Assembly (NCBI GenBank): GCA_016278515.1
Contig: JADQBR010000001.1
Location: forward strand, 1 to 57,181
Direction of reading: 5' to 3'
Length of the DNA: 57,181 bases
From: Bacillota bacterium
Lineage (GTDB): Bacteria; Bacillota; JADQBR01
Part shown: positions 1 through 57,181 of the stretch, piece after piece
Numbering within the stretch: position 1 is the stretch's first letter
Layout of the letters: each line of letters begins with the position of its first letter
Position numbers and translations under genes: made by a program
The notes under the pieces: generated by a model
What the model was told of the DNA's origin: nothing
What the model saw: only the letters and a program-made list of their open reading frames with translations
The model's database searches: none

Positions 1-82
1 ATATTGGGGGTTTTTACAGGATATGGTGGGCATTTAAACTTGCAATTTATATTATGCTGGGATTGATGAATAATACTTGACA

Positions 83-111
83 TTGTCTGGAATAAAGTAT
101 TAAGCTAAAAT
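83..111 (+). promoter_or_regulatory. Candidate sigma-A promoter ahead of argS
   Basis: A -35 like TTGTCT (83-88) and a -10 like TAAAAT (106-111) are 17 bp apart. A TTGACA (77-82) overlaps the -35, but no -10 stands at the right distance from it. The rest of 1-215 is AT-rich and holds no visible gene. Assigned by eye. Confidence 0.4.
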
Positions 112-215
112 ATGGATTTTGTCATAATTAAGGGTATTTCTACTTAATTTATAATTGTTTCATAAGTACGATTGAAAACTTTCATTAAGCAATTTTCAGC
201 AAAGGCGTGATAAGT

Positions 216-1898
216 ATGAATATGGTGGCGGAAGTTTTAGGCAGCATTAAAGAAAATCTTAAAACGGCATTAATTAGTGCAAAAGCAGAAGGAAAGATTG
301 ACTTTGTTTCGATACCCGAGTTTGTGGTGGAAGTTCCTCGCGAAAAACAACATGGGGACTTTGCAACAAACGCGGCTATGTTACTAACAAAAGAGGCGAA
401 ATTACCTCCGCGGGAAATCGCAAAACTGATTGTCCAGTTCTTTCCCGCAGACAATCAGTATGTTGCAAGTTTAGACATAGCTGGACCGGGTTTCATTAAT
501 TTTAAATTAAATAACAGTTGGTTGTATCAGGTAGTGCCGGAAATAATTAGTAAAAGGGAAAACTACGGGACTATTAATTTAGGTAAAGGCATGAAAGTTC
601 AGGTAGAGTTTGTCAGTGCAAACCCTACAGGCCTGCTGCATATGGGCAATGCGCGTGGAGCTGCGCTGGGTGATTCTATTGCTAATTTGCTAAAAGCTGC
701 TGGATATGATGTTGAAAAAGAATTTTATATTAATGATGCAGGAAATCAAATAGAAAACTTTGCGAAATCTTTGGAAGCCAGGTATCTACAGCTACTGGGC
801 CAGGACGTTCCCTTTCCCGATGAAGGCTATCATGGCGAGGATGTTATTGATACTGTTAAACTGTTTACTGACCAATTTGGCGATAAATACCTAAACGTAG
901 ATGTCGAACTACGTCGGGAAATGCTAATCAAATATGCTTTAGACGAAAAATTGAATGCGATAAAAAATGTTCTAAAGAACTTTGGGATAGAGTATGATGT
1001 CTGGTTTAGCGAGCAATCCCTGCATGATTCCGGTGCAATACAAGAAACAATAGAAACCTTAGATGAAAGAGGCTATCTCTATGAACAAGAAGGGGCACTT
1101 TGGTTTAAAGGTACCGAATTTGGAGAAGAAAAGGACGAAGTAGTTGTGCGTTCAAACGGGGTACCTACATATTTTGCAGCCGATATGGCATATCATCGAA
1201 ATAAATTCAAGAGAGGGTTTAAATGGGTTATCAATTTATGGGGTGCTGATCATCACGGCCATGTATCCCGGATGAAGGGTGCAGTCAAGGCCTTTGGATA
1301 CGACCCTGACCAGTTGGAAGTTGTTATTATGCAGATGGTGCGTCTTTTCCAGGGCGGCGAGGTGGTAAGAATGTCCAAACGCACGGGGACATACATTACT
1401 TTGAGCGAATTAACTGAAGAAGTAGGTAAGGATGCTGCGAGATACTTCTTTGTCATGCGAAGCGCAGATAGTCACCTGGATTTTGATATGGATTTGGCAA
1501 AATCACAATCGCAAGAAAATCCTGTCTACTATGTACAATATGCTCATGCCAGAATTAGTAGCATATTGCGTCAGGCGGCAGAGGCAGGCTTAGAGGTGCC
1601 TAGCGTTGAACATGTTGACCTTACATTGCTTAATAAGCCGGAGGAAATAGAACTAATACGCAAATTAGCGGACCTACCGGAAGTTATCGGCGGTGCCGCT
1701 CAAGCACTAGAACCCTCTAGGATGGCTCGCTATGCACATGAGTTGGCTAGCCAGTTTCATAGTTTTTACACCGTCTGCCGGGTTTTAGGAGATGAAAAGT
1801 CAATTACGGAAGCCCGGTTAATATTGGTGTCAGCAACACAGACGGTACTCCAGAATGTCTTGCGGCTTATTGGGGTAAATGCGCCAGAAAGGATGTAA
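216..1898 (+). CDS. argS: Arginyl-tRNA synthetase
   Basis: Class I aminoacyl-tRNA synthetase (560 aa) that charges tRNA-Arg in the cytoplasm. The HIGH-type motif is seen as HMGN near residue 142, preceded by SANPTGLL. The KMSKS-type motif is MSKRTG near residue 386. The N-terminal additional domain and the C-terminal helical anticodon-binding domain (DALR type) fill the rest, and the length is normal for bacterial ArgRS. I chose the ATG at 216 because AAAGGCGTGAT (201-211) is a plausible ribosome site for it; a GTG at 207 is the in-frame alternative. The gene is followed after 2 bases by a tiny XapX-type gene, suggesting one transcript. Product is certain; only the start is open. Confidence 0.97.
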   Translation: MNMVAEVLGSIKENLKTALISAKAEGKIDFVSIPEFVVEVPREKQHGDFATNAAMLLTKEAKLPPREIAKLIVQFFPADNQYVASLDIAGPGFINFKLNNSWLYQVVPEIISKRENYGTINLGKGMKVQVEFVSANPTGLLHMGNARGAALGDSIANLLKAAGYDVEKEFYINDAGNQIENFAKSLEARYLQLLGQDVPFPDEGYHGEDVIDTVKLFTDQFGDKYLNVDVELRREMLIKYALDEKLNAIKNVLKNFGIEYDVWFSEQSLHDSGAIQETIETLDERGYLYEQEGALWFKGTEFGEEKDEVVVRSNGVPTYFAADMAYHRNKFKRGFKWVINLWGADHHGHVSRMKGAVKAFGYDPDQLEVVIMQMVRLFQGGEVVRMSKRTGTYITLSELTEEVGKDAARYFFVMRSADSHLDFDMDLAKSQSQENPVYYVQYAHARISSILRQAAEAGLEVPSVEHVDLTLLNKPEEIELIRKLADLPEVIGGAAQALEPSRMARYAHELASQFHSFYTVCRVLGDEKSITEARLILVSATQTVLQNVLRLIGVNAPERM

Positions 1899-1900
1899 TT

Positions 1901-2059
1901 ATGGTGCAATTATTCACTGCAGTTATGACGGGTATCTTAGTGGGCCTCTTGTTTTCTCTATTGCGGCTGCCAATTCCGGCGCCACCAACGCTCACAGGGG
2001 TGATGGGTATTATTGGGATTTACCTTGGGTATATCCTTGGGAAAAGTTTGATTTCTTAG
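1901..2059 (+). CDS. Small XapX-domain (DUF1427-type) membrane protein
   Basis: A 52-codon frame starting at ATG 1901, two bases after argS. It reads MVQLFTAVMTGILVGLLFSL, then LRLPIPAPPTLTGVMGIIG and IYLGYILGKSLIS. The core RLPIPAPPTLxGVxGIxGIxLGY is the signature I associate with the XapX/DUF1427 family of about 50-residue proteins with two hydrophobic segments. The biochemical function of the family is unknown to me. It is translated in a different frame from a longer overlapping ORF (1879-2133), which lacks family features and is rejected. Its position directly behind argS suggests translational coupling. A T-rich stretch (about 2060-2095) follows, without a convincing stem. Confidence 0.85.
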   Translation: MVQLFTAVMTGILVGLLFSLLRLPIPAPPTLTGVMGIIGIYLGYILGKSLIS

Positions 2060-2117
2060 CAATTTTTTTTATAAATTTTTTTTTAACCTGTCCGATGTAC
2101 ATAACGTCAATTAATTG

Positions 2118-3799
<1,682 letters not shown>

Positions 3800-3808
3800 A
3801 CAAATTAG

Positions 3809-3845
3809 AATGGCCTTGGTATTTGCTCCAAGGTCATTTTGTTAT
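3809..3845 (+). terminator. Intrinsic terminator of pyrG
   Basis: AATGGCCTTGG (3809-3819) pairs with CCAAGGTCATT (3828-3838) through one G-U pair, followed by a short TTTTG tract. Confidence 0.75.
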
Positions 3846-3932
3846 AGTATCTAAGCAGGAGTGTATAGGTGTTAAATGGAAAGAAGAAACTACAAAGAAG
3901 AAATATTATCAAGAAGAAGGAGGGCTATTCTT

Positions 3933-5018
3933 TTGTCCTTAACTGGCAGGGTAATTATAGACAAAGAGTCGCAAGAATTTAACAGCTTTATTGCACAGCA
4001 TTCCAAAGGCCATATATTGCAATCCTTTGAATGGGGTGAAGTTAAGGCCTTAACTGGGTGGAAGCCTATCAGGCTTGTTATTGAAGATGGGGATAATATT
4101 TTGGCAGCTGTCTCCTTGCTAAAAAGGCAGCTACCTGCTATAAATAAATCAATACTCTATGCACCCCGAGGTCCGGTGGTGGATTTCCAGGATGAGAAAG
4201 TTTTTAAAGCATTGCTGCAGGAAACAGCCTCTATCGGGAAAAAACATAATGCGATATTGCTAAAAATTGATCCGGATATTGCTGCTCCTAACAATCAAGT
4301 CGAGAAGATTCTGAAATCAAGTGGGTTTAAGCCAGCAGGAAATGCGGAAGGATTTGAAGGTATTCAACCTAAATATGTATTCCGTCTAGATATCAAACCC
4401 ACATTGGAAGAACTATTTAACAATTTGCATGGCAAGACTCGCTATAATATTAGGCTTGCAAAAAAACGGGGTGTGGAGGTAAAAGAAGAATGCAACAAAA
4501 AAGATTTGCAGGAATTTTACCAAATTCTTAAAGTTACCGCTGAGCGAGACAAATTTTTAATTCGCTCCTTTGAATACTTTGAAGTAATCTGGCGAAAGCT
4601 GGTAGAAAACGGATTGGCAAAGCTATTTATGGCTTATTACGAGGGTAAACCCGTTGCCGGGACTCTAGCCTTTATCATGGGGCAAAATGTATGGTATATT
4701 TATGGCGCTTCCAGCAATAAATATCGCAATGTTATGCCAAACTATTTGCTTCAATGGACTATGATAGAATGGGCTAAAGATCAGGGGTGTAGCATGTATG
4801 ACTTTCGCGGTGTCCCCGGCAACTTAACCGAGGACAACCCCTTATACGGCTTGTTTCGCTTTAAAAAAGGTTTTAACGGCAATTATACTCAGTTTATTGG
4901 TGAGTATGATCTGATTTATTCTAATCTTTATTATCACTTGTGGAATATATGTGAGCCAATGTATAAAAAAGGTATTAGAAAAGCTATTAACGTAAAAAAG
5001 AAACTTCGGGGGAAGTAA
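3933..5018 (+). CDS. FemABX-type peptidyltransferase (peptidoglycan bridge or aminoacyl transferase)
   Basis: 361 aa from the TTG at 3933, which has a strong AAGGAGGG site (3917-3924) eight bases upstream; an in-frame ATG at 3876 would add 19 basic residues and has no ribosome site. The sequence fits the FemABX family with two GNAT-like halves. The first contains ILQSFEWGEVKALTGWKP and LYAPRGPVVDF; the second contains NLHGKTRYNIRLAKKRGVEV and MYDFRGVPGN, both typical of FemX/FmhB-like proteins. Known members use aminoacyl-tRNA to add amino acids to the lipid II stem peptide at the inner membrane face. The gene is one base from an alanine-racemase-family gene, suggesting shared work on D-amino-acid or cell-wall peptide chemistry. 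The exact substrate cannot be read from the sequence. Confidence 0.88.
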   Translation: MSLTGRVIIDKESQEFNSFIAQHSKGHILQSFEWGEVKALTGWKPIRLVIEDGDNILAAVSLLKRQLPAINKSILYAPRGPVVDFQDEKVFKALLQETASIGKKHNAILLKIDPDIAAPNNQVEKILKSSGFKPAGNAEGFEGIQPKYVFRLDIKPTLEELFNNLHGKTRYNIRLAKKRGVEVKEECNKKDLQEFYQILKVTAERDKFLIRSFEYFEVIWRKLVENGLAKLFMAYYEGKPVAGTLAFIMGQNVWYIYGASSNKYRNVMPNYLLQWTMIEWAKDQGCSMYDFRGVPGNLTEDNPLYGLFRFKKGFNGNYTQFIGEYDLIYSNLYYHLWNICEPMYKKGIRKAINVKKKLRGK

Positions 5019-5019
5019 G

Positions 5020-6171
5020 ATGTTAAATAATAGCTGGATAGAAGTAAATCTGGACAAAGTAATAGATAATTTAAACCAAGTTAAAGAATTCGTCGGCCAT
5101 ACAAAAGTATTGGGTGTTGTGAAAGCTAATGCATATGGTCTAGGTGCTGTAGAAACGGCTCTAGTGCTGGAAAAAGCAGATACCGATATGCTGGGAGTTA
5201 CAACCTTATGGGAAGGGATTCAACTGAGGGAGGCAGGCATTGCCCTGCCTATTTTAGTGTTTGCGCCATTACTAGAGGAACAAATGGAGAGAGCGATACA
5301 AGAGGATTTAACTATTACTATCAGCTGTTTCGAACACGTATTTCAGCTTGGCAGTGCAGCTAATTATGTGGGTAAGGCAGTCAATGTGCACCTTAAAGTG
5401 GAGACTGGCATGGGTCGAACCGGTATTTCCCCGAAAGAAGTTGCTAATGTTGTTGAAAAGATTACTGCCCATGATAACTTAACTTTAGAAGGAATTTACA
5501 CTCATTTCCCTAAGGCAATTGCTAAAAGGACGACTGAGAAGCAGTACGAATTATTTAATAATACTGTGGAAAACGTCAGGAAATTAGGATATGAGCAGTT
5601 GTGGGCACATTGCTGTAACAGTGCTGCTACCTTGCTCTATCCCGAGATGCATATGGATATGGTTAGAGTAGGCACCTTATTGTATGGACAATATCCTTCA
5701 GGTGCACCAAATACTATAGATATTAAAGACCCTTGGTCTGCTAAAGCTAAAATAATTTATCTGAGGCGTATGCCCAAAGGGACGGGCATCGGTTATGGTC
5801 ACGAATATGTGACAAAAAGGGATACATATATCGGTATCATTCCTTTAGGTTTTACGGATGGATTTGGATTGATGCCATTGACCCGTGCTAAATCTCTAAC
5901 AGATTTGGCAAAGATGCTGTTAAAAACCATTCTTGGTTATTTTGGCTGGAGTGAAAGTCAGTTGAAGGTGCATGCAGGGGATTATTCCTACCCAGTTGTC
6001 GGACGTATTGGGATGCAGCTTACCATGATAGACTTAGGGGACAAGCCGGATATTAATGTTGGTGATGAGGTCAGTATATTTTTAAGGCGAACTATGGCTG
6101 ATAACCAATTGGAAAGGCGTTATAGTTTCAAGGGTAGTAACGTGACAAGCCATAGTTTAAACACGAGTTGA
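5020..6171 (+). CDS. alr: Alanine racemase family protein, divergent
   Basis: PLP-dependent fold III enzyme, 383 aa, expected to interconvert L- and D-alanine. The Schiff-base lysine is K35 in VVKANAYG, and the second catalytic base fits Tyr259 in GIGYGHEY. Several family positions differ: the usual GYADGY is GFTDGF, and the usual ICMDQ-type stretch is IGMQLTM. The C-terminus lacks the common NYEVLCRLSPRVPR block and ends instead in a short RRT-containing tail. The tail has no obvious frameshift, so I read this as a divergent subfamily and not a broken gene. Translation is coupled to the FemABX gene one base upstream. A role in supplying a D-amino acid for cell-wall peptides is inference, and another amino acid may be the real substrate. 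Confidence 0.85.
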   Translation: MLNNSWIEVNLDKVIDNLNQVKEFVGHTKVLGVVKANAYGLGAVETALVLEKADTDMLGVTTLWEGIQLREAGIALPILVFAPLLEEQMERAIQEDLTITISCFEHVFQLGSAANYVGKAVNVHLKVETGMGRTGISPKEVANVVEKITAHDNLTLEGIYTHFPKAIAKRTTEKQYELFNNTVENVRKLGYEQLWAHCCNSAATLLYPEMHMDMVRVGTLLYGQYPSGAPNTIDIKDPWSAKAKIIYLRRMPKGTGIGYGHEYVTKRDTYIGIIPLGFTDGFGLMPLTRAKSLTDLAKMLLKTILGYFGWSESQLKVHAGDYSYPVVGRIGMQLTMIDLGDKPDINVGDEVSIFLRRTMADNQLERRYSFKGSNVTSHSLNTS

Positions 6172-6213
6172 ATATCTGATGTATAGCCCCTTGTAAATTA
6201 TATGCATTTCTTT

Positions 6214-6240
6214 GCAGGTATCAGCTAAATTGTATTGAAT
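6214..6240 (+). promoter_or_regulatory. Candidate sigma-H promoter of spo0F
   Basis: GCAGGTATC (6214-6222), an 11-bp spacer and ATTGAAT (6234-6240) resemble the Bacillus sigma-H consensus RnAGGAwww-N11/12-RnnGAAT; the -10 matches fully and the -35 partly. B. subtilis spo0F is known to use sigma-H. No clear Spo0A box was seen nearby. Confidence 0.45.
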
Positions 6241-6348
6241 TAAATATATACTAAAATATTGGTTATCTTAACCAGTATTGTGCTTTGGATCATTTAGTTT
6301 TCCGGTAAGGCTCAGATAGGAAGGCAGGTGAAAGGAAAGAGCACGCTT

Positions 6349-6738
6349 ATGACTAAAGAGTATATTTTAGTAGTAGATGATCAAATTGGTGTTAGAAAAC
6401 TGTTGGCTGAAGTCCTTGAGGGTTATGGTTATGAGATTAAATTGGCATGCAGCGGAGAAGAGGCGCTGCAGTTTGTCAAGGAATTAAATCCCAAGTTAAT
6501 ATTATTAGATATGAAGATGCCGGGAATGAGTGGTCTGGAAGTTGCTGTCGAATTGAAGCATTCTAGTTATAATAATCCAGTTATTCTTATGACGGCGTAT
6601 GGTGAATTGGAGATGGCCTCTAAAGCAAAGGCGCATGGAGTTGAGTATTATATTAATAAGCCGTTTGATGTACATAAAATGCGTGAACTGGTTAAGACTG
6701 TCTTAGAGACCAATGTAGCTACCAATGGCAGCACATAG
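6349..6738 (+). CDS. spo0F: Sporulation phosphotransfer response regulator Spo0F
   Basis: Single-domain receiver protein (129 aa) that passes phosphate from sensor kinases to Spo0B and Spo0A in the sporulation phosphorelay. It has the acidic pocket VVDDQ (D10, D11), the phospho-acceptor Asp54 in LLDMKMPGMSG, the Thr in MTAYGELEM and the conserved Lys in KPFD. The DDQxGVR and MTAYGELEM strings are specific to Spo0F among receivers. ATG 6349 is preferred over GTG 6328 because AAAGGA (6331-6336) serves it. A candidate sigma-H promoter lies upstream. No output domain follows, as expected for Spo0F. Confidence 0.93.
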   Translation: MTKEYILVVDDQIGVRKLLAEVLEGYGYEIKLACSGEEALQFVKELNPKLILLDMKMPGMSGLEVAVELKHSSYNNPVILMTAYGELEMASKAKAHGVEYYINKPFDVHKMRELVKTVLETNVATNGST

Positions 6739-6770
6739 AACTTAGTGAAAAGGGTGGGGAGGTAGAGTAA

Positions 6771-7445
6771 ATGCTGGTTTCCACAACAACGGCTACTGCA
6801 TTAAGGTGTCCCGAGTGTGGTAAGATAGAATACAACGGCATATCGATATTTCAATTTTCGGGCTATGCATCTGTTGTGCTCATTTGTGGTTGTGGTACAA
6901 CTCTGGCAACTCTCTTCAGCAGCAATTATCGCAAGTTTGTGTTAGAAATATACTGCGGAATGTGCACCGGTTCTCACAAGTATTTTTTTGCTGGTAAAGA
7001 GATTTGGTCTCAAGGGGCTGCTGAGATACTCTACTGTGAGGATACTGGTTTGGAGTCAGGTTTTATTGGCAGCAGGGAGGAAGTAAATAAAGCCATTAAA
7101 CAGCTTGAGTATTCTGCTGCGCGCTTAGATTTTGGTTTGAACGAGGAATGCCTTAATGATCCCGATTTGACAAATCAATTATTGGATTCATTATTTGAAA
7201 AGTTAGATGCAGGAAAGTTAAGCTGTAAATGTAGTAGTAATACTAAACTGCAGGTGGAGACATTACAAGATTATGTTGAAATAAATTGTCAGCATTGCAA
7301 ATCTTACACGCAAGTAGCTATCGGTTCTGAAGAGTATTTGATGATCTTGGAGCAAAATAATGAGCTTCAGTTAACGCCGAAGGGACTTGTGGTTCCCAAT
7401 ATGATACCAGCTAAATCAAAAAAAGAGCAAGATACTAAACTATAA
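6771..7445 (+). CDS. Cys-rich protein of unknown function, probable zinc ribbons
   Basis: 224 aa, not recognised as a named family. The N-terminal half has CPECG, a CGCG stretch, and CGMC followed by TGSHKYF. The C-terminal half has CKCSS and CQHCKSY. These pairs look like one or more zinc knuckles, with CPEC/CGCG as one candidate site. There is no signal peptide or membrane segment. It sits 32 bases behind spo0F and 29 bases ahead of fba with a good GGGGAGGT ribosome site, so it is probably co-transcribed. Proteins of this kind next to spo0F may be clade-specific, but that is unverified. Confidence 0.75.
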   Translation: MLVSTTTATALRCPECGKIEYNGISIFQFSGYASVVLICGCGTTLATLFSSNYRKFVLEIYCGMCTGSHKYFFAGKEIWSQGAAEILYCEDTGLESGFIGSREEVNKAIKQLEYSAARLDFGLNEECLNDPDLTNQLLDSLFEKLDAGKLSCKCSSNTKLQVETLQDYVEINCQHCKSYTQVAIGSEEYLMILEQNNELQLTPKGLVVPNMIPAKSKKEQDTKL

Positions 7446-7474
7446 TATTATTTTTAGACAAGGAGGCAACGGAA

Positions 7475-8335
7475 ATGCCACTAGTGACTATGACAGAGTT
7501 ATTGAAAAAAGCAGAAGAAGGGAAATATGCAGTAGGTGCATTCAACTGCAACAACATGGAAATAATACAAGCTATTGTAGCGGCAGCTGAAGCTGAGCAG
7601 GCACCTGTGATTATTCAAGCCAGCCAAGGCGCAATAAAGTACGCGGGTCTTGACTACATATCCGGTATGGTGAAAATTGCTGCAGAGAATACTGATGTTC
7701 CCATTTGTTTACATATTGACCATGGTACTGATTTCCAACAGGTGATGGGGTGTATTCGCAAAGGCTTTACATCTGTCATGATAGACGGTTCGAAATTAGC
7801 TCTTGAGGAAAATATTGCATTAACTAATAAAGTGCTGGATGTTGCTAGAGCCGTAGGGGTGTCGGTAGAAGCGGAACTAGGGAAAATTGGGGGAACGGAA
7901 GATGATGTCACCGTTACTGAACGGGAAGCCGCATTAACTGATCCTGAAGAGGCTAAAACCTTTGTGGAAGCAACCGGAGTGGATGCCATTGCTATAGCAA
8001 TCGGTACTGCCCATGGTCAATACAAAGGTGAACCCAAATTAGACTTTGACAGACTAAAAAGAGTAAGAGAGCTGGTAGATGTACCTATAGTATTGCATGG
8101 TTCTTCCGGAGTGCCTGGGGATGCCATAGTAAAAGCTATTGAGTTGGGTGTTCGCAAAGTCAATATCGATACTAACTTACGAGAGGCATTTGTTAACCGG
8201 GCACGTCAGGTGATGGCTGAGAAACCCAATGAAATCGATCCGCGAAAAATATTGGGGCCTGCAAGAGAAGCGATGACAGAGGTTATTAGAGAAAAAATAA
8301 GACTTTTCGGCAGCAGCCAAAAAGCGTTTTCCTAA
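7475..8335 (+). CDS. fba: Class II fructose-1,6-bisphosphate aldolase
   Basis: Zinc-dependent aldolase (286 aa) that interconverts fructose-1,6-bisphosphate with dihydroxyacetone phosphate and glyceraldehyde-3-phosphate in glycolysis and gluconeogenesis. LHIDHG (residues 79-84) holds the catalytic Asp82 and zinc ligand His83. Further ligands fit GTAHGQYKG and LHGSSGVP, and NIDTNLR near the C-terminus is the substrate phosphate region. The ribosome site AAGGAGG is ideal. In Bacillus the next gene is the transaldolase; here an 8.6-kb betaine/choline island separates them, and tal and glpX resume downstream. Confidence 0.97.
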   Translation: MPLVTMTELLKKAEEGKYAVGAFNCNNMEIIQAIVAAAEAEQAPVIIQASQGAIKYAGLDYISGMVKIAAENTDVPICLHIDHGTDFQQVMGCIRKGFTSVMIDGSKLALEENIALTNKVLDVARAVGVSVEAELGKIGGTEDDVTVTEREAALTDPEEAKTFVEATGVDAIAIAIGTAHGQYKGEPKLDFDRLKRVRELVDVPIVLHGSSGVPGDAIVKAIELGVRKVNIDTNLREAFVNRARQVMAEKPNEIDPRKILGPAREAMTEVIREKIRLFGSSQKAFS

Positions 8336-8360
8336 AAGTTTCTTTGGAAAAAATGACGGA

Positions 8361-8396
8361 AAAAAGGCGGAGTGCCCTGGCACCCCGCCTTTTTTG
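8361..8396. terminator. Bidirectional terminator between fba and the minus-strand lipoprotein gene
   Basis: AAAAAGGCGG-A-GTGCC-CT-GGCAC-C-CCGCCTTTTTT forms a long stem with an A-run on one side and a T-run on the other, so it can stop transcription from both convergent genes. Confidence 0.9.
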
Positions 8397-8403
8397 TTTA
8401 TCA

Positions 8404-9390
8404 TTAATACGCTTCTCTTAGAACATCTTCGGCGTTACGCCCGTCGAATGACTTAACACCTTGTACCCATTCGCTAACCAAATCAACGTTATTTGTAATC
8501 CATTCTTTAGCTACTTCTTCCGGTTTACGACCGTTCTTACCATACTCAAGTATCCATGCGCTCTGGATGTCGCTGTCTATATCAAACTGCTCTAACAGTT
8601 TGAACGCATTAGGGGATTTTTCCGGGAAACTGGAAGTGACTACGGTACCAATTCTTTCATCGCCGCCCCAGATGCCTTCGGGATCATCCAAGTATTTCAT
8701 ATCAAGGACAACATTCATCCAGTGTGGCTTCCAACCGCTGAATACTATCCAATCTTCGTTTTCTATTGTGCTTTCCACCTGAGCCAGCATAGCCGAAGTG
8801 CTGCTTTCAACAACAGTCCAGTCTGCCAGACCATATGTGTCATTTTCCACGGCATCCAACATGATTTGGTTACCGTCATTTCCTGGCTCAATACCATAAT
8901 ATTTATAATCAAACTTCTCAGCGTGTTCGGCTAAACCTGCTAAAGATTTAACTCCAGCCTCAAAAACATAGGTTGGAACTGCGGGCCGATAAGTCGAATT
9001 TTCGATTTGAACACTTGCTACTTTTATAGAGCCTGCATCTAATCGGTTTTGCAGCGGCTCACCAAAGGTTTGGAACCAAGTGCCTGCAAATGCATCTAGA
9101 TCTCCTGTCTCCAATCCTTTTAAGACTAAGGGGACAGTGTAAGCTTCTAAACTAACATCATAACCTAACGTTTCAAAAATGTCTTTTAGTACATAGGATT
9201 TTTGCGTTACCCCAGGCCATTCGACTCTGCTCAACTTTAAGGCCTTTTCATCGCTGATTTGCTGATTTTCCGTTTTGCCCTGGTTTTGTGTATCCTGATC
9301 TTTGGTTTCCTGCTGTGGTTGCTCATTGGAGCACCCGGCAAAAATTCCACTGACAGCTAATAACAATACTAACATTCCAATAACTAACAC
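8404..9390 (-). CDS. ChoX/OpuAC-type choline or betaine-binding lipoprotein
   Basis: 328 aa from GTG 9390; substrate-binding component of a quaternary-amine ABC importer (OpuAC fold). The leader ends in a lipobox, IFAGC. Aromatic cage candidates are Trp in RVEWPG, Trp in GTWFQT, Tyr in STYRPAVP and Trp in SGWKPHWMN. Strings such as YGIEPGNDGN and VVESSxxxMLAQV match my memory of rhizobial choline-binding ChoX better than classical OpuAC, so choline is a likely ligand. No permease gene accompanies it. The start is odd: the basic part of the signal peptide (KFKKKN) lies upstream of the GTG, and a perfect AGGAGG (9429-9434) is placed 8 bases before an AUU codon at 9420. The true protein may therefore begin at 9420. 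It follows the GbsR-type gene on the same strand. Confidence 0.9.
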   Translation of the reverse strand: MLVIGMLVLLLAVSGIFAGCSNEQPQQETKDQDTQNQGKTENQQISDEKALKLSRVEWPGVTQKSYVLKDIFETLGYDVSLEAYTVPLVLKGLETGDLDAFAGTWFQTFGEPLQNRLDAGSIKVASVQIENSTYRPAVPTYVFEAGVKSLAGLAEHAEKFDYKYYGIEPGNDGNQIMLDAVENDTYGLADWTVVESSTSAMLAQVESTIENEDWIVFSGWKPHWMNVVLDMKYLDDPEGIWGGDERIGTVVTSSFPEKSPNAFKLLEQFDIDSDIQSAWILEYGKNGRKPEEVAKEWITNNVDLVSEWVQGVKSFDGRNAEDVLREAY

Positions 9391-9504
9391 ATTCTTTTTC
9401 TTAAATTTTGATACTAAAATAATTACAACCTCCTTGAGTTTTTAACAGTCTTTCCGACATGTACTAGGTAAACAATACTTACAAAAAAGTTCACCTCCTT
9501 AACA

Positions 9505-10032
9505 TCATTTTTTTGGAATAAAGTCAAAAATTTCACCGTTTTCCAGACTGATTACCAATGTTTTTAGCCATTCATAATATTCTTTAGCATTAGATAGCTT
9601 TACCATGTCTTTTTGAGCTTTTTCTTTAACTTCTAGGTTTTTGCTATTAGTCAGCTCTTTTAAAATAGGCTCGGCCTTTTTAATTGCTTCCATATTAAGC
9701 TCGATCTCCCGGAACCACATTTTACAATAGAAAGCCACAAAACTTTTAAAAAAGTCCGTCTGTGCTTCGTAAAGATCTTTCCGGACACCTTTTTCCCAGA
9801 CCTTGTTAATAAAATGATCATTCTCCAACTTTCTTACACCTGTGCTCATACTGGTCTTACTCATCCCCATAGCTTCCTTTAATTCATCAAGGGTCATGGG
9901 ACCATCACTAAAGTATAAAGTCGCATAGAGTCTACCAATTGAAGGGGGGATGCCGTAGAGGTCCATAGTATTGGCCATCATTGTGGTAATTTTATTACGG
10001 GCTTCTTCTAACTTCTCTTCATCTGTCTTCAT
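9505..10032 (-). CDS. gbsR: GbsR/MarR-family transcriptional regulator
   Basis: 175 aa. The winged-helix region (about residues 25-90) reads IPPSIGRLYATLYFSDGPMTLDELKEAMGMSKTSMSTGVRKLE in pieces typical of the GbsR branch of MarR regulators. The C-terminal helical part is rich in aromatic and acidic residues and would hold the ligand or dimer site. In B. subtilis GbsR represses gbsAB and the opuB importer and is relieved by choline. Here it is divergent from the ferredoxin-AOR-alcohol dehydrogenase operon and upstream of the choline-binding-like lipoprotein, the same logic with different enzymes. The 230-bp divergent region would carry its operators. Family assignment is firm; the ligand is inferred. 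Confidence 0.88.
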   Translation of the reverse strand: MKTDEEKLEEARNKITTMMANTMDLYGIPPSIGRLYATLYFSDGPMTLDELKEAMGMSKTSMSTGVRKLENDHFINKVWEKGVRKDLYEAQTDFFKSFVAFYCKMWFREIELNMEAIKKAEPILKELTNSKNLEVKEKAQKDMVKLSNAKEYYEWLKTLVISLENGEIFDFIPKK

Positions 10033-10262
10033 AAGCTGTCAACCTTTCTGAAGGAAATAAGATAACAGTATTAAGTATTATAATAACAAACGAATTTAAA
10101 ATCAAATATTGCATGTACAGTATAAACCGTATATAATTGATGCCAGTTGCTATTTTGATTTGTTTGTACAGTTTTTATTGTATAAATAGTATATATTGTA
10201 TTGCAACTATATTCAACTATTAATTTCAAGGCGCTATGTAACTTTCTGAAAGGGGGAGAAAA
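10033..10262. promoter_or_regulatory. Divergent control region between gbsR and the fdx-aor-adh operon
   Basis: On the plus strand TTGTAC (10164-10169), a 17-bp spacer and TAGTAT (10187-10192) form a candidate promoter. The octamer TGTACAGT occurs twice in direct orientation (10114-10121 and 10165-10172), the second overlapping the -35. Each is followed downstream by GTATATA (10129-10135 and 10189-10195). These are candidate operators for the GbsR-type regulator. No minus-strand promoter could be assigned with confidence. Confidence 0.5.
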
Positions 10263-10682
10263 ATGACAAAGAAGATTGTCGCAGATTTTAGTCTTTGCAC
10301 AGGATGTGCTATTTGCCTTCTTGCGTGCAGTGAAAGGGTTACCGGCGGATTTAACCCGCGATATGCATTAATGAGAATAGAAAATAAGATGGATGGTTTG
10401 GTTAATGAACCAATTCTATGCTCTCAATGCACTAATGCTTATTGCCAGCAGGTTTGCCCAGTCAATGCGATTGAAGTAGTAAATAACGATCAGGTACTGA
10501 AGATTAATCAGGATAAATGCAACGGCTGCGGTTTATGTGAAAAATATTGTCCCCACGATGTAATTGTTATCCATGATAAACGGGCTGCAAAGTGTGATCT
10601 TTGTGATGGGGAAGTACGATGCGTATCACAATGTCCCACTGGTGCCCTGCAGTTGGTTGAGAGGGGGGAATTACATGAATAG
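10263..10682 (+). CDS. Four-cluster 4Fe-4S ferredoxin, electron-transfer partner of AOR
   Basis: 139 aa with 16 cysteines arranged as HycB/AorA-type polyferredoxins: CTGCAICLLAC, CSQCTNAYCQQVCP, CNGCGLCEKYCP and CDLCDGEVRCVSQCP. This fits four [4Fe-4S] clusters. Such proteins form the small electron-carrying subunit of multi-subunit aldehyde oxidoreductases and related enzymes. The AOR gene starts inside its stop region (ATG 10675 against stop 10680-10682), so the two are translationally coupled, which supports a physical complex. The ribosome site AAAGGGGGAG is strong. The final acceptor, a soluble ferredoxin or another oxidoreductase, is not shown here. Confidence 0.92.
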   Translation: MTKKIVADFSLCTGCAICLLACSERVTGGFNPRYALMRIENKMDGLVNEPILCSQCTNAYCQQVCPVNAIEVVNNDQVLKINQDKCNGCGLCEKYCPHDVIVIHDKRAAKCDLCDGEVRCVSQCPTGALQLVERGELHE

Positions 10683-12516
10683 AGGATACACCGGTAAAGT
10701 TCTTCATATTAACCTATCCAACGGTGACTCAGAAATACGCCAAATACCGGAGAGAGTATTAGAGGATTATGTGGGCGGCAAAGGTTTAGCCGCATGGCTG
10801 CTGTTCAACTCCTGTGCAAAAAGGATTGATCCCCTTGGACCTGAAAACCCAGTAATATTTGCCGCCGGACCATTGACCGGCAGCAACGCACCGGCTACAA
10901 GAGGAGTGGTAGTTACCTGCTCACCCCTGACCGGATTGTTTGTAGATTCATATTATGGTGGTCATTTTGCTCAGGAAATTAAATATGCCGGATATGATGC
11001 CATAGTCCTAACCGGGCAAGCGGAGGCGCCTGTTTATCTTTATATTGAGGATAATGAGGTTCAGATAAGAGATGCTGATCAACTTTGGGGGTTAGATACC
11101 TTTCAGACTAATGGAACTATAAAAAAGGAATTGGCGGATGATACCGTAAAGGTTGCTTCTATCGGCCCTGCGGGTGAGAATCTAGTACCTTTTGCATTGG
11201 TATCTTGTGAATACAACCGCCAGGCAGGCCGTGGGGGAGTCGGTGCTGTATTAGGCAGTAAGAATTTAAAGGCAGTAGCGGTTAAAGGTGGGGGAACCGT
11301 TGGGGTAAATGATAGAAATGCATTCTTCCAAGCGGTGAACCAGGCACGAAACGAATTGGCAGCAGATGCTACTTGTCAAGAATTGACTCGAGCAGGAACA
11401 GCTTCATCACTTTGGTTTGCAAACGAACAAGGACTGCTGCCGGTTCACAATTATCAAAACGGCCAATTTAATCCTAAGGGTTTGGCAGAGGACGCCCAGA
11501 AGGATCAGTTCTGGTTAAGGGATGTTGGTTGTGCATCGTGTCCTATCAGATGCAGTAAAATTGGGGTCATAACCTCCGGTAAAAGGTCGGGCACAATTTC
11601 CGACATCGTAGAATATGAAACTGCAGCTTTAATGGGAGTAAATCTAGGCTTAGAGGATATTAGGGAAGTAGCTTATTTGGTTAATCTCTGTGATGCATTA
11701 GGATTAGATGGGATGTCAACGGGAAGCGTATTGGGTTTTGCTATGGAATGTTTCGAAGACGGCATATTAAATAGTTCAGATTATGGTCAGATAAATCTTA
11801 CCTTTGGTTCAAAGGAGCATTTGGATATAGTTATTAAACAAATAGCGTTTCGACAAGGCCCTTTGGGTAGACTTTTAAGTCAAGGCACTGCCAGGGCTGC
11901 TCAAGAGCTTGGCTCGAATGCGGAGGACAAAGCTGTCCATGTAAAAAGGATGGATTTTCCAGCTTGGGGCCCACGAGGGGTACCGGGTATGGGGTTAGCA
12001 TACCTAACGGCGGATCGTGGTGCTTGCCATCAGAGGGCATTTCCTGTCGGAAATGAAGCCGGAGGTGAACCTTGGAATGGTCAGCAGGTAGAGCGCTTGG
12101 CCGTTAAGGGTAAGGCGGAAATAGTAGTTCAACAACAGAACTATTCAGCTTCTCTGGACACGTTGGTCAAATGTGATTTCGGTTCGTTTGGGATTTCTCA
12201 AGAAAGCTACATTGAGTTGTACGAAGCTGCAACAGGGGATGCCATGTGTGAAGGCAGGCTGCTGGCGATTGGAGAACGGATTTGGAACCTAACCCGCTTG
12301 TTCAACCTACGACAGGGCATGTCAACAGAAGATGAGAAGCTGCCACAAAGGTGTTTAGAGCCGCTGCCTGATGGACCGGCTCAAGGTCATAAATTTACTA
12401 AAGAAGATCAACAGCTAATGCTTCAGGAATATTATGAAATTCGTGGCTGGGATAATTTAGGTCAGCCGCGCCAAGATAAATTAATTCAGCTAAATATTAA
12501 AGAGGAGGTCTTTTAA
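10675..12516 (+). CDS. aor: Tungsten/molybdopterin aldehyde:ferredoxin oxidoreductase
   Basis: 613 aa. AOR-family enzymes oxidise aldehydes to carboxylates with a bis-pterin tungsten (or molybdenum) cofactor and one [4Fe-4S] cluster. The cluster ligands are C286, C289 and C293 in CASCPIRC, and C500 in LVKCDFGSF, nearly the same numbering as Pyrococcus AOR as I recall it. Pterin-binding stretches include FAAGPLTGSNAPATRG, CEYNRQAGRGGVGAVLGSKN and GMGLAYLTADRGACHQR. The start at ATG 10675 has GAGGGGGG ahead and gives the family N-terminus GYTGKVLHINL; an upstream extension to 10564 overlaps the ferredoxin gene and is rejected. It ends directly at the alcohol dehydrogenase ATG. Given its neighbours, betaine aldehyde is a reasonable substrate, but this is inference. 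Confidence 0.95.
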   Translation: MNRGYTGKVLHINLSNGDSEIRQIPERVLEDYVGGKGLAAWLLFNSCAKRIDPLGPENPVIFAAGPLTGSNAPATRGVVVTCSPLTGLFVDSYYGGHFAQEIKYAGYDAIVLTGQAEAPVYLYIEDNEVQIRDADQLWGLDTFQTNGTIKKELADDTVKVASIGPAGENLVPFALVSCEYNRQAGRGGVGAVLGSKNLKAVAVKGGGTVGVNDRNAFFQAVNQARNELAADATCQELTRAGTASSLWFANEQGLLPVHNYQNGQFNPKGLAEDAQKDQFWLRDVGCASCPIRCSKIGVITSGKRSGTISDIVEYETAALMGVNLGLEDIREVAYLVNLCDALGLDGMSTGSVLGFAMECFEDGILNSSDYGQINLTFGSKEHLDIVIKQIAFRQGPLGRLLSQGTARAAQELGSNAEDKAVHVKRMDFPAWGPRGVPGMGLAYLTADRGACHQRAFPVGNEAGGEPWNGQQVERLAVKGKAEIVVQQQNYSASLDTLVKCDFGSFGISQESYIELYEAATGDAMCEGRLLAIGERIWNLTRLFNLRQGMSTEDEKLPQRCLEPLPDGPAQGHKFTKEDQQLMLQEYYEIRGWDNLGQPRQDKLIQLNIKEEVF

Positions 12517-13692
12517 ATGAGAATTGAACAAATGCAAAAAATGAGTGTCTTTGAGGTTCCTACGGTCATGAAACACAGCTTGGGGGCTATAAAGGAGCTA
12601 GGAAACGAAGTAAAGAACTTGGGGATTTCAAAGCCTTTAATTGTTACAGATAAGGGAGTAAAGGCTGCAGGGCTGGTAGAACCGGCAGAACGCAGTTTAA
12701 AGGAAGCAGGCGTCCCTTATGTAATCTATGATGGTGTTGTTGCCAATCCACCTTTGGAAGTAGTGGCAAAGGGAACCGGCACTTACAAGAATGAGGGCTG
12801 TGACGGAATGATAGCAATAGGCGGCGGCAGTTCTATGGACACTGCCAAGGCAATTGGTGTGGAAGTGGCCCATGGAGAATCTGTCTTGGCGTACGAATGT
12901 GCTGAAGGGAAAAAGCCGTTGACTAAGAGGATACCGCCATTAGTGACAGTTCCAACCACGGCGGGTACGGGTAGTGAGGTAACCCTTTGGGCAGTAATTA
13001 CTGACCCTGCAAGGGAGTTTAAATTTAATACCGGAGGGCCATTAATCGCAGCCCACTTGACTTTAATTGACCCGGAGCTTCATGTTACCATGCCTGCGGG
13101 AGTGACAGCAGGAACTGGTATGGATGCATTATGTCATGCAATTGAATGCTATACTTGTCACTATGCCCAACCTCAAACAGATGCGGTTGCACTATTGGCA
13201 ATAGAATATGCCGGCAAATATCTTCGGCGGGCCGTAGCTAATGGTCAAGATTTAGAAGCACGCTACGGAATGGCTATGTCGGCTATGCTGGCAGGGTTGG
13301 CCTACGGCAGTGAGAGTGCAGGTGCTGTACATGCCATGACTCAAACTTTAGGCGGTATTGTTCCTGTAGCCCATGGAGCCGCGGTGGCCGCCACATTAGC
13401 ACCGGTTATGGAGTACAATTGGATAGGCGATCCGGAAAAATTTGCTAGAATAGCGCAAGCTCTAGGCGTGGATACATTTGGGATTGATGTCCATGATGCC
13501 GCACGAGCGTCGGTGGAAGCTGTACGAAATTTGGCAGAAGACATTGCAGTTCCGACTTTAAGTGATTTAGGCGTAAAAGAAGAAATGATTCCCCGCTTGG
13601 CAAAAGAGGCGGAAAACGATCCCCAGACAATAGGCAATCCACGGGATATAAATGCTAAAGGTTATGAGGAGATTTATAGAAACTGCTTCTAA
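12517..13692 (+). CDS. Iron-type (group III) alcohol dehydrogenase, candidate choline dehydrogenase
   Basis: 391 aa. The NAD-binding glycine-rich loop is GGGSSMDTAKA and the second signature is PTTAGTGSEVT. Metal ligands fit Asp203 and His207 in GMDALCHAIECY, and His272 and His286 in AVHAMTQTLGGIVPVAHG, with the spacing of the FucO family. The Bacillus choline dehydrogenase GbsB is a member of this same family. The ATG immediately follows the AOR stop codon with AGAGGAGGT upstream, so the alcohol and aldehyde oxidation steps are co-expressed. Likely reaction: choline to betaine aldehyde with NAD. A general short-chain alcohol dehydrogenase is the alternative. A strong terminator follows. Confidence 0.93.
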   Translation: MRIEQMQKMSVFEVPTVMKHSLGAIKELGNEVKNLGISKPLIVTDKGVKAAGLVEPAERSLKEAGVPYVIYDGVVANPPLEVVAKGTGTYKNEGCDGMIAIGGGSSMDTAKAIGVEVAHGESVLAYECAEGKKPLTKRIPPLVTVPTTAGTGSEVTLWAVITDPAREFKFNTGGPLIAAHLTLIDPELHVTMPAGVTAGTGMDALCHAIECYTCHYAQPQTDAVALLAIEYAGKYLRRAVANGQDLEARYGMAMSAMLAGLAYGSESAGAVHAMTQTLGGIVPVAHGAAVAATLAPVMEYNWIGDPEKFARIAQALGVDTFGIDVHDAARASVEAVRNLAEDIAVPTLSDLGVKEEMIPRLAKEAENDPQTIGNPRDINAKGYEEIYRNCF

Positions 13693-13739
13693 AATAAAAC
13701 AGGGTGTTCGAATAAGGACATGAATAGCTAAACTTGGCC

Positions 13740-13777
13740 AAAAGCTGCTGGCATTAAATACTGTCAGCAGCTTTTTT
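13740..13777 (+). terminator. Intrinsic terminator of the fdx-aor-adh operon
   Basis: AAAGCTGCTGGCA (13741-13753) pairs with TGTCAGCAGCTTT (13762-13774) with one G-U pair and runs into TTTTTT. The remainder of the 356-bp gap 13693-14048 holds the next promoter and leader. Confidence 0.9.
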
Positions 13778-13902
13778 GGGTCGTGTTGTAGCATTTGGGA
13801 AGATATGCCCACATTTGGCACATAAAACTAAGCTAAACGGAAATGATTATTATTAGGGCCTATAAGGAAAGGCAGGAACTTTCTGAGACAAGTCACATAG
13901 AG

Positions 13903-13932
13903 TTGACGTTTTCCTTAATAAGTTATTAAAAT
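13903..13932 (+). promoter_or_regulatory. Promoter of proX-proV-proW
   Basis: TTGACG (13903-13908), an 18-bp spacer and TAAAAT (13927-13932). It lies about 115 bp ahead of the binding-protein start, leaving a structured leader. Confidence 0.55.
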
Positions 13933-13972
13933 AATATGGTGGGTACTGTTTTATAATAGCAAGTATTTAAGA

Positions 13973-14022
13973 ATGGGCTAAAAATAAGTGGTGCGAGGTA
14001 TATAAGCCCATTGTTAGCCCAT
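13973..14022 (+). promoter_or_regulatory. proX leader with alternative hairpins
   Basis: ATGGGCTAA (13973-13981) can pair perfectly with TTAGCCCAT (14014-14022), or over seven pairs with AAGCCCAT (14004-14011). The two partners exclude each other. The ribosome site TAAGGAGG (14031-14038) stands just downstream. No T-run follows, so any control would act on translation or RNA stability. Not a recognised riboswitch class. Confidence 0.4.
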
Positions 14023-14048
14023 GGAAAAATTAAGGAGGTTAAATTTTT

Positions 14049-14951
14049 ATGAAGTTAAGCAACAAGAAAGTTACCATTTTAGTGACAATTATTTTAGGCC
14101 TTAGCCTAATGCTGGCAGCAGGTTGTACACAAACTGCCGACCAAGATTCCAAAGATAATGGTCAAGAGCAAGAGGCGAAAGGTACGGTTAAGCTAGCATA
14201 TGTCAATTGGGCAGAAGGTGTGGCCATGACAAATTTAGCCCAAGCAATTTTAGAGGATGAAATGGGTTATAGTGTGGAAACAACGATGGCCGATCCGGCA
14301 CCAGTTTTTACTTCTATTGCCAACGGTGACCAGGATGCATTCTTGGACGCATGGCTTCCGGTAACCCACGAAACTTACATGGAAGAATATGGGGATGACT
14401 TAGTAGACTTAGGTTATAATTTTGAGGGTGCGCGTATAGGACTAGTTGTTCCTCAGTACGTAGACATTAACAGTATTGAGGAAATGAACAGCGTTAAAGA
14501 TAAATTTAACGGGCAAATTGTTGGAATTGACTCGGGTGCCGGTATTATGGGTGCTACTGAGACTGCCATTAGCGAATATGGGCTTGATTACGAATTGGTT
14601 GCAGGAAGTGGACCGGCCATGACTGCGGCACTTAAAGATGCCGTTGAGAATGATGAATGGGTGGCTGTAACAGGATGGAAACCTCACTGGAAATTCGCTC
14701 GTTGGAACTTGAAGTTTTTAGAAGATCCTAAAAAGATTTATGGTGCTGTAGAGAATGTCCACACCGTGGCACGAAAAGGCTTGGAAGATGACATGCCCGA
14801 AGTTGCCCAGTTCTTAAAGAACTTTAAGTTAAATGACCAGCAGCTTGGAAGCTTAATGGGCATTATAGCAGATAGTGATGGAGACGCTATTGATGCTGCA
14901 AGGGACTGGATGAAAGAAAATGGGGATTTAGTAAAAAGCTGGATAGAATAG
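14049..14951 (+). CDS. proX: Glycine betaine/proline-betaine binding lipoprotein (OpuAC/ProX)
   Basis: 300 aa. The signal peptide carries KLSNKK then a hydrophobic run ending in the lipobox LAAGC, so the protein is anchored outside the membrane. The OpuAC domain spans about residues 45-295. Likely betaine cage tryptophans are in VNWAEG, DAWLPVTH and GWKPHWKF, the standard Firmicute glycine-betaine binder pattern, unlike the ChoX-like lipoprotein at 8404-9390. The ribosome site AAGGAGG is ideal. It heads the proX-proV-proW operon, and a 15-bp hairpin between proX and proV probably lowers expression of the ATPase and permease relative to the binder. Ligand choice is by family resemblance. Confidence 0.94.
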   Translation: MKLSNKKVTILVTIILGLSLMLAAGCTQTADQDSKDNGQEQEAKGTVKLAYVNWAEGVAMTNLAQAILEDEMGYSVETTMADPAPVFTSIANGDQDAFLDAWLPVTHETYMEEYGDDLVDLGYNFEGARIGLVVPQYVDINSIEEMNSVKDKFNGQIVGIDSGAGIMGATETAISEYGLDYELVAGSGPAMTAALKDAVENDEWVAVTGWKPHWKFARWNLKFLEDPKKIYGAVENVHTVARKGLEDDMPEVAQFLKNFKLNDQQLGSLMGIIADSDGDAIDAARDWMKENGDLVKSWIE

Positions 14952-14957
14952 GTTAAC

Positions 14958-15002
14958 TAAATAATCCCTGGCTTAGCCAGGGATTATTTAAACATTTTTT
15001 TT
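14958..15002 (+). terminator. Partial terminator/attenuator between proX and proV
   Basis: A perfect 15-bp stem (14958-14972 with 14976-14990, loop TTA) is followed by AACA and eight T residues. It lies inside an apparent operon, so it probably terminates only part of the transcripts or protects the 3' end of proX mRNA. Confidence 0.8.
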
Positions 15003-15020
15003 ATATTAAGGAGGGAAACA

Positions 15021-16205
15021 ATGCCCAAGATAGAGGTTAAAAATATATATAAAATCTTTGGGTCTCGGCCTAAAAGTATTTTCCCCCATTTGGAAAAAGG
15101 TATGTCCAAAGATGAAATTCTTGAAAAAACTGGGCATACAGTTGGTATTAATAGTGCCAGTTTCCAAGTGGAAGAGGGAGAAACCTTTGTAATTATGGGT
15201 TTATCCGGAAGTGGTAAGTCCACTTTGATTAGGTGCCTAAACCGTCTTATTGAGCCTACTGCAGGTGAAGTCTTGATTGACGGAGAGAATATCCTGGAGG
15301 CAAGCCATCAAGAATTGTTAAGAATGCGGCAGAAAAAAATGGCCATGGTTTTTCAACGATTTGCGCTATTCCCGCATCGCACAATAGTGACTAATGTAGA
15401 GTATGGCTTAGAAATCCAAGGTGTAGAGGACCAGATACGCAGGGAGAAGGCATATGAGGTTCTTGAAATGGTAGGACTTAAAGGCTATGAAGAGAGTATG
15501 CCCGACCAGCTTAGCGGTGGAATGCAGCAACGTGTAGGACTGGCCCGTGCGTTGGCTACGGATCCTGATGTTTTATTGATGGACGAAGCATTTAGCGCGT
15601 TGGACCCGCTAATCAAAAAGGAAATGCAGGATGAGTTGTTAGAACTGCAAGCAAAAATGCATAAAACAATTATTTTTATTACACATGACTTGGATGAGGC
15701 ATTAAAACTTGGCGATAGAATTGCTGTTATGAAGGACGGGAAAATTGTACAAATAGGTACCCCTGAAGAGATACTCACTGATCCGGCCAATGCTTACGTT
15801 AAGGAATTTGTGCAGGATGTTGACAGAACAAAGATAATAACAGCAGCAACAATTATGAGGAAACCAGATGCAGTAATGGCCCCTAAAGAGGGGCCGAGGG
15901 TTGCTGTGAGAAAAATGGAAGAGGCTGGGATATCCAGTATTTACGTGACAGGTAAAGATAAGTACTTGAAAGGACTTGTTCGCATAGAAGATGCGGTGAG
16001 GCTGGCCAAAGAAGGTAAGGATAATCTTGAAGAGGTAATTATTAAAGACATTCCAACTACCGCTCCGGATACACCTATGGTTGATTTGTTGCCAGTTGCC
16101 GCTACGACCTCTTATCCTATTGTGGTAGTAGATGAGGACAACAAAATGTTGGGAATAATTGTTAGAGTGTCAGTGATTTCAGGAATTATAGGACGGGGGG
16201 ATTAG
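15021..16205 (+). CDS. proV: Glycine betaine ABC transporter ATPase with CBS domains
   Basis: 394 aa; energises uptake of glycine betaine and related compounds. Walker A is GLSGSGKST (residues 60-68), the ABC signature is LSGGMQQR near residue 164, and Walker B is LLMDEAFSALDP. The N-terminal extension with SRPKSIFPHLEKG is typical of OpuAA/ProV. A tandem CBS region occupies about residues 280-394; in related transporters it senses ionic strength or nucleotides such as c-di-AMP. A DarA-type c-di-AMP receptor is also encoded in this window, but no direct link is shown. The permease gene follows after two bases. Confidence 0.96.
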   Translation: MPKIEVKNIYKIFGSRPKSIFPHLEKGMSKDEILEKTGHTVGINSASFQVEEGETFVIMGLSGSGKSTLIRCLNRLIEPTAGEVLIDGENILEASHQELLRMRQKKMAMVFQRFALFPHRTIVTNVEYGLEIQGVEDQIRREKAYEVLEMVGLKGYEESMPDQLSGGMQQRVGLARALATDPDVLLMDEAFSALDPLIKKEMQDELLELQAKMHKTIIFITHDLDEALKLGDRIAVMKDGKIVQIGTPEEILTDPANAYVKEFVQDVDRTKIITAATIMRKPDAVMAPKEGPRVAVRKMEEAGISSIYVTGKDKYLKGLVRIEDAVRLAKEGKDNLEEVIIKDIPTTAPDTPMVDLLPVAATTSYPIVVVDEDNKMLGIIVRVSVISGIIGRGD

Positions 16206-16207
16206 AA

Positions 16208-17035
16208 ATGTTTACGTTGCATATTGGGCCTGCTTTTGAAGCCCTAATTGATTGGTTGACCGATAACTTTTCTGGTGTATTTGATCTAATTAGAAAAGTT
16301 TTAATGTCTGGTATTACCGGTTTGGAGGATATTTTGCTGTTCCTGCCGTCACTTATATTAATAGTGATTTTTGCACTGGTAGCGTGGAAGATTGCCGGCA
16401 GAGGTGTCGCGGCTTTCACATTATTAGGATTTTTACTTATTGTAGGTATGGAATTATGGCCTCAAACCATGAAGACACTAGCTCTGGTAATGGCTTCCGC
16501 ATTAATAGCATTAGTGATAGGAATACCGTTGGGTATCTGGGCTGCAAGGAATGATATGGTAGAAAAATTTGTAAGGCCTGTTTTGGATTTCATGCAGACC
16601 ATGCCTGCATTTGTATACTTAATCCCAGCTGTTTTATTCTTCAAATTGGGTAAAGTACCGGGTGCTGTTGCGACAGTTATTTTTTCCATGCCCCCGGCAG
16701 TTAGATTAACTAATTTGGGAATTCGTCAAGTACCTGAGGATGTGGTCGAAGCGGCTAAATCTTTCGGTTCCACCCCTAGGCAGCTTTTATACAAAGTACA
16801 GCTGCCCATAGCAACTCCAACCATTCTCGCCGGTGTTAACCAGACGATAATGTTGGCGCTATCGATGGTGGTTATTTCTGCGATGATTGGGGCAGGTGGA
16901 TTAGGTAGTGAAGTGTTAAAAGGTATTACTCAATTGAAAATAGGATTGGGGTTTGAAAGTGGTATTGCAGTTGTAATTTTGGCAATGATATTAGATAGAA
17001 TTACCCAAGCCCTAGGTGGAACAAAATCCAAATAA
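16208..17035 (+). CDS. proW: Glycine betaine ABC transporter permease
   Basis: 275 aa integral membrane protein with about six to seven hydrophobic segments. The EAA-type cytoplasmic loop, which contacts the ATPase, is seen as VPEDVVEAAKSFGSTPRQLLYKVQLP, with the helper motif AKSFG and the conserved glycine. The sequence belongs to the OpuAB/ProW type, with no fused binding domain. It is the only permease of the island, so both lipoproteins, the OpuAC-like and the ChoX-like, may dock to it. A terminator follows. Confidence 0.95.
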   Translation: MFTLHIGPAFEALIDWLTDNFSGVFDLIRKVLMSGITGLEDILLFLPSLILIVIFALVAWKIAGRGVAAFTLLGFLLIVGMELWPQTMKTLALVMASALIALVIGIPLGIWAARNDMVEKFVRPVLDFMQTMPAFVYLIPAVLFFKLGKVPGAVATVIFSMPPAVRLTNLGIRQVPEDVVEAAKSFGSTPRQLLYKVQLPIATPTILAGVNQTIMLALSMVVISAMIGAGGLGSEVLKGITQLKIGLGFESGIAVVILAMILDRITQALGGTKSK

Positions 17036-17044
17036 CTTACTAGA

Positions 17045-17072
17045 TGGTTGGGTAACTGCCCAACCACTTTTT
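17045..17072 (+). terminator. Intrinsic terminator of proX-proV-proW
   Basis: TGGTTGGG (17045-17052), loop TAACTG, CCCAACCA (17059-17066), then CTTTTTAT. Confidence 0.85.
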
Positions 17073-17169
17073 ATATCCTATGAGGATTATTAAAGGCATT
17101 CAATGCTTTTTCGGTCTGATTAGGCAGGAAATTACCAAATAAAAAAGAAGTACTAAGGGTGTGTGTTCG

Positions 17170-17190
17170 AAGAATATTTTAAATATTCTT
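17170..17190. promoter_or_regulatory. Palindrome in the tal leader
   Basis: AAGAATATTT (17170-17179) and AAATATTCTT (17181-17190) are perfect inverted copies around one T. It lies 43 bp before the tal start and could be an operator or an AT-rich hairpin. No regulator is assigned. Confidence 0.4.
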
Positions 17191-17232
17191 TGGAAACAAC
17201 GGTTAAAACAATATAATGAGGAGATGTTTTTA

Positions 17233-17880
17233 ATGCGGTTGTTTATCGACACAGCTAACGTTGAGCATATTCGTGAAATCAGTCAAATGGGAGTGATTTC
17301 CGGGGTTACCACCAATCCTTCCTTGATAGCAAAAGAAGGACGTAATTTTCAGGAAGTGGTAAAGGAAATTACCGGTATTGTAGATGGGCCTATTAGTGCA
17401 GAAGTTATCAGCTTACATGTATCTGAGATGATTAGCGAGGCTGAACAACTAGCCAAAATTCATCCCAATGTAGTAATTAAGCTTCCAATGACCGGGCCAG
17501 GCATGGCAGCTGCCGGCAGCTTGAAAAAAATGGGGATAAAGACCAATGTGACGTTAGTTTTTTCGGCTAACCAGGCGCTAATGGCTGCTAGGGCCGGTGC
17601 GACTTATGTCAGCCCATTTGTAGGTCGATTGGACGATATTGGACAGGACGGTCTGGTTGTGGTTAAAGATACTGTGGATATTTTTGCTCAGTATGGTCTG
17701 GAAACGGAAGTTATTGCAGCAAGCATTCGCCACCCTGAACATGTTAGAGGCGCTGCGTTATGCGGCTCTCATATTGCAACAATTCCGTACAAGGTGCTTA
17801 AACAAATGCTTAATCACCCTCTGACCGATACTGGAATTGAAAATTTTTTGGCAGACTGGGAGACAGTGAAAAATAAATAA
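17233..17880 (+). CDS. tal: Transaldolase / fructose-6-phosphate aldolase (TalC type)
   Basis: 215 aa, the length of the short transaldolase (FSA/TalC) subfamily. Family strings: [26 protein letters not shown], the Schiff-base lysine in VVIKLPMT near residue 85, and [14 protein letters not shown]. It transfers a dihydroxyacetone unit between sugar phosphates in the non-oxidative pentose phosphate pathway; a fructose-6-phosphate aldolase activity cannot be excluded. ATG 17233 has GAGGAGAT upstream; an in-frame GTG at 17161 adds 24 residues translated from a palindromic leader and is rejected. Between fba and glpX this gene is at its Bacillus position apart from the betaine island. Confidence 0.93.
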
Positions 17881-17885
17881 CAAAC

Positions 17886-17927
17886 GGGGACGGTTCTCGG
17901 TTTGAATTCAAATCGAGAACCGTCCCC
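17886..17927. repeat. REP-like palindrome between tal and glpX
   Basis: GGGGACGGTTCTCG (17886-17899) and CGAGAACCGTCCCC (17914-17927) are perfect inverted arms around the inner palindrome TTTGAATTCAAA, leaving one mismatched pair. The GGGGACGGTTC core recurs at 56550, 56580 and 56693 beside a RAYT transposase remnant, so this is probably a REP-type element moved by such an enzyme. Confidence 0.75.
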
Positions 17928-17954
17928 AAATTCAAATGAGTTAGGGGAGAGACA

Positions 17955-18926
17955 ATGGAACGAGAACTGGCGTTAGAGTTTGCAAGAGTAACTGAATTGG
18001 CTGCGTTGGCATCCGGACGTTGGATGGGACGCGGCGATAAGGAAGCGGCTGATGATGCTGCTGTAAGGGCAATGCGTGCGGTATTTGATACAGTCAGTAT
18101 CGACGGGACGGTTGTCATTGGCGAGGGTGAAATGGACGAAGCACCAATGCTTTATATTGGGGAAAAAGTTGGTCTCGGGACCTCGTCCCAAGTAGATGTG
18201 GCTGTAGACCCGTTAGAAGGGACGAATATTGTTTCTAAGGGTTTAACGGGCGCTATCTCGGTAATGGCTGTTGCGGGACGTGGTAATTTACTTCACGCAC
18301 CTGATATGTACATGGATAAAATTGCTGCAGGGCCTGCTGCAAAGGGAGTTTTGAACTTAGATGCTCCCATAGAGGATAACCTTAAGGCCGTTGCTAAGGC
18401 ATTAAAAAAAGATATAGGCGATTTAACTGTAGTGATACTGGATCGTGCGCGGCACAGTAAAAGGATTGAAGCCTGCCGTAAAGCAGGTGTTAGGATTAAC
18501 CTTATTACTGATGGGGATGTGGCACCCGCTGTAGCAACAGCTTTTCCGGATTCCGGTATTGATGTAATGTTGGGAATCGGTGGTGCTCCCGAAGGAGTGC
18601 TGGCTGCAGCTGCATTACGCTGCATGGGAGGCGAGATGCAGGGACGCCTAGTACCAATGGAGGATGGCGAACAGGAACGAGCAGAAAAGATGGGCATTAA
18701 GCCGGTGGATAAACTGCTCACTATGGATGATTTGGTTAAAGGCGATGACGTAATTTTTGTTGCTACCGGTATTACCGATGGCAGTCTACTGCAGGGTGTC
18801 AGGTATCATGCCGATAAGGCTACTACCCATACCTTAGTAATGCGCGGCACTACAGGGACCATTCGCTTTGTTAAGGCTGAACATCGTTTGGATAAGAAAC
18901 CTTTCTGGGAAAAAGTTCATGACTAG
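17955..18926 (+). CDS. glpX: Fructose-1,6-bisphosphatase class II
   Basis: 323 aa. Dephosphorylates fructose-1,6-bisphosphate in gluconeogenesis. Metal and substrate motifs of the GlpX family are present: [25 protein letters not shown] near residue 80, and [27 protein letters not shown] near residue 200. The ribosome site AGGGGAGAG fits ATG 17955. It stands between tal and rho, as in Bacillus, but the murA paralogue found there is absent; the only murA in the window is at 43007. Its own terminator follows. Confidence 0.96.
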
Positions 18927-18973
18927 TTGACTAAAATTTGGTAGCGGTGTTATACTATATTGTAGTAATCAGG

Positions 18974-19006
18974 ACCTTCTTCAATACGAAGAAGGTTTTG
19001 TTTTTT
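18974..19006 (+). terminator. Intrinsic terminator of glpX
   Basis: ACCTTCTTC (18974-18982), loop AATAC, GAAGAAGGT (18988-18996), then TTTGTTTTTT. Confidence 0.9.
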
Positions 19007-19037
19007 AGTAAATAGAATTTATTTATTAATTTATTTA

Positions 19038-19187
19038 TTAAGGTATCTTAAAACATTTACGCAAGTATATTGGATGCAGCGCAACCTGGTAGAACCCTCC
19101 GTTGTTGAACTAAATGACCTGTTAGCTACCTTCCAAAAGGCTCTCTTATTTTTCCCAATTTACGAAAGTTCAATAAGTTCTAGGTAG
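19038..19187 (+). other. Uncertain gene remnant or small ORF in the rho leader
   Basis: The 335-bp gap between glpX and rho contains, after the terminator, an AT-rich part and then an open frame. From ATG 19074 to TAG 19187 it encodes 37 residues (MQRNLVEPSVVELNDLLATF, then [17 protein letters not shown]). The same frame stays open upstream to about 19038. No ribosome site precedes the ATG. The amino-acid pattern looks like ordinary protein, so it may be the tail of a decayed gene. I do not recognise the family. Confidence 0.3.
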
Positions 19188-19261
19188 TGAGAGCTGCTGC
19201 CTTAGTACACTCATTTTACGTTATGTTTTATATGTTTAAAATCCCAAATAGAGGTGAAAAG

Positions 19262-20512
19262 ATGAATATTGCTGATTTAGACAGTAAGAATATGGCTGAC
19301 TTACTGAAAATAGCCCGCAATCTACAGATTTCCGGCTATTCGCAACTGCGCAAGAAAGAATTAGTATTTGAAATATTAAAGGCACAAACGGAGAAAGACG
19401 GTCATTTGTTTGCTCAGGGGATACTGGAAATTTTGCCGGATGGTTATGGCTTTTTAAGGCCGTTTGCTTATCTGCCCAGCAACGATGACATATATGTTTC
19501 TCCTTCGCAGATTAGACGTTTCGATTTGCGCACTGGGGATCTAGTTGCTGGACAAGCACGCCCACCCAAAGATACCGAACGCTATTTTGCATTACTAAGA
19601 ATAGAAAGCGTCAATAATTTGGACCCCGAGTTGTCTTCTGATCGGCTGCATTTTGACGGTTTGACGCCAATTTATCCCTTAGAACGCTTTACTCTGGAAT
19701 CCAGTAGTAAAGATACTGCTACAAGAATTATGGATTTAATTGCACCCTTAGGTAAAGGACAAAGAGGCTTAATTGTATCCCCACCAAAGGCAGGGAAAAC
19801 TCTTTTGCTGAAAAAGATAGCTAACAGTATTCTAGAAAATAGCCCGGATGTAGAATTGCTAATTCTCTTGATAGATGAACGCCCTGAGGAAGTAACAGAC
19901 ATGCAGCGTTCAGTGAAAGGAGAAGTAATTAGTTCAACCTTTGATGAACCGCCTGAAAATCATATCAAGGCGGCGGATATGGTATTGGAAAGAGCCAAAC
20001 GCTTAGTGGAACATAAAAAGGATGTTGTTATTCTTTTAGATAGTATCACTAGATTTGCTCGTGCCCATAACCTGGTGATACCTCCAAGCGGCAGGACTTT
20101 ATCAGGTGGTGTGGACCCTGCAGCACTACATAAACCTAAGCGCTTTTTTGGTGCGGCTAGGAATATTGAAGAAGGCGGCAGTCTCACCATTTTAGCTACG
20201 GCATTAGTCGAAACAGGCAGTAGAATGGATGATGTTATATTTGAAGAGTTTAAAGGAACCGGCAATATGGAGTTAATTCTTGATAGACGACTGGCCGAAA
20301 GGCGTGTATTCCCTGCGATTGACGTAAAGCGTTCCGGCACTCGTAAAGAAGAACTCTTATTAACAAAAGAAGAAATTGAGTTAACTTGGAAGTTCCGAAA
20401 GGCTACAAATAACAATTCACCCCAGGAAGTTGCCGAAATGTTAATTGATGCTATGAAGAAGACTTCAACCAATGAGGATCTTCTAAGGGCCCTCCCCAAA
20501 CTATTTCCGTAG
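19262..20512 (+). CDS. rho: Transcription termination factor Rho
   Basis: 416 aa, normal for Rho. A hexameric RNA-dependent ATPase that ends transcription. The N-terminal Rho-N helical domain reads [20 protein letters not shown], followed by the cold-shock-like RNA-binding domain with [15 protein letters not shown]. The ATPase domain has the P-loop [21 protein letters not shown], and the Q/R-loop area [10 protein letters not shown] and [24 protein letters not shown] 19262 is preceded by AGAGGTG; a longer frame from 19187 has no family match upstream. Known Rho genes are often autoregulated through their leader; nothing specific is visible here. Confidence 0.97.
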
Positions 20513-20532
20513 AAGTAAGATTGGACATAAAA

Positions 20533-20570
20533 GCAAAATACCCTAAAATTTCTTTAGGAATATCTTTTGC
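20533..20570 (+). terminator. Weak nested hairpin after rho
   Basis: GCAAAA (20533-20538) can pair with TTTTGC (20565-20570), and CCTAAA (20542-20547) with TTTAGG (20553-20558). No T-run follows, so termination is uncertain. Confidence 0.35.
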
Positions 20571-20645
20571 ATAAAATAACCAATCCATGGTTAGAATACA
20601 TTTGTGATGGAAAAATAGCAAATGTTTCCAAAGGAGGAAGTTAGG

Positions 20646-21515
20646 ATGCGAAAGGTTTTAATTTTAGTAATGTCCATAGTATTAGTGATTTTTTCTATTA
20701 CGGTAGCCTATGCTGAGCAAGTTACTCGCATAGAGCTCTCGAATAATGAAGGTGCAGTTAATATTGAGGCGGCTTTTGTTCAAAGTTATCAGGTTGAAAC
20801 TGGAGATAGTTTGACAGGAATCGCTAGGAGTTATAACACAAATTGGCAGTTAATCGCGGCAGTGAATGATATTAATAATCCCAATACCATTTTTGAAGGG
20901 CAGCAGCTGGATATTCCAATTGTTCAACAGGATCAGATAGTTGTTCATCCCGGCGATACCTTATGGGATATAGCCGAACGGTTTGAAATTTCCGTAGACG
21001 AACTGGCATTTGAAAATGGTATTACCAAACCAGGCCAGCTTTCTGTGGGACAAAGGTTATCTGTGCCAAACATGCCTGTTATCCCTACTTTCATGGTAAG
21101 AGACGATGCTATACCTACATTATCCTTATCGAGGGGGATTTCAGAACCTTATTTTAACTGGCCTATTTTAGGTACGCTGACTTCTTTATTCGGGCCCAGG
21201 GGATCGGGCTATCACCATGGTATCGATATTGCTGCGGACAGCGGTGATCCTGTGCACGCTTCAGCAGATGGACAAGTAGTGTTTTCCGGGTGGGAAAATG
21301 ACATTTACGGCAATACGGTGATGATTGACCATGGAAGAAAGTATCAAACTCTTTATGCTCATAATCAAACTAACTTAGTCAAAAAAGGTGATAAGGTTGC
21401 TGAAGGGGACGACATTGCTGTAGCAGGATCAACGGGAAGAACAACTGGATCCCATGTTCACTTTGAAATTTATCGTAACGGAGATCCGGTCAACCCACTG
21501 CAGCAATTGCCCTAA
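20646..21515 (+). CDS. Secreted LysM-M23 peptidoglycan endopeptidase
   Basis: 289 aa. A signal peptide (RKVLILVMSIVLVIFSITVAYA) is followed by two LysM cell-wall binding modules, about residues 46-90 (SYQVETGDSLTGIARSYN) and 97-141 (VHPGDTLWDIAERFEI). The C-terminal M23 peptidase domain is about residues 180-285. Zinc ligands are seen in HHGIDIA (His and Asp) and in the HVHFEI pair, so it should be active on peptidoglycan cross-bridges. AAAGGAGGAAG supports ATG 20646; an ATG at 20622 precedes that site and is rejected. Likely monocistronic or with the radical SAM gene 23 bases downstream. A role in growth or sporulation cannot be told apart. Confidence 0.93.
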   Translation: MRKVLILVMSIVLVIFSITVAYAEQVTRIELSNNEGAVNIEAAFVQSYQVETGDSLTGIARSYNTNWQLIAAVNDINNPNTIFEGQQLDIPIVQQDQIVVHPGDTLWDIAERFEISVDELAFENGITKPGQLSVGQRLSVPNMPVIPTFMVRDDAIPTLSLSRGISEPYFNWPILGTLTSLFGPRGSGYHHGIDIAADSGDPVHASADGQVVFSGWENDIYGNTVMIDHGRKYQTLYAHNQTNLVKKGDKVAEGDDIAVAGSTGRTTGSHVHFEIYRNGDPVNPLQQLP

Positions 21516-21538
21516 CAAGCCAACCGGCGGGAGGGGAT

Positions 21539-22801
21539 ATGTCGTTGTTTGCAATGCTTTTTGCCAATGAAAATGGAGAAATGCAGGATTACCCTGCTTT
21601 TAGTGCGGTAGGACGGACCGGAACAATATTTGCTGAGCCGTTGGAAGAAGAAATGATTCCACTGCCGGAAGGAGCCTCTTTAACATTAATACCCCATAGT
21701 GTTCCCATTGGTATTAATAGAAAGGGAAAGTTTGCTCCGCTGCGGGTTAACCCCTATTCCAATGAAAAAGAAAGAGTTTACCCTGTGGGTGCTTTATTAC
21801 CGCAGGGTTTTACACGTTTACTGTTACCGGGGTCATTAGACGGCAGCAGTGACCTTCCTTTACTTGGTTATACTGCCGTGGGGGTGAAAAACGGTCAGAT
21901 TTATGCAGCAGCGGTTCAGACTGACGAACACAGGCGCTGGCACCCGGAATATTTTAATACGCCTGATTTAGAGGAAAAAGTTGAAGAAGTATCCAAAAGA
22001 TATCCCAGTAATCGTATAATCCGTCAGCTAAGTGGATGCGCCTTAGAGTATGGCTGCTTTACAGCCCAGAATATATTTTATGGCAGATGGGAAGGAGGGA
22101 TACCCGTATCGCCTGCGTGTAACGCCCAATGTTTGGGTTGTATCTCTTTGCAGGAAAGTGAATGCTGTCCTTCTCCTCAGCAAAGAATAGATTTCATACC
22201 GACTGATAAGGAAATAGTAGAATTGGCGCTCTTCCATTTCTCTCATCCAAAAGCTGAAATTATCAGTTTCGGGCAAGGTTGTGAGGGAGAACCTTCTTTG
22301 CAAGCTGATCTTATTGCAGATGCCATGAAGCAAATACGCAGCAATACTGCTAAAGGGACAATAAATATTAACACTAATGCAGGATATTTTGCTGGAATTA
22401 AGAAGCTCTGCGATAACGGCTTGGATGCTGCACGAGTAAGTTTGATTTCAGCTACCCCAGAACATTATCACGCGTATTACCGACCAAAAACATATACACT
22501 GGAGGATGTAAAGCAATCACTAAAGTATGCAGCTGCCAGAGGTGTCTTTGTCTCTCTTAATTACTTAGTGTTTCCCGGTTTTAGTGATACGGAACAAGAA
22601 ATTAATAATCTAATTAACCTTGTTAAAAGCACCGGTATCCGTATGATACAATTGCGCAACCTAAATATTCGTCCTGAACTGTTTTTTGAGGCAATCCCTT
22701 CTGATAATGAACCTTTGGGAATGCTTCATATGATAAATAGCTTAAAAGAAGAGCTTCCCGGAGTTGCTTTAGGGAATTACTCGCGTGCAGTAAAAACATA
22801 A
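21539..22801 (+). CDS. Radical SAM protein of unknown function
   Basis: 420 aa. The [4Fe-4S]-AdoMet motif CNAQCLGC (Cys194, Cys198, Cys201) starts the radical SAM core, unusually far from the N-terminus. The core continues with a glycine-rich ISFGQGCEGEPSLQ, GTININTNAGY and SLNYLVFPGFSDTEQE. The first 190 residues form an extra domain containing MSLFAMLFANENGEMQDYPAFS-like text with no signal peptide, which I do not recognise. No twitch or SPASM Cys cluster is obvious. Ribosome site GGGAGGGG. It lies between the M23 endopeptidase and rpmE. The substrate is unknown. Confidence 0.88.
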   Translation: MSLFAMLFANENGEMQDYPAFSAVGRTGTIFAEPLEEEMIPLPEGASLTLIPHSVPIGINRKGKFAPLRVNPYSNEKERVYPVGALLPQGFTRLLLPGSLDGSSDLPLLGYTAVGVKNGQIYAAAVQTDEHRRWHPEYFNTPDLEEKVEEVSKRYPSNRIIRQLSGCALEYGCFTAQNIFYGRWEGGIPVSPACNAQCLGCISLQESECCPSPQQRIDFIPTDKEIVELALFHFSHPKAEIISFGQGCEGEPSLQADLIADAMKQIRSNTAKGTININTNAGYFAGIKKLCDNGLDAARVSLISATPEHYHAYYRPKTYTLEDVKQSLKYAAARGVFVSLNYLVFPGFSDTEQEINNLINLVKSTGIRMIQLRNLNIRPELFFEAIPSDNEPLGMLHMINSLKEELPGVALGNYSRAVKT

Positions 22802-22923
22802 TAAAAGTGCGTAGACATCCGCTAAAAAGAGTTAGAAAATGTGAGGTTGCAAAGGGAAATTACCTGTGCTATAATGACAGGAGTTTGGAAGAATTGGATT
22901 GAGATTGGAAAGAGGTGATGACC

Positions 22924-23124
22924 GTGAAGGAAGGAATTCATCCAAAATACGAAAAGACTACTGTTACCTGTGTATGTGGTAATGTGATTGAAACTAAAGC
23001 TACTAAACAAGATGTAAGAGTAGAAATTTGTTCAGCTTGCCATCCTTTCTATACAGGAGACCGCCAACGGATGGTAGACAAAGGTGGTCGTGTTGAACGG
23101 TTCAAGAAAAAATATGGTATGTAA
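22924..23124 (+). CDS. rpmE: Ribosomal protein L31
   Basis: 66 aa from GTG 22924, served by AGAGGTG (22911-22917). A structural protein of the 50S subunit. Four cysteines in CVCG and [10 protein letters not shown] mark the zinc-containing (C+) form of L31, so a zinc-free paralogue may exist elsewhere. The family start is [16 protein letters not shown]; upstream GTG/ATG codons (22915, 22918) would place the ribosome site inside the gene. A terminator follows at once. Confidence 0.96.
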
Positions 23125-23127
23125 GAA

Positions 23128-23156
23128 GCGAGGCTTAGTGCTTCGCGTTTTTTTTT
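23128..23156 (+). terminator. Intrinsic terminator of rpmE
   Basis: GCGAGGC (23128-23134), loop TTAGT, GCTTCGC (23140-23146) with one G-U pair, then G and nine T residues. The T-run overlaps the -35 of the next promoter. Confidence 0.88.
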
Positions 23157-23183
23157 GTCTTACTAGTCATAGCGTGGTATAAT
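23155..23183 (+). promoter_or_regulatory. Promoter of the DUF1385-prfA-prmC operon
   Basis: TTGTCT (23155-23160), a 17-bp spacer and a consensus TATAAT (23178-23183). Confidence 0.7.
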
Positions 23184-23226
23184 TACATTTGATGTTTGTA
23201 AAATGTCTTCATGAGGAGAGATATCA

Positions 23227-24156
23227 TTGTTAAAGAGTTTTCAATATGGAGGGCAGGCTGTTATTGAAGGCGTAATGATGCGGGGGCCTAAAGATTTAGC
23301 AGTGGCTGTTCGTAAGCCCGATGGAAGTATAATTGTAGATAAACAGGACTTACCGTCATGGTCCAAAAAGTTTCTTTTTTTAAAGAAACCGATTCTAAGG
23401 GGATTTTTGGCTTTGTTGGAGTCTTTAGTGTTAGGTATTAAAGCACTGAGTTTTTCTGCAGGGCAGGCTGCCGATGAAGAAGAAGAGGAGCTTACTGCCA
23501 AAGAAATTGCCATAACCATTTTTATTGCATTTGGCCTCGCGATTGCGTTGTTTGTTGTTTTACCAACATGGGGCGCTCAGTTCGTTGCTAGAAGTCAAAA
23601 TGAAATATGGAAGAATATAATTGAGGGAGTAATGAGAATATCAGTATTTTTGATATATGTTATGTCCATATCCAGAATGAAAGATATTCAGCGGGTTTTC
23701 CAATATCATGGAGCTGAACATAAAGTCATATCCACCTATGAAGCGGGACAGGATTTGGAAGTTTCAAATGCGCGCAGTTACTCAAACCTGCATCCCCGTT
23801 GTGGAACCAGTTTTCTATTGATCGTTATGGTGCTGACAATTTTAATGTTCTCATTTTTAGCTTTTGATTCTCTATTTTGGAGGATATTATCGCGTATTCT
23901 TCTTATGCCGTTAGTAGCTGGAATTGCTTATGAAATTATTAAATATTCCGGTAAGAATGCGGATAAGAAGTGGGTAAAGATCATATCCACACCCGGTATG
24001 TGGTTGCAGAAGATGACCACTAGAGAACCGGATGATTCTCAAATCGAGGTAGCAATACAAGCCTTAGAGGCAGTGTTGGCCAGCGAGACGGCAGCAGAGG
24101 AATTAACGGCAGAGCAGGATCAGTCAATTTGCGTTAGAGGTGAGGGTACATGTTAG
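23227..24156 (+). CDS. DUF1385 family membrane protein (YqhQ-like)
   Basis: 309 aa from TTG 23227, behind TGAGGAGAG. The N-terminus [16 protein letters not shown] is the DUF1385 signature. About four hydrophobic segments lie at residues 55-80, 95-120, 130-150 and 205-245. [16 protein letters not shown] and [12 protein letters not shown] are also family strings. Biochemical function is unknown. It overlaps prfA by 7 bases (prfA ATG 24150), a coupling common in Clostridia as I recall, suggesting a link to translation or simply shared expression. Confidence 0.9.
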
Positions 24157-25220
24157 AGAAGCTTCTAGAAGTAGAGAATAGGTACGAAGAATTAGGGAGT
24201 CTGATTAGTGATCCGGAAATTATTAACGATCAACAGGCCTTTAGAAAACATGCAAAAGCACATGCGGCATTACAGGATATAGTAGATGTTTTTAGAGATT
24301 ATAAAAAGGTTCTATCGGATTTAGATGAGGCTAAATCGATTCTGGATGATAATAACGTGGAAGAAGAGTTAGCTGAAATGGCTCAGATGGAACTAGAAGA
24401 ACGTTCGGTGGAAAAAGAAAAACTGGAGGAACAGTTGAAGCTGCTGTTAATCCCTAAAGACCCAAATGATGAAAAAAATGTTATCATGGAAATTCGCGGG
24501 GGAGCAGGTGGAGATGAAGCATCTCTCTTTGGCGGAGACTTGTTCCGAATGTATTCCCGCTACGCTGAAAAAAAAGGCTGGCGTACTGAAATTTTAAGTC
24601 TTCATGAAACTGACAAAGGTGGAATTAAAGAGATTGCATTTCTCGTGGAAGGGAACGGAGCTTACAGCAGGTTTAAATTTGAAAGTGGTGTTCACCGAGT
24701 CCAGCGTATCCCTACTACCGAATCCGGTGGACGCATTCATACTTCTACGGCAACAGTAGCTGTATTGCCAGAAGCGGAGGAAGTAGATATTGAGGTCAAC
24801 CCGAATGATGTTAGGGTTGATGTATTCTGTTCCAGCGGTCCCGGAGGGCAATCGGTCAACACAACCCAATCGGCCGTAAGACTGACTCATGTGCCTACGG
24901 GTATTGTAGTATCCTGCCAGGATGAAAAGTCACAGCATAAGAATAAGGATAAGGCTATGCGAGTGCTGAGAGCGCGTTTGCTGGATGTGGCAGAACAGGA
25001 ACAGCATGGGGAAATGGCTTCAACCAGGAAATCCCAAGTAGGAACAGGAGACCGCAGCGAGCGGATTCGCACCTTTAATTTCCCCCAAAATAGGGTGACC
25101 GATCATCGGATTGGGTTAACCTTGCATAAATTGGATATGGTACTTGAAGGTGAACTGGATGAGATAATTGATGCGTTGATTACTACGGATCAGGCTGAAA
25201 AAATAAAAGAGGTGAAATAA
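24150..25220 (+). CDS. prfA: Peptide chain release factor 1
   Basis: 356 aa. Reads UAA and UAG stop codons and releases the peptide. The catalytic GGQ is in [14 protein letters not shown] near residue 230, and the codon-recognition tripeptide region is [14 protein letters not shown] (P-x-T type of RF1). The length is normal. It overlaps the DUF1385 gene and abuts prmC, which encodes the methylase of its GGQ glutamine, so enzyme and substrate are made together. Confidence 0.98.
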
Positions 25221-26069
25221 GTGACTAATCGGGAGGCTTTAAAGAAGGCCACCGAGATGTTGACTAAAGCGGGGATTGATTCGCCGCAGTTGGAAGCTGA
25301 GGTTTTGTTAAGATACACTTTGAGTTGCACAAGGGCCCAGCTTTTAAGCAATTGGCATGAAAAAATGTCTATTAAAGAGAAGACTGCATATTATGATTAC
25401 ATCAGCAAAAGAACAAATCACGTACCGGTTCAGCACATTACTAATGAGCAGGAGTTTATGTCCTTAAAATTTCATGTAACTGCTGACGTACTAATTCCTA
25501 GAGGAGATACTGAAGTATTAGTAGAAGAGGCTCTTCGCTTGATTAAGAGTGAAAGATTAGCCAAGGTAGCTGATATTGGAACGGGCAGTGGGGCTATAGC
25601 CTGCAGTATTGCTTATTATTCACCCGCTCGGGTATGGGCTGTAGATTGCTCTCGGGCAGCTTTGGCTGTAGCAGCAAAAAATGCAACTGGTTTAGGAGTT
25701 GCCTCTAAGGTTATTTTTCTTACCGGTGATTTACTTAATCCCTTAGCACAAAAAGATATAACCGTTGATTTGCTGGCGGCAAATTTACCCTATATACCCT
25801 GTAAGGAAATTGACAATCTGCAACCTGAGGTGCGTATGGAACCTATCGGCGCTCTTGACGGCGGGCCTGACGGGTTGGGCATCTATCGGGCTTTATTGCC
25901 TCAGGTTGAGACGGTCTTAAAATCAGGAGGCTGGCTTTTAATGGAGATTGGTTATGACCAGGGAGCTGCCATCAAAAGTCTCTTAGCTGAATTCGGTATA
26001 ATAGATATCTCGGTACTAAAGGATTATGCAGGACATGACCGTGTCGTTAAGGGCAGGAAAAGAGAGTGA
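25221..26069 (+). CDS. prmC: Release factor glutamine methyltransferase
   Basis: 282 aa from GTG 25221, directly after the prfA stop and behind AGAGGTG. Uses AdoMet to methylate the GGQ glutamine of RF1 and RF2. It has the N-terminal helical domain, VLIPRGDTEVLVEEAL, and the Rossmann AdoMet site VADIGTGSGAIACSIA. The catalytic loop reads NLPY (from Asn188) instead of the usual NPPY, a tolerated variant in N-methylases as far as I recall. It overlaps the first chrA gene by 4 bases. Confidence 0.95.
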   Translation: MTNREALKKATEMLTKAGIDSPQLEAEVLLRYTLSCTRAQLLSNWHEKMSIKEKTAYYDYISKRTNHVPVQHITNEQEFMSLKFHVTADVLIPRGDTEVLVEEALRLIKSERLAKVADIGTGSGAIACSIAYYSPARVWAVDCSRAALAVAAKNATGLGVASKVIFLTGDLLNPLAQKDITVDLLAANLPYIPCKEIDNLQPEVRMEPIGALDGGPDGLGIYRALLPQVETVLKSGGWLLMEIGYDQGAAIKSLLAEFGIIDISVLKDYAGHDRVVKGRKRE

Positions 26070-26641
26070 AGGAAAGTATGGGAGAGGGTAAAGCCAAAAT
26101 TGCAGAAGGCAGGACCTGGCGGTTATTTGCCGGGTTTTTTCGTATCGGTTTTTTCACCATCGGCGGCGGTTATGCAATGATACCCCTAATTCAGTATGAT
26201 ATTGTGGAAAAAAGAAAATGGCTGGAAGATGAGGAGTTCCTTAGCCTCATCGCGTTAGCCCAATCACTACCCGGAGTCATCACAATTAATACAGCCGTAA
26301 TTGTCGGCTATAAGGTTAATGGCAAAAAGGGTGCCGCCGCCGCTGCGCTGGGGGCAGGCTTACCATCTTTTTTAATTATTATCTTGGTAGCAAATTACTT
26401 TTTGAATTTTAGAGACAATGTTTATGTCCAGCGGTTTTTTACAGGTGCTCGTGCTGCGGTTGTCGGCTTGGTATTATATGCTGCCTTCTCACTTGGTAAA
26501 ACAACCCTCCGTACTAACAAGTCTAGGTTAAGTTTTATTTTAGGCCTTAGCCTACTCTTAATCCTCGATCTGCATCCGGCAGTGGTAATAATTATTTCCG
26601 GATTACTAGGTTATTTTTTCTTTAAAGAGGAGGGAGACTAA
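26066..26641 (+). CDS. chrA: Chromate transporter half-protein ChrA, first of a pair
   Basis: 191 aa, one six-helix half of the CHR family. Signature strings: FRIGFFTIGGGYAMIPLIQ, and LAQSLPGVITINTAVIVGYK. Short CHR proteins normally act as a heterodimer of two tandem genes, exactly as here. The transport role (chromate or another oxyanion) is inferred from family. GTG 26066 overlaps the prmC stop; ATG 26078 is an alternative. The second half starts at the overlapping TAATG at 26639-26643. Confidence 0.9.
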   Translation: MKESMGEGKAKIAEGRTWRLFAGFFRIGFFTIGGGYAMIPLIQYDIVEKRKWLEDEEFLSLIALAQSLPGVITINTAVIVGYKVNGKKGAAAAALGAGLPSFLIIILVANYFLNFRDNVYVQRFFTGARAAVVGLVLYAAFSLGKTTLRTNKSRLSFILGLSLLLILDLHPAVVIIISGLLGYFFFKEEGD

Positions 26642-27156
26642 TGCTGTGGGAATTATTTGCAACATTTGCTAAAATAGGCCTTTTTAGCTTTGGTGGAGGC
26701 TATGCGGTCATTCCACTACTTGAACGCGAAGTAGTTGACTTGCATGGTTGGCTGTCCAGTGCTCAAACTATAGATATCATCGCCTTATCTCAGATGACTC
26801 CAGGCCCGATTGCAATTAATATGGCAACATTTGTTGGGTATCAGACATCAGGAATATTAGGGGCGCTGGTGGCTACCATGGGTATTGTGGCTCCGTCGGT
26901 GTTTCTTATTATTGTAGGTATTATTGCTTTCAAGAAAGCCGAAGGAGGAGAAAAAAGCATAGAAGCAATCCTGAGTGGCGTTAAGCCGGTGGTAATAGCT
27001 TTGATAATATCTGCAGCGTTTTTTATTGTTACCAGTGCCGGGATTAATATTAAAGGGGCTGCTATAGCGGTATCAGTATTTTTTTTGGCTAACAAAAATG
27101 TGCATCCGGTATGGTTAATAGCGTTGTCAGGGTTATTTGGGATAGTTATTTATTAG
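26641..27156 (+). CDS. chrA: Chromate transporter half-protein ChrA, second of a pair
   Basis: 171 aa with FAKIGLFSFGGGYAVIPLLE and SQMTPGPIAINMATFVGYQ, the second-type CHR half. The start overlaps the stop of the first half, so the two chains are made in step. Hydrophobic throughout. Whether chromate is the natural substrate is unknown; sulfate-like oxyanions are possible. A short gap then leads to the c-di-AMP receptor gene. Confidence 0.9.
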   Translation: MLWELFATFAKIGLFSFGGGYAVIPLLEREVVDLHGWLSSAQTIDIIALSQMTPGPIAINMATFVGYQTSGILGALVATMGIVAPSVFLIIVGIIAFKKAEGGEKSIEAILSGVKPVVIALIISAAFFIVTSAGINIKGAAIAVSVFFLANKNVHPVWLIALSGLFGIVIY

Positions 27157-27246
27157 TTTTAAAAAAGGATTTTTCTTTAGAATGCAGGAATTCTCTGTTT
27201 TATCAGGAAAATGTAAGGTGAAATAAATGATATGGGGGATATTATG

Positions 27247-27549
27247 ATGAAGTTGGTGCTTACCATAGTCCAAGATACTGATGCTGAGAACCTATTGGAG
27301 AAAATGACCGAAAGAGGGTTTAGGGCTACAAAGTTTGCTACAACAGGGGGCTTTTTACGTAGGGGTAATAGTACCATACTTATTGGTGTAGAGGATGATC
27401 AAGTGGGGCGGCTTATGGACACTATAAAAGCGAATTGTGAATCGCAGCAAATCGAAAAACTAGCTAATGCGTACATAGGAGAAAAGGCATTTTCATTATG
27501 TGGTGCAACTGTCTTTGTTTTGGATGTGGAACAATTCCACAGGTTTTAA
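27247..27549 (+). CDS. darA: Cyclic-di-AMP receptor (DarA/PstA, DUF970)
   Basis: 100 aa PII-like protein. MKLVLTIVQDTDAENLLEKM, KFATTGGFLRRGNSTILIGVE and the C-terminal GATVFVLDVEQFHRF match DarA (YaaQ), which binds c-di-AMP as a trimer. The T-loop region between residues 60 and 85 is shorter than in B. subtilis. ATG 27247 is favoured because GGGGGAT (27234-27240) is well spaced; upstream ATGs at 27232 and 27244 are alternatives. Its downstream target is not known in the family. Confidence 0.93.
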   Translation: MKLVLTIVQDTDAENLLEKMTERGFRATKFATTGGFLRRGNSTILIGVEDDQVGRLMDTIKANCESQQIEKLANAYIGEKAFSLCGATVFVLDVEQFHRF

Positions 27550-27613
27550 ACGGGGGAGCTGGTATTAAATCAGCTTCCTCTTATTGCATATTAAGATACT
27601 GGAGTGAGCATAT

Positions 27614-28663
27614 ATGAAGACAAAACTAATTAGAGTGCGGCCTGATGTCCCTGATATCAACAAACTTTCCCAGGCTGCGAAAATCATAAAAAAAGGTGGT
27701 TTGGTGGCTTTCCCAACGGAAACGGTATATGGCTTAGGTGCAAATGCATTAAACGAGAAGGCCCTGAGAAAGATTTTTTGGGCAAAGGGAAGACCTGCCG
27801 ACAATCCGCTAATAGTACATATTTCACGGTTTAGGGATATCAGGCTGATAACCAATTATCTGCCTGTAGGTGCCAAGGAACTAATGAAAAGGTTTTGGCC
27901 GGGTCCTCTAACCCTTGTTTTGCCACGCCACCCGCGGGTGCCGGGAATTGTTTCGGCAGGTCTTAACACAGTAGCCGTTAGAATGCCTGATCATCCGGTA
28001 GCCAGAGGACTAATAAGAGCTAGTAAACTTCCTATTGCAGCGCCTAGCGCAAATTTATCAGGCAAACCTAGTCCTACATTAGCTAGTCATGTACTTAAGG
28101 ACTTAGCAGGCAAGATTGATGCGGTGTTGGACGGGGGTAAGTGTGATGTGGGAGTAGAATCGACTGTGCTAGATTTAACAGGTGAGACACCACTGGTCTT
28201 ACGGCCCGGTGGAGTTACATTGGAACAATTAAAAGAAGTGCTAAGTAAAGTAAGTATTGACCCTGCCTTTGAAACAGGCAGCGCACCAAAAGCGCCGGGG
28301 ATGAAATACACTCATTATGCGCCCAATGGAGATTTGATCTTAGTGAGCGGGGAAGACGAAGCTGTTCAACAGGGCATTATTAGATTATCCCAAGATTATG
28401 GACAGAAGAATCTTAGTATCGCCATATTATCCGCTGAGGAACATCTGTTTAAATATAAACAAGAGGCGAAACATCAACTGCTAATGTCCTTAGGGCCGGC
28501 AAAATCGCCGGAAGTTGCCGCAAATAGACTTTACGATGCCCTGCGTCAGTGTGATCAGCAAAAAATTTCCGTCATTTTATGTGAAGCCTACCCTAAGACC
28601 GGAATAGGTATGGCGTTAATGAACCGCTTAGAAAAGGCTGCTTTAGAAGTGATAAATGTCTAG
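27614..28663 (+). CDS. tsaC: L-threonylcarbamoyladenylate synthase (Sua5/YwlC type)
   Basis: 349 aa: an N-terminal YrdC domain (about 10-200) and a C-terminal Sua5 domain (about 225-345). Makes threonylcarbamoyl-AMP from threonine, bicarbonate and ATP for the tRNA t6A37 modification. Core strings: GGLVAFPTETVYGLGANAL, KGRPADNPLIVHI, APSANLSGKPSPTLASHV and APGMKYTHYAP, the linker region typical of the long form. This opens the conserved tsaC, mntP, ywlE, rpiB, ywlG series, with an extra ZIP transporter gene placed second. Confidence 0.96.
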   Translation: MKTKLIRVRPDVPDINKLSQAAKIIKKGGLVAFPTETVYGLGANALNEKALRKIFWAKGRPADNPLIVHISRFRDIRLITNYLPVGAKELMKRFWPGPLTLVLPRHPRVPGIVSAGLNTVAVRMPDHPVARGLIRASKLPIAAPSANLSGKPSPTLASHVLKDLAGKIDAVLDGGKCDVGVESTVLDLTGETPLVLRPGGVTLEQLKEVLSKVSIDPAFETGSAPKAPGMKYTHYAPNGDLILVSGEDEAVQQGIIRLSQDYGQKNLSIAILSAEEHLFKYKQEAKHQLLMSLGPAKSPEVAANRLYDALRQCDQQKISVILCEAYPKTGIGMALMNRLEKAALEVINV

Positions 28664-28754
28664 GGCGCTTTGATTAATGTTTGCGGGTTATATAAAGCAA
28701 GTCAATAGAATAGGTTATTAGCAAGGCGCAAAACAAAAGCATGTGAGGGGAAAT

Positions 28755-29480
28755 ATGGAGATACTGGTGCTCAGTTTGCTGGCAGGTCTTGCAACAACCT
28801 TTGGTGGGTTATTAGTAGTGATTCAGCCTAGTTTTAGCGAAAAGGCTTTAGCTGCTTTGTTGGGCGGAGCCGGCGGCGTTATGGCTGGGGTAGCCCTTAT
28901 GGATTTATTGCCTTCGGCCTGGAAACTAGGCGGGATAGCCTCAGCAATAGAGGGATTTAGTTTAGGCATATTATTCATTTTTTTATTGGATCGCCTTTTT
29001 TCTTTTTTTATGCCTGCTTCTCATGGGGAAAGAAACAGTTTTTACCTATTGAATATGGGATATTTAATCGCAGTTGGGATAGCCCTTCATGATTTGCCTG
29101 AAGGAATAGCCATCGCAGTGGGGTATGCTGCCGAAAGCCAGCTGGGACTTATATTAGTCGTTGCCATAGCCTTACACAACATACCCGAGGGCATGGCGAC
29201 TGCAGCCCCCCTGCTAATGGGAGGGATGAGCAGTAAGAGGATTATGATTATCAATGGTATTGTAAGTTTGTTTACGCCCATGGGTACCATTATCGGGTTA
29301 ATGCTTTTGAAAATTTCACCGCATTTAATCGCATTGTTATTGGCCACAGCTGCCGGTGCCATGACTTATATTGTGCGTTTTGAATTAATACCTGAGTCTC
29401 GGAGAAGACATCCTAATTATTCGCTGCTGGGTGTGTTTATTGGTATTGCTTTAAGTATGATGCTGGCAATTTCCCATTAG
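28755..29480 (+). CDS. ZIP family metal transporter
   Basis: 241 aa with about eight hydrophobic segments. The two metal-site helices read HDLPEGIAIAVGY and HNIPEGMATAAPLL, the HNxPEG signature of ZIP importers of zinc and other divalent metals. ATG 28755 has GAGGGG upstream; GTG 28743 is less likely. It lies directly ahead of the manganese exporter mntP, so metal import and export genes are side by side, though a structured gap separates them. Confidence 0.92.
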   Translation: MEILVLSLLAGLATTFGGLLVVIQPSFSEKALAALLGGAGGVMAGVALMDLLPSAWKLGGIASAIEGFSLGILFIFLLDRLFSFFMPASHGERNSFYLLNMGYLIAVGIALHDLPEGIAIAVGYAAESQLGLILVVAIALHNIPEGMATAAPLLMGGMSSKRIMIINGIVSLFTPMGTIIGLMLLKISPHLIALLLATAAGAMTYIVRFELIPESRRRHPNYSLLGVFIGIALSMMLAISH

Positions 29481-29530
29481 GGTACTAAAATGTAAGAATT
29501 TTGCACGGCATTGGGGGCAAACTATTTTGT

Positions 29531-29606
29531 GAGGCGATGAATTATCGGCGGGGGTTTTGCGGTAGTATTTATCCGATAGCTGGCCGTCGCTAAGACTCCC
29601 GCCTCG
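29531..29606 (+). other. Large structured element upstream of mntP
   Basis: GGCGGGGGTTTTGCG (about 29557-29571) can pair with CGCTAAGACTCCCGCC (about 29588-29603) with G-U pairs and one bulge. GAGGCG (29531-29536) can pair with CGCCTC (about 29600-29605), and TATCGG with CCGATA, the options partly excluding each other. Bacterial mntP genes often carry a manganese yybP-ykoY riboswitch, but I do not see its conserved loops. An insertion-element end is another possibility. Unassigned. Confidence 0.4.
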
Positions 29607-29667
29607 CATTCAGTTGGTAAGTTGGTTAGGATAAAGGTGCTACTTTATAACACAAGGAGGGCAGAAA

Positions 29668-30249
29668 TTGAGTTTTTACACTTTGATGGCATTATCAATA
29701 GCATTAGGTACAGATGCGTTTTCCATGGCTTTGGGTATCGGAACTACAGGTATTCGTATTAGACGCGTACTGGAAATTTCATTAGTAGTGAGCATATTTC
29801 ATGTTTTTATGCCTCTGATTGGATTGCTAATAGGTGCATTTTTAGGGAAAGTTGTCGGTCATGTTGCAACAGTTGTCGGCGCATTAATTGTAATCTTTAT
29901 TGGTGTGCAGATGCTTTGGGAGAGTTTCAAACCACAACTTATTAAGCTAGGTTTGGCCTCAGGCAAGGGTGCGGGAGATACTGCGAAGATGCAGGTAGCT
30001 ACTGGCTTCTGGGCATTATCCATGTTAGCGGGAAGTGTCAGTATGGATGCCCTTAGCGTTGGGTTTAGTTTAGGCACTTTTAAGGCTAACTTGGGTACAA
30101 CCGTCTTGGTAATGGGTATAGTGTCCGGGGTAATGACTGCCGCAGGTTTTCTGTTCGGGCGTCAGTTGGGATCTTGGTTAGGCAGTAAGGCCCAGGCTTT
30201 AGGCGGTATAGTGCTTTTAATAATCGGTGTCAGGCTGTTATTTACATAA
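29668..30249 (+). CDS. mntP: Manganese efflux pump MntP
   Basis: 193 aa from TTG 29668, behind AAGGAGG. Six hydrophobic segments in two repeats. Each repeat has an acidic motif, ALGTDAFSMALGIG near residue 12 and GSVSMDALSVGFSLG near residue 115, the hallmark of MntP/UPF0059. Exports manganese. Matches ywlD in the Bacillus ywlC-G gene order. The long structured leader may be regulatory. Confidence 0.94.
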   Translation: MSFYTLMALSIALGTDAFSMALGIGTTGIRIRRVLEISLVVSIFHVFMPLIGLLIGAFLGKVVGHVATVVGALIVIFIGVQMLWESFKPQLIKLGLASGKGAGDTAKMQVATGFWALSMLAGSVSMDALSVGFSLGTFKANLGTTVLVMGIVSGVMTAAGFLFGRQLGSWLGSKAQALGGIVLLIIGVRLLFT

Positions 30250-30284
30250 GGTGCGGAATCAAAAAGGGAGGGCAGTCATCAGTT

Positions 30285-30740
30285 ATGCTAAGAGTATTAT
30301 TTGTTTGTACGGGAAATACATGTCGGAGCAGTATGGCGGAGGGACTGGCTAAAAGACTTATTAAAGATAAGAGACTAGAGGACAGGCTGTCAGTCTCTTC
30401 TGCGGGCGTAGCCGCGTTAGATGGAGTGCCGGCGGCTGAACAGGCTGTTGGGGTGATGGCTGAGCGGGGGATAGATTTAACGATTCATCGCACTAGGCTG
30501 CTCAAGGACGAATACTGGCGCGAAGCTAATTTGGTGCTAACCATGACAAAGAGGCATAAGGAAGCACTTAAAAACATTGTCCCAGAGGACAAGCTTTTTA
30601 CTTTAGGTGAGTTGGTAGGTATCTATAATAACGTTTCTGACCCTATCGGTGGTTCGCCAGGGGTCTATCGAGAGTGTGCGGATCAACTGGAAGAGCTTAT
30701 CGAACTGCTTATTATGAAACTAATGGAAGAAGAAGCCTGA
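30285..30740 (+). CDS. ywlE: Low-molecular-weight protein phosphatase (YwlE type)
   Basis: 151 aa. The P-loop CTGNTCRS (Cys8 to Arg14) at the N-terminus and the general acid Asp in VSDPIGGSPGVYREC define the LMW phosphatase fold. A Thr two residues before the P-loop Arg side (GNTCRS) fits the protein-arginine phosphatase YwlE, which reverses McsB phosphorylation, more than tyrosine phosphatases; this is from family memory. Position between mntP and rpiB is as in Bacillus. Confidence 0.92.
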   Translation: MLRVLFVCTGNTCRSSMAEGLAKRLIKDKRLEDRLSVSSAGVAALDGVPAAEQAVGVMAERGIDLTIHRTRLLKDEYWREANLVLTMTKRHKEALKNIVPEDKLFTLGELVGIYNNVSDPIGGSPGVYRECADQLEELIELLIMKLMEEEA

Positions 30741-30834
30741 TTAAAAAAGGAATAAGGCGATTTATGTAGAACCGGGAAAAAGTAGTATGGCAGTATAAGA
30801 CTTTTAATTGTGTTTAATAAGGGTGGTGTTACAT

Positions 30835-31281
30835 ATGAAAATTGCTTTGGGTAGTGACCACGGAGGCTTTCAGTTGAAAGAAACGATAAAAGGGTTTCTG
30901 GACAGTTTGGGAATGGAATATAAAGATTATGGCACCATTAATGAAGACTCTGTCGATTATCCGGATTTTGCCTTGGACGTTGCTAAGGCAGTGGCCGCTG
31001 GTGAATATAATAAAGGGATACTTGTCTGTGGAACCGGAATAGGTGTGGGGATTACGGCTAACAAGGTGTCGGGGATTAGAGCGGCGATCTGCGGTGATGT
31101 GTTCTCCGCCAAGGCCTCCCGAGAACATAATGATGCTAATATTCTCAGTCTAGGGCAGAGGGTAATCGGACCCGGTCTTGCGTTAGAAATTGTTAAAGCC
31201 TGGCTAACTACGGAATTTGCCGGAGGCAGGCATCAGCGTAGGATTGATAAGATTAGCGATATAGAGAAAGAGTATAGTTAG
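30835..31281 (+). CDS. rpiB: Ribose-5-phosphate isomerase B
   Basis: 148 aa. Interconverts ribose-5-phosphate and ribulose-5-phosphate. The N-terminal KIALGSDHGGFQLKE and the active-site Cys65 in VCGTGIGVGITANK define the RpiB/LacAB family. ATG 30835 follows GGGTGGTG; upstream in-frame codons give non-family residues. With tal and fba it completes part of the sugar-phosphate network in this window. Confidence 0.96.
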   Translation: MKIALGSDHGGFQLKETIKGFLDSLGMEYKDYGTINEDSVDYPDFALDVAKAVAAGEYNKGILVCGTGIGVGITANKVSGIRAAICGDVFSAKASREHNDANILSLGQRVIGPGLALEIVKAWLTTEFAGGRHQRRIDKISDIEKEYS

Positions 31282-31320
31282 TAACGAGGTTGTTCATATT
31301 CTAAGGAGGTAATCCTGATT

Positions 31321-31860
31321 ATGAGAGAAGTTACTTCTCAACTGGAACAAGCGCTGGCGGTTTTGATGAAAGAGGCTCAACCGGAGCCCGGGGATATTAT
31401 GGTCATTGGCTGCAGTACTAGTGAAGTAATGGGACATAAAATTGGGACAGCGTCTAACGAAGATGTGGCAAATGCCATATATAGGCCAATAGAGGAAATG
31501 TGCCGGCAGTATCAACTGAAGGCTGCTTTCCAATGTTGTGAACACCTTAACCGAGCCTTAGTGGTTGAGAAAGAAACTGCAAAAGATAATAAGCTGGTGA
31601 TAGTAAAAGCTGTACCAAAATCCGGTGCAGGCGGAGCGCTAGCCGGTACTGCCTACAAGAAGTTTAATGACCCGGTGCTGGTAGAACATATCTTAGGCAG
31701 GTTAGGAATTGATATAGGAGACACTTTTATTGGTATGCATTTACAGCCGGTCTTAAAACCGGTGCGAGCCCCAATTAAAAGAGTCGGTGACGCCAATCTT
31801 ACTATGGGATTTAGCAGGCCTAAGTTTATAGGTGGCGAAAGAGCCGCCTACTGCTTATAG
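31321..31860 (+). CDS. ywlG: DUF436 / TIGR01440 family protein (YwlG)
   Basis: 179 aa. Conserved family text: MVIGCSTSEVMGHKIGTASN, FQCCEHLNRALVVE, GAGGALAGTAYKKFNDPVLVE and IGMHLQPVLKP. No catalytic role is established to my knowledge. The gene directly follows rpiB and matches ywlG in Bacillus. In Bacillus glyA stands next; here that place is taken by a palindromic repeat element and then upp. Confidence 0.9.
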   Translation: MREVTSQLEQALAVLMKEAQPEPGDIMVIGCSTSEVMGHKIGTASNEDVANAIYRPIEEMCRQYQLKAAFQCCEHLNRALVVEKETAKDNKLVIVKAVPKSGAGGALAGTAYKKFNDPVLVEHILGRLGIDIGDTFIGMHLQPVLKPVRAPIKRVGDANLTMGFSRPKFIGGERAAYCL

Positions 31861-31866
31861 GAATGC

Positions 31867-32007
31867 TCGAAAAGTCCATCGCAGGTGAGCGGTGAATTTC
31901 TGCGTTGCTCAGTCTGTGAAACTGCTCACGTACGCTACTATGTACGCTCCGCGTCTCGCAGCCTTTGCGCCTTGAACTTCTTGCTCCTGCTACGACGGCC
32001 TTTTCGA
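31867..32007. repeat. ~140-bp palindromic intergenic repeat, copy A
   Basis: TCGAAAAG (31867-31874) at one end and CTTTTCGA (32000-32007) at the other, with further internal complementarity. It shares GCGTTGCTC, CGTAC and GTACGC, CTTG-ACTTCTTGCT and the terminal TTCGA motifs with copy B at 45437-45581. No coding potential. It occupies the ywlG-upp gap. Confidence 0.8.
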
Positions 32008-32044
32008 CCAATTATTTTAATATTATTGGGTTGAGGTGATTATT

Positions 32045-32674
32045 ATGTCGGAAGTGTTTGTATTAGATCATCCGCTTATTCAGCATAAGTTAACTTTAAT
32101 TAGAGACGAGAGAACGGGCTCTAAGGAGTTCCGCGAGTTAGTGGAAGAGGTAGCAATGCTGATGGCCTATGAAGTAACAGTGGATTTTCCTTTAAAAGAG
32201 GTTAACATTAATACACCGGTTGGACCGGTTAAAGCAAAGAAAATTTCCGGGAGAAAAGTTGGGATAGTCCCTATTCTTAGAGCAGGTTTAGGTATGGTTA
32301 ACGGTATGCTGCAACTAATACCGACGGCAAAGGTAGGTCACGTTGGGCTGTACCGTGATCCGGATACCCTGCAGCCGGTTGAATATTATTGCAAATTACC
32401 TACTGATGTTACCGAACGGAATTTGATTGTTATTGATCCTATGCTCGCTACCGGCGGTTCTGCATCTGCAGCTATACAATTTTTAAAAGACCGGGGTGTC
32501 CAAAGCATTAAACTGGTATGTTTAATCGCAGCACCAGAAGGAATAAAAAAAGTCAAAGAAGATCATGATGATGTAAACATCTATACTGCAGCAGTTGACG
32601 AAAAATTAAACGATCACGGCTATATTGTGCCTGGATTAGGAGATGCCGGCGACCGCTTGTTTGGAACCAAGTAA
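32045..32674 (+). CDS. upp: Uracil phosphoribosyltransferase
   Basis: 209 aa. Salvages uracil to UMP with PRPP. Family strings: [41 protein letters not shown], and the PRPP-binding loop [14 protein letters not shown], with [11 protein letters not shown] at the C-terminus. ATG 32045 has GAGGTGAT ahead. Followed by dCMP deaminase and a MazG-like gene, a small pyrimidine salvage and nucleotide clean-up group. Confidence 0.97.
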
Positions 32675-32693
32675 GCATGGGGAGAGGATGTTA

Positions 32694-33152
32694 TTGTCGG
32701 AAGATATTATTCGTCCCGATTGGGATGATTATTTTATGGAGATAGCACGGATCGTTCGTACTCGATCCACTTGCACAAGAAGACAGGTAGGGGCAATTGC
32801 CGTAAAAGATAAAAGAATACTAACAACCGGATATAATGGGGCACCCGCAGGTTTACCTCATTGCTCTGAAGTAGGTTGCCTGAGAGCGGAAATGAATGTC
32901 CCGTCCGGGCAGCGCCATGAGCTTTGCCGCGGTCTCCATGCGGAACAAAATACTATTATTCAGGCAGCAGTTTATGGGACCATTATAAAGGGCGCAACAT
33001 TTTACGTTACACATCAGCCGTGCGTGGTTTGTGCTAAGATGTTGATTAATGCAGGAATTGAGCGTCTAGTAATTTTAGACGATTATCCCGACAAACTGGC
33101 TGAAGAGATGTTGAAACAAGCAGCAATAAGGGTGGAAAAAATCCGGATATAG
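32694..33152 (+). CDS. dCMP deaminase family protein (ComEB-like)
   Basis: 152 aa from TTG 32694, six bases behind GGAGAGG; ATG 32688 directly abuts that site and is less likely. Zinc motif HAEQN and PCVVCAKM form the deaminase site, and [28 protein letters not shown] is typical of deoxycytidylate deaminases. An extra Cys/His set, HCSEVGCL and HELC, fits the second structural zinc of the family. Converts dCMP to dUMP for thymidylate synthesis. Confidence 0.93.
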
Positions 33153-33188
33153 TACATGTTTAAACATCTAATTGTGGGGGAGAGTATT

Positions 33189-33500
33189 GTGGAAAAAAAG
33201 ATTGTAGCCTTACCTAGACTAAATCGGTTGTCACCTTCTTTGGAATCAACGGCACTGAAGCTGATGGAAGAAGCAGGAGAATTAGCAGAAGCAATCGGCA
33301 AATTCAGAGGACTCAACGGCGAAGAAACTCGGCTAGAAGAAAAGGAAGCAATGGTGCCGATTACTATGGAATTATTAGATGTGGCACAGACTGCAGTTTC
33401 AATGATGTTTGTCTTGGAAGAGGCCTATGGAATTGATATAGACCAAGCTTTACAGGAACATATAAAGAAACTTATTTCAAAGGGTTATTTGGATGAATAA
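33189..33500 (+). CDS. MazG-like nucleotide pyrophosphohydrolase
   Basis: 103 aa from GTG 33189, behind GGGGGAG. The all-alpha NTP pyrophosphatase core is seen as LKLMEEAGELAEAIGKFRG and MELLDVAQTAVSMM, giving the EExxE and ExxD metal-binding pattern. It would hydrolyse a nucleoside triphosphate to the monophosphate, perhaps a non-canonical or dCTP-like substrate given the dCMP deaminase next door; substrate is inferred. An ATG at 33156 would add 11 residues without a ribosome site. Confidence 0.85.
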   Translation: MEKKIVALPRLNRLSPSLESTALKLMEEAGELAEAIGKFRGLNGEETRLEEKEAMVPITMELLDVAQTAVSMMFVLEEAYGIDIDQALQEHIKKLISKGYLDE

Positions 33501-33515
33501 GCAAGGAGGTAAAGT

Positions 33516-34658
33516 ATGCCGAAAATTCTTACCATCTTTGGTACCAGGCCCGAGGCAATAAAAATGGCACCCTTAGTCAATGCCTTAAGTAAAAACAACG
33601 AATTCGAAACTAAGGTTGCTGTTACGGCACAGCATAGGGAAATGCTGGACCAAGTACTGGGCCTGTTTCAAATAATTCCTGATTATGATTTGGATATTAT
33701 GCAGCATGGGCAGACTCTTAATCAGGTTACCTCTCGGGTACTTAACGGATTAGAAGGAGTACTCAGTAAAGAACGCCCGGACCTGGTGTTGGTCCATGGC
33801 GATACTACCACCACTTTTGTCTCGGCATTGGCCAGTTTCTATCAACAAATACCAGTAGGTCACGTAGAAGCCGGATTACGCACTGACAATATTTACTCGC
33901 CTTTTCCAGAGGAAATGAACAGGAGATTGACCGGATCGATTAGCAATATTCACCTGGCACCGACAGCACAAGCTGCGGCAAACTTAAGGAAAGAAAATAT
34001 TGAAGACAACATGATCTTTATCACCGGCAATACTGTTATAGATGCGCTTTTACAAACTGTGGGCAAAGACTATTCCTTTACTGATCCTAAGCTCATTGAA
34101 GTATTAGAGAATGATAGTAAGATAATACTGCTTACCACCCATCGACGGGAAAATTGGGGACAACCCATGAAGAATATTTTTCAGGCGGTTAAGGAACTTT
34201 TGTCCAAGCATAAAGATATTACGGTTGTCTTCCCCATACATAAGAATCCGCAGATACGTAAATTGGCCAATGAGATATTAGGTAATTTGGCACGAGTAGT
34301 GATGATAGAACCCTTGGATTACCAACCCTTTGCAAACCTGATGAAAAAATCATACATAGTAATGACAGATTCCGGAGGCATGCAGGAAGAAGCACCCTCT
34401 TTAGGGAAGCCTGTACTAGTACTGAGGGATACAACTGAGCGGCCGGAGGCTGTCAATGCAGGGACAGTTTGTCTGGTTGGTACGGATAAGGCCAGAATTA
34501 TGGAGCAGGTATCAGTACTATTAGAAGACCAAGAGCAGTATCGAAAGATGTCTAAAGCTTCTAATCCTTACGGTGATGGCAGAGCATGCGAGCGAATTAT
34601 TGGAGCATTAAGCTATTATTTTGGAACAACGGATAGGCCTGACGATTTTCATCAATAA
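33516..34658 (+). CDS. wecB: UDP-N-acetylglucosamine 2-epimerase
   Basis: 380 aa (MnaA/WecB). Converts UDP-GlcNAc to UDP-ManNAc, the precursor for wall teichoic acid and other wall glycopolymers. Family strings: FGTRPEAIKMAPLV, HGDTTTTFVSALASFYQQIPVGHVEAGLRT, LLTTHRRENWG and MTDSGGMQEEAPSLGKPVLVLRDTTERPEA. Ribosome site AAGGAGG. It precedes the ATP synthase operon as mnaA does in Bacillus. UDP-ManNAc would feed the TagA/WecG-type transferase at 52476. Confidence 0.97.
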   Translation: MPKILTIFGTRPEAIKMAPLVNALSKNNEFETKVAVTAQHREMLDQVLGLFQIIPDYDLDIMQHGQTLNQVTSRVLNGLEGVLSKERPDLVLVHGDTTTTFVSALASFYQQIPVGHVEAGLRTDNIYSPFPEEMNRRLTGSISNIHLAPTAQAAANLRKENIEDNMIFITGNTVIDALLQTVGKDYSFTDPKLIEVLENDSKIILLTTHRRENWGQPMKNIFQAVKELLSKHKDITVVFPIHKNPQIRKLANEILGNLARVVMIEPLDYQPFANLMKKSYIVMTDSGGMQEEAPSLGKPVLVLRDTTERPEAVNAGTVCLVGTDKARIMEQVSVLLEDQEQYRKMSKASNPYGDGRACERIIGALSYYFGTTDRPDDFHQ

Positions 34659-34832
34659 AGGGTGTAAGATTAGTTAAAAATCAGGCGTTTTTCAGTAGGA
34701 AAATGAACTAGGATTATCTCGGAAAAAGAGGAATCCTTGTTTCAAGATAGAATATATCCCACTATGTGTGTATACTAGTAAGTCCTTGGGAAATATTATT
34801 AGCGATACGCGAAGTATTTAAGGAGTGAGCTA

Positions 34833-35090
34833 ATGAAAAAAGAATACTGGAGCTACTCAAGATATGCAAATTTCGCAATGTCTTTCGGTATTACTATGGC
34901 TCTAAGTATTTTTCTGGGCTACTTTGCCGGGAACTGGTTGGACGAGAAGTTTAAGACAGGGCCTTGGTTAATGCTAGTAGGAATTTTGTTAGGAGTAACG
35001 GTATCTTTTAAAACTCTTTTATCGGAGTTAAAGGTATTGGAAAAGACAGAGGACATGATCCCAAAGGATGATGAGGATAAGAAGGAATGA
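34833..35090 (+). CDS. atpZ: AtpZ/AtpI-type small membrane protein of ATP synthase operon
   Basis: 85 aa with two hydrophobic helices and a charged C-terminus. It has the family pattern SRYANFAMSFGITMALSIF and FLGYFAGNWLDEKFKTGPW, followed by a GILLGV helix. Such proteins head many Firmicute atp operons and are linked to Mg2+ supply or c-ring assembly in related species. ATG 34833 follows AAGGAGTG. It overlaps the next gene by 4 bases. In the 174-bp gap before it, a TATACT (34771-34776) is a possible -10, but I see no matching -35. Confidence 0.85.
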   Translation: MKKEYWSYSRYANFAMSFGITMALSIFLGYFAGNWLDEKFKTGPWLMLVGILLGVTVSFKTLLSELKVLEKTEDMIPKDDEDKKE

Positions 35091-35464
35091 CGGGTTTGGG
35101 CCAGTATCAGTTTTCTTTAGCAAGCAAAATCAGACAGATTGTTATTTTGGCTGCTTTCTTTATTGTTATTGCCTACTTATTGGGAATGAGAGTTCTCGCG
35201 TTGGGGGTAATAACAGGGGTGCCGGTAAGTATTATTAACTTTTACCTGGTAATGGATGCCATTAAAGCAAAAGATGATGCTAAAGGGGCCCAAATATTTT
35301 TTATGAAAAGGTTTTTTTACCGGACCCTTATTTCCTTTGCTGCTTTGTTTCTTTCCTTAATAGGCGGGGTTCAATTTATGCTCGGCGTAGCATTGAGTTT
35401 GAGCCTGCAGGTATTTACTCATATTTTAGATGGTATTGGCTTAATTCTAAGCGGAAAGGGGTGA
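35087..35464 (+). CDS. atpI: ATP synthase subunit I-like protein
   Basis: 125 aa with four predicted hydrophobic segments, in the place of AtpI, which assists c-ring assembly. Weakly conserved in sequence, as usual for this family (DUF-like ATP synthase I). It overlaps the previous gene by 4 bases and is 4 bases from atpB. Assignment rests mainly on size, topology and position. Confidence 0.8.
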   Translation: MTGLGQYQFSLASKIRQIVILAAFFIVIAYLLGMRVLALGVITGVPVSIINFYLVMDAIKAKDDAKGAQIFFMKRFFYRTLISFAALFLSLIGGVQFMLGVALSLSLQVFTHILDGIGLILSGKG

Positions 35465-35468
35465 GAGT

Positions 35469-36158
35469 GTGGAAGAGAAGTTGGCAGAATTAGCAAATAT
35501 TATGGACCACTTAAGACCTCATACGGTATTGTACATTGGTAATATTCCGATTTCCTCAACAGTAGTTACCACTTGGATGGTAATGGCGATTTTGACTATA
35601 GCAGTATTTCTTGCAACCCGGAATCTCAGCAGTAAACCTCGGGGTGTCCAGCATCTTTTAGAAATGCTAATCGGCTTCATAGAAGGTCTTTTAGAAGATG
35701 CAATGGATAAAGAAGGTAGAAAGTATTTGCCTCTTATTGCTACCTTGTTCCTGTTTATTCTCAGTCTTAATTTATCATGGTTTATCCCTACGGTTAAACC
35801 ACCAACAATCGACATTAGTACTACAGCCGCATTTGGTGTAACTACAGTAGTCGTAATTCAAATATTTGCGATTCAAAAGAAGGGCATAGGCGGTTACCTT
35901 CACCATTTCACGGAACCGACTATTGCACTAGCACCACTAACAATCATAGAGGAGTTTGTCAAGCCCGTCTCCTTATCCTTGCGTCTGTTTGGTAACATGT
36001 TCGGAGAAAAGATGGTGGTAACCATTCTGTTCATGTTGCTGCCATTGGTTGTGCCCACTCCCGTGATGCTGTTGGGAGTTCTGATGGGGTTCATTCAGGC
36101 ATTTGTGTTCACCTTGTTACCGATTACTTATCTTCAAGCTTTTATCAAGGGGCATTAA
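35469..36158 (+). CDS. atpB: ATP synthase F0 subunit a
   Basis: 229 aa from GTG 35469. A membrane protein forming the ion half-channels. The essential arginine lies in SLSLRLFGNMFGEKM near residue 175, and the C-terminal helix reads GFIQAFVFTLLPITYL. Topology of five to six helices fits. Part of the complete atp operon. Confidence 0.96.
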   Translation: MEEKLAELANIMDHLRPHTVLYIGNIPISSTVVTTWMVMAILTIAVFLATRNLSSKPRGVQHLLEMLIGFIEGLLEDAMDKEGRKYLPLIATLFLFILSLNLSWFIPTVKPPTIDISTTAAFGVTTVVVIQIFAIQKKGIGGYLHHFTEPTIALAPLTIIEEFVKPVSLSLRLFGNMFGEKMVVTILFMLLPLVVPTPVMLLGVLMGFIQAFVFTLLPITYLQAFIKGH

Positions 36159-36227
36159 GCAAATGAGTCACTTTTGGTATAAGGTTTTTAAAGAAAATTT
36201 ATTTATCCTTGAAAGGAGGGGAACTTC

Positions 36228-36455
36228 ATGACAGGTTTAAGTTTTATCGGCGTTGGTTTGGCTATTGGACTAGCAGCGTTAGGGTCTGCACTCGGTCAAG
36301 GTAATGCGTCAGCAAGAGCAATGGAGGGTATTGCCCGTCAGCCGGAGGCTTCCGGAGAAATTAGAACATCGTTACTTCTAGCTCTGGCATTTATGGAAGC
36401 ACTTACGCTATTTTCATTCGTTATTGCTATTTTGATGTGGACTAAGATTGGTTAA
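36228..36455 (+). CDS. atpE: ATP synthase F0 subunit c
   Basis: 75 aa, a two-helix hairpin with the RQP loop (residues 37-39). The ion-binding carboxylate is Glu57 in FMEALTLF. Gln24 in ALGQGNA occupies the position used by sodium-type rings, but the Ser/Thr following the Glu and the Tyr four residues on, both part of the sodium site of Ilyobacter-type rings, are replaced (EALTLF). Proton coupling therefore looks more likely. Ribosome site AAAGGAGGGG is very strong, in keeping with the high c copy number. Confidence 0.97.
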
Positions 36456-36549
36456 GGATTAAGCCAAGTTGCTGCGGGCGAATAAGAGATATAATCTTAT
36501 TCGCCCATGTACTATTTACCCGATAACCGGCAAGAGGGGAGGTTAACAC

Positions 36550-37049
36550 ATGGCAATCCTAGAAGCACTCAATTTTAGTGTCTGGACATTTTTGTTTCAG
36601 ATTATTAACCTTTTGATTGTGATTGCTATTTTAAATAAATTACTCTATCAACCCGTTATTAAGATCATGCGTGAGCGGGAAGAAAGTATTGAAAGGTCCA
36701 TTGCCGATGCAAAGGCGGCTAAAGTGGATAGCGAAAAACTGTTAGTGGAGTATCAAGCAAAGATGGACAATGCTAAAAAAGAAGCACAAGAGATTATTAA
36801 TCGCGCTAGTAAGACCGGTGAGGATATGAAAATACAAATCGTCTCTGAAGCCCAAGAGGAAGCTGCTCGAACAGTGGCTAAGGCGAAAGAAGAAATTATC
36901 GGAGAGAAAACAAAGGCGTTGGCAGAAATTCGTAATGAGGTTGCAAACCTAGCGTTATTAGCTGCAGGCAAAGTAATCAACCGTACTATTATTGACGAAG
37001 ACCAAAAGAAATTCGTTGAAGAATTTGTGTCAGAGGTAGGCGAATTGCA

Positions 37050-37053
<4 letters not shown>
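36550..37053 (+). CDS. atpF: ATP synthase F0 subunit b
   Basis: 167 aa. One N-terminal membrane helix (about residues 8-30), then a long charged coiled-coil stalk with EREESIERSIADAKAAK, that holds the F1 head still. Overlaps atpH by 4 bases. Standard for the family. Confidence 0.95.
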
Positions 37054-39126
<2,073 letters not shown>

Positions 39127-39163
39127 GATGTTAGAGACACCTAAACAAAGGTGGTGATATTAA

Positions 39164-40021
39164 ATGGCTGGTATGCGGGATATTAAGAGACGCATTCGTA
39201 GTATTACTAATACCCAGCAAATTACAAAGGCTATGAAAATGGTTTCAGCCGCTAAACTCCGCAAAGCACAGCAGGCGGTGACGGCGGCAAGACCATATTC
39301 TGATAAATTGGAGGAAGTATTGACCCGTTTGGTTGAGGCTTCCAACGAATTAGATTTTGATTTAACGCAAAAGCGTCCGGTTAAACGGATAGGATATGTT
39401 CTTATTACGGCTGACGGAGGGCTCTGCGGTGGTTATAACATTAATGTAACTAAATTGGCCCAACAGTCTATGCAGGAAGAAGAGGTTGAAACTGCTGTCA
39501 TTGCTGTAGGGCGAAAAGGTCGGGATTATTTCCGGCGTCGGGAATTAGCTATCCAAGAGGAGTTCATTAACATCGGTGATAACCCCAACTATATTCAAGC
39601 GAGAGAATTAGTCAACGTTGTAACTAAGCTATTTTTGGACGGTACCTTTGATGAAATCAAATTGGTCTATACTAAGTTTCTGACAGCCATCAGCCAGACT
39701 CCAACGGTTAGTCATCTACTGCCCATTGCACCTGAAGGGGAGACAGAAGACGAAGCTGATTCGGATTACTTATTTGAACCCTCCGGCGATGAGGTATTGA
39801 ACACACTTTTACCCAGGTACGTTGAAACACTAGTTTACCGGGCACTGCTGGAGGCTAAAGCCAGTGAGCACGGAGCACGTATGACCGCCATGGATTCTGC
39901 GACGACCAACGCGGACGAAATGATTGATAAGTTAACCTTATCCTTTAACCGTGCGCGGCAGGCAGCAATTACTCGCGAGATTTCAGAAATTGTCGGTGGC
40001 GCTGCTGCTTTGGATAAATAG
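39164..40021 (+). CDS. atpG: ATP synthase F1 subunit gamma
   Basis: 285 aa. The rotor shaft; N-terminal RDIKRRIRSITNTQQITKAM and C-terminal NRARQAAITREISEIVGGAAAL coils form the axle. Ribosome site AAAGGTGGTGA. Normal length. Confidence 0.97.
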   Translation: MAGMRDIKRRIRSITNTQQITKAMKMVSAAKLRKAQQAVTAARPYSDKLEEVLTRLVEASNELDFDLTQKRPVKRIGYVLITADGGLCGGYNINVTKLAQQSMQEEEVETAVIAVGRKGRDYFRRRELAIQEEFINIGDNPNYIQARELVNVVTKLFLDGTFDEIKLVYTKFLTAISQTPTVSHLLPIAPEGETEDEADSDYLFEPSGDEVLNTLLPRYVETLVYRALLEAKASEHGARMTAMDSATTNADEMIDKLTLSFNRARQAAITREISEIVGGAAALDK

Positions 40022-41482
<1,461 letters not shown>

Positions 41483-41497
41483 AAAGGCGTGGTTTCT

Positions 41498-41905
41498 ATG
41501 GCTGACAAGAAAATTGCTGTTGAAGTGGTAACTCCGGAGCGGTCAGTATTAAAACGAGCGGTAAGTTCATTGGTAGTGCCGGCCAGCGAAGGTTACTTAG
41601 GAGTGCTCTATAATCATGCTCCGTTGGTTGCCGGCTTACAGCCCGGTGTAATCCGCATGAAGGGTGAAGATGCAGAAGAGATAATGGCCATTAGCGGCGG
41701 CTTTATGGAAGTAATTGAAAATAAGGCGACCATAATGGCGGATACGGCTGAAACGACAGATGAAATTGATCTTCAGCGTGCTGAGCGAGCTAAGGAGCGG
41801 GCGAAGGAACGGTTGGAACAAAAGCCTGAAGGTCTCGATCTATCCCGGGCTGAATTCGCTATGCGTCGAGCACTTGCACGGATAGAAGCCGTTACTAAGG
41901 ATTAA
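41498..41905 (+). CDS. atpC: ATP synthase F1 subunit epsilon
   Basis: 135 aa. A beta-barrel N-terminal domain (VEVVTPERSVLKRAVSSLVVPASEGYLGVLYNHAPLVAGL) and a two-helix C-terminal domain (EIDLQRAERAKERAKERL) that can inhibit ATP hydrolysis. ATG 41498 fits AAAGG at 41483; GTG 41489 is an alternative. Last gene of the operon. Confidence 0.95.
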   Translation: MADKKIAVEVVTPERSVLKRAVSSLVVPASEGYLGVLYNHAPLVAGLQPGVIRMKGEDAEEIMAISGGFMEVIENKATIMADTAETTDEIDLQRAERAKERAKERLEQKPEGLDLSRAEFAMRRALARIEAVTKD

Positions 41906-42009
41906 ATGAACTTTTTCCTCCTCCAACAGATATTACCACCAAAGTGTTGCAGGAAAATTGTTTTTTTGCAAGAATAATACTAATAGTTGCTTTAATGTAA
42001 AGCAATTAA

Positions 42010-42060
42010 CCTAGAGGCACGTGTGCCACGGCTTATTGCCGTGGCCTTCGTGTGTCTAGG
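42010..42060. other. Long hairpin after the atp operon
   Basis: CCTAGA (42010-42015) pairs with TCTAGG (42055-42060), and GCCACGGC (42025-42032) pairs perfectly with GCCGTGGC (42038-42045) around TTATT; the connecting part is nearly complementary. No T-run follows on either side, so it may be an mRNA 3'-end stabiliser, a processing site or a small repeat element. The rest of the 239-bp gap shows nothing else. Confidence 0.55.
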
Positions 42061-42144
42061 GAGAAAAAAACTTTATCCCCTCTTATTAAATAGTCACAAA
42101 ATGGTAAAACTACTATTATGCTTTTTAATAGGAGGGGAATTTTT

Positions 42145-42912
42145 ATGAAGAAGGCATTATTAGCCATTATATTGGTTGGTGTATTTATTACCGTTTACTC
42201 CAACCCTTTTCAGGCTGCCTTAAGTAGTGAGATAGTAGCAGATCATCCGTTGTATAAATCATTTGAAGCGAGTGGGGCGCAAGCATATGAATTAAAAGTG
42301 CAAGGCTGGGCGAAACTAAATAATGAATATCTGTCTATGCAGCAGTTGTTGGATACTGTCCAAAAAGTGCAGGAAGGCCTTGGCGTTTCCGGGGAATTCA
42401 CCATGGATCAACAGGAGTATGAAGGGATGCGGGGCGTTACTGCCATAAAGGAATTAACCCCCGGTGAATATGCAGTGATTATTGTGCAAACCTTAGACCG
42501 TCAGGATCAGGGAGCGCCAGAAAAACCGGAGACCTATTTAATTGTGACCTTATCACAAGCAGGAAATTTTGAGGACATGCTAACCTACCGACAAAAAGTG
42601 ACAGGAGCATTCGAAAAGTGTAATGTGGAAGGAAGCATTTCAACCTATTTGACGGGGACAATTAATAAGCAATTGACTAAACGGCAAAAAAATAAACTGC
42701 TTAACCAAATGTTTGAAACAGTTGGGGCAGATGACTTGAATGGAATAAATAATGATAGTTTGGTAAGTTTTAGCGGCTATACTAGTAACCTAGAAGACTA
42801 TGTCACCGTCGGTGACAGGAAGATAAATATAAACATAGCCTTACGATACCATGAAAACGATGCTAAAACATATGTTTATCTTGGTTCGCCTCTGTTGGAA
42901 GGAGAATATTAG
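42145..42912 (+). CDS. ywmB: YwmB-like exported protein
   Basis: 255 aa with a signal peptide (KKALLAIILVGVFITVYSNPF). The body fits the YwmB/DUF1779 (TATA-box-binding-like fold) family, located next to murA and spoIID as in Bacillus. It contains YELKVQGWAKLNN and an alternating beta/helix pattern. Function is unknown. ATG 42145 follows AGGAGGGG; the upstream frame from 42118 is not supported. Assignment relies partly on position. Confidence 0.75.
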   Translation: MKKALLAIILVGVFITVYSNPFQAALSSEIVADHPLYKSFEASGAQAYELKVQGWAKLNNEYLSMQQLLDTVQKVQEGLGVSGEFTMDQQEYEGMRGVTAIKELTPGEYAVIIVQTLDRQDQGAPEKPETYLIVTLSQAGNFEDMLTYRQKVTGAFEKCNVEGSISTYLTGTINKQLTKRQKNKLLNQMFETVGADDLNGINNDSLVSFSGYTSNLEDYVTVGDRKININIALRYHENDAKTYVYLGSPLLEGEY

Positions 42913-43006
42913 AAACATTAAGAAAAAGTAACACACTTCATAAACCAGTAGGAACTGGGGCGTTTTTGACAAAAAATTAGAGCAGCGTTGCTAGGAGGAA
43001 AACAGT

Positions 43007-44263
43007 TTGGATAAAATAATCGTCACAGGTGGTGAAACTTTAGAAGGTGTTATTACAGTCAGCGGGGCAAAGAACGCAGTCCTACCGATTATCGCAGCAG
43101 CCCTTCTTGCCGAGGAAGGCCCAAGTATCATTGAGGATGTCCCGCGGCTGACAGATGTGGAAATCATCTGTGAAGTGTTAAGACTCTTGGGAGCAGAAGT
43201 CAGCTTCCAAAACGATACTCTAAAAATAGATGCGCAAAATCTTAATACTTGGGAAGCTCCCTATCCGTACATGAGAAAAATGAGGGCTTCCTTTTTAGTG
43301 ATGGGGCCATTACTTGCAAGGACAGGACATGCTCGTATGTCGTTGCCAGGCGGATGTGCTATTGGCAGTCGCCCCATTGATCTGCATCTTAAAGGGTTGG
43401 CCGCGATGGGAGCAAGGATTGAAATAGGCCATGGTGTCATTGATGTTTATGCTGATAAATTAAAAGGTAGTAGGGTTTATCTGGATTTCCCCAGTGTAGG
43501 TGCTACGGAAAACATTATGATGGCAGCTGCAACAGCTGAAGGTACGACCATTATAGAGAATGCTGCGGAAGAACCGGAGATTGTAGATCTGGCAACCTTT
43601 CTTAATAATCTGGGCGGCAGGGTTACCGGCGCCGGGACCAATATTATTAAAATTGACGGGGTTCAATCATTAAAAGGGGCTCGCCATACTGTCATACCAG
43701 ACAGAATAGAAGCGGGAACTTATATGGTAGCAGTGGCAGCGGCAGGCGGCAACGTATTGGTTGAAAATGTGATCGAAGACCACCTTAAACCGGTAGTTGC
43801 TAAGCTAAAGGAGGCCGGGGCGGAAATTACTGAAGAGAGCAATGGTGTAAGGGTTGTAAGTAAAAAACCCTTATATGCAGTGGATATTAAGACACTGCCG
43901 TATCCCGGCTTTCCCACAGACATGCAGGCCCAGTTCATGGCATTGATGGCTGTTTGCCAAGGCACTAGTGTTATCACCGAGACTGTTTTCGAGAATCGCT
44001 TTATGCATGTTAATGAGCTAAAAAGAATGGGCGCTAACATAACTATTGAAGGGCACAGTGCCATCGTAAAAGGGCAAAGCCGCCTAACCGGCGCACCGGT
44101 TAAATCTACTGACCTTAGAGCCGGGGCTGCTTTAATCATTGCCGGCTTGGTTGCAGTAGGGGAGACAGCTATCGGATGTACATATCACATAGATAGAGGT
44201 TACGAAGAAATTGTGGAAAAGTTAAGCGGTATCGGTGCAAAAATAAAACGTATTGAAGATTAA
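43007..44263 (+). CDS. murA: UDP-N-acetylglucosamine 1-carboxyvinyltransferase
   Basis: 418 aa from TTG 43007, behind AGGAGG. Adds enolpyruvate from PEP to UDP-GlcNAc, the first committed step of peptidoglycan synthesis and the fosfomycin target. The catalytic Cys117 is present in GGCAIGSRP, so it should be fosfomycin-sensitive. N-terminal [16 protein letters not shown] with the essential Lys, and [13 protein letters not shown] near the C-terminus. Terminator follows. Confidence 0.97.
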
Positions 44264-44288
44264 TCCCAACCTCGGTTGGGATTTTTTA
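44262..44288 (+). terminator. Intrinsic terminator of murA
   Basis: AATCCCAACC (44262-44271) and GGTTGGGATT (44274-44283) are perfect complements, followed by TTTT. Confidence 0.85.
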
Positions 44289-44401
44289 GTCTATTGCTGA
44301 CGACAGTATATGCCACTTTCTCCGAAGGATAATTCTACTTAAACCAAGAATCTATTCATTCAGAGCCAGACTTTCACCGGCGCTAATTCTAAACTTCTCA
44401 A

Positions 44402-44430
44402 TCATATATGTTTATAACTTTAAATACATT
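44402..44430 (+). promoter_or_regulatory. Candidate sigma-E promoter of spoIID
   Basis: TCATATAT (44402-44409), a 13-bp spacer and AATACATT (44423-44430) resemble the mother-cell sigma-E consensus (ATATT ... CATACAnT). spoIID is a known sigma-E target in Bacillus. Confidence 0.45.
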
Positions 44431-44462
44431 AGATATAAAGCGTATGCTTGAAAGGAAGACCT

Positions 44463-45425
44463 ATGCGAAAAACATTTTTTTGGCTGCTTTTGGGTTGCTT
44501 GGTTGTTTTGGTGATATTGCCTTCCCTAATTTTGACTCTGCGGCATGAACCAAAAATTGAAATTAAGAACTTAGGAGTAGGAATCCGTGTAAAAATGCAA
44601 GACAGCGGAAAAGTGGTAGTAATGCCTCTAGAAGAGTATTTGGTTGGTGTAATAGCCGGGGAAATGCCAGCCGTCTTTCAACTGGAAGCTTTAAAGGCCC
44701 AAGCAGTTGCCGCAAGAACCTATACCCTTAAAAAAGTAACAAGTGACGCATCAAATAGTATGCATCCGAATGCGGATATTTGTACTGATGCAAGTCACTG
44801 TCAGGCTTGGATGTCAAAGACAGACATGAGGCGTAGGTGGGGAATCATTGATTACTGGCGCTATTACAGCAAGGTGAAAAAAGCAGTAGAAGAAACTGCC
44901 GGCTTAGTAGCGACATATAACGGCCGATTGATAGAACCTGTTTACCATTCCACAAGCAGCGGCAGGACTGAAGAAGCATCAGAAGTCTGGAAATACAGCT
45001 TCTCTTACCTACAGAGCGTACCAAGTAGGTGGGATGCGCAATCGCCTCGCTTTAATAACGCAACAAGTTTCACTTTTCAAGAATTGGATATGCGTTTGGG
45101 TACTAACATATCAGCCGTACCTGTTTCATCACTAAACAGTCAGTCCCTGATAAAAATCTTGGCTAAGACTGTGTCCGGGAGAGCAAAAACAATAAAAATA
45201 GGGGCTAGGACCTTTTCGGGTACAGAACTGCGTCGATTGTTGGATTTATCTTCTACCGATATTAATTGGACTATTAAACAAAATGGAATTGTTTTTCTCA
45301 CCCAAGGTTATGGGCATGGGGTAGGAATGTCCCAATATGGTGCCAACGGCATGGCGAAAGAAGGTAAAGATTTTAAAGAGATATTAGCTCATTATTACAG
45401 AGGTATCTCCATCGAGACATGGTAA
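44463..45425 (+). CDS. spoIID: Stage II sporulation protein D
   Basis: 320 aa. A peptidoglycan lytic transglycosylase that drives engulfment from the mother-cell side together with SpoIIM and SpoIIP. One N-terminal membrane anchor (FFWLLLGCLVVLVILPSLIL). The catalytic glutamate region is GVIAGEMPAVFQLEALKAQAVAARTY read in parts; YHSTSSGRTEEASEVW and GYGHGVGMSQYGANGMA are further signatures. ATG 44463 is served by GAAAGGAAG. Candidate sigma-E promoter upstream. Confidence 0.96.
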   Translation: MRKTFFWLLLGCLVVLVILPSLILTLRHEPKIEIKNLGVGIRVKMQDSGKVVVMPLEEYLVGVIAGEMPAVFQLEALKAQAVAARTYTLKKVTSDASNSMHPNADICTDASHCQAWMSKTDMRRRWGIIDYWRYYSKVKKAVEETAGLVATYNGRLIEPVYHSTSSGRTEEASEVWKYSFSYLQSVPSRWDAQSPRFNNATSFTFQELDMRLGTNISAVPVSSLNSQSLIKILAKTVSGRAKTIKIGARTFSGTELRRLLDLSSTDINWTIKQNGIVFLTQGYGHGVGMSQYGANGMAKEGKDFKEILAHYYRGISIETW

Positions 45426-45436
45426 CTAAAGCGGAC

Positions 45437-45581
45437 GTTCGAACAGTCACTCAAGAATAAGCTGTGAATTCCGGCGTTGCTCGGCGTTTTGCATGCTCAA
45501 CGTACAATATCAGTACGCCTGCGCTGCAAACCACCTCGCGGCCTTGGACTTCTTGCTTCTTGCATAAGCGCCTTTCGAACA
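45437..45581. repeat. ~140-bp palindromic intergenic repeat, copy B
   Basis: TTCGAAC at 45438-45444 and again at 45575-45580 bound an imperfect palindrome sharing GTGAATT, GCGTTGCTC, CGTAC and GTACGC, CTTG-ACTTCTTGCT with copy A at 31867-32007. A short frame through it (45477-45662) is an artefact of the repeat. It fills the spoIID-spoIIQ gap. Confidence 0.8.
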
Positions 45582-45666
45582 ACCATTTATATAATGATAC
45601 GTAATTGTCTTAGAAAAAAGGTTTATAAAGGAAAATTATGGGTAATAATATTGCTGAGGTGATAGT

Positions 45667-46446
45667 ATGATTAAAAGAACCTTAGCTAATTTTGTTGCTA
45701 ATATGAAAAAGTCAAAAGAACATCTAAAGCAGTTAAGAAGCTTTTGGCTGCGGCGTTGGAAGCTAATCCTTCCGGCATTGCTGATATTTTCCATGATCCT
45801 GCCTGCCTACATTATCTTCCAAGGCTGGTATAGCAGCGACATAAACAACTCCAGTGTAATTGAGGATATGGGCGATATGACACCCCTGGATAAGACTAAA
45901 CCTATCCAGGACGCTGTCAATTGGCCGGCAGCGTATGAGGAAAATACGGCAAAAGCTAATACAGAGCAAGAAAATGCTAATGTGACTGAAGAATTAACTA
46001 TATCAAAAGTAGAAGCGGAACCAGAAATAGTGGAACCGGCACTAAGTGAAATGGGTTTGCCTGTAGTAGGACAGATAGTTACAAGTTATGGTTATAATTA
46101 TTCTAATGTTTATGAAGATTTTCGTTTTCACGCTGGTCTGGACTTATCGGTTCAGCGGGACACTCCTGTGGCCGCAGTCTTATCAGGGGAAGTATCTGAG
46201 GTTGAATATAACGAATTATTCGGTTACCGTATTACTGTAGATCACGGTTCCGGCTGGCAGACCCGTTATTCCAACTTGGGTAAAGTAAAAGCTGCGGCTG
46301 GAGACCAAGTCAAAAAAGGAACTGTGCTTGGTCAAGTTGGCGAATCCGGGAAGGCAGAGAATGATCTTGGAACTCATTTGCACGTTGAGTTACTGAAAGA
46401 TGGCCACCACTCAGACCCTTCGACATATTTGTCTCTAAATAAATAA
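45667..46446 (+). CDS. spoIIQ: Stage II sporulation protein Q, M23-type
   Basis: 259 aa. A single N-terminal membrane helix (about 35-55) puts the C-terminal LytM/M23 domain (about 140-255) in the intermembrane space of the forespore, where SpoIIQ pairs with mother-cell SpoIIIAH. HAGLD supplies zinc-ligand His and Asp, and HLHVEL supplies the HxH pair, so the metal site looks complete, as in Clostridioides; the B. subtilis protein has lost it. It lies between spoIID and spoIIID as expected. A general M23 endopeptidase is the alternative, but context favours SpoIIQ. Confidence 0.9.
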   Translation: MIKRTLANFVANMKKSKEHLKQLRSFWLRRWKLILPALLIFSMILPAYIIFQGWYSSDINNSSVIEDMGDMTPLDKTKPIQDAVNWPAAYEENTAKANTEQENANVTEELTISKVEAEPEIVEPALSEMGLPVVGQIVTSYGYNYSNVYEDFRFHAGLDLSVQRDTPVAAVLSGEVSEVEYNELFGYRITVDHGSGWQTRYSNLGKVKAAAGDQVKKGTVLGQVGESGKAENDLGTHLHVELLKDGHHSDPSTYLSLNK

Positions 46447-46579
46447 GCAAACTTCAAAATACCTCCCTTATAAAGGACCAGAAAAATGGTGTGACTTGCT
46501 ATTGTTTCCGCCATTTTCCTGGTCTAATTTTATGGCCTCCACATATATATTTACAGAATAAGCGGAAGGAGGCCTCAGC

Positions 46580-46837
46580 ATGCAAGAATATATCCGCAAG
46601 CGGGTCATGGATATCAGTGAGTATATTTTAGAGTCCTCGGCCACGGTGCGACAAGCAGCTAATGTGTATGGTGTAAGTAAAAGTACGGTTCACAAAGATG
46701 TTACGGAGCGCCTGCCGGCTATAGATAAAAATTTGGCAGGTAAGGTTAAAACTGTGCTGGAAAAAAATAAAGCAGAGAGGCACATACGGGGCGGAGAGGC
46801 CACTCGTAAAAAATATAAAGAAACCAAAGTTTCTTAA
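46580..46837 (+). CDS. spoIIID: Sporulation transcriptional regulator SpoIIID
   Basis: 85 aa. A helix-turn-helix protein with SATVRQAANVYGVSKSTVHKDVTERLP as the DNA-binding core (about 22-48) and a basic C-terminal helix (RHIRGGEATRKKYK) that also touches DNA. Adjusts sigma-E gene expression in the mother cell. Ribosome site GGAAGGAGG. Next gene is mbl, as in Bacillus. Confidence 0.96.
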   Translation: MQEYIRKRVMDISEYILESSATVRQAANVYGVSKSTVHKDVTERLPAIDKNLAGKVKTVLEKNKAERHIRGGEATRKKYKETKVS

Positions 46838-46950
46838 AAGGAATTTGTCATCATTTGGAGAACTAATCTTTTAAACTCTATATTACCGTATTTTGGGTTT
46901 TGTCTTTTAGTGTTTATAGGGACAAGCAAAGTGAGAGAGGAGTTTAAGGG

Positions 46951-47982
46951 ATGTTTGGTTGGGGAACGGATATTGGGGTGGACTTAGGTACCGCCAGTGT
47001 TTTGGTATATGTTAAGAATAAGGGCATCGTCCTTAACGAACCATCAGTAGTGGCCATAGATAGAGACAGCGGTCAGATTATTGCAGTGGGTGAGGAAGCG
47101 CGTAAGATGTTGGGCCGTACTCCGGGAAATATAGTAGCAATCAGACCTTTACGGGAAGGCGTCATAGCGGATTATGATACTACCGAAAGAATGCTCCGCT
47201 ACTTTATTAATAAGGCTTGTGGTGGAAAAAAACTGTTATTTAAGCCGCGGGTAATGGTATGTATCCCTTCCGGGGTAACAGGAGTAGAGGAACGGGCAGT
47301 TAGGCAGGCCGCTCTTCAGGCTGGGGCAAAACAGGCCTACCTCATTGAAGAACCTCTGGCAGCAGCCTTGGGCGCAGGACTGGATATTTCTCTGGCCAGC
47401 GGAAGCATGGTAGTTGATATTGGCGGCGGCACAACAGACATAGCAGTCTTATCCTTAGGTGGGATAGTTTGCAGTAAATCACTGCGGGTAGGCGGCGATA
47501 AGTTTGATGATGCAATTGTGCGATACATAAGAAAGAGATACAATTTAATGATCGGCGAAAGAACAGCCGAGGACATGAAGAAACAGGTAGGAACTGCATA
47601 TCCCCAAGGCAAGATAGATAACTTATATATGGACATTCGCGGCCGGGATTTGGTTAGCGGCCTGCCAAAAAACATCAACGTTTCAGCACATGAAACTTTT
47701 GAAGCTTTGCAGGAACCTGTAGAGCAGATTATTTCCGGTGTTAAAGAAGTACTTGAAAAAACTCCGCCTGAATTAGCTTCCGATATCATGAACAAAGGTA
47801 TTGTAATGACTGGCGGCGGTGCACTGCTAGACGGGTTGGATGCTCTTCTCATGGAGCAAACCGGATTACCGGTCCATTTTGCCGAAGAAGCAATTTCCTG
47901 CGTTGCCATGGGTACCGGAAAAGCGCTAAGCATGCTAGACGTACTCCAATCAAGCGGCTTAGTTTCAAAACGAGTAGTATAA
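46951..47982 (+). CDS. mbl: Actin-like rod-shape protein (Mbl/MreB)
   Basis: 343 aa. Actin-fold ATPase that organises lateral wall synthesis. Phosphate 1 motif GTDIGVDLGTASVLVYVK, phosphate 2 MVVDIGGGTTDIAVLSLGG, adenosine motif GIVMTGGGALLDGLD. Called Mbl because it follows spoIIID; it could be the only MreB-type protein of the cell. Ribosome site GAGAGGAG. Terminator follows. Confidence 0.95.
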   Translation: MFGWGTDIGVDLGTASVLVYVKNKGIVLNEPSVVAIDRDSGQIIAVGEEARKMLGRTPGNIVAIRPLREGVIADYDTTERMLRYFINKACGGKKLLFKPRVMVCIPSGVTGVEERAVRQAALQAGAKQAYLIEEPLAAALGAGLDISLASGSMVVDIGGGTTDIAVLSLGGIVCSKSLRVGGDKFDDAIVRYIRKRYNLMIGERTAEDMKKQVGTAYPQGKIDNLYMDIRGRDLVSGLPKNINVSAHETFEALQEPVEQIISGVKEVLEKTPPELASDIMNKGIVMTGGGALLDGLDALLMEQTGLPVHFAEEAISCVAMGTGKALSMLDVLQSSGLVSKRVV

Positions 47983-48007
47983 ACACGGGACAACCTCTCG
48001 TGTTTTT
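47982..48007 (+). terminator. Intrinsic terminator of mbl
   Basis: AACACGGGA and TCTCGTGTT pair with one G-U pair around CAACC, followed by TTTTT. Confidence 0.75.
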
Positions 48008-48073
48008 TATGTCATAATTTCTCTCCTCATAGGCAATACTAAATAACTGAAGCTAAAATGAGGAGTGGGGTCA

Positions 48074-49054
48074 TTGTTTCTAAAAGGAATCGGACGCGCA
48101 TTGGTGTGGGGCCTAATTTTCGGCGGCCTGATGGCTTTGGGGTTGGACATAATGGAACAACCTGTTAAAAAGCCTTTGTTAAGTAATAACCAACTAGGGG
48201 TACAGAGCGTACAATCGCTACAGGTGCCAAATATTACATGGGATAAGGTTAAAAGCGAAAACTTTAGAGAAAAGACAAAAGTACAAGAAAACGATAGTAT
48301 CCTAAATACAGATTCAGAAAACGAATATCAGCATAACACAGTCTCAGCGCAAGTACTGTCAAGACCTAAAGAAAAACAGCAGGTTGCCCTAATGCCTCCG
48401 GACAAATTACCGAACCCACATTTAAACAAAACTACGGATAATTTAAATGTGCTATTTATCGGTGTCGAGAGCCAAGAACTAAAGATGGTGACCGTATATA
48501 GTATTGACATAAGCGGTTCCTACAAATCAGGCGCGGTATTTTTTCCAGTCAATACTTACCTTAAGGGCAGTACCCTAGAGAATCATTTCCAAGATAATGG
48601 TGTTTCATATATTCAAAAACTTTTGGAGGATGAACTGGAAATTGACATAAGCTATTATGTAACAATGGATAAGAAAATCTTATCTGAGGTAAAGACTTTT
48701 ATTGATCCTATTGTAGTGGATAATAAAGTAATAGATATTGAAAACCTTTTTACGATGAAAGTAACGCCCCGGGATGAAGAAATACTTGGCAAACTAATGG
48801 AGCAGTTGACCAAGCCTCAAGTCTACTTCTTGCAGCTACCCAAATTGGTTTTTGTCTTTAGGAAGTATATGGAGACAGATTTCAGGCCGAATCTGACAAA
48901 CTTAAAGCAGCACTTTAAGATAGCTCGCAACATAGATACATCAGGCATCATCAAAGTCATTGCGGGTGGCAGAAAAGTAGCAGTAGTTGATGGAACGGTT
49001 TGGATTGTTCCGGACACTATATTGAAAAATATTGTTTATCAGGTGACCAAATAA
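48074..49054 (+). CDS. Membrane-anchored LCP-like protein lacking catalytic residues
   Basis: 326 aa from TTG 48074, eight bases behind GGAG of GAGGAGTGGGG. An N-terminal hydrophobic helix (IGRALVWGLIFGGLMALGL) precedes a polar linker and a domain from about residue 135. That domain follows the LytR-CpsA-Psr outline: LNVLFIGVES where LCP proteins have NxLLLGID-R, FFPVNTYLKG where they have SIPRDTxV, and ISYYVTMD where they have IDHYVxID. The Asp/Arg pair and the PRDT arginine needed for pyrophosphate and lipid binding are missing. Two canonical LCP genes lie 1.4 kb downstream. I read it as a possible LCP pseudoenzyme; the relation needs a profile search. Confidence 0.6.
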   Translation: MFLKGIGRALVWGLIFGGLMALGLDIMEQPVKKPLLSNNQLGVQSVQSLQVPNITWDKVKSENFREKTKVQENDSILNTDSENEYQHNTVSAQVLSRPKEKQQVALMPPDKLPNPHLNKTTDNLNVLFIGVESQELKMVTVYSIDISGSYKSGAVFFPVNTYLKGSTLENHFQDNGVSYIQKLLEDELEIDISYYVTMDKKILSEVKTFIDPIVVDNKVIDIENLFTMKVTPRDEEILGKLMEQLTKPQVYFLQLPKLVFVFRKYMETDFRPNLTNLKQHFKIARNIDTSGIIKVIAGGRKVAVVDGTVWIVPDTILKNIVYQVTK

Positions 49055-49056
49055 AT

Positions 49057-49095
49057 TAAAGCGTGGACCGTTGTTTCTGGCCCACGCTTTAGTTA
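49057..49095. terminator. Bidirectional terminator between convergent genes
   Basis: TAAAGCGTGG (49057-49066) and CCACGCTTTA (49082-49091) are perfect complements; T-rich sequence lies on both sides. It separates the LCP-like gene from the small minus-strand gene. Confidence 0.8.
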
Positions 49096-49239
49096 GTTTT
49101 CGCTGTTATCCTCGTCTTCAAGCTGTTCATCTATATCCATGATTTTCATGAGCAGCTTAACTTTTTCGGCTTCTTTGGCTCTAATCCACTCATTGAGCAG
49201 GGCACTGCGCTCTTGTTCCAAAGTATTAAGATTTTTCAT
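49093..49239 (-). CDS. Small charged helical protein
   Basis: 48 aa from ATG at 49239, with GAAGGGGGG as ribosome site on the minus strand. Sequence begins MKNLNTLEQERSALLNEWIR and ends acidic (EDEDNSEN). Heptad-like Leu/Ile spacing suggests one long helix or coiled coil. It does not show the SQELD motif of Spo0E-type phosphatases. A longer frame (to 49362) is not supported by a ribosome site. No family recognised. Confidence 0.6.
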   Translation of the reverse strand: MKNLNTLEQERSALLNEWIRAKEAEKVKLLMKIMDIDEQLEDEDNSEN

Positions 49240-49668
49240 GTCTTTTGCCCCCCTTCTAAAATTGATTTCCGCTATTGATGGTCTGACCATGGACCATAAA
49301 ATGTTAACCTCATATGTAAAAGAGGTACTGTGCAGATAGTGAAACTTAGCACAATATTTCATTAAAAATTACCGAGCCATCATGTTAGACTAGTGTTTAT
49401 AAAGTGCGACGGTTACTGAGAGGCTACCCTTGTGAATATAATAACATATTATTCACACTTTGGGAACTGTTTTCTGAAAAAAAATACAATTTTCTAAATA
49501 TTGTTAATAAATAACAGTATACCCACAAATTTATATATATATTCAGGTACCCGCACAAAAAATCCGGGTGATAACGAATGTTATATATGTTATGATAAAA
49601 AGGTAATTTCTCGAGTTTGTCCCATTGTTAGAATAGCTCTGTATTAGTATTTTTGAGGAGGATGTGTA
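49240..49668. other. Non-coding gap between the small minus-strand gene and the stalk-domain gene
   Basis: AT-rich 429-bp stretch. It must hold the divergent promoters of both neighbours. TATGAT near 49590 could be a -10 for the rightward gene but no good -35 pairs with it. No repeat or RNA structure is evident. Confidence 0.5.
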
Positions 49669-50283
49669 ATGAGAAAGCGTTGGATCTATTTGCTGATGAT
49701 GGCATTGCTTTTAGTTGGTTATGGCCTTGGAAAACAGGTACAAGCGTCTGATCCGCTGCCGGGCAGTGACCAAGATCCTCTAGTGACTAAGAGTTATGTG
49801 GATAATTATATTGGCAGTCATTACACTGACCTTCAACAGCAGATTGCTTTACTGACACAACAGGTTATTAAATTGGATCAAAGAATAGCTGTACTGCAAA
49901 AGCAAATTAAGACAGAGATTAAATTGGTAATCGGCCAGAAAACGGCTTATATCGGTGATGAGGCAAAGACCTTACCCGTAGCCCCATATGTAGAAGGACC
50001 GGGGCACACTATGCTTCCTTTTAGATTTATCGGGGAAGTACTAGGTGCAGATATCGGTTGGGAAAGCAGCAGCCAAACTGTCAGTTATCAATTAGGCGAT
50101 AAAGAAATGCAGTTACAAATAGGTTCAAAAACGGCCACTATAGATGGACAAGAAATTCAACTAGATGCTGCCCCAGCTCTTAAAGGGGCTCATACTGTTG
50201 TGCCGGTGCGGGTGGTAAGTGAAGGTTTGGGAGCGGAAGTTACCTGGGATGAGAGTACCCAGACAGTAACGATAATTCCTTAA
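49669..50283 (+). CDS. Exported copper-amine-oxidase-N-like (stalk) domain protein
   Basis: 204 aa. A signal peptide (RKRWIYLLMMALLLVGYGLG) is followed by a short coiled-coil (LQQQIALLTQQVIKLDQRIAV-like, about 55-80). A copper-amine-oxidase N-terminal type domain follows (about 85-204), with LPVAPYVEGPGHTMLPFRFIGEVLGADIGWESSSQTV and a second copy ending VPVRVVSEGLGAEVTWDESTQTVTI, the usual PxR-GAxVxW pattern. In Firmicutes this domain is a surface module, not an oxidase. Ribosome site GAGGAGG. Its neighbours are envelope genes; the specific role is unknown. Confidence 0.85.
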   Translation: MRKRWIYLLMMALLLVGYGLGKQVQASDPLPGSDQDPLVTKSYVDNYIGSHYTDLQQQIALLTQQVIKLDQRIAVLQKQIKTEIKLVIGQKTAYIGDEAKTLPVAPYVEGPGHTMLPFRFIGEVLGADIGWESSSQTVSYQLGDKEMQLQIGSKTATIDGQEIQLDAAPALKGAHTVVPVRVVSEGLGAEVTWDESTQTVTIIP

Positions 50284-50322
50284 ACCAGTTATACTGGAAG
50301 CCCTCTTTGACATATTATGTCT

Positions 50323-50350
50323 CCCCATGCAACCTAGTGGGGTTCTTTTA
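50323..50350 (+). terminator. Short terminator-like hairpin before the first LCP gene
   Basis: CCCCA (50323-50327) and TGGGG (50338-50342) flank a 10-base loop, followed by TTCTTTTA. Only five pairs. Confidence 0.45.
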
Positions 50351-50411
50351 CGTCAATTATATAGACATAAGACTCTTTTTTCCTCATGACACCCTATAAG
50401 GAGGGGAATTT

Positions 50412-51314
50412 ATGCCCAGCAATAGTAATAGTAATAATAATACTAAAGTTATCGTCGGTTTTTTAGTAGTGGCTTTACTTCTTATTGGAACATTTTTCTA
50501 CACAATGTCTTATTATATAGATAAAAGCGGTCAGCCTGACTTAGCAGATGACACTAATCCGCAAGGGGATGACCAGAATGGTGAGACGCCTAAAATGGAT
50601 AAAATGAACCTCTTAGTATTGGGAATTGACAGTCGTGATTCCGATTTTCGGGGACGTACCGACACAATTATAGTTGTCAGCGTAGACCCCAACGAGGGAG
50701 ATATTAACATGGTTTCTATTCCTCGAGACACCCGGGTGAAGATTAAAGGTGCCTGGGATAAAGTTAACGCAGCCTATGTTTACGGCGGAGAAGAATTAGC
50801 ACAGGAATCAATCCAGGACCTACTTGATGTTAAAATAGACCATTATGCAGTTATTGATTTTAAGGGTTTTGAGAGGCTGGTAGATATTGTAGGCGGTATT
50901 GAAGTGGATGTGCCCGTTAATATGTACTATCCGCCTGAAGGAATTGATTTAAAAAAAGGCGAGCAGGTATTGGACGGTCCTGATGCTTTAGCATATTCAC
51001 GTTTTAGATATACTAAAGACGGCGATATCGGTAGAGCCAAACGTCAGCAGCAGGTAATAAAGCTGTTAATTGATGAACTGCTTCAAGCTAAGAATATTCT
51101 TAAAGCTCCTCAGCTCATTGATACGGCAATTGACAATGTCCACACAGATATACCTATCACCACAATGGTTAAGCTTGCAAGAATAGGTCAAAGTCTTAAA
51201 TCCACTACAATAAATTCAATAGTACTTGACGGTAAGAATGAGAAGATAGATGGGCTTTGGTTTTATGAACCAAGTGAGGCGTCTATCATGGAAGCGTCAA
51301 AACTGTTAAGTTAA
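50412..51314 (+). CDS. LytR-CpsA-Psr family glycopolymer transferase, first
   Basis: 300 aa. LCP proteins move wall polymers such as teichoic acids from the lipid carrier onto peptidoglycan at the outer membrane face. One N-terminal membrane helix (VIVGFLVVALLLIGTFFY). Catalytic features are present: LVLGIDSRD, the Asp/Arg of GRTDTI, SIPRDTRV, and the arginines of RFRYTKDGDIGRAKRQQQ. Ribosome site AAGGAGGGG. Closely related to the next gene (shared YYPPEGIDLKKG), so a tandem duplication is likely. Confidence 0.94.
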   Translation: MPSNSNSNNNTKVIVGFLVVALLLIGTFFYTMSYYIDKSGQPDLADDTNPQGDDQNGETPKMDKMNLLVLGIDSRDSDFRGRTDTIIVVSVDPNEGDINMVSIPRDTRVKIKGAWDKVNAAYVYGGEELAQESIQDLLDVKIDHYAVIDFKGFERLVDIVGGIEVDVPVNMYYPPEGIDLKKGEQVLDGPDALAYSRFRYTKDGDIGRAKRQQQVIKLLIDELLQAKNILKAPQLIDTAIDNVHTDIPITTMVKLARIGQSLKSTTINSIVLDGKNEKIDGLWFYEPSEASIMEASKLLS

Positions 51315-51419
51315 GCAGGAAGGACAAGACAACATGTCGAAATATATCCCTCTATGGATTTGGGTGATTAAATTCTAAGTCTATCTATTGAGCGGGTATG
51401 TCAGGACGGGAGTGTTTTT

Positions 51420-52403
51420 ATGGCTAAACAATATAATTACGATACGGAATTTTGGGGAGATAAGACTTCACCAGGGTCAGAGCGTAACGGCAAAAAATCA
51501 CCAAAGAAGAAGTCCAACGCTTTGAACTGGCTGTTAGTTCTCCTCGTTTTTTTTATTGGCTTTATGTACTTTGGCTTTCAACTTTCCGATAGTTGGTTGG
51601 ATACGGGTGGCATTACAGAGGAACCGCAGCAAAATAACAATGGGGTCCTGGCCCCTGGACAGCAGGATAGAACATTGACCCTGCTCTTAACAGGGGTGGA
51701 CCGCAGGGACAAAGAAGCCAGTCGTTCCGACACAATCATAGTAGCATTTATCAATCTTGATAAACATAGTATTAACCTATTATCAGTTCCCCGAGATACC
51801 TACGCTCAAGTCCCTGGACATGGCAAAACTAAGATTAATCACGCTCAGGCTTATGGTGGCACTGAGTTATTACAAACTTCCGTTCAAGGAATGTTGGGGG
51901 TCGAAATTCAACGCCATGTCGAACTGGATTTCCAAGGCTTTATTAATATAGTTAACCTTCTCGACGGTCTTGAAGTCAACGTGGGACAGGATATGTACTA
52001 CCCGCCTGAAGGCATTGATTTGAAAAAAGGCAGACAAACATTAAATGGTGAAGATGCCCTTGCATATGTCCGTTACCGCAGTGACGGCAGGGGAGACATT
52101 GGCCGAATTGAGCGTCAGCAGCTTTTTTTGAAGTTGCTGATGGATAAGACCCTGAGAGTGCAGACACTTTGGAAACTGCCTGAATTAATCGGTCAATTAA
52201 GAGACAATGTGCAGACCGACTTAAGCCTGAAAGACATGATAACCCTAGCAACAGAGTTAAAGGATATCAACGCCGATGATTTACATGCTGCAATGCTGCC
52301 GGGTGAACCTACCTATATAGAAGAACTCAGTTACTGGCAGCCTAACTATCCGGCCTTGCAAAAAATATTAGATGATTTTCAGAATCCTGAAGCAGAAAAA
52401 TAA
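51420..52403 (+). CDS. LytR-CpsA-Psr family glycopolymer transferase, second
   Basis: 327 aa. A cytoplasmic basic N-terminus (RNGKKSPKKKS), a membrane helix (WLLVLLVFFIGFMYFGF), then a complete LCP domain: LLLTGVDRRDKEASRSDTI, SVPRDTYAQ, YYPPEGIDLKKG and RYRSDGRGDIGRIERQQ. Same role as the preceding paralogue. ATG 51420 has CGGGAG ahead at a tight but usable spacing. The TagA-type gene follows 72 bases downstream of the stop. Confidence 0.94.
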   Translation: MAKQYNYDTEFWGDKTSPGSERNGKKSPKKKSNALNWLLVLLVFFIGFMYFGFQLSDSWLDTGGITEEPQQNNNGVLAPGQQDRTLTLLLTGVDRRDKEASRSDTIIVAFINLDKHSINLLSVPRDTYAQVPGHGKTKINHAQAYGGTELLQTSVQGMLGVEIQRHVELDFQGFINIVNLLDGLEVNVGQDMYYPPEGIDLKKGRQTLNGEDALAYVRYRSDGRGDIGRIERQQLFLKLLMDKTLRVQTLWKLPELIGQLRDNVQTDLSLKDMITLATELKDINADDLHAAMLPGEPTYIEELSYWQPNYPALQKILDDFQNPEAEK

Positions 52404-52475
52404 TTTTTTAGTAGTCTTTTACGGATAATAATTCAATTTTCCTTGTAAACACAGGGATTGGAGGACATTCCTTAT

Positions 52476-53207
52476 ATGAATATTACACTTTTAGGGGCAA
52501 AAATTTCCTCAAAAAAAATGCAAGAAACCGTGAGTGAAATTAGTAGTTATATTACGAAAGGTAGTTTTCATCACGTAATTACGCTAAATGCCGAAATTCT
52601 CTACAGAGCACAAACAGATCCAGAACTAATGGAGATAGTCAACGCAGCAGATATAGTCACTCCCGACGGGGCAGGTATTGTCTGGGCCGCAAAAGCTCTT
52701 GGCAAACCGGTTCAAGAAAGGGTAACAGGCATAGACTTAACTCTGGCTCTGGTAGAAGAAGCCCAAAGAAAAGGCTGGCGGCTTGCATTATATGGTGGCA
52801 AGCCCGGGGTGGCAAGGGAAGCAGCCAACAATCTTCAAAAAAAACATCCAAAATTAAAAATCGTGGGAACCTATCACGGATATCTTTCGTCTAAAGAACA
52901 GGACGAGTTTCGCCGTGAGATGACCGAACTCAATCCTAATATTCTCTTAGTAGCCATTGGCGCACCAAAACAAGAGTTTTGGATCAGAGAGAATAAGGAG
53001 TTAGACATTCCGGTCATGATGGGAGTAGGGGGTAGCCTGGACGTCATAGCAGGCAAAGCCAAAAGAGCTCCCAAATGGATGCAAAAGGTTCACATGGAGT
53101 GGTTCTACAGATTAATCCGGGAACCATGGCGCTACAAACGCATGCTGGCCTTACCGAAATTCATGTGGCTAGTAATTAAGGTGAAGTTAAAGATTAAGGA
53201 CAGGTAA
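52476..53207 (+). CDS. tagA: WecG/TagA/CpsF family glycosyltransferase
   Basis: 243 aa. TagA transfers ManNAc to lipid-linked GlcNAc, making the linkage disaccharide of wall teichoic acid; other members make related polymers. Family strings: TLNAEILYRAQ (with the catalytic-site Thr and Asn), TPDGAGIVWAAK (Asp base), VGAPKQEFW-type AIGAPKQEFWI, and the C-terminal HMEWFYRLIREPWRYKR membrane-association segment. ATG 52476 is chosen; GGAGG (52460-52464) lies slightly far. WecB (33516) would provide UDP-ManNAc and the LCP pair would finish attachment. Confidence 0.93.
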   Translation: MNITLLGAKISSKKMQETVSEISSYITKGSFHHVITLNAEILYRAQTDPELMEIVNAADIVTPDGAGIVWAAKALGKPVQERVTGIDLTLALVEEAQRKGWRLALYGGKPGVAREAANNLQKKHPKLKIVGTYHGYLSSKEQDEFRREMTELNPNILLVAIGAPKQEFWIRENKELDIPVMMGVGGSLDVIAGKAKRAPKWMQKVHMEWFYRLIREPWRYKRMLALPKFMWLVIKVKLKIKDR

Positions 53208-53277
53208 CTGTTGAAGGTAGAATATTCTAGAGGGTAAACGCATATATTGACCATGGTACTTACCTTTAATTGGCTGA

Positions 53278-53305
53278 TTGACTTGTCCAAGTCCTATGTT
53301 ATAAT
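53278..53305 (+). promoter_or_regulatory. Strong promoter of the S-layer gene
   Basis: TTGACT (53278-53283), a 16-bp spacer and a consensus TATAAT (53300-53305). It would give a leader of roughly 370 bases, long as is common for S-layer mRNAs. Confidence 0.7.
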
Positions 53306-53509
53306 GAAAAAGTAGTGTTAACATAGTCAATTTATTAGTTTGAACCAGTAAGCAATAGTTTATACAAAACTTTATACTATATAAGAAACATATTGGAAAA
53401 AGCAGGAAATAAGGAAAGCAAGTCGAATACATATACGGTATCCGGCATCGGAAAAATTCTGTCTTTATGTCTGGTTTTAAGAGCACAATGTAAAGTGCCT
53501 TAAAATATA

Positions 53510-53616
53510 CTAAAGGTCTCAGCCTTTAGGTTTTAATTCTTTAGGTTAATTGCATAAAAAACTACCCGAAGGGGGGGATCGCCAAGTAGTAACCGATCCT
53601 AGCTGTGAAAGCAGCA
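53510..53616 (+). promoter_or_regulatory. Structured 5' leader of the S-layer gene
   Basis: CTAAAGG (53510-53516) and CCTTTAG (53523-53529) form a hairpin followed by GTTTTAATTC, possibly an attenuator. Further on, GGATCG and CGATCC pair around a 12-base loop, ACTAC can instead pair with GTAGT, and GCTG pairs with CAGC around TGAAAG. No known riboswitch class fits well. The other part of the 472-bp gap shows nothing else. Confidence 0.45.
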
Positions 53617-53679
53617 AAAAGTAACATATTTATTGTATTCTCAGAGGAGAAACAAAACAAAAAGGGGGATTTTTGAAGA

Positions 53680-56403
53680 ATGAAGAAATATTCAAAGTTG
53701 ATTGCATTATTAACCGTAGCAGTATTCGTTCTTGGCTTTGCTGGCGTAGCTTTCGCTGCAGACCAAGCTGATACCGCTGCGAACCGTCTGAAGACATTAG
53801 GAATTGTTGAAGGTGATCCTAGTGGGGATCTTCGTTTAGACGACTCTATTACACGCGCTGAATTTGCTAAAATTTCTGTTATGGCAGCTGGCTTGGAAGA
53901 CGCTGCTGCTGTATTGGCAGGTTCCCAGCCCCAGTTTTCTGACGTTAAAGCTAACGTTTGGTACACAGGTTGGGTTAACGTAGCATCTGCTCAAGGATTT
54001 ATTAAAGGCGACGGCGACGGTACTTACCGTCCTAACGACGAAATTACCGGTGCTGAAGTTGTAACAGTATTACTTCGTTTATTAGGTTACAACGACAACC
54101 TTTCCGGTAACTGGCCGGTAGACTACATTGTAAAGGCTGCTGACTTGGAAATTACCAAAGATGCTAACTTTACAGCTAATGTTCCTGCAGTTCGTGGCGA
54201 CGTATTCGTCATGGCAGAAGCTACATTAGGTGAAGATGTTATGGAATGGGATGCTGAAAAAGCTAAGTTTGTAGACAAATATGATGATGCAACTTCATTA
54301 TTGGCAGACAGCTATGAAGGCGTCTCCGATGACGGCATAGTTGGTAATGTTAATTGGGATGACGGCGTAATGAAAGTTGACGTTGTTACCGTTAAAGACG
54401 ACAAAGTTAAAGTTACTTCCTATGAAGTGGCTGAAAACGCTGTTGTTTCAGGTGCTCCTAGCATTCTAGCTATGGCAGGTAGCGAGTTTGATTACATCCT
54501 TAATGACGACGATGAAATCATTTATGCTGAAGCTACAAGCACTGATGTTGTAACTGATGATGAAATGACTTACGACGATAGTGCAGAGAAAATTACCATC
54601 GACGACGAGACTTATGATGTTCTCGATGGTATGCAGGTTGCTTACGGCGATGGCGACAATTACGATCTAGTAGATGGTGATTACGCTAAATCTGATAAGG
54701 TAACTGTTATCCTAGAAGACGGCGACGCCAAGTGGGCTGTTGTTACTAATTATTCAGACCCAAGTATTTTTGACGAAGTTGACGGCGACTACCTCACTTT
54801 TGAGGAAGGCTCAGGCGACGTAGACTTGGATGGAGAAGATTATCAAATAGTTAAGAATGGCGCATTGGTTAGCGTTGATGACCTGGTTTCCGGCGATTTG
54901 GTATATGTATTTCCAGGCATAAGAGGTTTAGATTACTTAATCGTAGCCAGTGATCAAGTAGTAAGTGGTAATTTGGATGGTTTTAGCTCTGCTAGAGATA
55001 AAATCACTGTGGACGGTACTAAGTACGATATAGACAAGTCAGCTGGAACTGTTGATGCATTAGTTTCCGATGACGATGGTGACAACTATGGCACTAATAG
55101 CACTCTAGACAAGAATATGGTTGACGAAGCTATTAACGTAATACTTTCACCGGTCGGAGATGCAGTAGTTATCGTTTCTGACGTGGATGCTAGTGAAGAT
55201 TTCTATGGTATTTTAGTTGATACAAACGACTCTGGTTGGGCCAATGAAGCTAAGGTATTCACTGCAGCAGGAGACAAGGTTGTATATGACCTTGATACTG
55301 ATAAAGTAACTATTAGTGGAAGTAGCATCACCGATGGCCCTGTTACTATTGCTGATGAAGAATTCTTCAAGTTCGAACTTAATAATGATGGCGAAATCGA
55401 CGCCATTGCAGAAGCTGGTAATAACAGTTATGCTACAGACGATACCAGCAGTCGCATTGAGTTAGCTGGTACATGGACCAGAATTACTGACGACACAGTA
55501 ATTATTGCTAAAGACAGCGATGGCTGGATTGTTACAAGTTGGGATATCTTCAAAGATAGCTCTGCAGTTGATAGTGGGAACGACGCTTCCACAAACAACT
55601 TTGTAGCAGTAGTTGATGGCAACGAAGTGGATTACATTGTATATGGTGGCGTAGTAACTGATAGTGGCAACTATGGTGTAATTCTTAACACTGGCTACAA
55701 TGCTGACGGTTACTACTATGACTTAGTGTCAGACGCTGAAGAAGTACGTTATAGTGTCAGTGATAGTGCATATGAAGGCATTGCTAAGGGTACTGCTGTT
55801 GACTTCACATTAAGCGATGGCGATATTGACACTATTTCTGCTATAAGTGGTATTGTTGAAAATTATAAAGTGGTTAGCTCCGGTAGTGATTATGTTAAGC
55901 TTATCAAATTAGTAACTAGCGGAACTGACAAAGGAGACGAAGTAGCGAATAGCGAGAAATACTTCGACACTGATGACGAAACTGCTATAGTGGATGCTTC
56001 TGGAAGTACCAAGAAAGTTGTTAGCAGCGTTGCCAGAGGTCAAGTTGTTAGTGTTTATGAAAAAGACAAAGACGGTTTTGTTGGCTACATTGTAATTAAC
56101 GAAGACAGCGTTGCAGACTTTATTGGTGCAAGTAGTGGCAGTGGCAGTGGAGACGTTGCTTCTGGTGACTATACAGTGATTAGTTTTAATGTAACTACTG
56201 AGATTTTGGCTTTGAAAGATGCTGATGATAACGTTAAGACATTCGGCATTCCTTCGGCAGGATCAACATTAGTAGAAGAAACTGACGGTACAGTTACTGA
56301 TATTACTAATAGTACTGAACTTAATGCAGGCGACGAAGTTAATATTACGCTTACTGAAGGTACTACTGATGTAACTTACATTACGGTTAAAGTAGATAAC
56401 TAA
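53680..56403 (+). CDS. Acidic SLH-domain S-layer protein
   Basis: 907 aa. The signal peptide is cut after AFA (about residue 26). The N-terminal 28-185 region has SLH modules, with ITRAEFAKISVMAAG, FSDVKANVWYTGWVNVASAQGFIKGDGDGTYRPND and a third, weaker one; these bind pyruvylated wall polymer. The remaining ~700 residues are very rich in Asp, Gly, Ser and Val, with many DDG/DGD strings and no enzyme motif, as in calcium-binding S-layer arrays. Codons look more uniform than in neighbours, in line with high expression. Ribosome site AAAGGGGG. Strong promoter, long leader and own terminator support a major surface protein. Confidence 0.9.
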   Translation: MKKYSKLIALLTVAVFVLGFAGVAFAADQADTAANRLKTLGIVEGDPSGDLRLDDSITRAEFAKISVMAAGLEDAAAVLAGSQPQFSDVKANVWYTGWVNVASAQGFIKGDGDGTYRPNDEITGAEVVTVLLRLLGYNDNLSGNWPVDYIVKAADLEITKDANFTANVPAVRGDVFVMAEATLGEDVMEWDAEKAKFVDKYDDATSLLADSYEGVSDDGIVGNVNWDDGVMKVDVVTVKDDKVKVTSYEVAENAVVSGAPSILAMAGSEFDYILNDDDEIIYAEATSTDVVTDDEMTYDDSAEKITIDDETYDVLDGMQVAYGDGDNYDLVDGDYAKSDKVTVILEDGDAKWAVVTNYSDPSIFDEVDGDYLTFEEGSGDVDLDGEDYQIVKNGALVSVDDLVSGDLVYVFPGIRGLDYLIVASDQVVSGNLDGFSSARDKITVDGTKYDIDKSAGTVDALVSDDDGDNYGTNSTLDKNMVDEAINVILSPVGDAVVIVSDVDASEDFYGILVDTNDSGWANEAKVFTAAGDKVVYDLDTDKVTISGSSITDGPVTIADEEFFKFELNNDGEIDAIAEAGNNSYATDDTSSRIELAGTWTRITDDTVIIAKDSDGWIVTSWDIFKDSSAVDSGNDASTNNFVAVVDGNEVDYIVYGGVVTDSGNYGVILNTGYNADGYYYDLVSDAEEVRYSVSDSAYEGIAKGTAVDFTLSDGDIDTISAISGIVENYKVVSSGSDYVKLIKLVTSGTDKGDEVANSEKYFDTDDETAIVDASGSTKKVVSSVARGQVVSVYEKDKDGFVGYIVINEDSVADFIGASSGSGSGDVASGDYTVISFNVTTEILALKDADDNVKTFGIPSAGSTLVEETDGTVTDITNSTELNAGDEVNITLTEGTTDVTYITVKVDN

Positions 56404-56440
56404 AAAAGGTTGGTTTATACAAACGTAAGGTAAAACAAAA

Positions 56441-56473
56441 GGTCCTCGGATATAAGTCCGGGGACCATTTTTG
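56441..56473 (+). terminator. Intrinsic terminator of the S-layer gene
   Basis: GGTCCTCGGA (56441-56450), loop TATAAG, TCCGGGGACC (56457-56466) with one G-U pair, then ATTTTTGTGTTT. Confidence 0.9.
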
Positions 56474-56549
56474 TGTTTGCGAGGCATGTTGCCGAGCCGA
56501 TGGTTTGAAAGAAAACCTGTCACCTAGCTAAGGACCAACCGGCAACCAT

Positions 56550-56703
56550 GGGGACGGTTCTGGCAACCAGGGCAACCAGGGGGACGGTTCTTGCGGTTGC
56601 TACTGAGCGATAAAAACGGTAAGATAGATAAGGGTGTTAATAAATGCCAAGAACGGCAAGAAAGAAAAGTAAAAGTGGGGCAGACCAACCAGGGGGACGG
56701 TTC
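56550..56703. repeat. Cluster of GGGGACGGTTC motifs with CAACCAGGG spacers
   Basis: GGGGACGGTTC occurs at 56550-56560, 56580-56590 and 56693-56703, each near GCAACC or CAACCAGGG strings. The same core forms the arms of the palindrome at 17886-17927. These are probably REP-type sequences belonging to the RAYT remnant downstream. Confidence 0.65.
56573..56678 (+). repeat. 106-bp direct repeat, copy 1
   Basis: Starts CAACCAGGGGGACGG and ends AAAAGTGG. It differs from copy 2 (56686-56791) at one base (TTCTTG against TTCCTG). It contains ATG 56644 and the RAYT-like start MPRTARKKSKSG. Confidence 0.9.
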
Positions 56704-56791
56704 CTGCGGTTGCTACTGAGCGATAAAAACGGTAAGATAGATAAGGGTGTTAATAAATGCCAAGAACGGCAAGAAAGAAAAGTAAAAGTGG
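56686..56791 (+). repeat. 106-bp direct repeat, copy 2
   Basis: Second copy after a 7-bp spacer. ATG 56757 again opens MPRTARKKSKSG, here followed by unrelated sequence. Two tandem copies of a transposase 5' end suggest replication slippage or repeated aborted insertion. Confidence 0.9.
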
Positions 56792-56890
56792 AATGGGCAA
56801 CCAGGGTTCTCCTAGGGATGGCATGGTAAATGGACGTTTTGCTTGCCATGTATAGACCATAAGAATTTGATAGAAGTTAGGAATGTTGAA

Positions 56891-57094
56891 ATGCCAAGAA
56901 GAGCGAGAGAGAAGATCAGTACAGGCATTTACCATGTTATTTTAAGAGGAATTAATAGACAGATAATATTTGAAGATGATGAGGATTATGAACAACTGTT
57001 GGGGACGCTAAAAGACTATAAAGGAAAAAGTCGTTATGAAATTTATGCTTACTATTCACTAATTACTACTAAGATAACTGAACACTATGGGTAA
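56891..57094 (+). pseudogene. Truncated REP-associated tyrosine transposase (RAYT, Y1_Tnp)
   Basis: 67 aa. The N-terminus MPRRAREKISTGIYHVILRG and INRQIIFEDDEDYEQLL matches the start of the Y1 transposase family that moves REP palindromes. After YEIYAYYS the frame loses the expected GNHVHLLL catalytic HUH motif and ends at 57094, and no catalytic Tyr helix is present, so it is a broken gene. The sequence to the window end (57095-57181) holds GGGGACGAATCTG and no other gene. Confidence 0.8.
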
Positions 57095-57181
57095 CACACG
57101 GGGACGAATCTGTTGTCTTTGGTTTTAGGCATTACTGATTACTGGAAGAGCCATGAATTGGGTTTGTGCACTCACTTATTG

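Follow-up and report, generated by a model that had tools for sequence, protein, structure and literature searches.

The closest described systems to the locus analysed here are the GbsR–GbsA–GbsB choline-oxidation system of Bacillus subtilis, with its OpuB transporter, and that of Staphylococcus, with its regulator CudC; both employ the GbsB and GbsR families found in our sequence and carry a divergent gbsR (PMC6207618). The strict anaerobe 'Ca. Formimonas warabiya' DCMF is thought to turn choline into glycine betaine before demethylation; its authors invoked an annotated betaine aldehyde dehydrogenase at the second step and mentioned no aldehyde oxidoreductase (AOR; PMC8163858). By locus number, that enzyme and the choline dehydrogenase are widely separated. 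Many clades of AOR/WOR tungsten enzymes are purely hypothetical in function (PMC12096430), and neither the AOR of Pyrococcus furiosus (1aor) nor its WOR5 has a known link to choline. A review names betaine aldehyde as a WOR5 intermediate (PMC12096430); this naming looks doubtful for taurine.

Within a 57,181-nucleotide stretch of DNA ('the window'), we find a cluster that is very probably an anaerobic version of the Bacillus GbsR–GbsA–GbsB pathway, with an AOR in the place of GbsA, the NAD-dependent betaine aldehyde dehydrogenase; both the activity towards betaine aldehyde and the response to choline are inferred.

Organisation of the locus

Every gene named in the first-pass annotation of this DNA was confirmed, with the same coordinates, across positions 8404–17035:

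8404–9390, minus strand: OpuAC/ChoX-type choline/betaine-binding lipoprotein, SBPc (PF04069, 7e-52; ChoX 2reg, 6e-44)
9505–10032, minus strand: GbsR/CudC choline-responsive MarR-type repressor (NCBIfam NF047500, 219.8 bits; cut-off 218)
10077–10105, minus strand: putative gbsR promoter, TTGATT-17-TATAAT (consensus scan, 10/12)
10116–10131: putative GbsR operator 1, TACAGTATAAACCGTA (near-palindrome, one mismatch to TACAGTnnnnAYTGTA)
10167–10182: putative GbsR operator 2, TACAGTTTTTATTGTA (exact motif match)
10263–10682, plus strand: ferredoxin-like small subunit, AorA-like, 139 aa (16 Cys, four [4Fe-4S] motifs; 8c0z_C, 4e-21)
10675–12516, plus strand: AOR-family tungsten-type aldehyde oxidoreductase, 613 aa (PF02730 and PF01314; 1aor_A, 2e-136)
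12517–13692, plus strand: GbsB, iron-type (type III) choline dehydrogenase (NF053866, 678.3 bits; cut-off 550)
14049–14951, plus strand: glycine-betaine-binding lipoprotein, OpuAC-like, SBPb (PF04069, 2e-73; B. subtilis OpuAC 2b4l, 2e-57)
15021–16205, plus strand: ProV/OpuAA ATPase with CBS domain (TIGR01186, 465 bits; cut-off 326.6)
16208–17035, plus strand: ProW/ChoW-type permease (PF00528; TIGR03416, 334 bits, cut-off 363; PRK10952, 319 bits, cut-off 439)

As first described, the GbsR-type regulator (9505–10032, minus strand) is divergent from an operon encoding a polyferredoxin, an AOR and an iron-type alcohol dehydrogenase (10263–13692, plus strand). The tight coupling claimed for these three genes also holds: those for the ferredoxin and AOR overlap by 8 bp, with the first base of the GbsB gene lying directly after the AOR stop codon. 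For the start of the AOR we prefer the ATG at 10675 to the mechanically called TTG at 10564, the former being better placed. The two quaternary-amine-binding lipoproteins and ProV–ProW said to flank the operon are likewise in place (PF04069 twice, TIGR01186, PF00528); a gap of 356 bp before position 14049 indicates that ProV–ProW probably forms its own transcription unit.

Judged by family, the OpuA/ChoX-type ABC set is complete, comprising the OpuAC binding domain, ProV and the permease; the last falls below the equivalog cut-offs of both TIGR03416 and PRK10952, and choline-specific cut-offs are not reached by the uptake components. ChoX from S. meliloti is the best solved-structure match of the lipoprotein encoded at 8404–9390, in an alignment where the Trp/Trp/Tyr/Trp box is kept and the Asp of the ChoX 'WTD' becomes Gly.

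Aromatic residues found after the wing of the window GbsR align with those of Bacillus GbsR, which have been proposed to form an inducer cage (PMC6207618). We suggest, as no more than a weak claim, that the two palindromes located in the divergent promoter region are GbsR operators: the motif was defined post hoc, across the 4.27 Mb of the genome only TACAGTTTTTATTGTA matches it exactly, and sites resembling operator 1 also lie upstream of three other clusters (L108, L010 and L115). Genome-wide, one-mismatch matches show no enrichment over a reversed control, and a wider GbsR regulon read from the palindrome was rejected on this ground. Support for the promoter is weak, the scan returning 5 consensus sites where 3.9 were expected.

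A GbsB-type dehydrogenase without GbsA

On sequence grounds, the window dehydrogenase is a true GbsB: it lies well above the cut-off of the GbsB equivalog and is 65–66% identical to Bacillus GbsB (66% for that of B. spizizenii), whereas the genome's remaining ADHs reach 35–39%. Clustering with ethanol or butanol enzymes, set beforehand as an outcome that would refute the choline-to-betaine reading, was not seen. Amongst AOR-linked GbsB proteins identity is 57–86%, and between AOR-linked and GbsA-linked members 62–70%.

GbsA itself was not found anywhere in the window's genome, where the only genes of the ALDH superfamily encode ProA and a methylmalonate-semialdehyde dehydrogenase (MMSDH). We reject the possibility of an overlooked GbsA gene, since the sole full-length non-ProA ALDH is this MMSDH (544.7 bits; cut-off 448.5). 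In 13 of 18 genomes with both AOR and GbsB there is no ALDH at E ≤ 1e-40 against GbsA; for the remaining five, the best ALDH is 38% identical to it.

Across 80 GbsB loci, GbsA is present in 68, an AOR in nine, both in none and neither in three. Each of these last three can be accounted for: L012 is truncated where its contig stops, the AOR of its genome lying at the edge of a different contig; Ammoniphilus has, approximately 13 kb from its gbsA–gbsB, an additional GbsB, which is L020; and for L082 a GbsA (63%) is encoded on a different contig, whilst an AOR of the window subfamily is lacking. Within the phylum, 12 of 398 genomes encode GbsB: two are Bacillus with GbsA, whilst the other ten all have ferredoxin–AOR in the cluster. 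AORs scoring at least 588 bits to that of the window are found in exactly these ten genomes plus one more (G147), the next best match reaching 484 bits; the sister AOR of G147 shares the Trp described below and is not near GbsB. Co-occurrence of GbsB with the window AOR subfamily over the 398 genomes gives a Fisher p of 3e-17, relatedness being ignored. The cluster is carried by a named strain, Desulfoscipio geothermicus DSM 3669 (L064). GbsB and ferredoxin–AOR share a cluster in 15 genomes, arranged in three gene orders; the idea of the AOR as a chance neighbour is rejected by these three orders together with the phylum-wide co-occurrence.

The neighbourhood search that the first-pass annotation had called for finds anaerobic GbsB carriers with an AOR instead of GbsA. 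Its proposal of an AOR at the GbsA step held in every test applied and is supported by the absence of GbsA and by the mutual exclusion of the two enzymes at GbsB loci, the activity itself remaining inferred; as a predicted replacement for GbsA, the AOR is strongly supported by comparative genomics. In the full-text literature, with most subscription journals outside its scope, we found nothing that places an AOR at the betaine-aldehyde step, and nothing on AOR gene neighbourhoods.

The AOR and its ferredoxin subunit

The AFOR_N and AFOR_C domains (PF02730, PF01314) are present and the AOR/WOR fold is confirmed, with 1aor the closest solved catalytic subunit (TM 0.92 to an AlphaFold model of the window protein). 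Confidence in the model falls below a pLDDT of 50 at residues 449–455 and 501–503, i.e. around the active site; geometry there was discarded for this reason, the fold search supporting the fold only. In the small subunit, the 16 Cys are arranged in four CxxC..CxxxC sets, with matches to Aromatoleum AorA (8c0z_C, 4e-21), 9mqx_E (2e-17) and the WOR5 small subunit (6x6u_B, 2e-14).

The four Cys for the [4Fe-4S] cluster (Cys286, 289, 293 and 500) are kept in 15/15 AORs, as are the second-shell residues Thr243, Glu313 and His448 (Pfu numbering). The second-shell set of AOR sensu stricto (Thr243, Glu313, Tyr427, His448) is nevertheless incomplete, as Tyr427 is replaced by Trp in 14 of the 15 and by Phe in the other; AOR kinetics thus cannot be assumed. 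In Pyrococcus WOR4 the same Tyr to Trp change is accompanied by an absence of measured aldehyde oxidation, though one cluster Cys has been lost there as well (PMC12096430). We found data on activity, expression or growth for none of the members. We propose that the window enzyme is a betaine-aldehyde:ferredoxin oxidoreductase, its tungsten content, activity and electron acceptor all being inferred.

Evolutionary history

In Tindallia, a different and distant AOR sits exactly in the Bacillus gbsA slot. A single clade for all GbsB-linked AORs is rejected (AU test, p=2e-7), and with it a common origin that would include Tindallia. An AOR would appear to have been recruited to the place of GbsA on at least two occasions, one of them in Tindallia and another in clostridial lineages, Desulfotomaculum-type and others. 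In GbsB trees, the GbsA-linked clade arises from within the AOR-linked sequences, which are paraphyletic to it (AU p=0.007), with Tindallia nested inside the Bacilli. Greater age of the AOR form relative to the GbsA form is suggested by the trees and not proven. Their root depends on distant ADH outgroups, and the sample of GbsA-linked sequences comes from close GbsB relatives only. We can offer just tentatively a history in which GbsB was first partnered by a dedicated tungsten betaine-aldehyde:ferredoxin oxidoreductase subfamily, marked by the active-site Trp, which gave way to GbsA on passage to the aerobic Bacilli, and in which Tindallia got gbsR–gbsB back from Bacilli, putting an unrelated AOR in the gbsA slot.

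Proposed pathway and alternatives

Choline would be taken up by the OpuA/ChoX-type ABC transporter (the families are observed, the substrate inferred) and oxidised to betaine aldehyde by GbsB with NAD, a reaction known for the Bacillus enzyme and assigned here by family. The AOR and its four-cluster ferredoxin subunit would then convert betaine aldehyde to glycine betaine, passing two low-potential electrons to ferredoxin; we infer this step from where the gene lies, from the mutual exclusion of AOR and GbsA, and from the chemistry general to the family. The divergent promoter would be repressed by GbsR until choline binds, as inferred from family, cage residues and the two palindromes. Ferredoxin reduction and energy saving by the AOR are also inferences; no RnfC above cut-off was found in the window's genome, and energy saving through Rnf is not supported.

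Glycine betaine would serve as an osmoprotectant; at least one relative, and perhaps the window organism, would also draw on its methyl groups in catabolism. Osmoprotection may not be its sole fate, others being likely too. At L118, genes for two MttB proteins, a methyltetrahydrofolate methyltransferase and a corrinoid protein come after gbsB–fdx–AOR; three tandem MttB genes adjoin an OpuAC-type transporter in the window's genome (MttB specificity is not established), and 'Ca. Formimonas warabiya' ferments both choline and glycine betaine (PMC8163858). The purpose may then be catabolic, a possibility that we take seriously without favouring it, whereby methyltransferases feed the methyls of glycine betaine made from choline to one-carbon metabolism and the AOR saves electrons; the window and most transporter-bearing relatives, however, have OpuA/ChoX-type uptake and GbsR (an osmostress set) and no methyltransferase in the cluster. 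As such a role would alter the purpose of the pathway and not the AOR reaction, our main explanation is not excluded by it.

We think it unlikely that the AOR merely scavenges, as a broad enzyme not specially fitted to betaine aldehyde, whatever aldehyde escapes GbsB. The AORs characterised so far do have a broad range (PMC12096430), recruitment drew on two unrelated AORs, which is what one would expect were a generalist sufficient, and AOR–ADH neighbourhoods recur in the window's genome, such that an AOR beside an ADH is not in itself choline-specific; yet the main AOR lineage forms a distinct subfamily, tied to GbsB in all sampled genomes but one, and its fixed or nearly fixed clade-specific residues, including Trp431, Asp501, Gln453, Trp280 and Asp310, suggest a dedicated substrate. 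That the two enzymes act on some other quaternary or amino alcohol and its aldehyde is very improbable: although family assignment is from sequence alone, the active-site Tyr to Trp change leaves room and transporters vary (OpuA-type, amino-acid permease family, sugar-type ABC in L117), the GbsB score and identities given above speak against it, and GbsR and the ChoX-like proteins point to a trimethylammonium ligand.

Comparison with known systems

Oxidation of choline with an AOR at the GbsA step, the reading that we prefer, would give one hypothetical AOR/WOR clade a concrete, testable substrate and explain GbsB in strict anaerobes that lack betaine aldehyde dehydrogenase; annotation would otherwise conclude that such organisms cannot convert choline to glycine betaine, or would assign the reaction to some unrelated ALDH. 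An NAD enzyme would have been cleanly swapped for an oxygen-sensitive, low-potential one at least twice, which would open to test how the pathway evolved between anaerobes and aerobes. The choline-to-betaine pathway is itself known; the AOR at the GbsA step is the new part, for which no precedent was found in the literature searched.

Like the window enzyme, AorABC of Aromatoleum aromaticum (8c0z) combines a catalytic AOR with a small four-cluster polyferredoxin and has the Glu/His second shell (PMC10413684); the window differs in having no gene for an AorC-like FAD/NAD subunit within 8404–17035, in a Trp at the position of AorB Tyr443, and in a small subunit of 139 aa against 192 in the solved AorABC chain. 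An AOR expression system is available in the anaerobic host Aromatoleum evansii (PMC10413684). WOR5 (ASOR; 6x6u), only distantly related (269 bits, as against 459 for 1aor), is also an enzyme of large and four-cluster small subunits; its residue in place of the Tyr is His. The B. subtilis system shares with the window a quaternary-amine ABC transporter under or near the same control and the same proposed reaction sequence; what sets the window apart is that NAD-dependent GbsA is missing, with a tungsten-type AOR and ferredoxin subunit in its place, so that electrons would go to ferredoxin rather than NAD.

Organization of the gene cluster

The first-pass annotation described a GbsR-type regulator divergent from a ferredoxin–AOR–iron alcohol dehydrogenase operon, accompanied by two binding lipoproteins and ProV-ProW; all of these are present, arranged as follows.

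Features of the cluster (window positions)
8404–17035, minus and plus strands: whole cluster
Within 8404–17035, minus strand: ChoX-like binding lipoprotein and GbsR/CudC regulator
10116–10131 and 10167–10182, between gbsR and the operon: near-palindromes, TACAGT-N4-RYTGTA, putative GbsR operators
Divergent from the regulator and ChoX-like genes: operon of 16-cysteine ferredoxin, AOR and GbsB-type iron dehydrogenase
356 bp beyond GbsB: second OpuAC lipoprotein, ProV and ProW

The ferredoxin gene runs 8 bp into the AOR gene, and the first base of GbsB directly follows the AOR stop codon. Compared with GbsB, as had been proposed, the dehydrogenase passes the curated equivalog cut-off (678.3 versus 550), with the genome's other iron dehydrogenases only 35–39% identical to it over their length (29% for one partial match) and scoring far under that cut-off; GbsR also passes its own (219.8 versus 218). 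Outside the cluster, a 224-aa protein (6771–7445, plus strand) carries several CxxC-type motifs without a Pfam match.

AOR in place of GbsA

The genome (4.27 Mb, completeness 100%) holds 11 AOR-family genes and two of the ALDH superfamily, none of the latter being GbsA: one is ProA, adjoining ProB, and the other a CoA-acylating methylmalonate-semialdehyde dehydrogenase (544.7 versus a cut-off of 448.5), rejected as a betaine aldehyde dehydrogenase at only 299 of the 669 bits required.

Scoring the neighbours of GbsB at 80 loci from GTDB genomes, we see GbsA at 68, AOR at nine, both at none and neither at three. These three also fit the GbsA-or-AOR rule: the L012 locus is truncated by a contig end, and the AOR of that genome sits at the edge of a different contig; L020 is an additional GbsB copy in Ammoniphilus, whose gbsA-gbsB pair lies about 13 kb away; and the genome of L082, a Desulfohalobiaceae MAG (Tobar), encodes a GbsA (63% identical) on a separate contig and lacks any AOR of the window's subfamily. 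Of 398 genomes sampled from the phylum, 12 contain GbsB. Two of these are Bacillus and carry GbsA; in each of the remaining ten, the GbsB cluster also includes ferredoxin and AOR. Searching in reverse, AORs scoring at least 588 bits against that of the window are confined to the same ten genomes and one more, G147 (next best, 484 bits; co-occurrence by Fisher test, p=3e-17, relatedness ignored). No ALDH matches Bacillus GbsA at E<=1e-40 in 13 of the 18 genomes with AOR and GbsB, and in the remaining five the best is 38% identical. The proposal that AOR takes the GbsA step is supported: gene content, family membership, the lack of GbsA and the mutual exclusion of GbsA and AOR are established, and the betaine-aldehyde reaction itself stays inferred.

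Three gene orders indicate that the association is more than inherited gene order: ferredoxin-AOR-GbsB (window, L108, L113–L116, L080, L083), GbsB-ferredoxin-AOR (L010, L011, L013, L117, L118), and GbsB divergent from GbsR-SBP-ProW-ProV-ferredoxin-AOR (L009 and L064, the latter Desulfoscipio geothermicus DSM 3669). No OpuA-type transporter was seen in clusters L011, L012, L013, L116 and L118, where instead gbsB-fdx-AOR is adjoined by a conserved member of the amino-acid permease family and a putative metallophosphoesterase; this permease might represent an as yet uncharacterised importer of choline.

Phylogeny

Fifteen GbsB-linked AORs, including the window's, form one side of a branch (support 92/86; 100/99 with L128, the sister from G147, added). 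In Tindallia (L021, L040) the arrangement is that of Bacillus except that AOR occupies the gbsA position, gbsR being transcribed divergently from AOR-gbsB; the AOR, only 35% identical, groups with others (L002, L003). AOR was recruited to GbsB at least twice, Tindallia separately; a single clade of all GbsB-linked AORs is ruled out (p=2e-7). Tindallia GbsB is nested within the Bacilli clade, and relative to that clade the remaining AOR-linked GbsBs form a paraphyletic set (AU test of a single clade for them, p=0.007, rejected). The simplest reading of these trees would be that the AOR form is older, GbsA arrived with aerobic Bacilli, and Tindallia swapped back; this direction is only inference, since the tree is rooted on distant outgroups and the program warned of long branches.

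The G147 sister AOR (L149, C4:1-12000) has no GbsB beside it and lies next to branched-chain-type ABC transporter genes. Separately, the GbsB of L082 groups with that of L083, from a MAG also named Tobar, reflecting either gene transfer or mis-binning.

Active site of the AOR

Set against Pyrococcus AOR and the second-shell positions given in PMC12096430, all 15 AORs retain the four cysteines of the cluster as well as Thr243, Glu311, Tyr312, Glu313 and His448. At the Tyr427 position 14 have Trp and one has Phe (Trp also in the G147 sister). Within the group, Asp501, Gln453, Trp280, Asp310, Lys499 and Val312 (numbered as in the window's AOR) are invariant, and they are rare outside it. By analogy with choline-binding proteins, the Trp could hold the trimethylammonium by cation-pi contact, which remains speculation because the Pyrococcus WOR4 clade shares the change without known activity (PMC12096430). 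Tindallia AOR has His here, and among the group marker residues compared shares only Gln453. The AlphaFold model superposes on 1aor with a TM of 0.92 and is unreliable around the active site.

Electron acceptor and regulation

Aldehyde/acid couples sit well below NAD and are able to reduce ferredoxin. The small subunit resembles Aromatoleum AorA and that of WOR5; unlike the Aromatoleum complex, the window cluster lacks an AorC-like subunit gene, from which we infer ferredoxin as the likely acceptor. No RnfC match exceeded the cut-off in the genome.

The 10167–10182 site is the sole exact palindrome match in the genome, one-mismatch matches being at background level genome-wide; similar sites lie upstream of clusters L108, L010 and L115. 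The aromatic residues proposed as the GbsR choline cage (PMC6207618) are kept; choline induction is inferred.

Fate of glycine betaine and related loci

In L118, gbsB-ferredoxin-AOR precedes two genes for MttB, one for a corrinoid protein and one for a methyltetrahydrofolate methyltransferase, a gene content pointing to glycine betaine demethylation. The window's own genome has, on another contig (L156, C40:10000-29900), three MttB-family methyltransferase genes in tandem, accompanied by those for an OpuAC lipoprotein, two permeases, an ATPase and a sigma-54 activator. By gene content this is a cluster for demethylating a quaternary amine whose identity is unknown. Taken together, glycine betaine may be both osmoprotectant and methyl donor.

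Four further iron dehydrogenase genes of this genome have another AOR gene no more than a few kb away (C72, C59, C12 and C74; L157, L158, L160, L161), the two being adjacent on C72; such neighbourhoods are thus a recurring theme, presumably serving other alcohols. At L159 (C51:24000-38000), AOR L003 accompanies an OpuAC lipoprotein, an OpuB/C-like permease and ATPase, a class I aminotransferase and a thiamine-diphosphate enzyme; these genes suggest that a betaine-type amino acid is taken up and converted by way of an oxo acid and an aldehyde to an acid.

Comparison with known systems

Our full-text literature search, which most subscription journals fall outside, returned no report of AOR as the betaine-aldehyde step; for the physiologically closest example, 'Ca. 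Formimonas warabiya', the step is assigned to an annotated betaine aldehyde dehydrogenase. Relative to the GbsAB pathway, the first enzyme and the regulator are the same, whereas the second enzyme differs, as does, by inference, the electron acceptor; the window system is a new form of that pathway.
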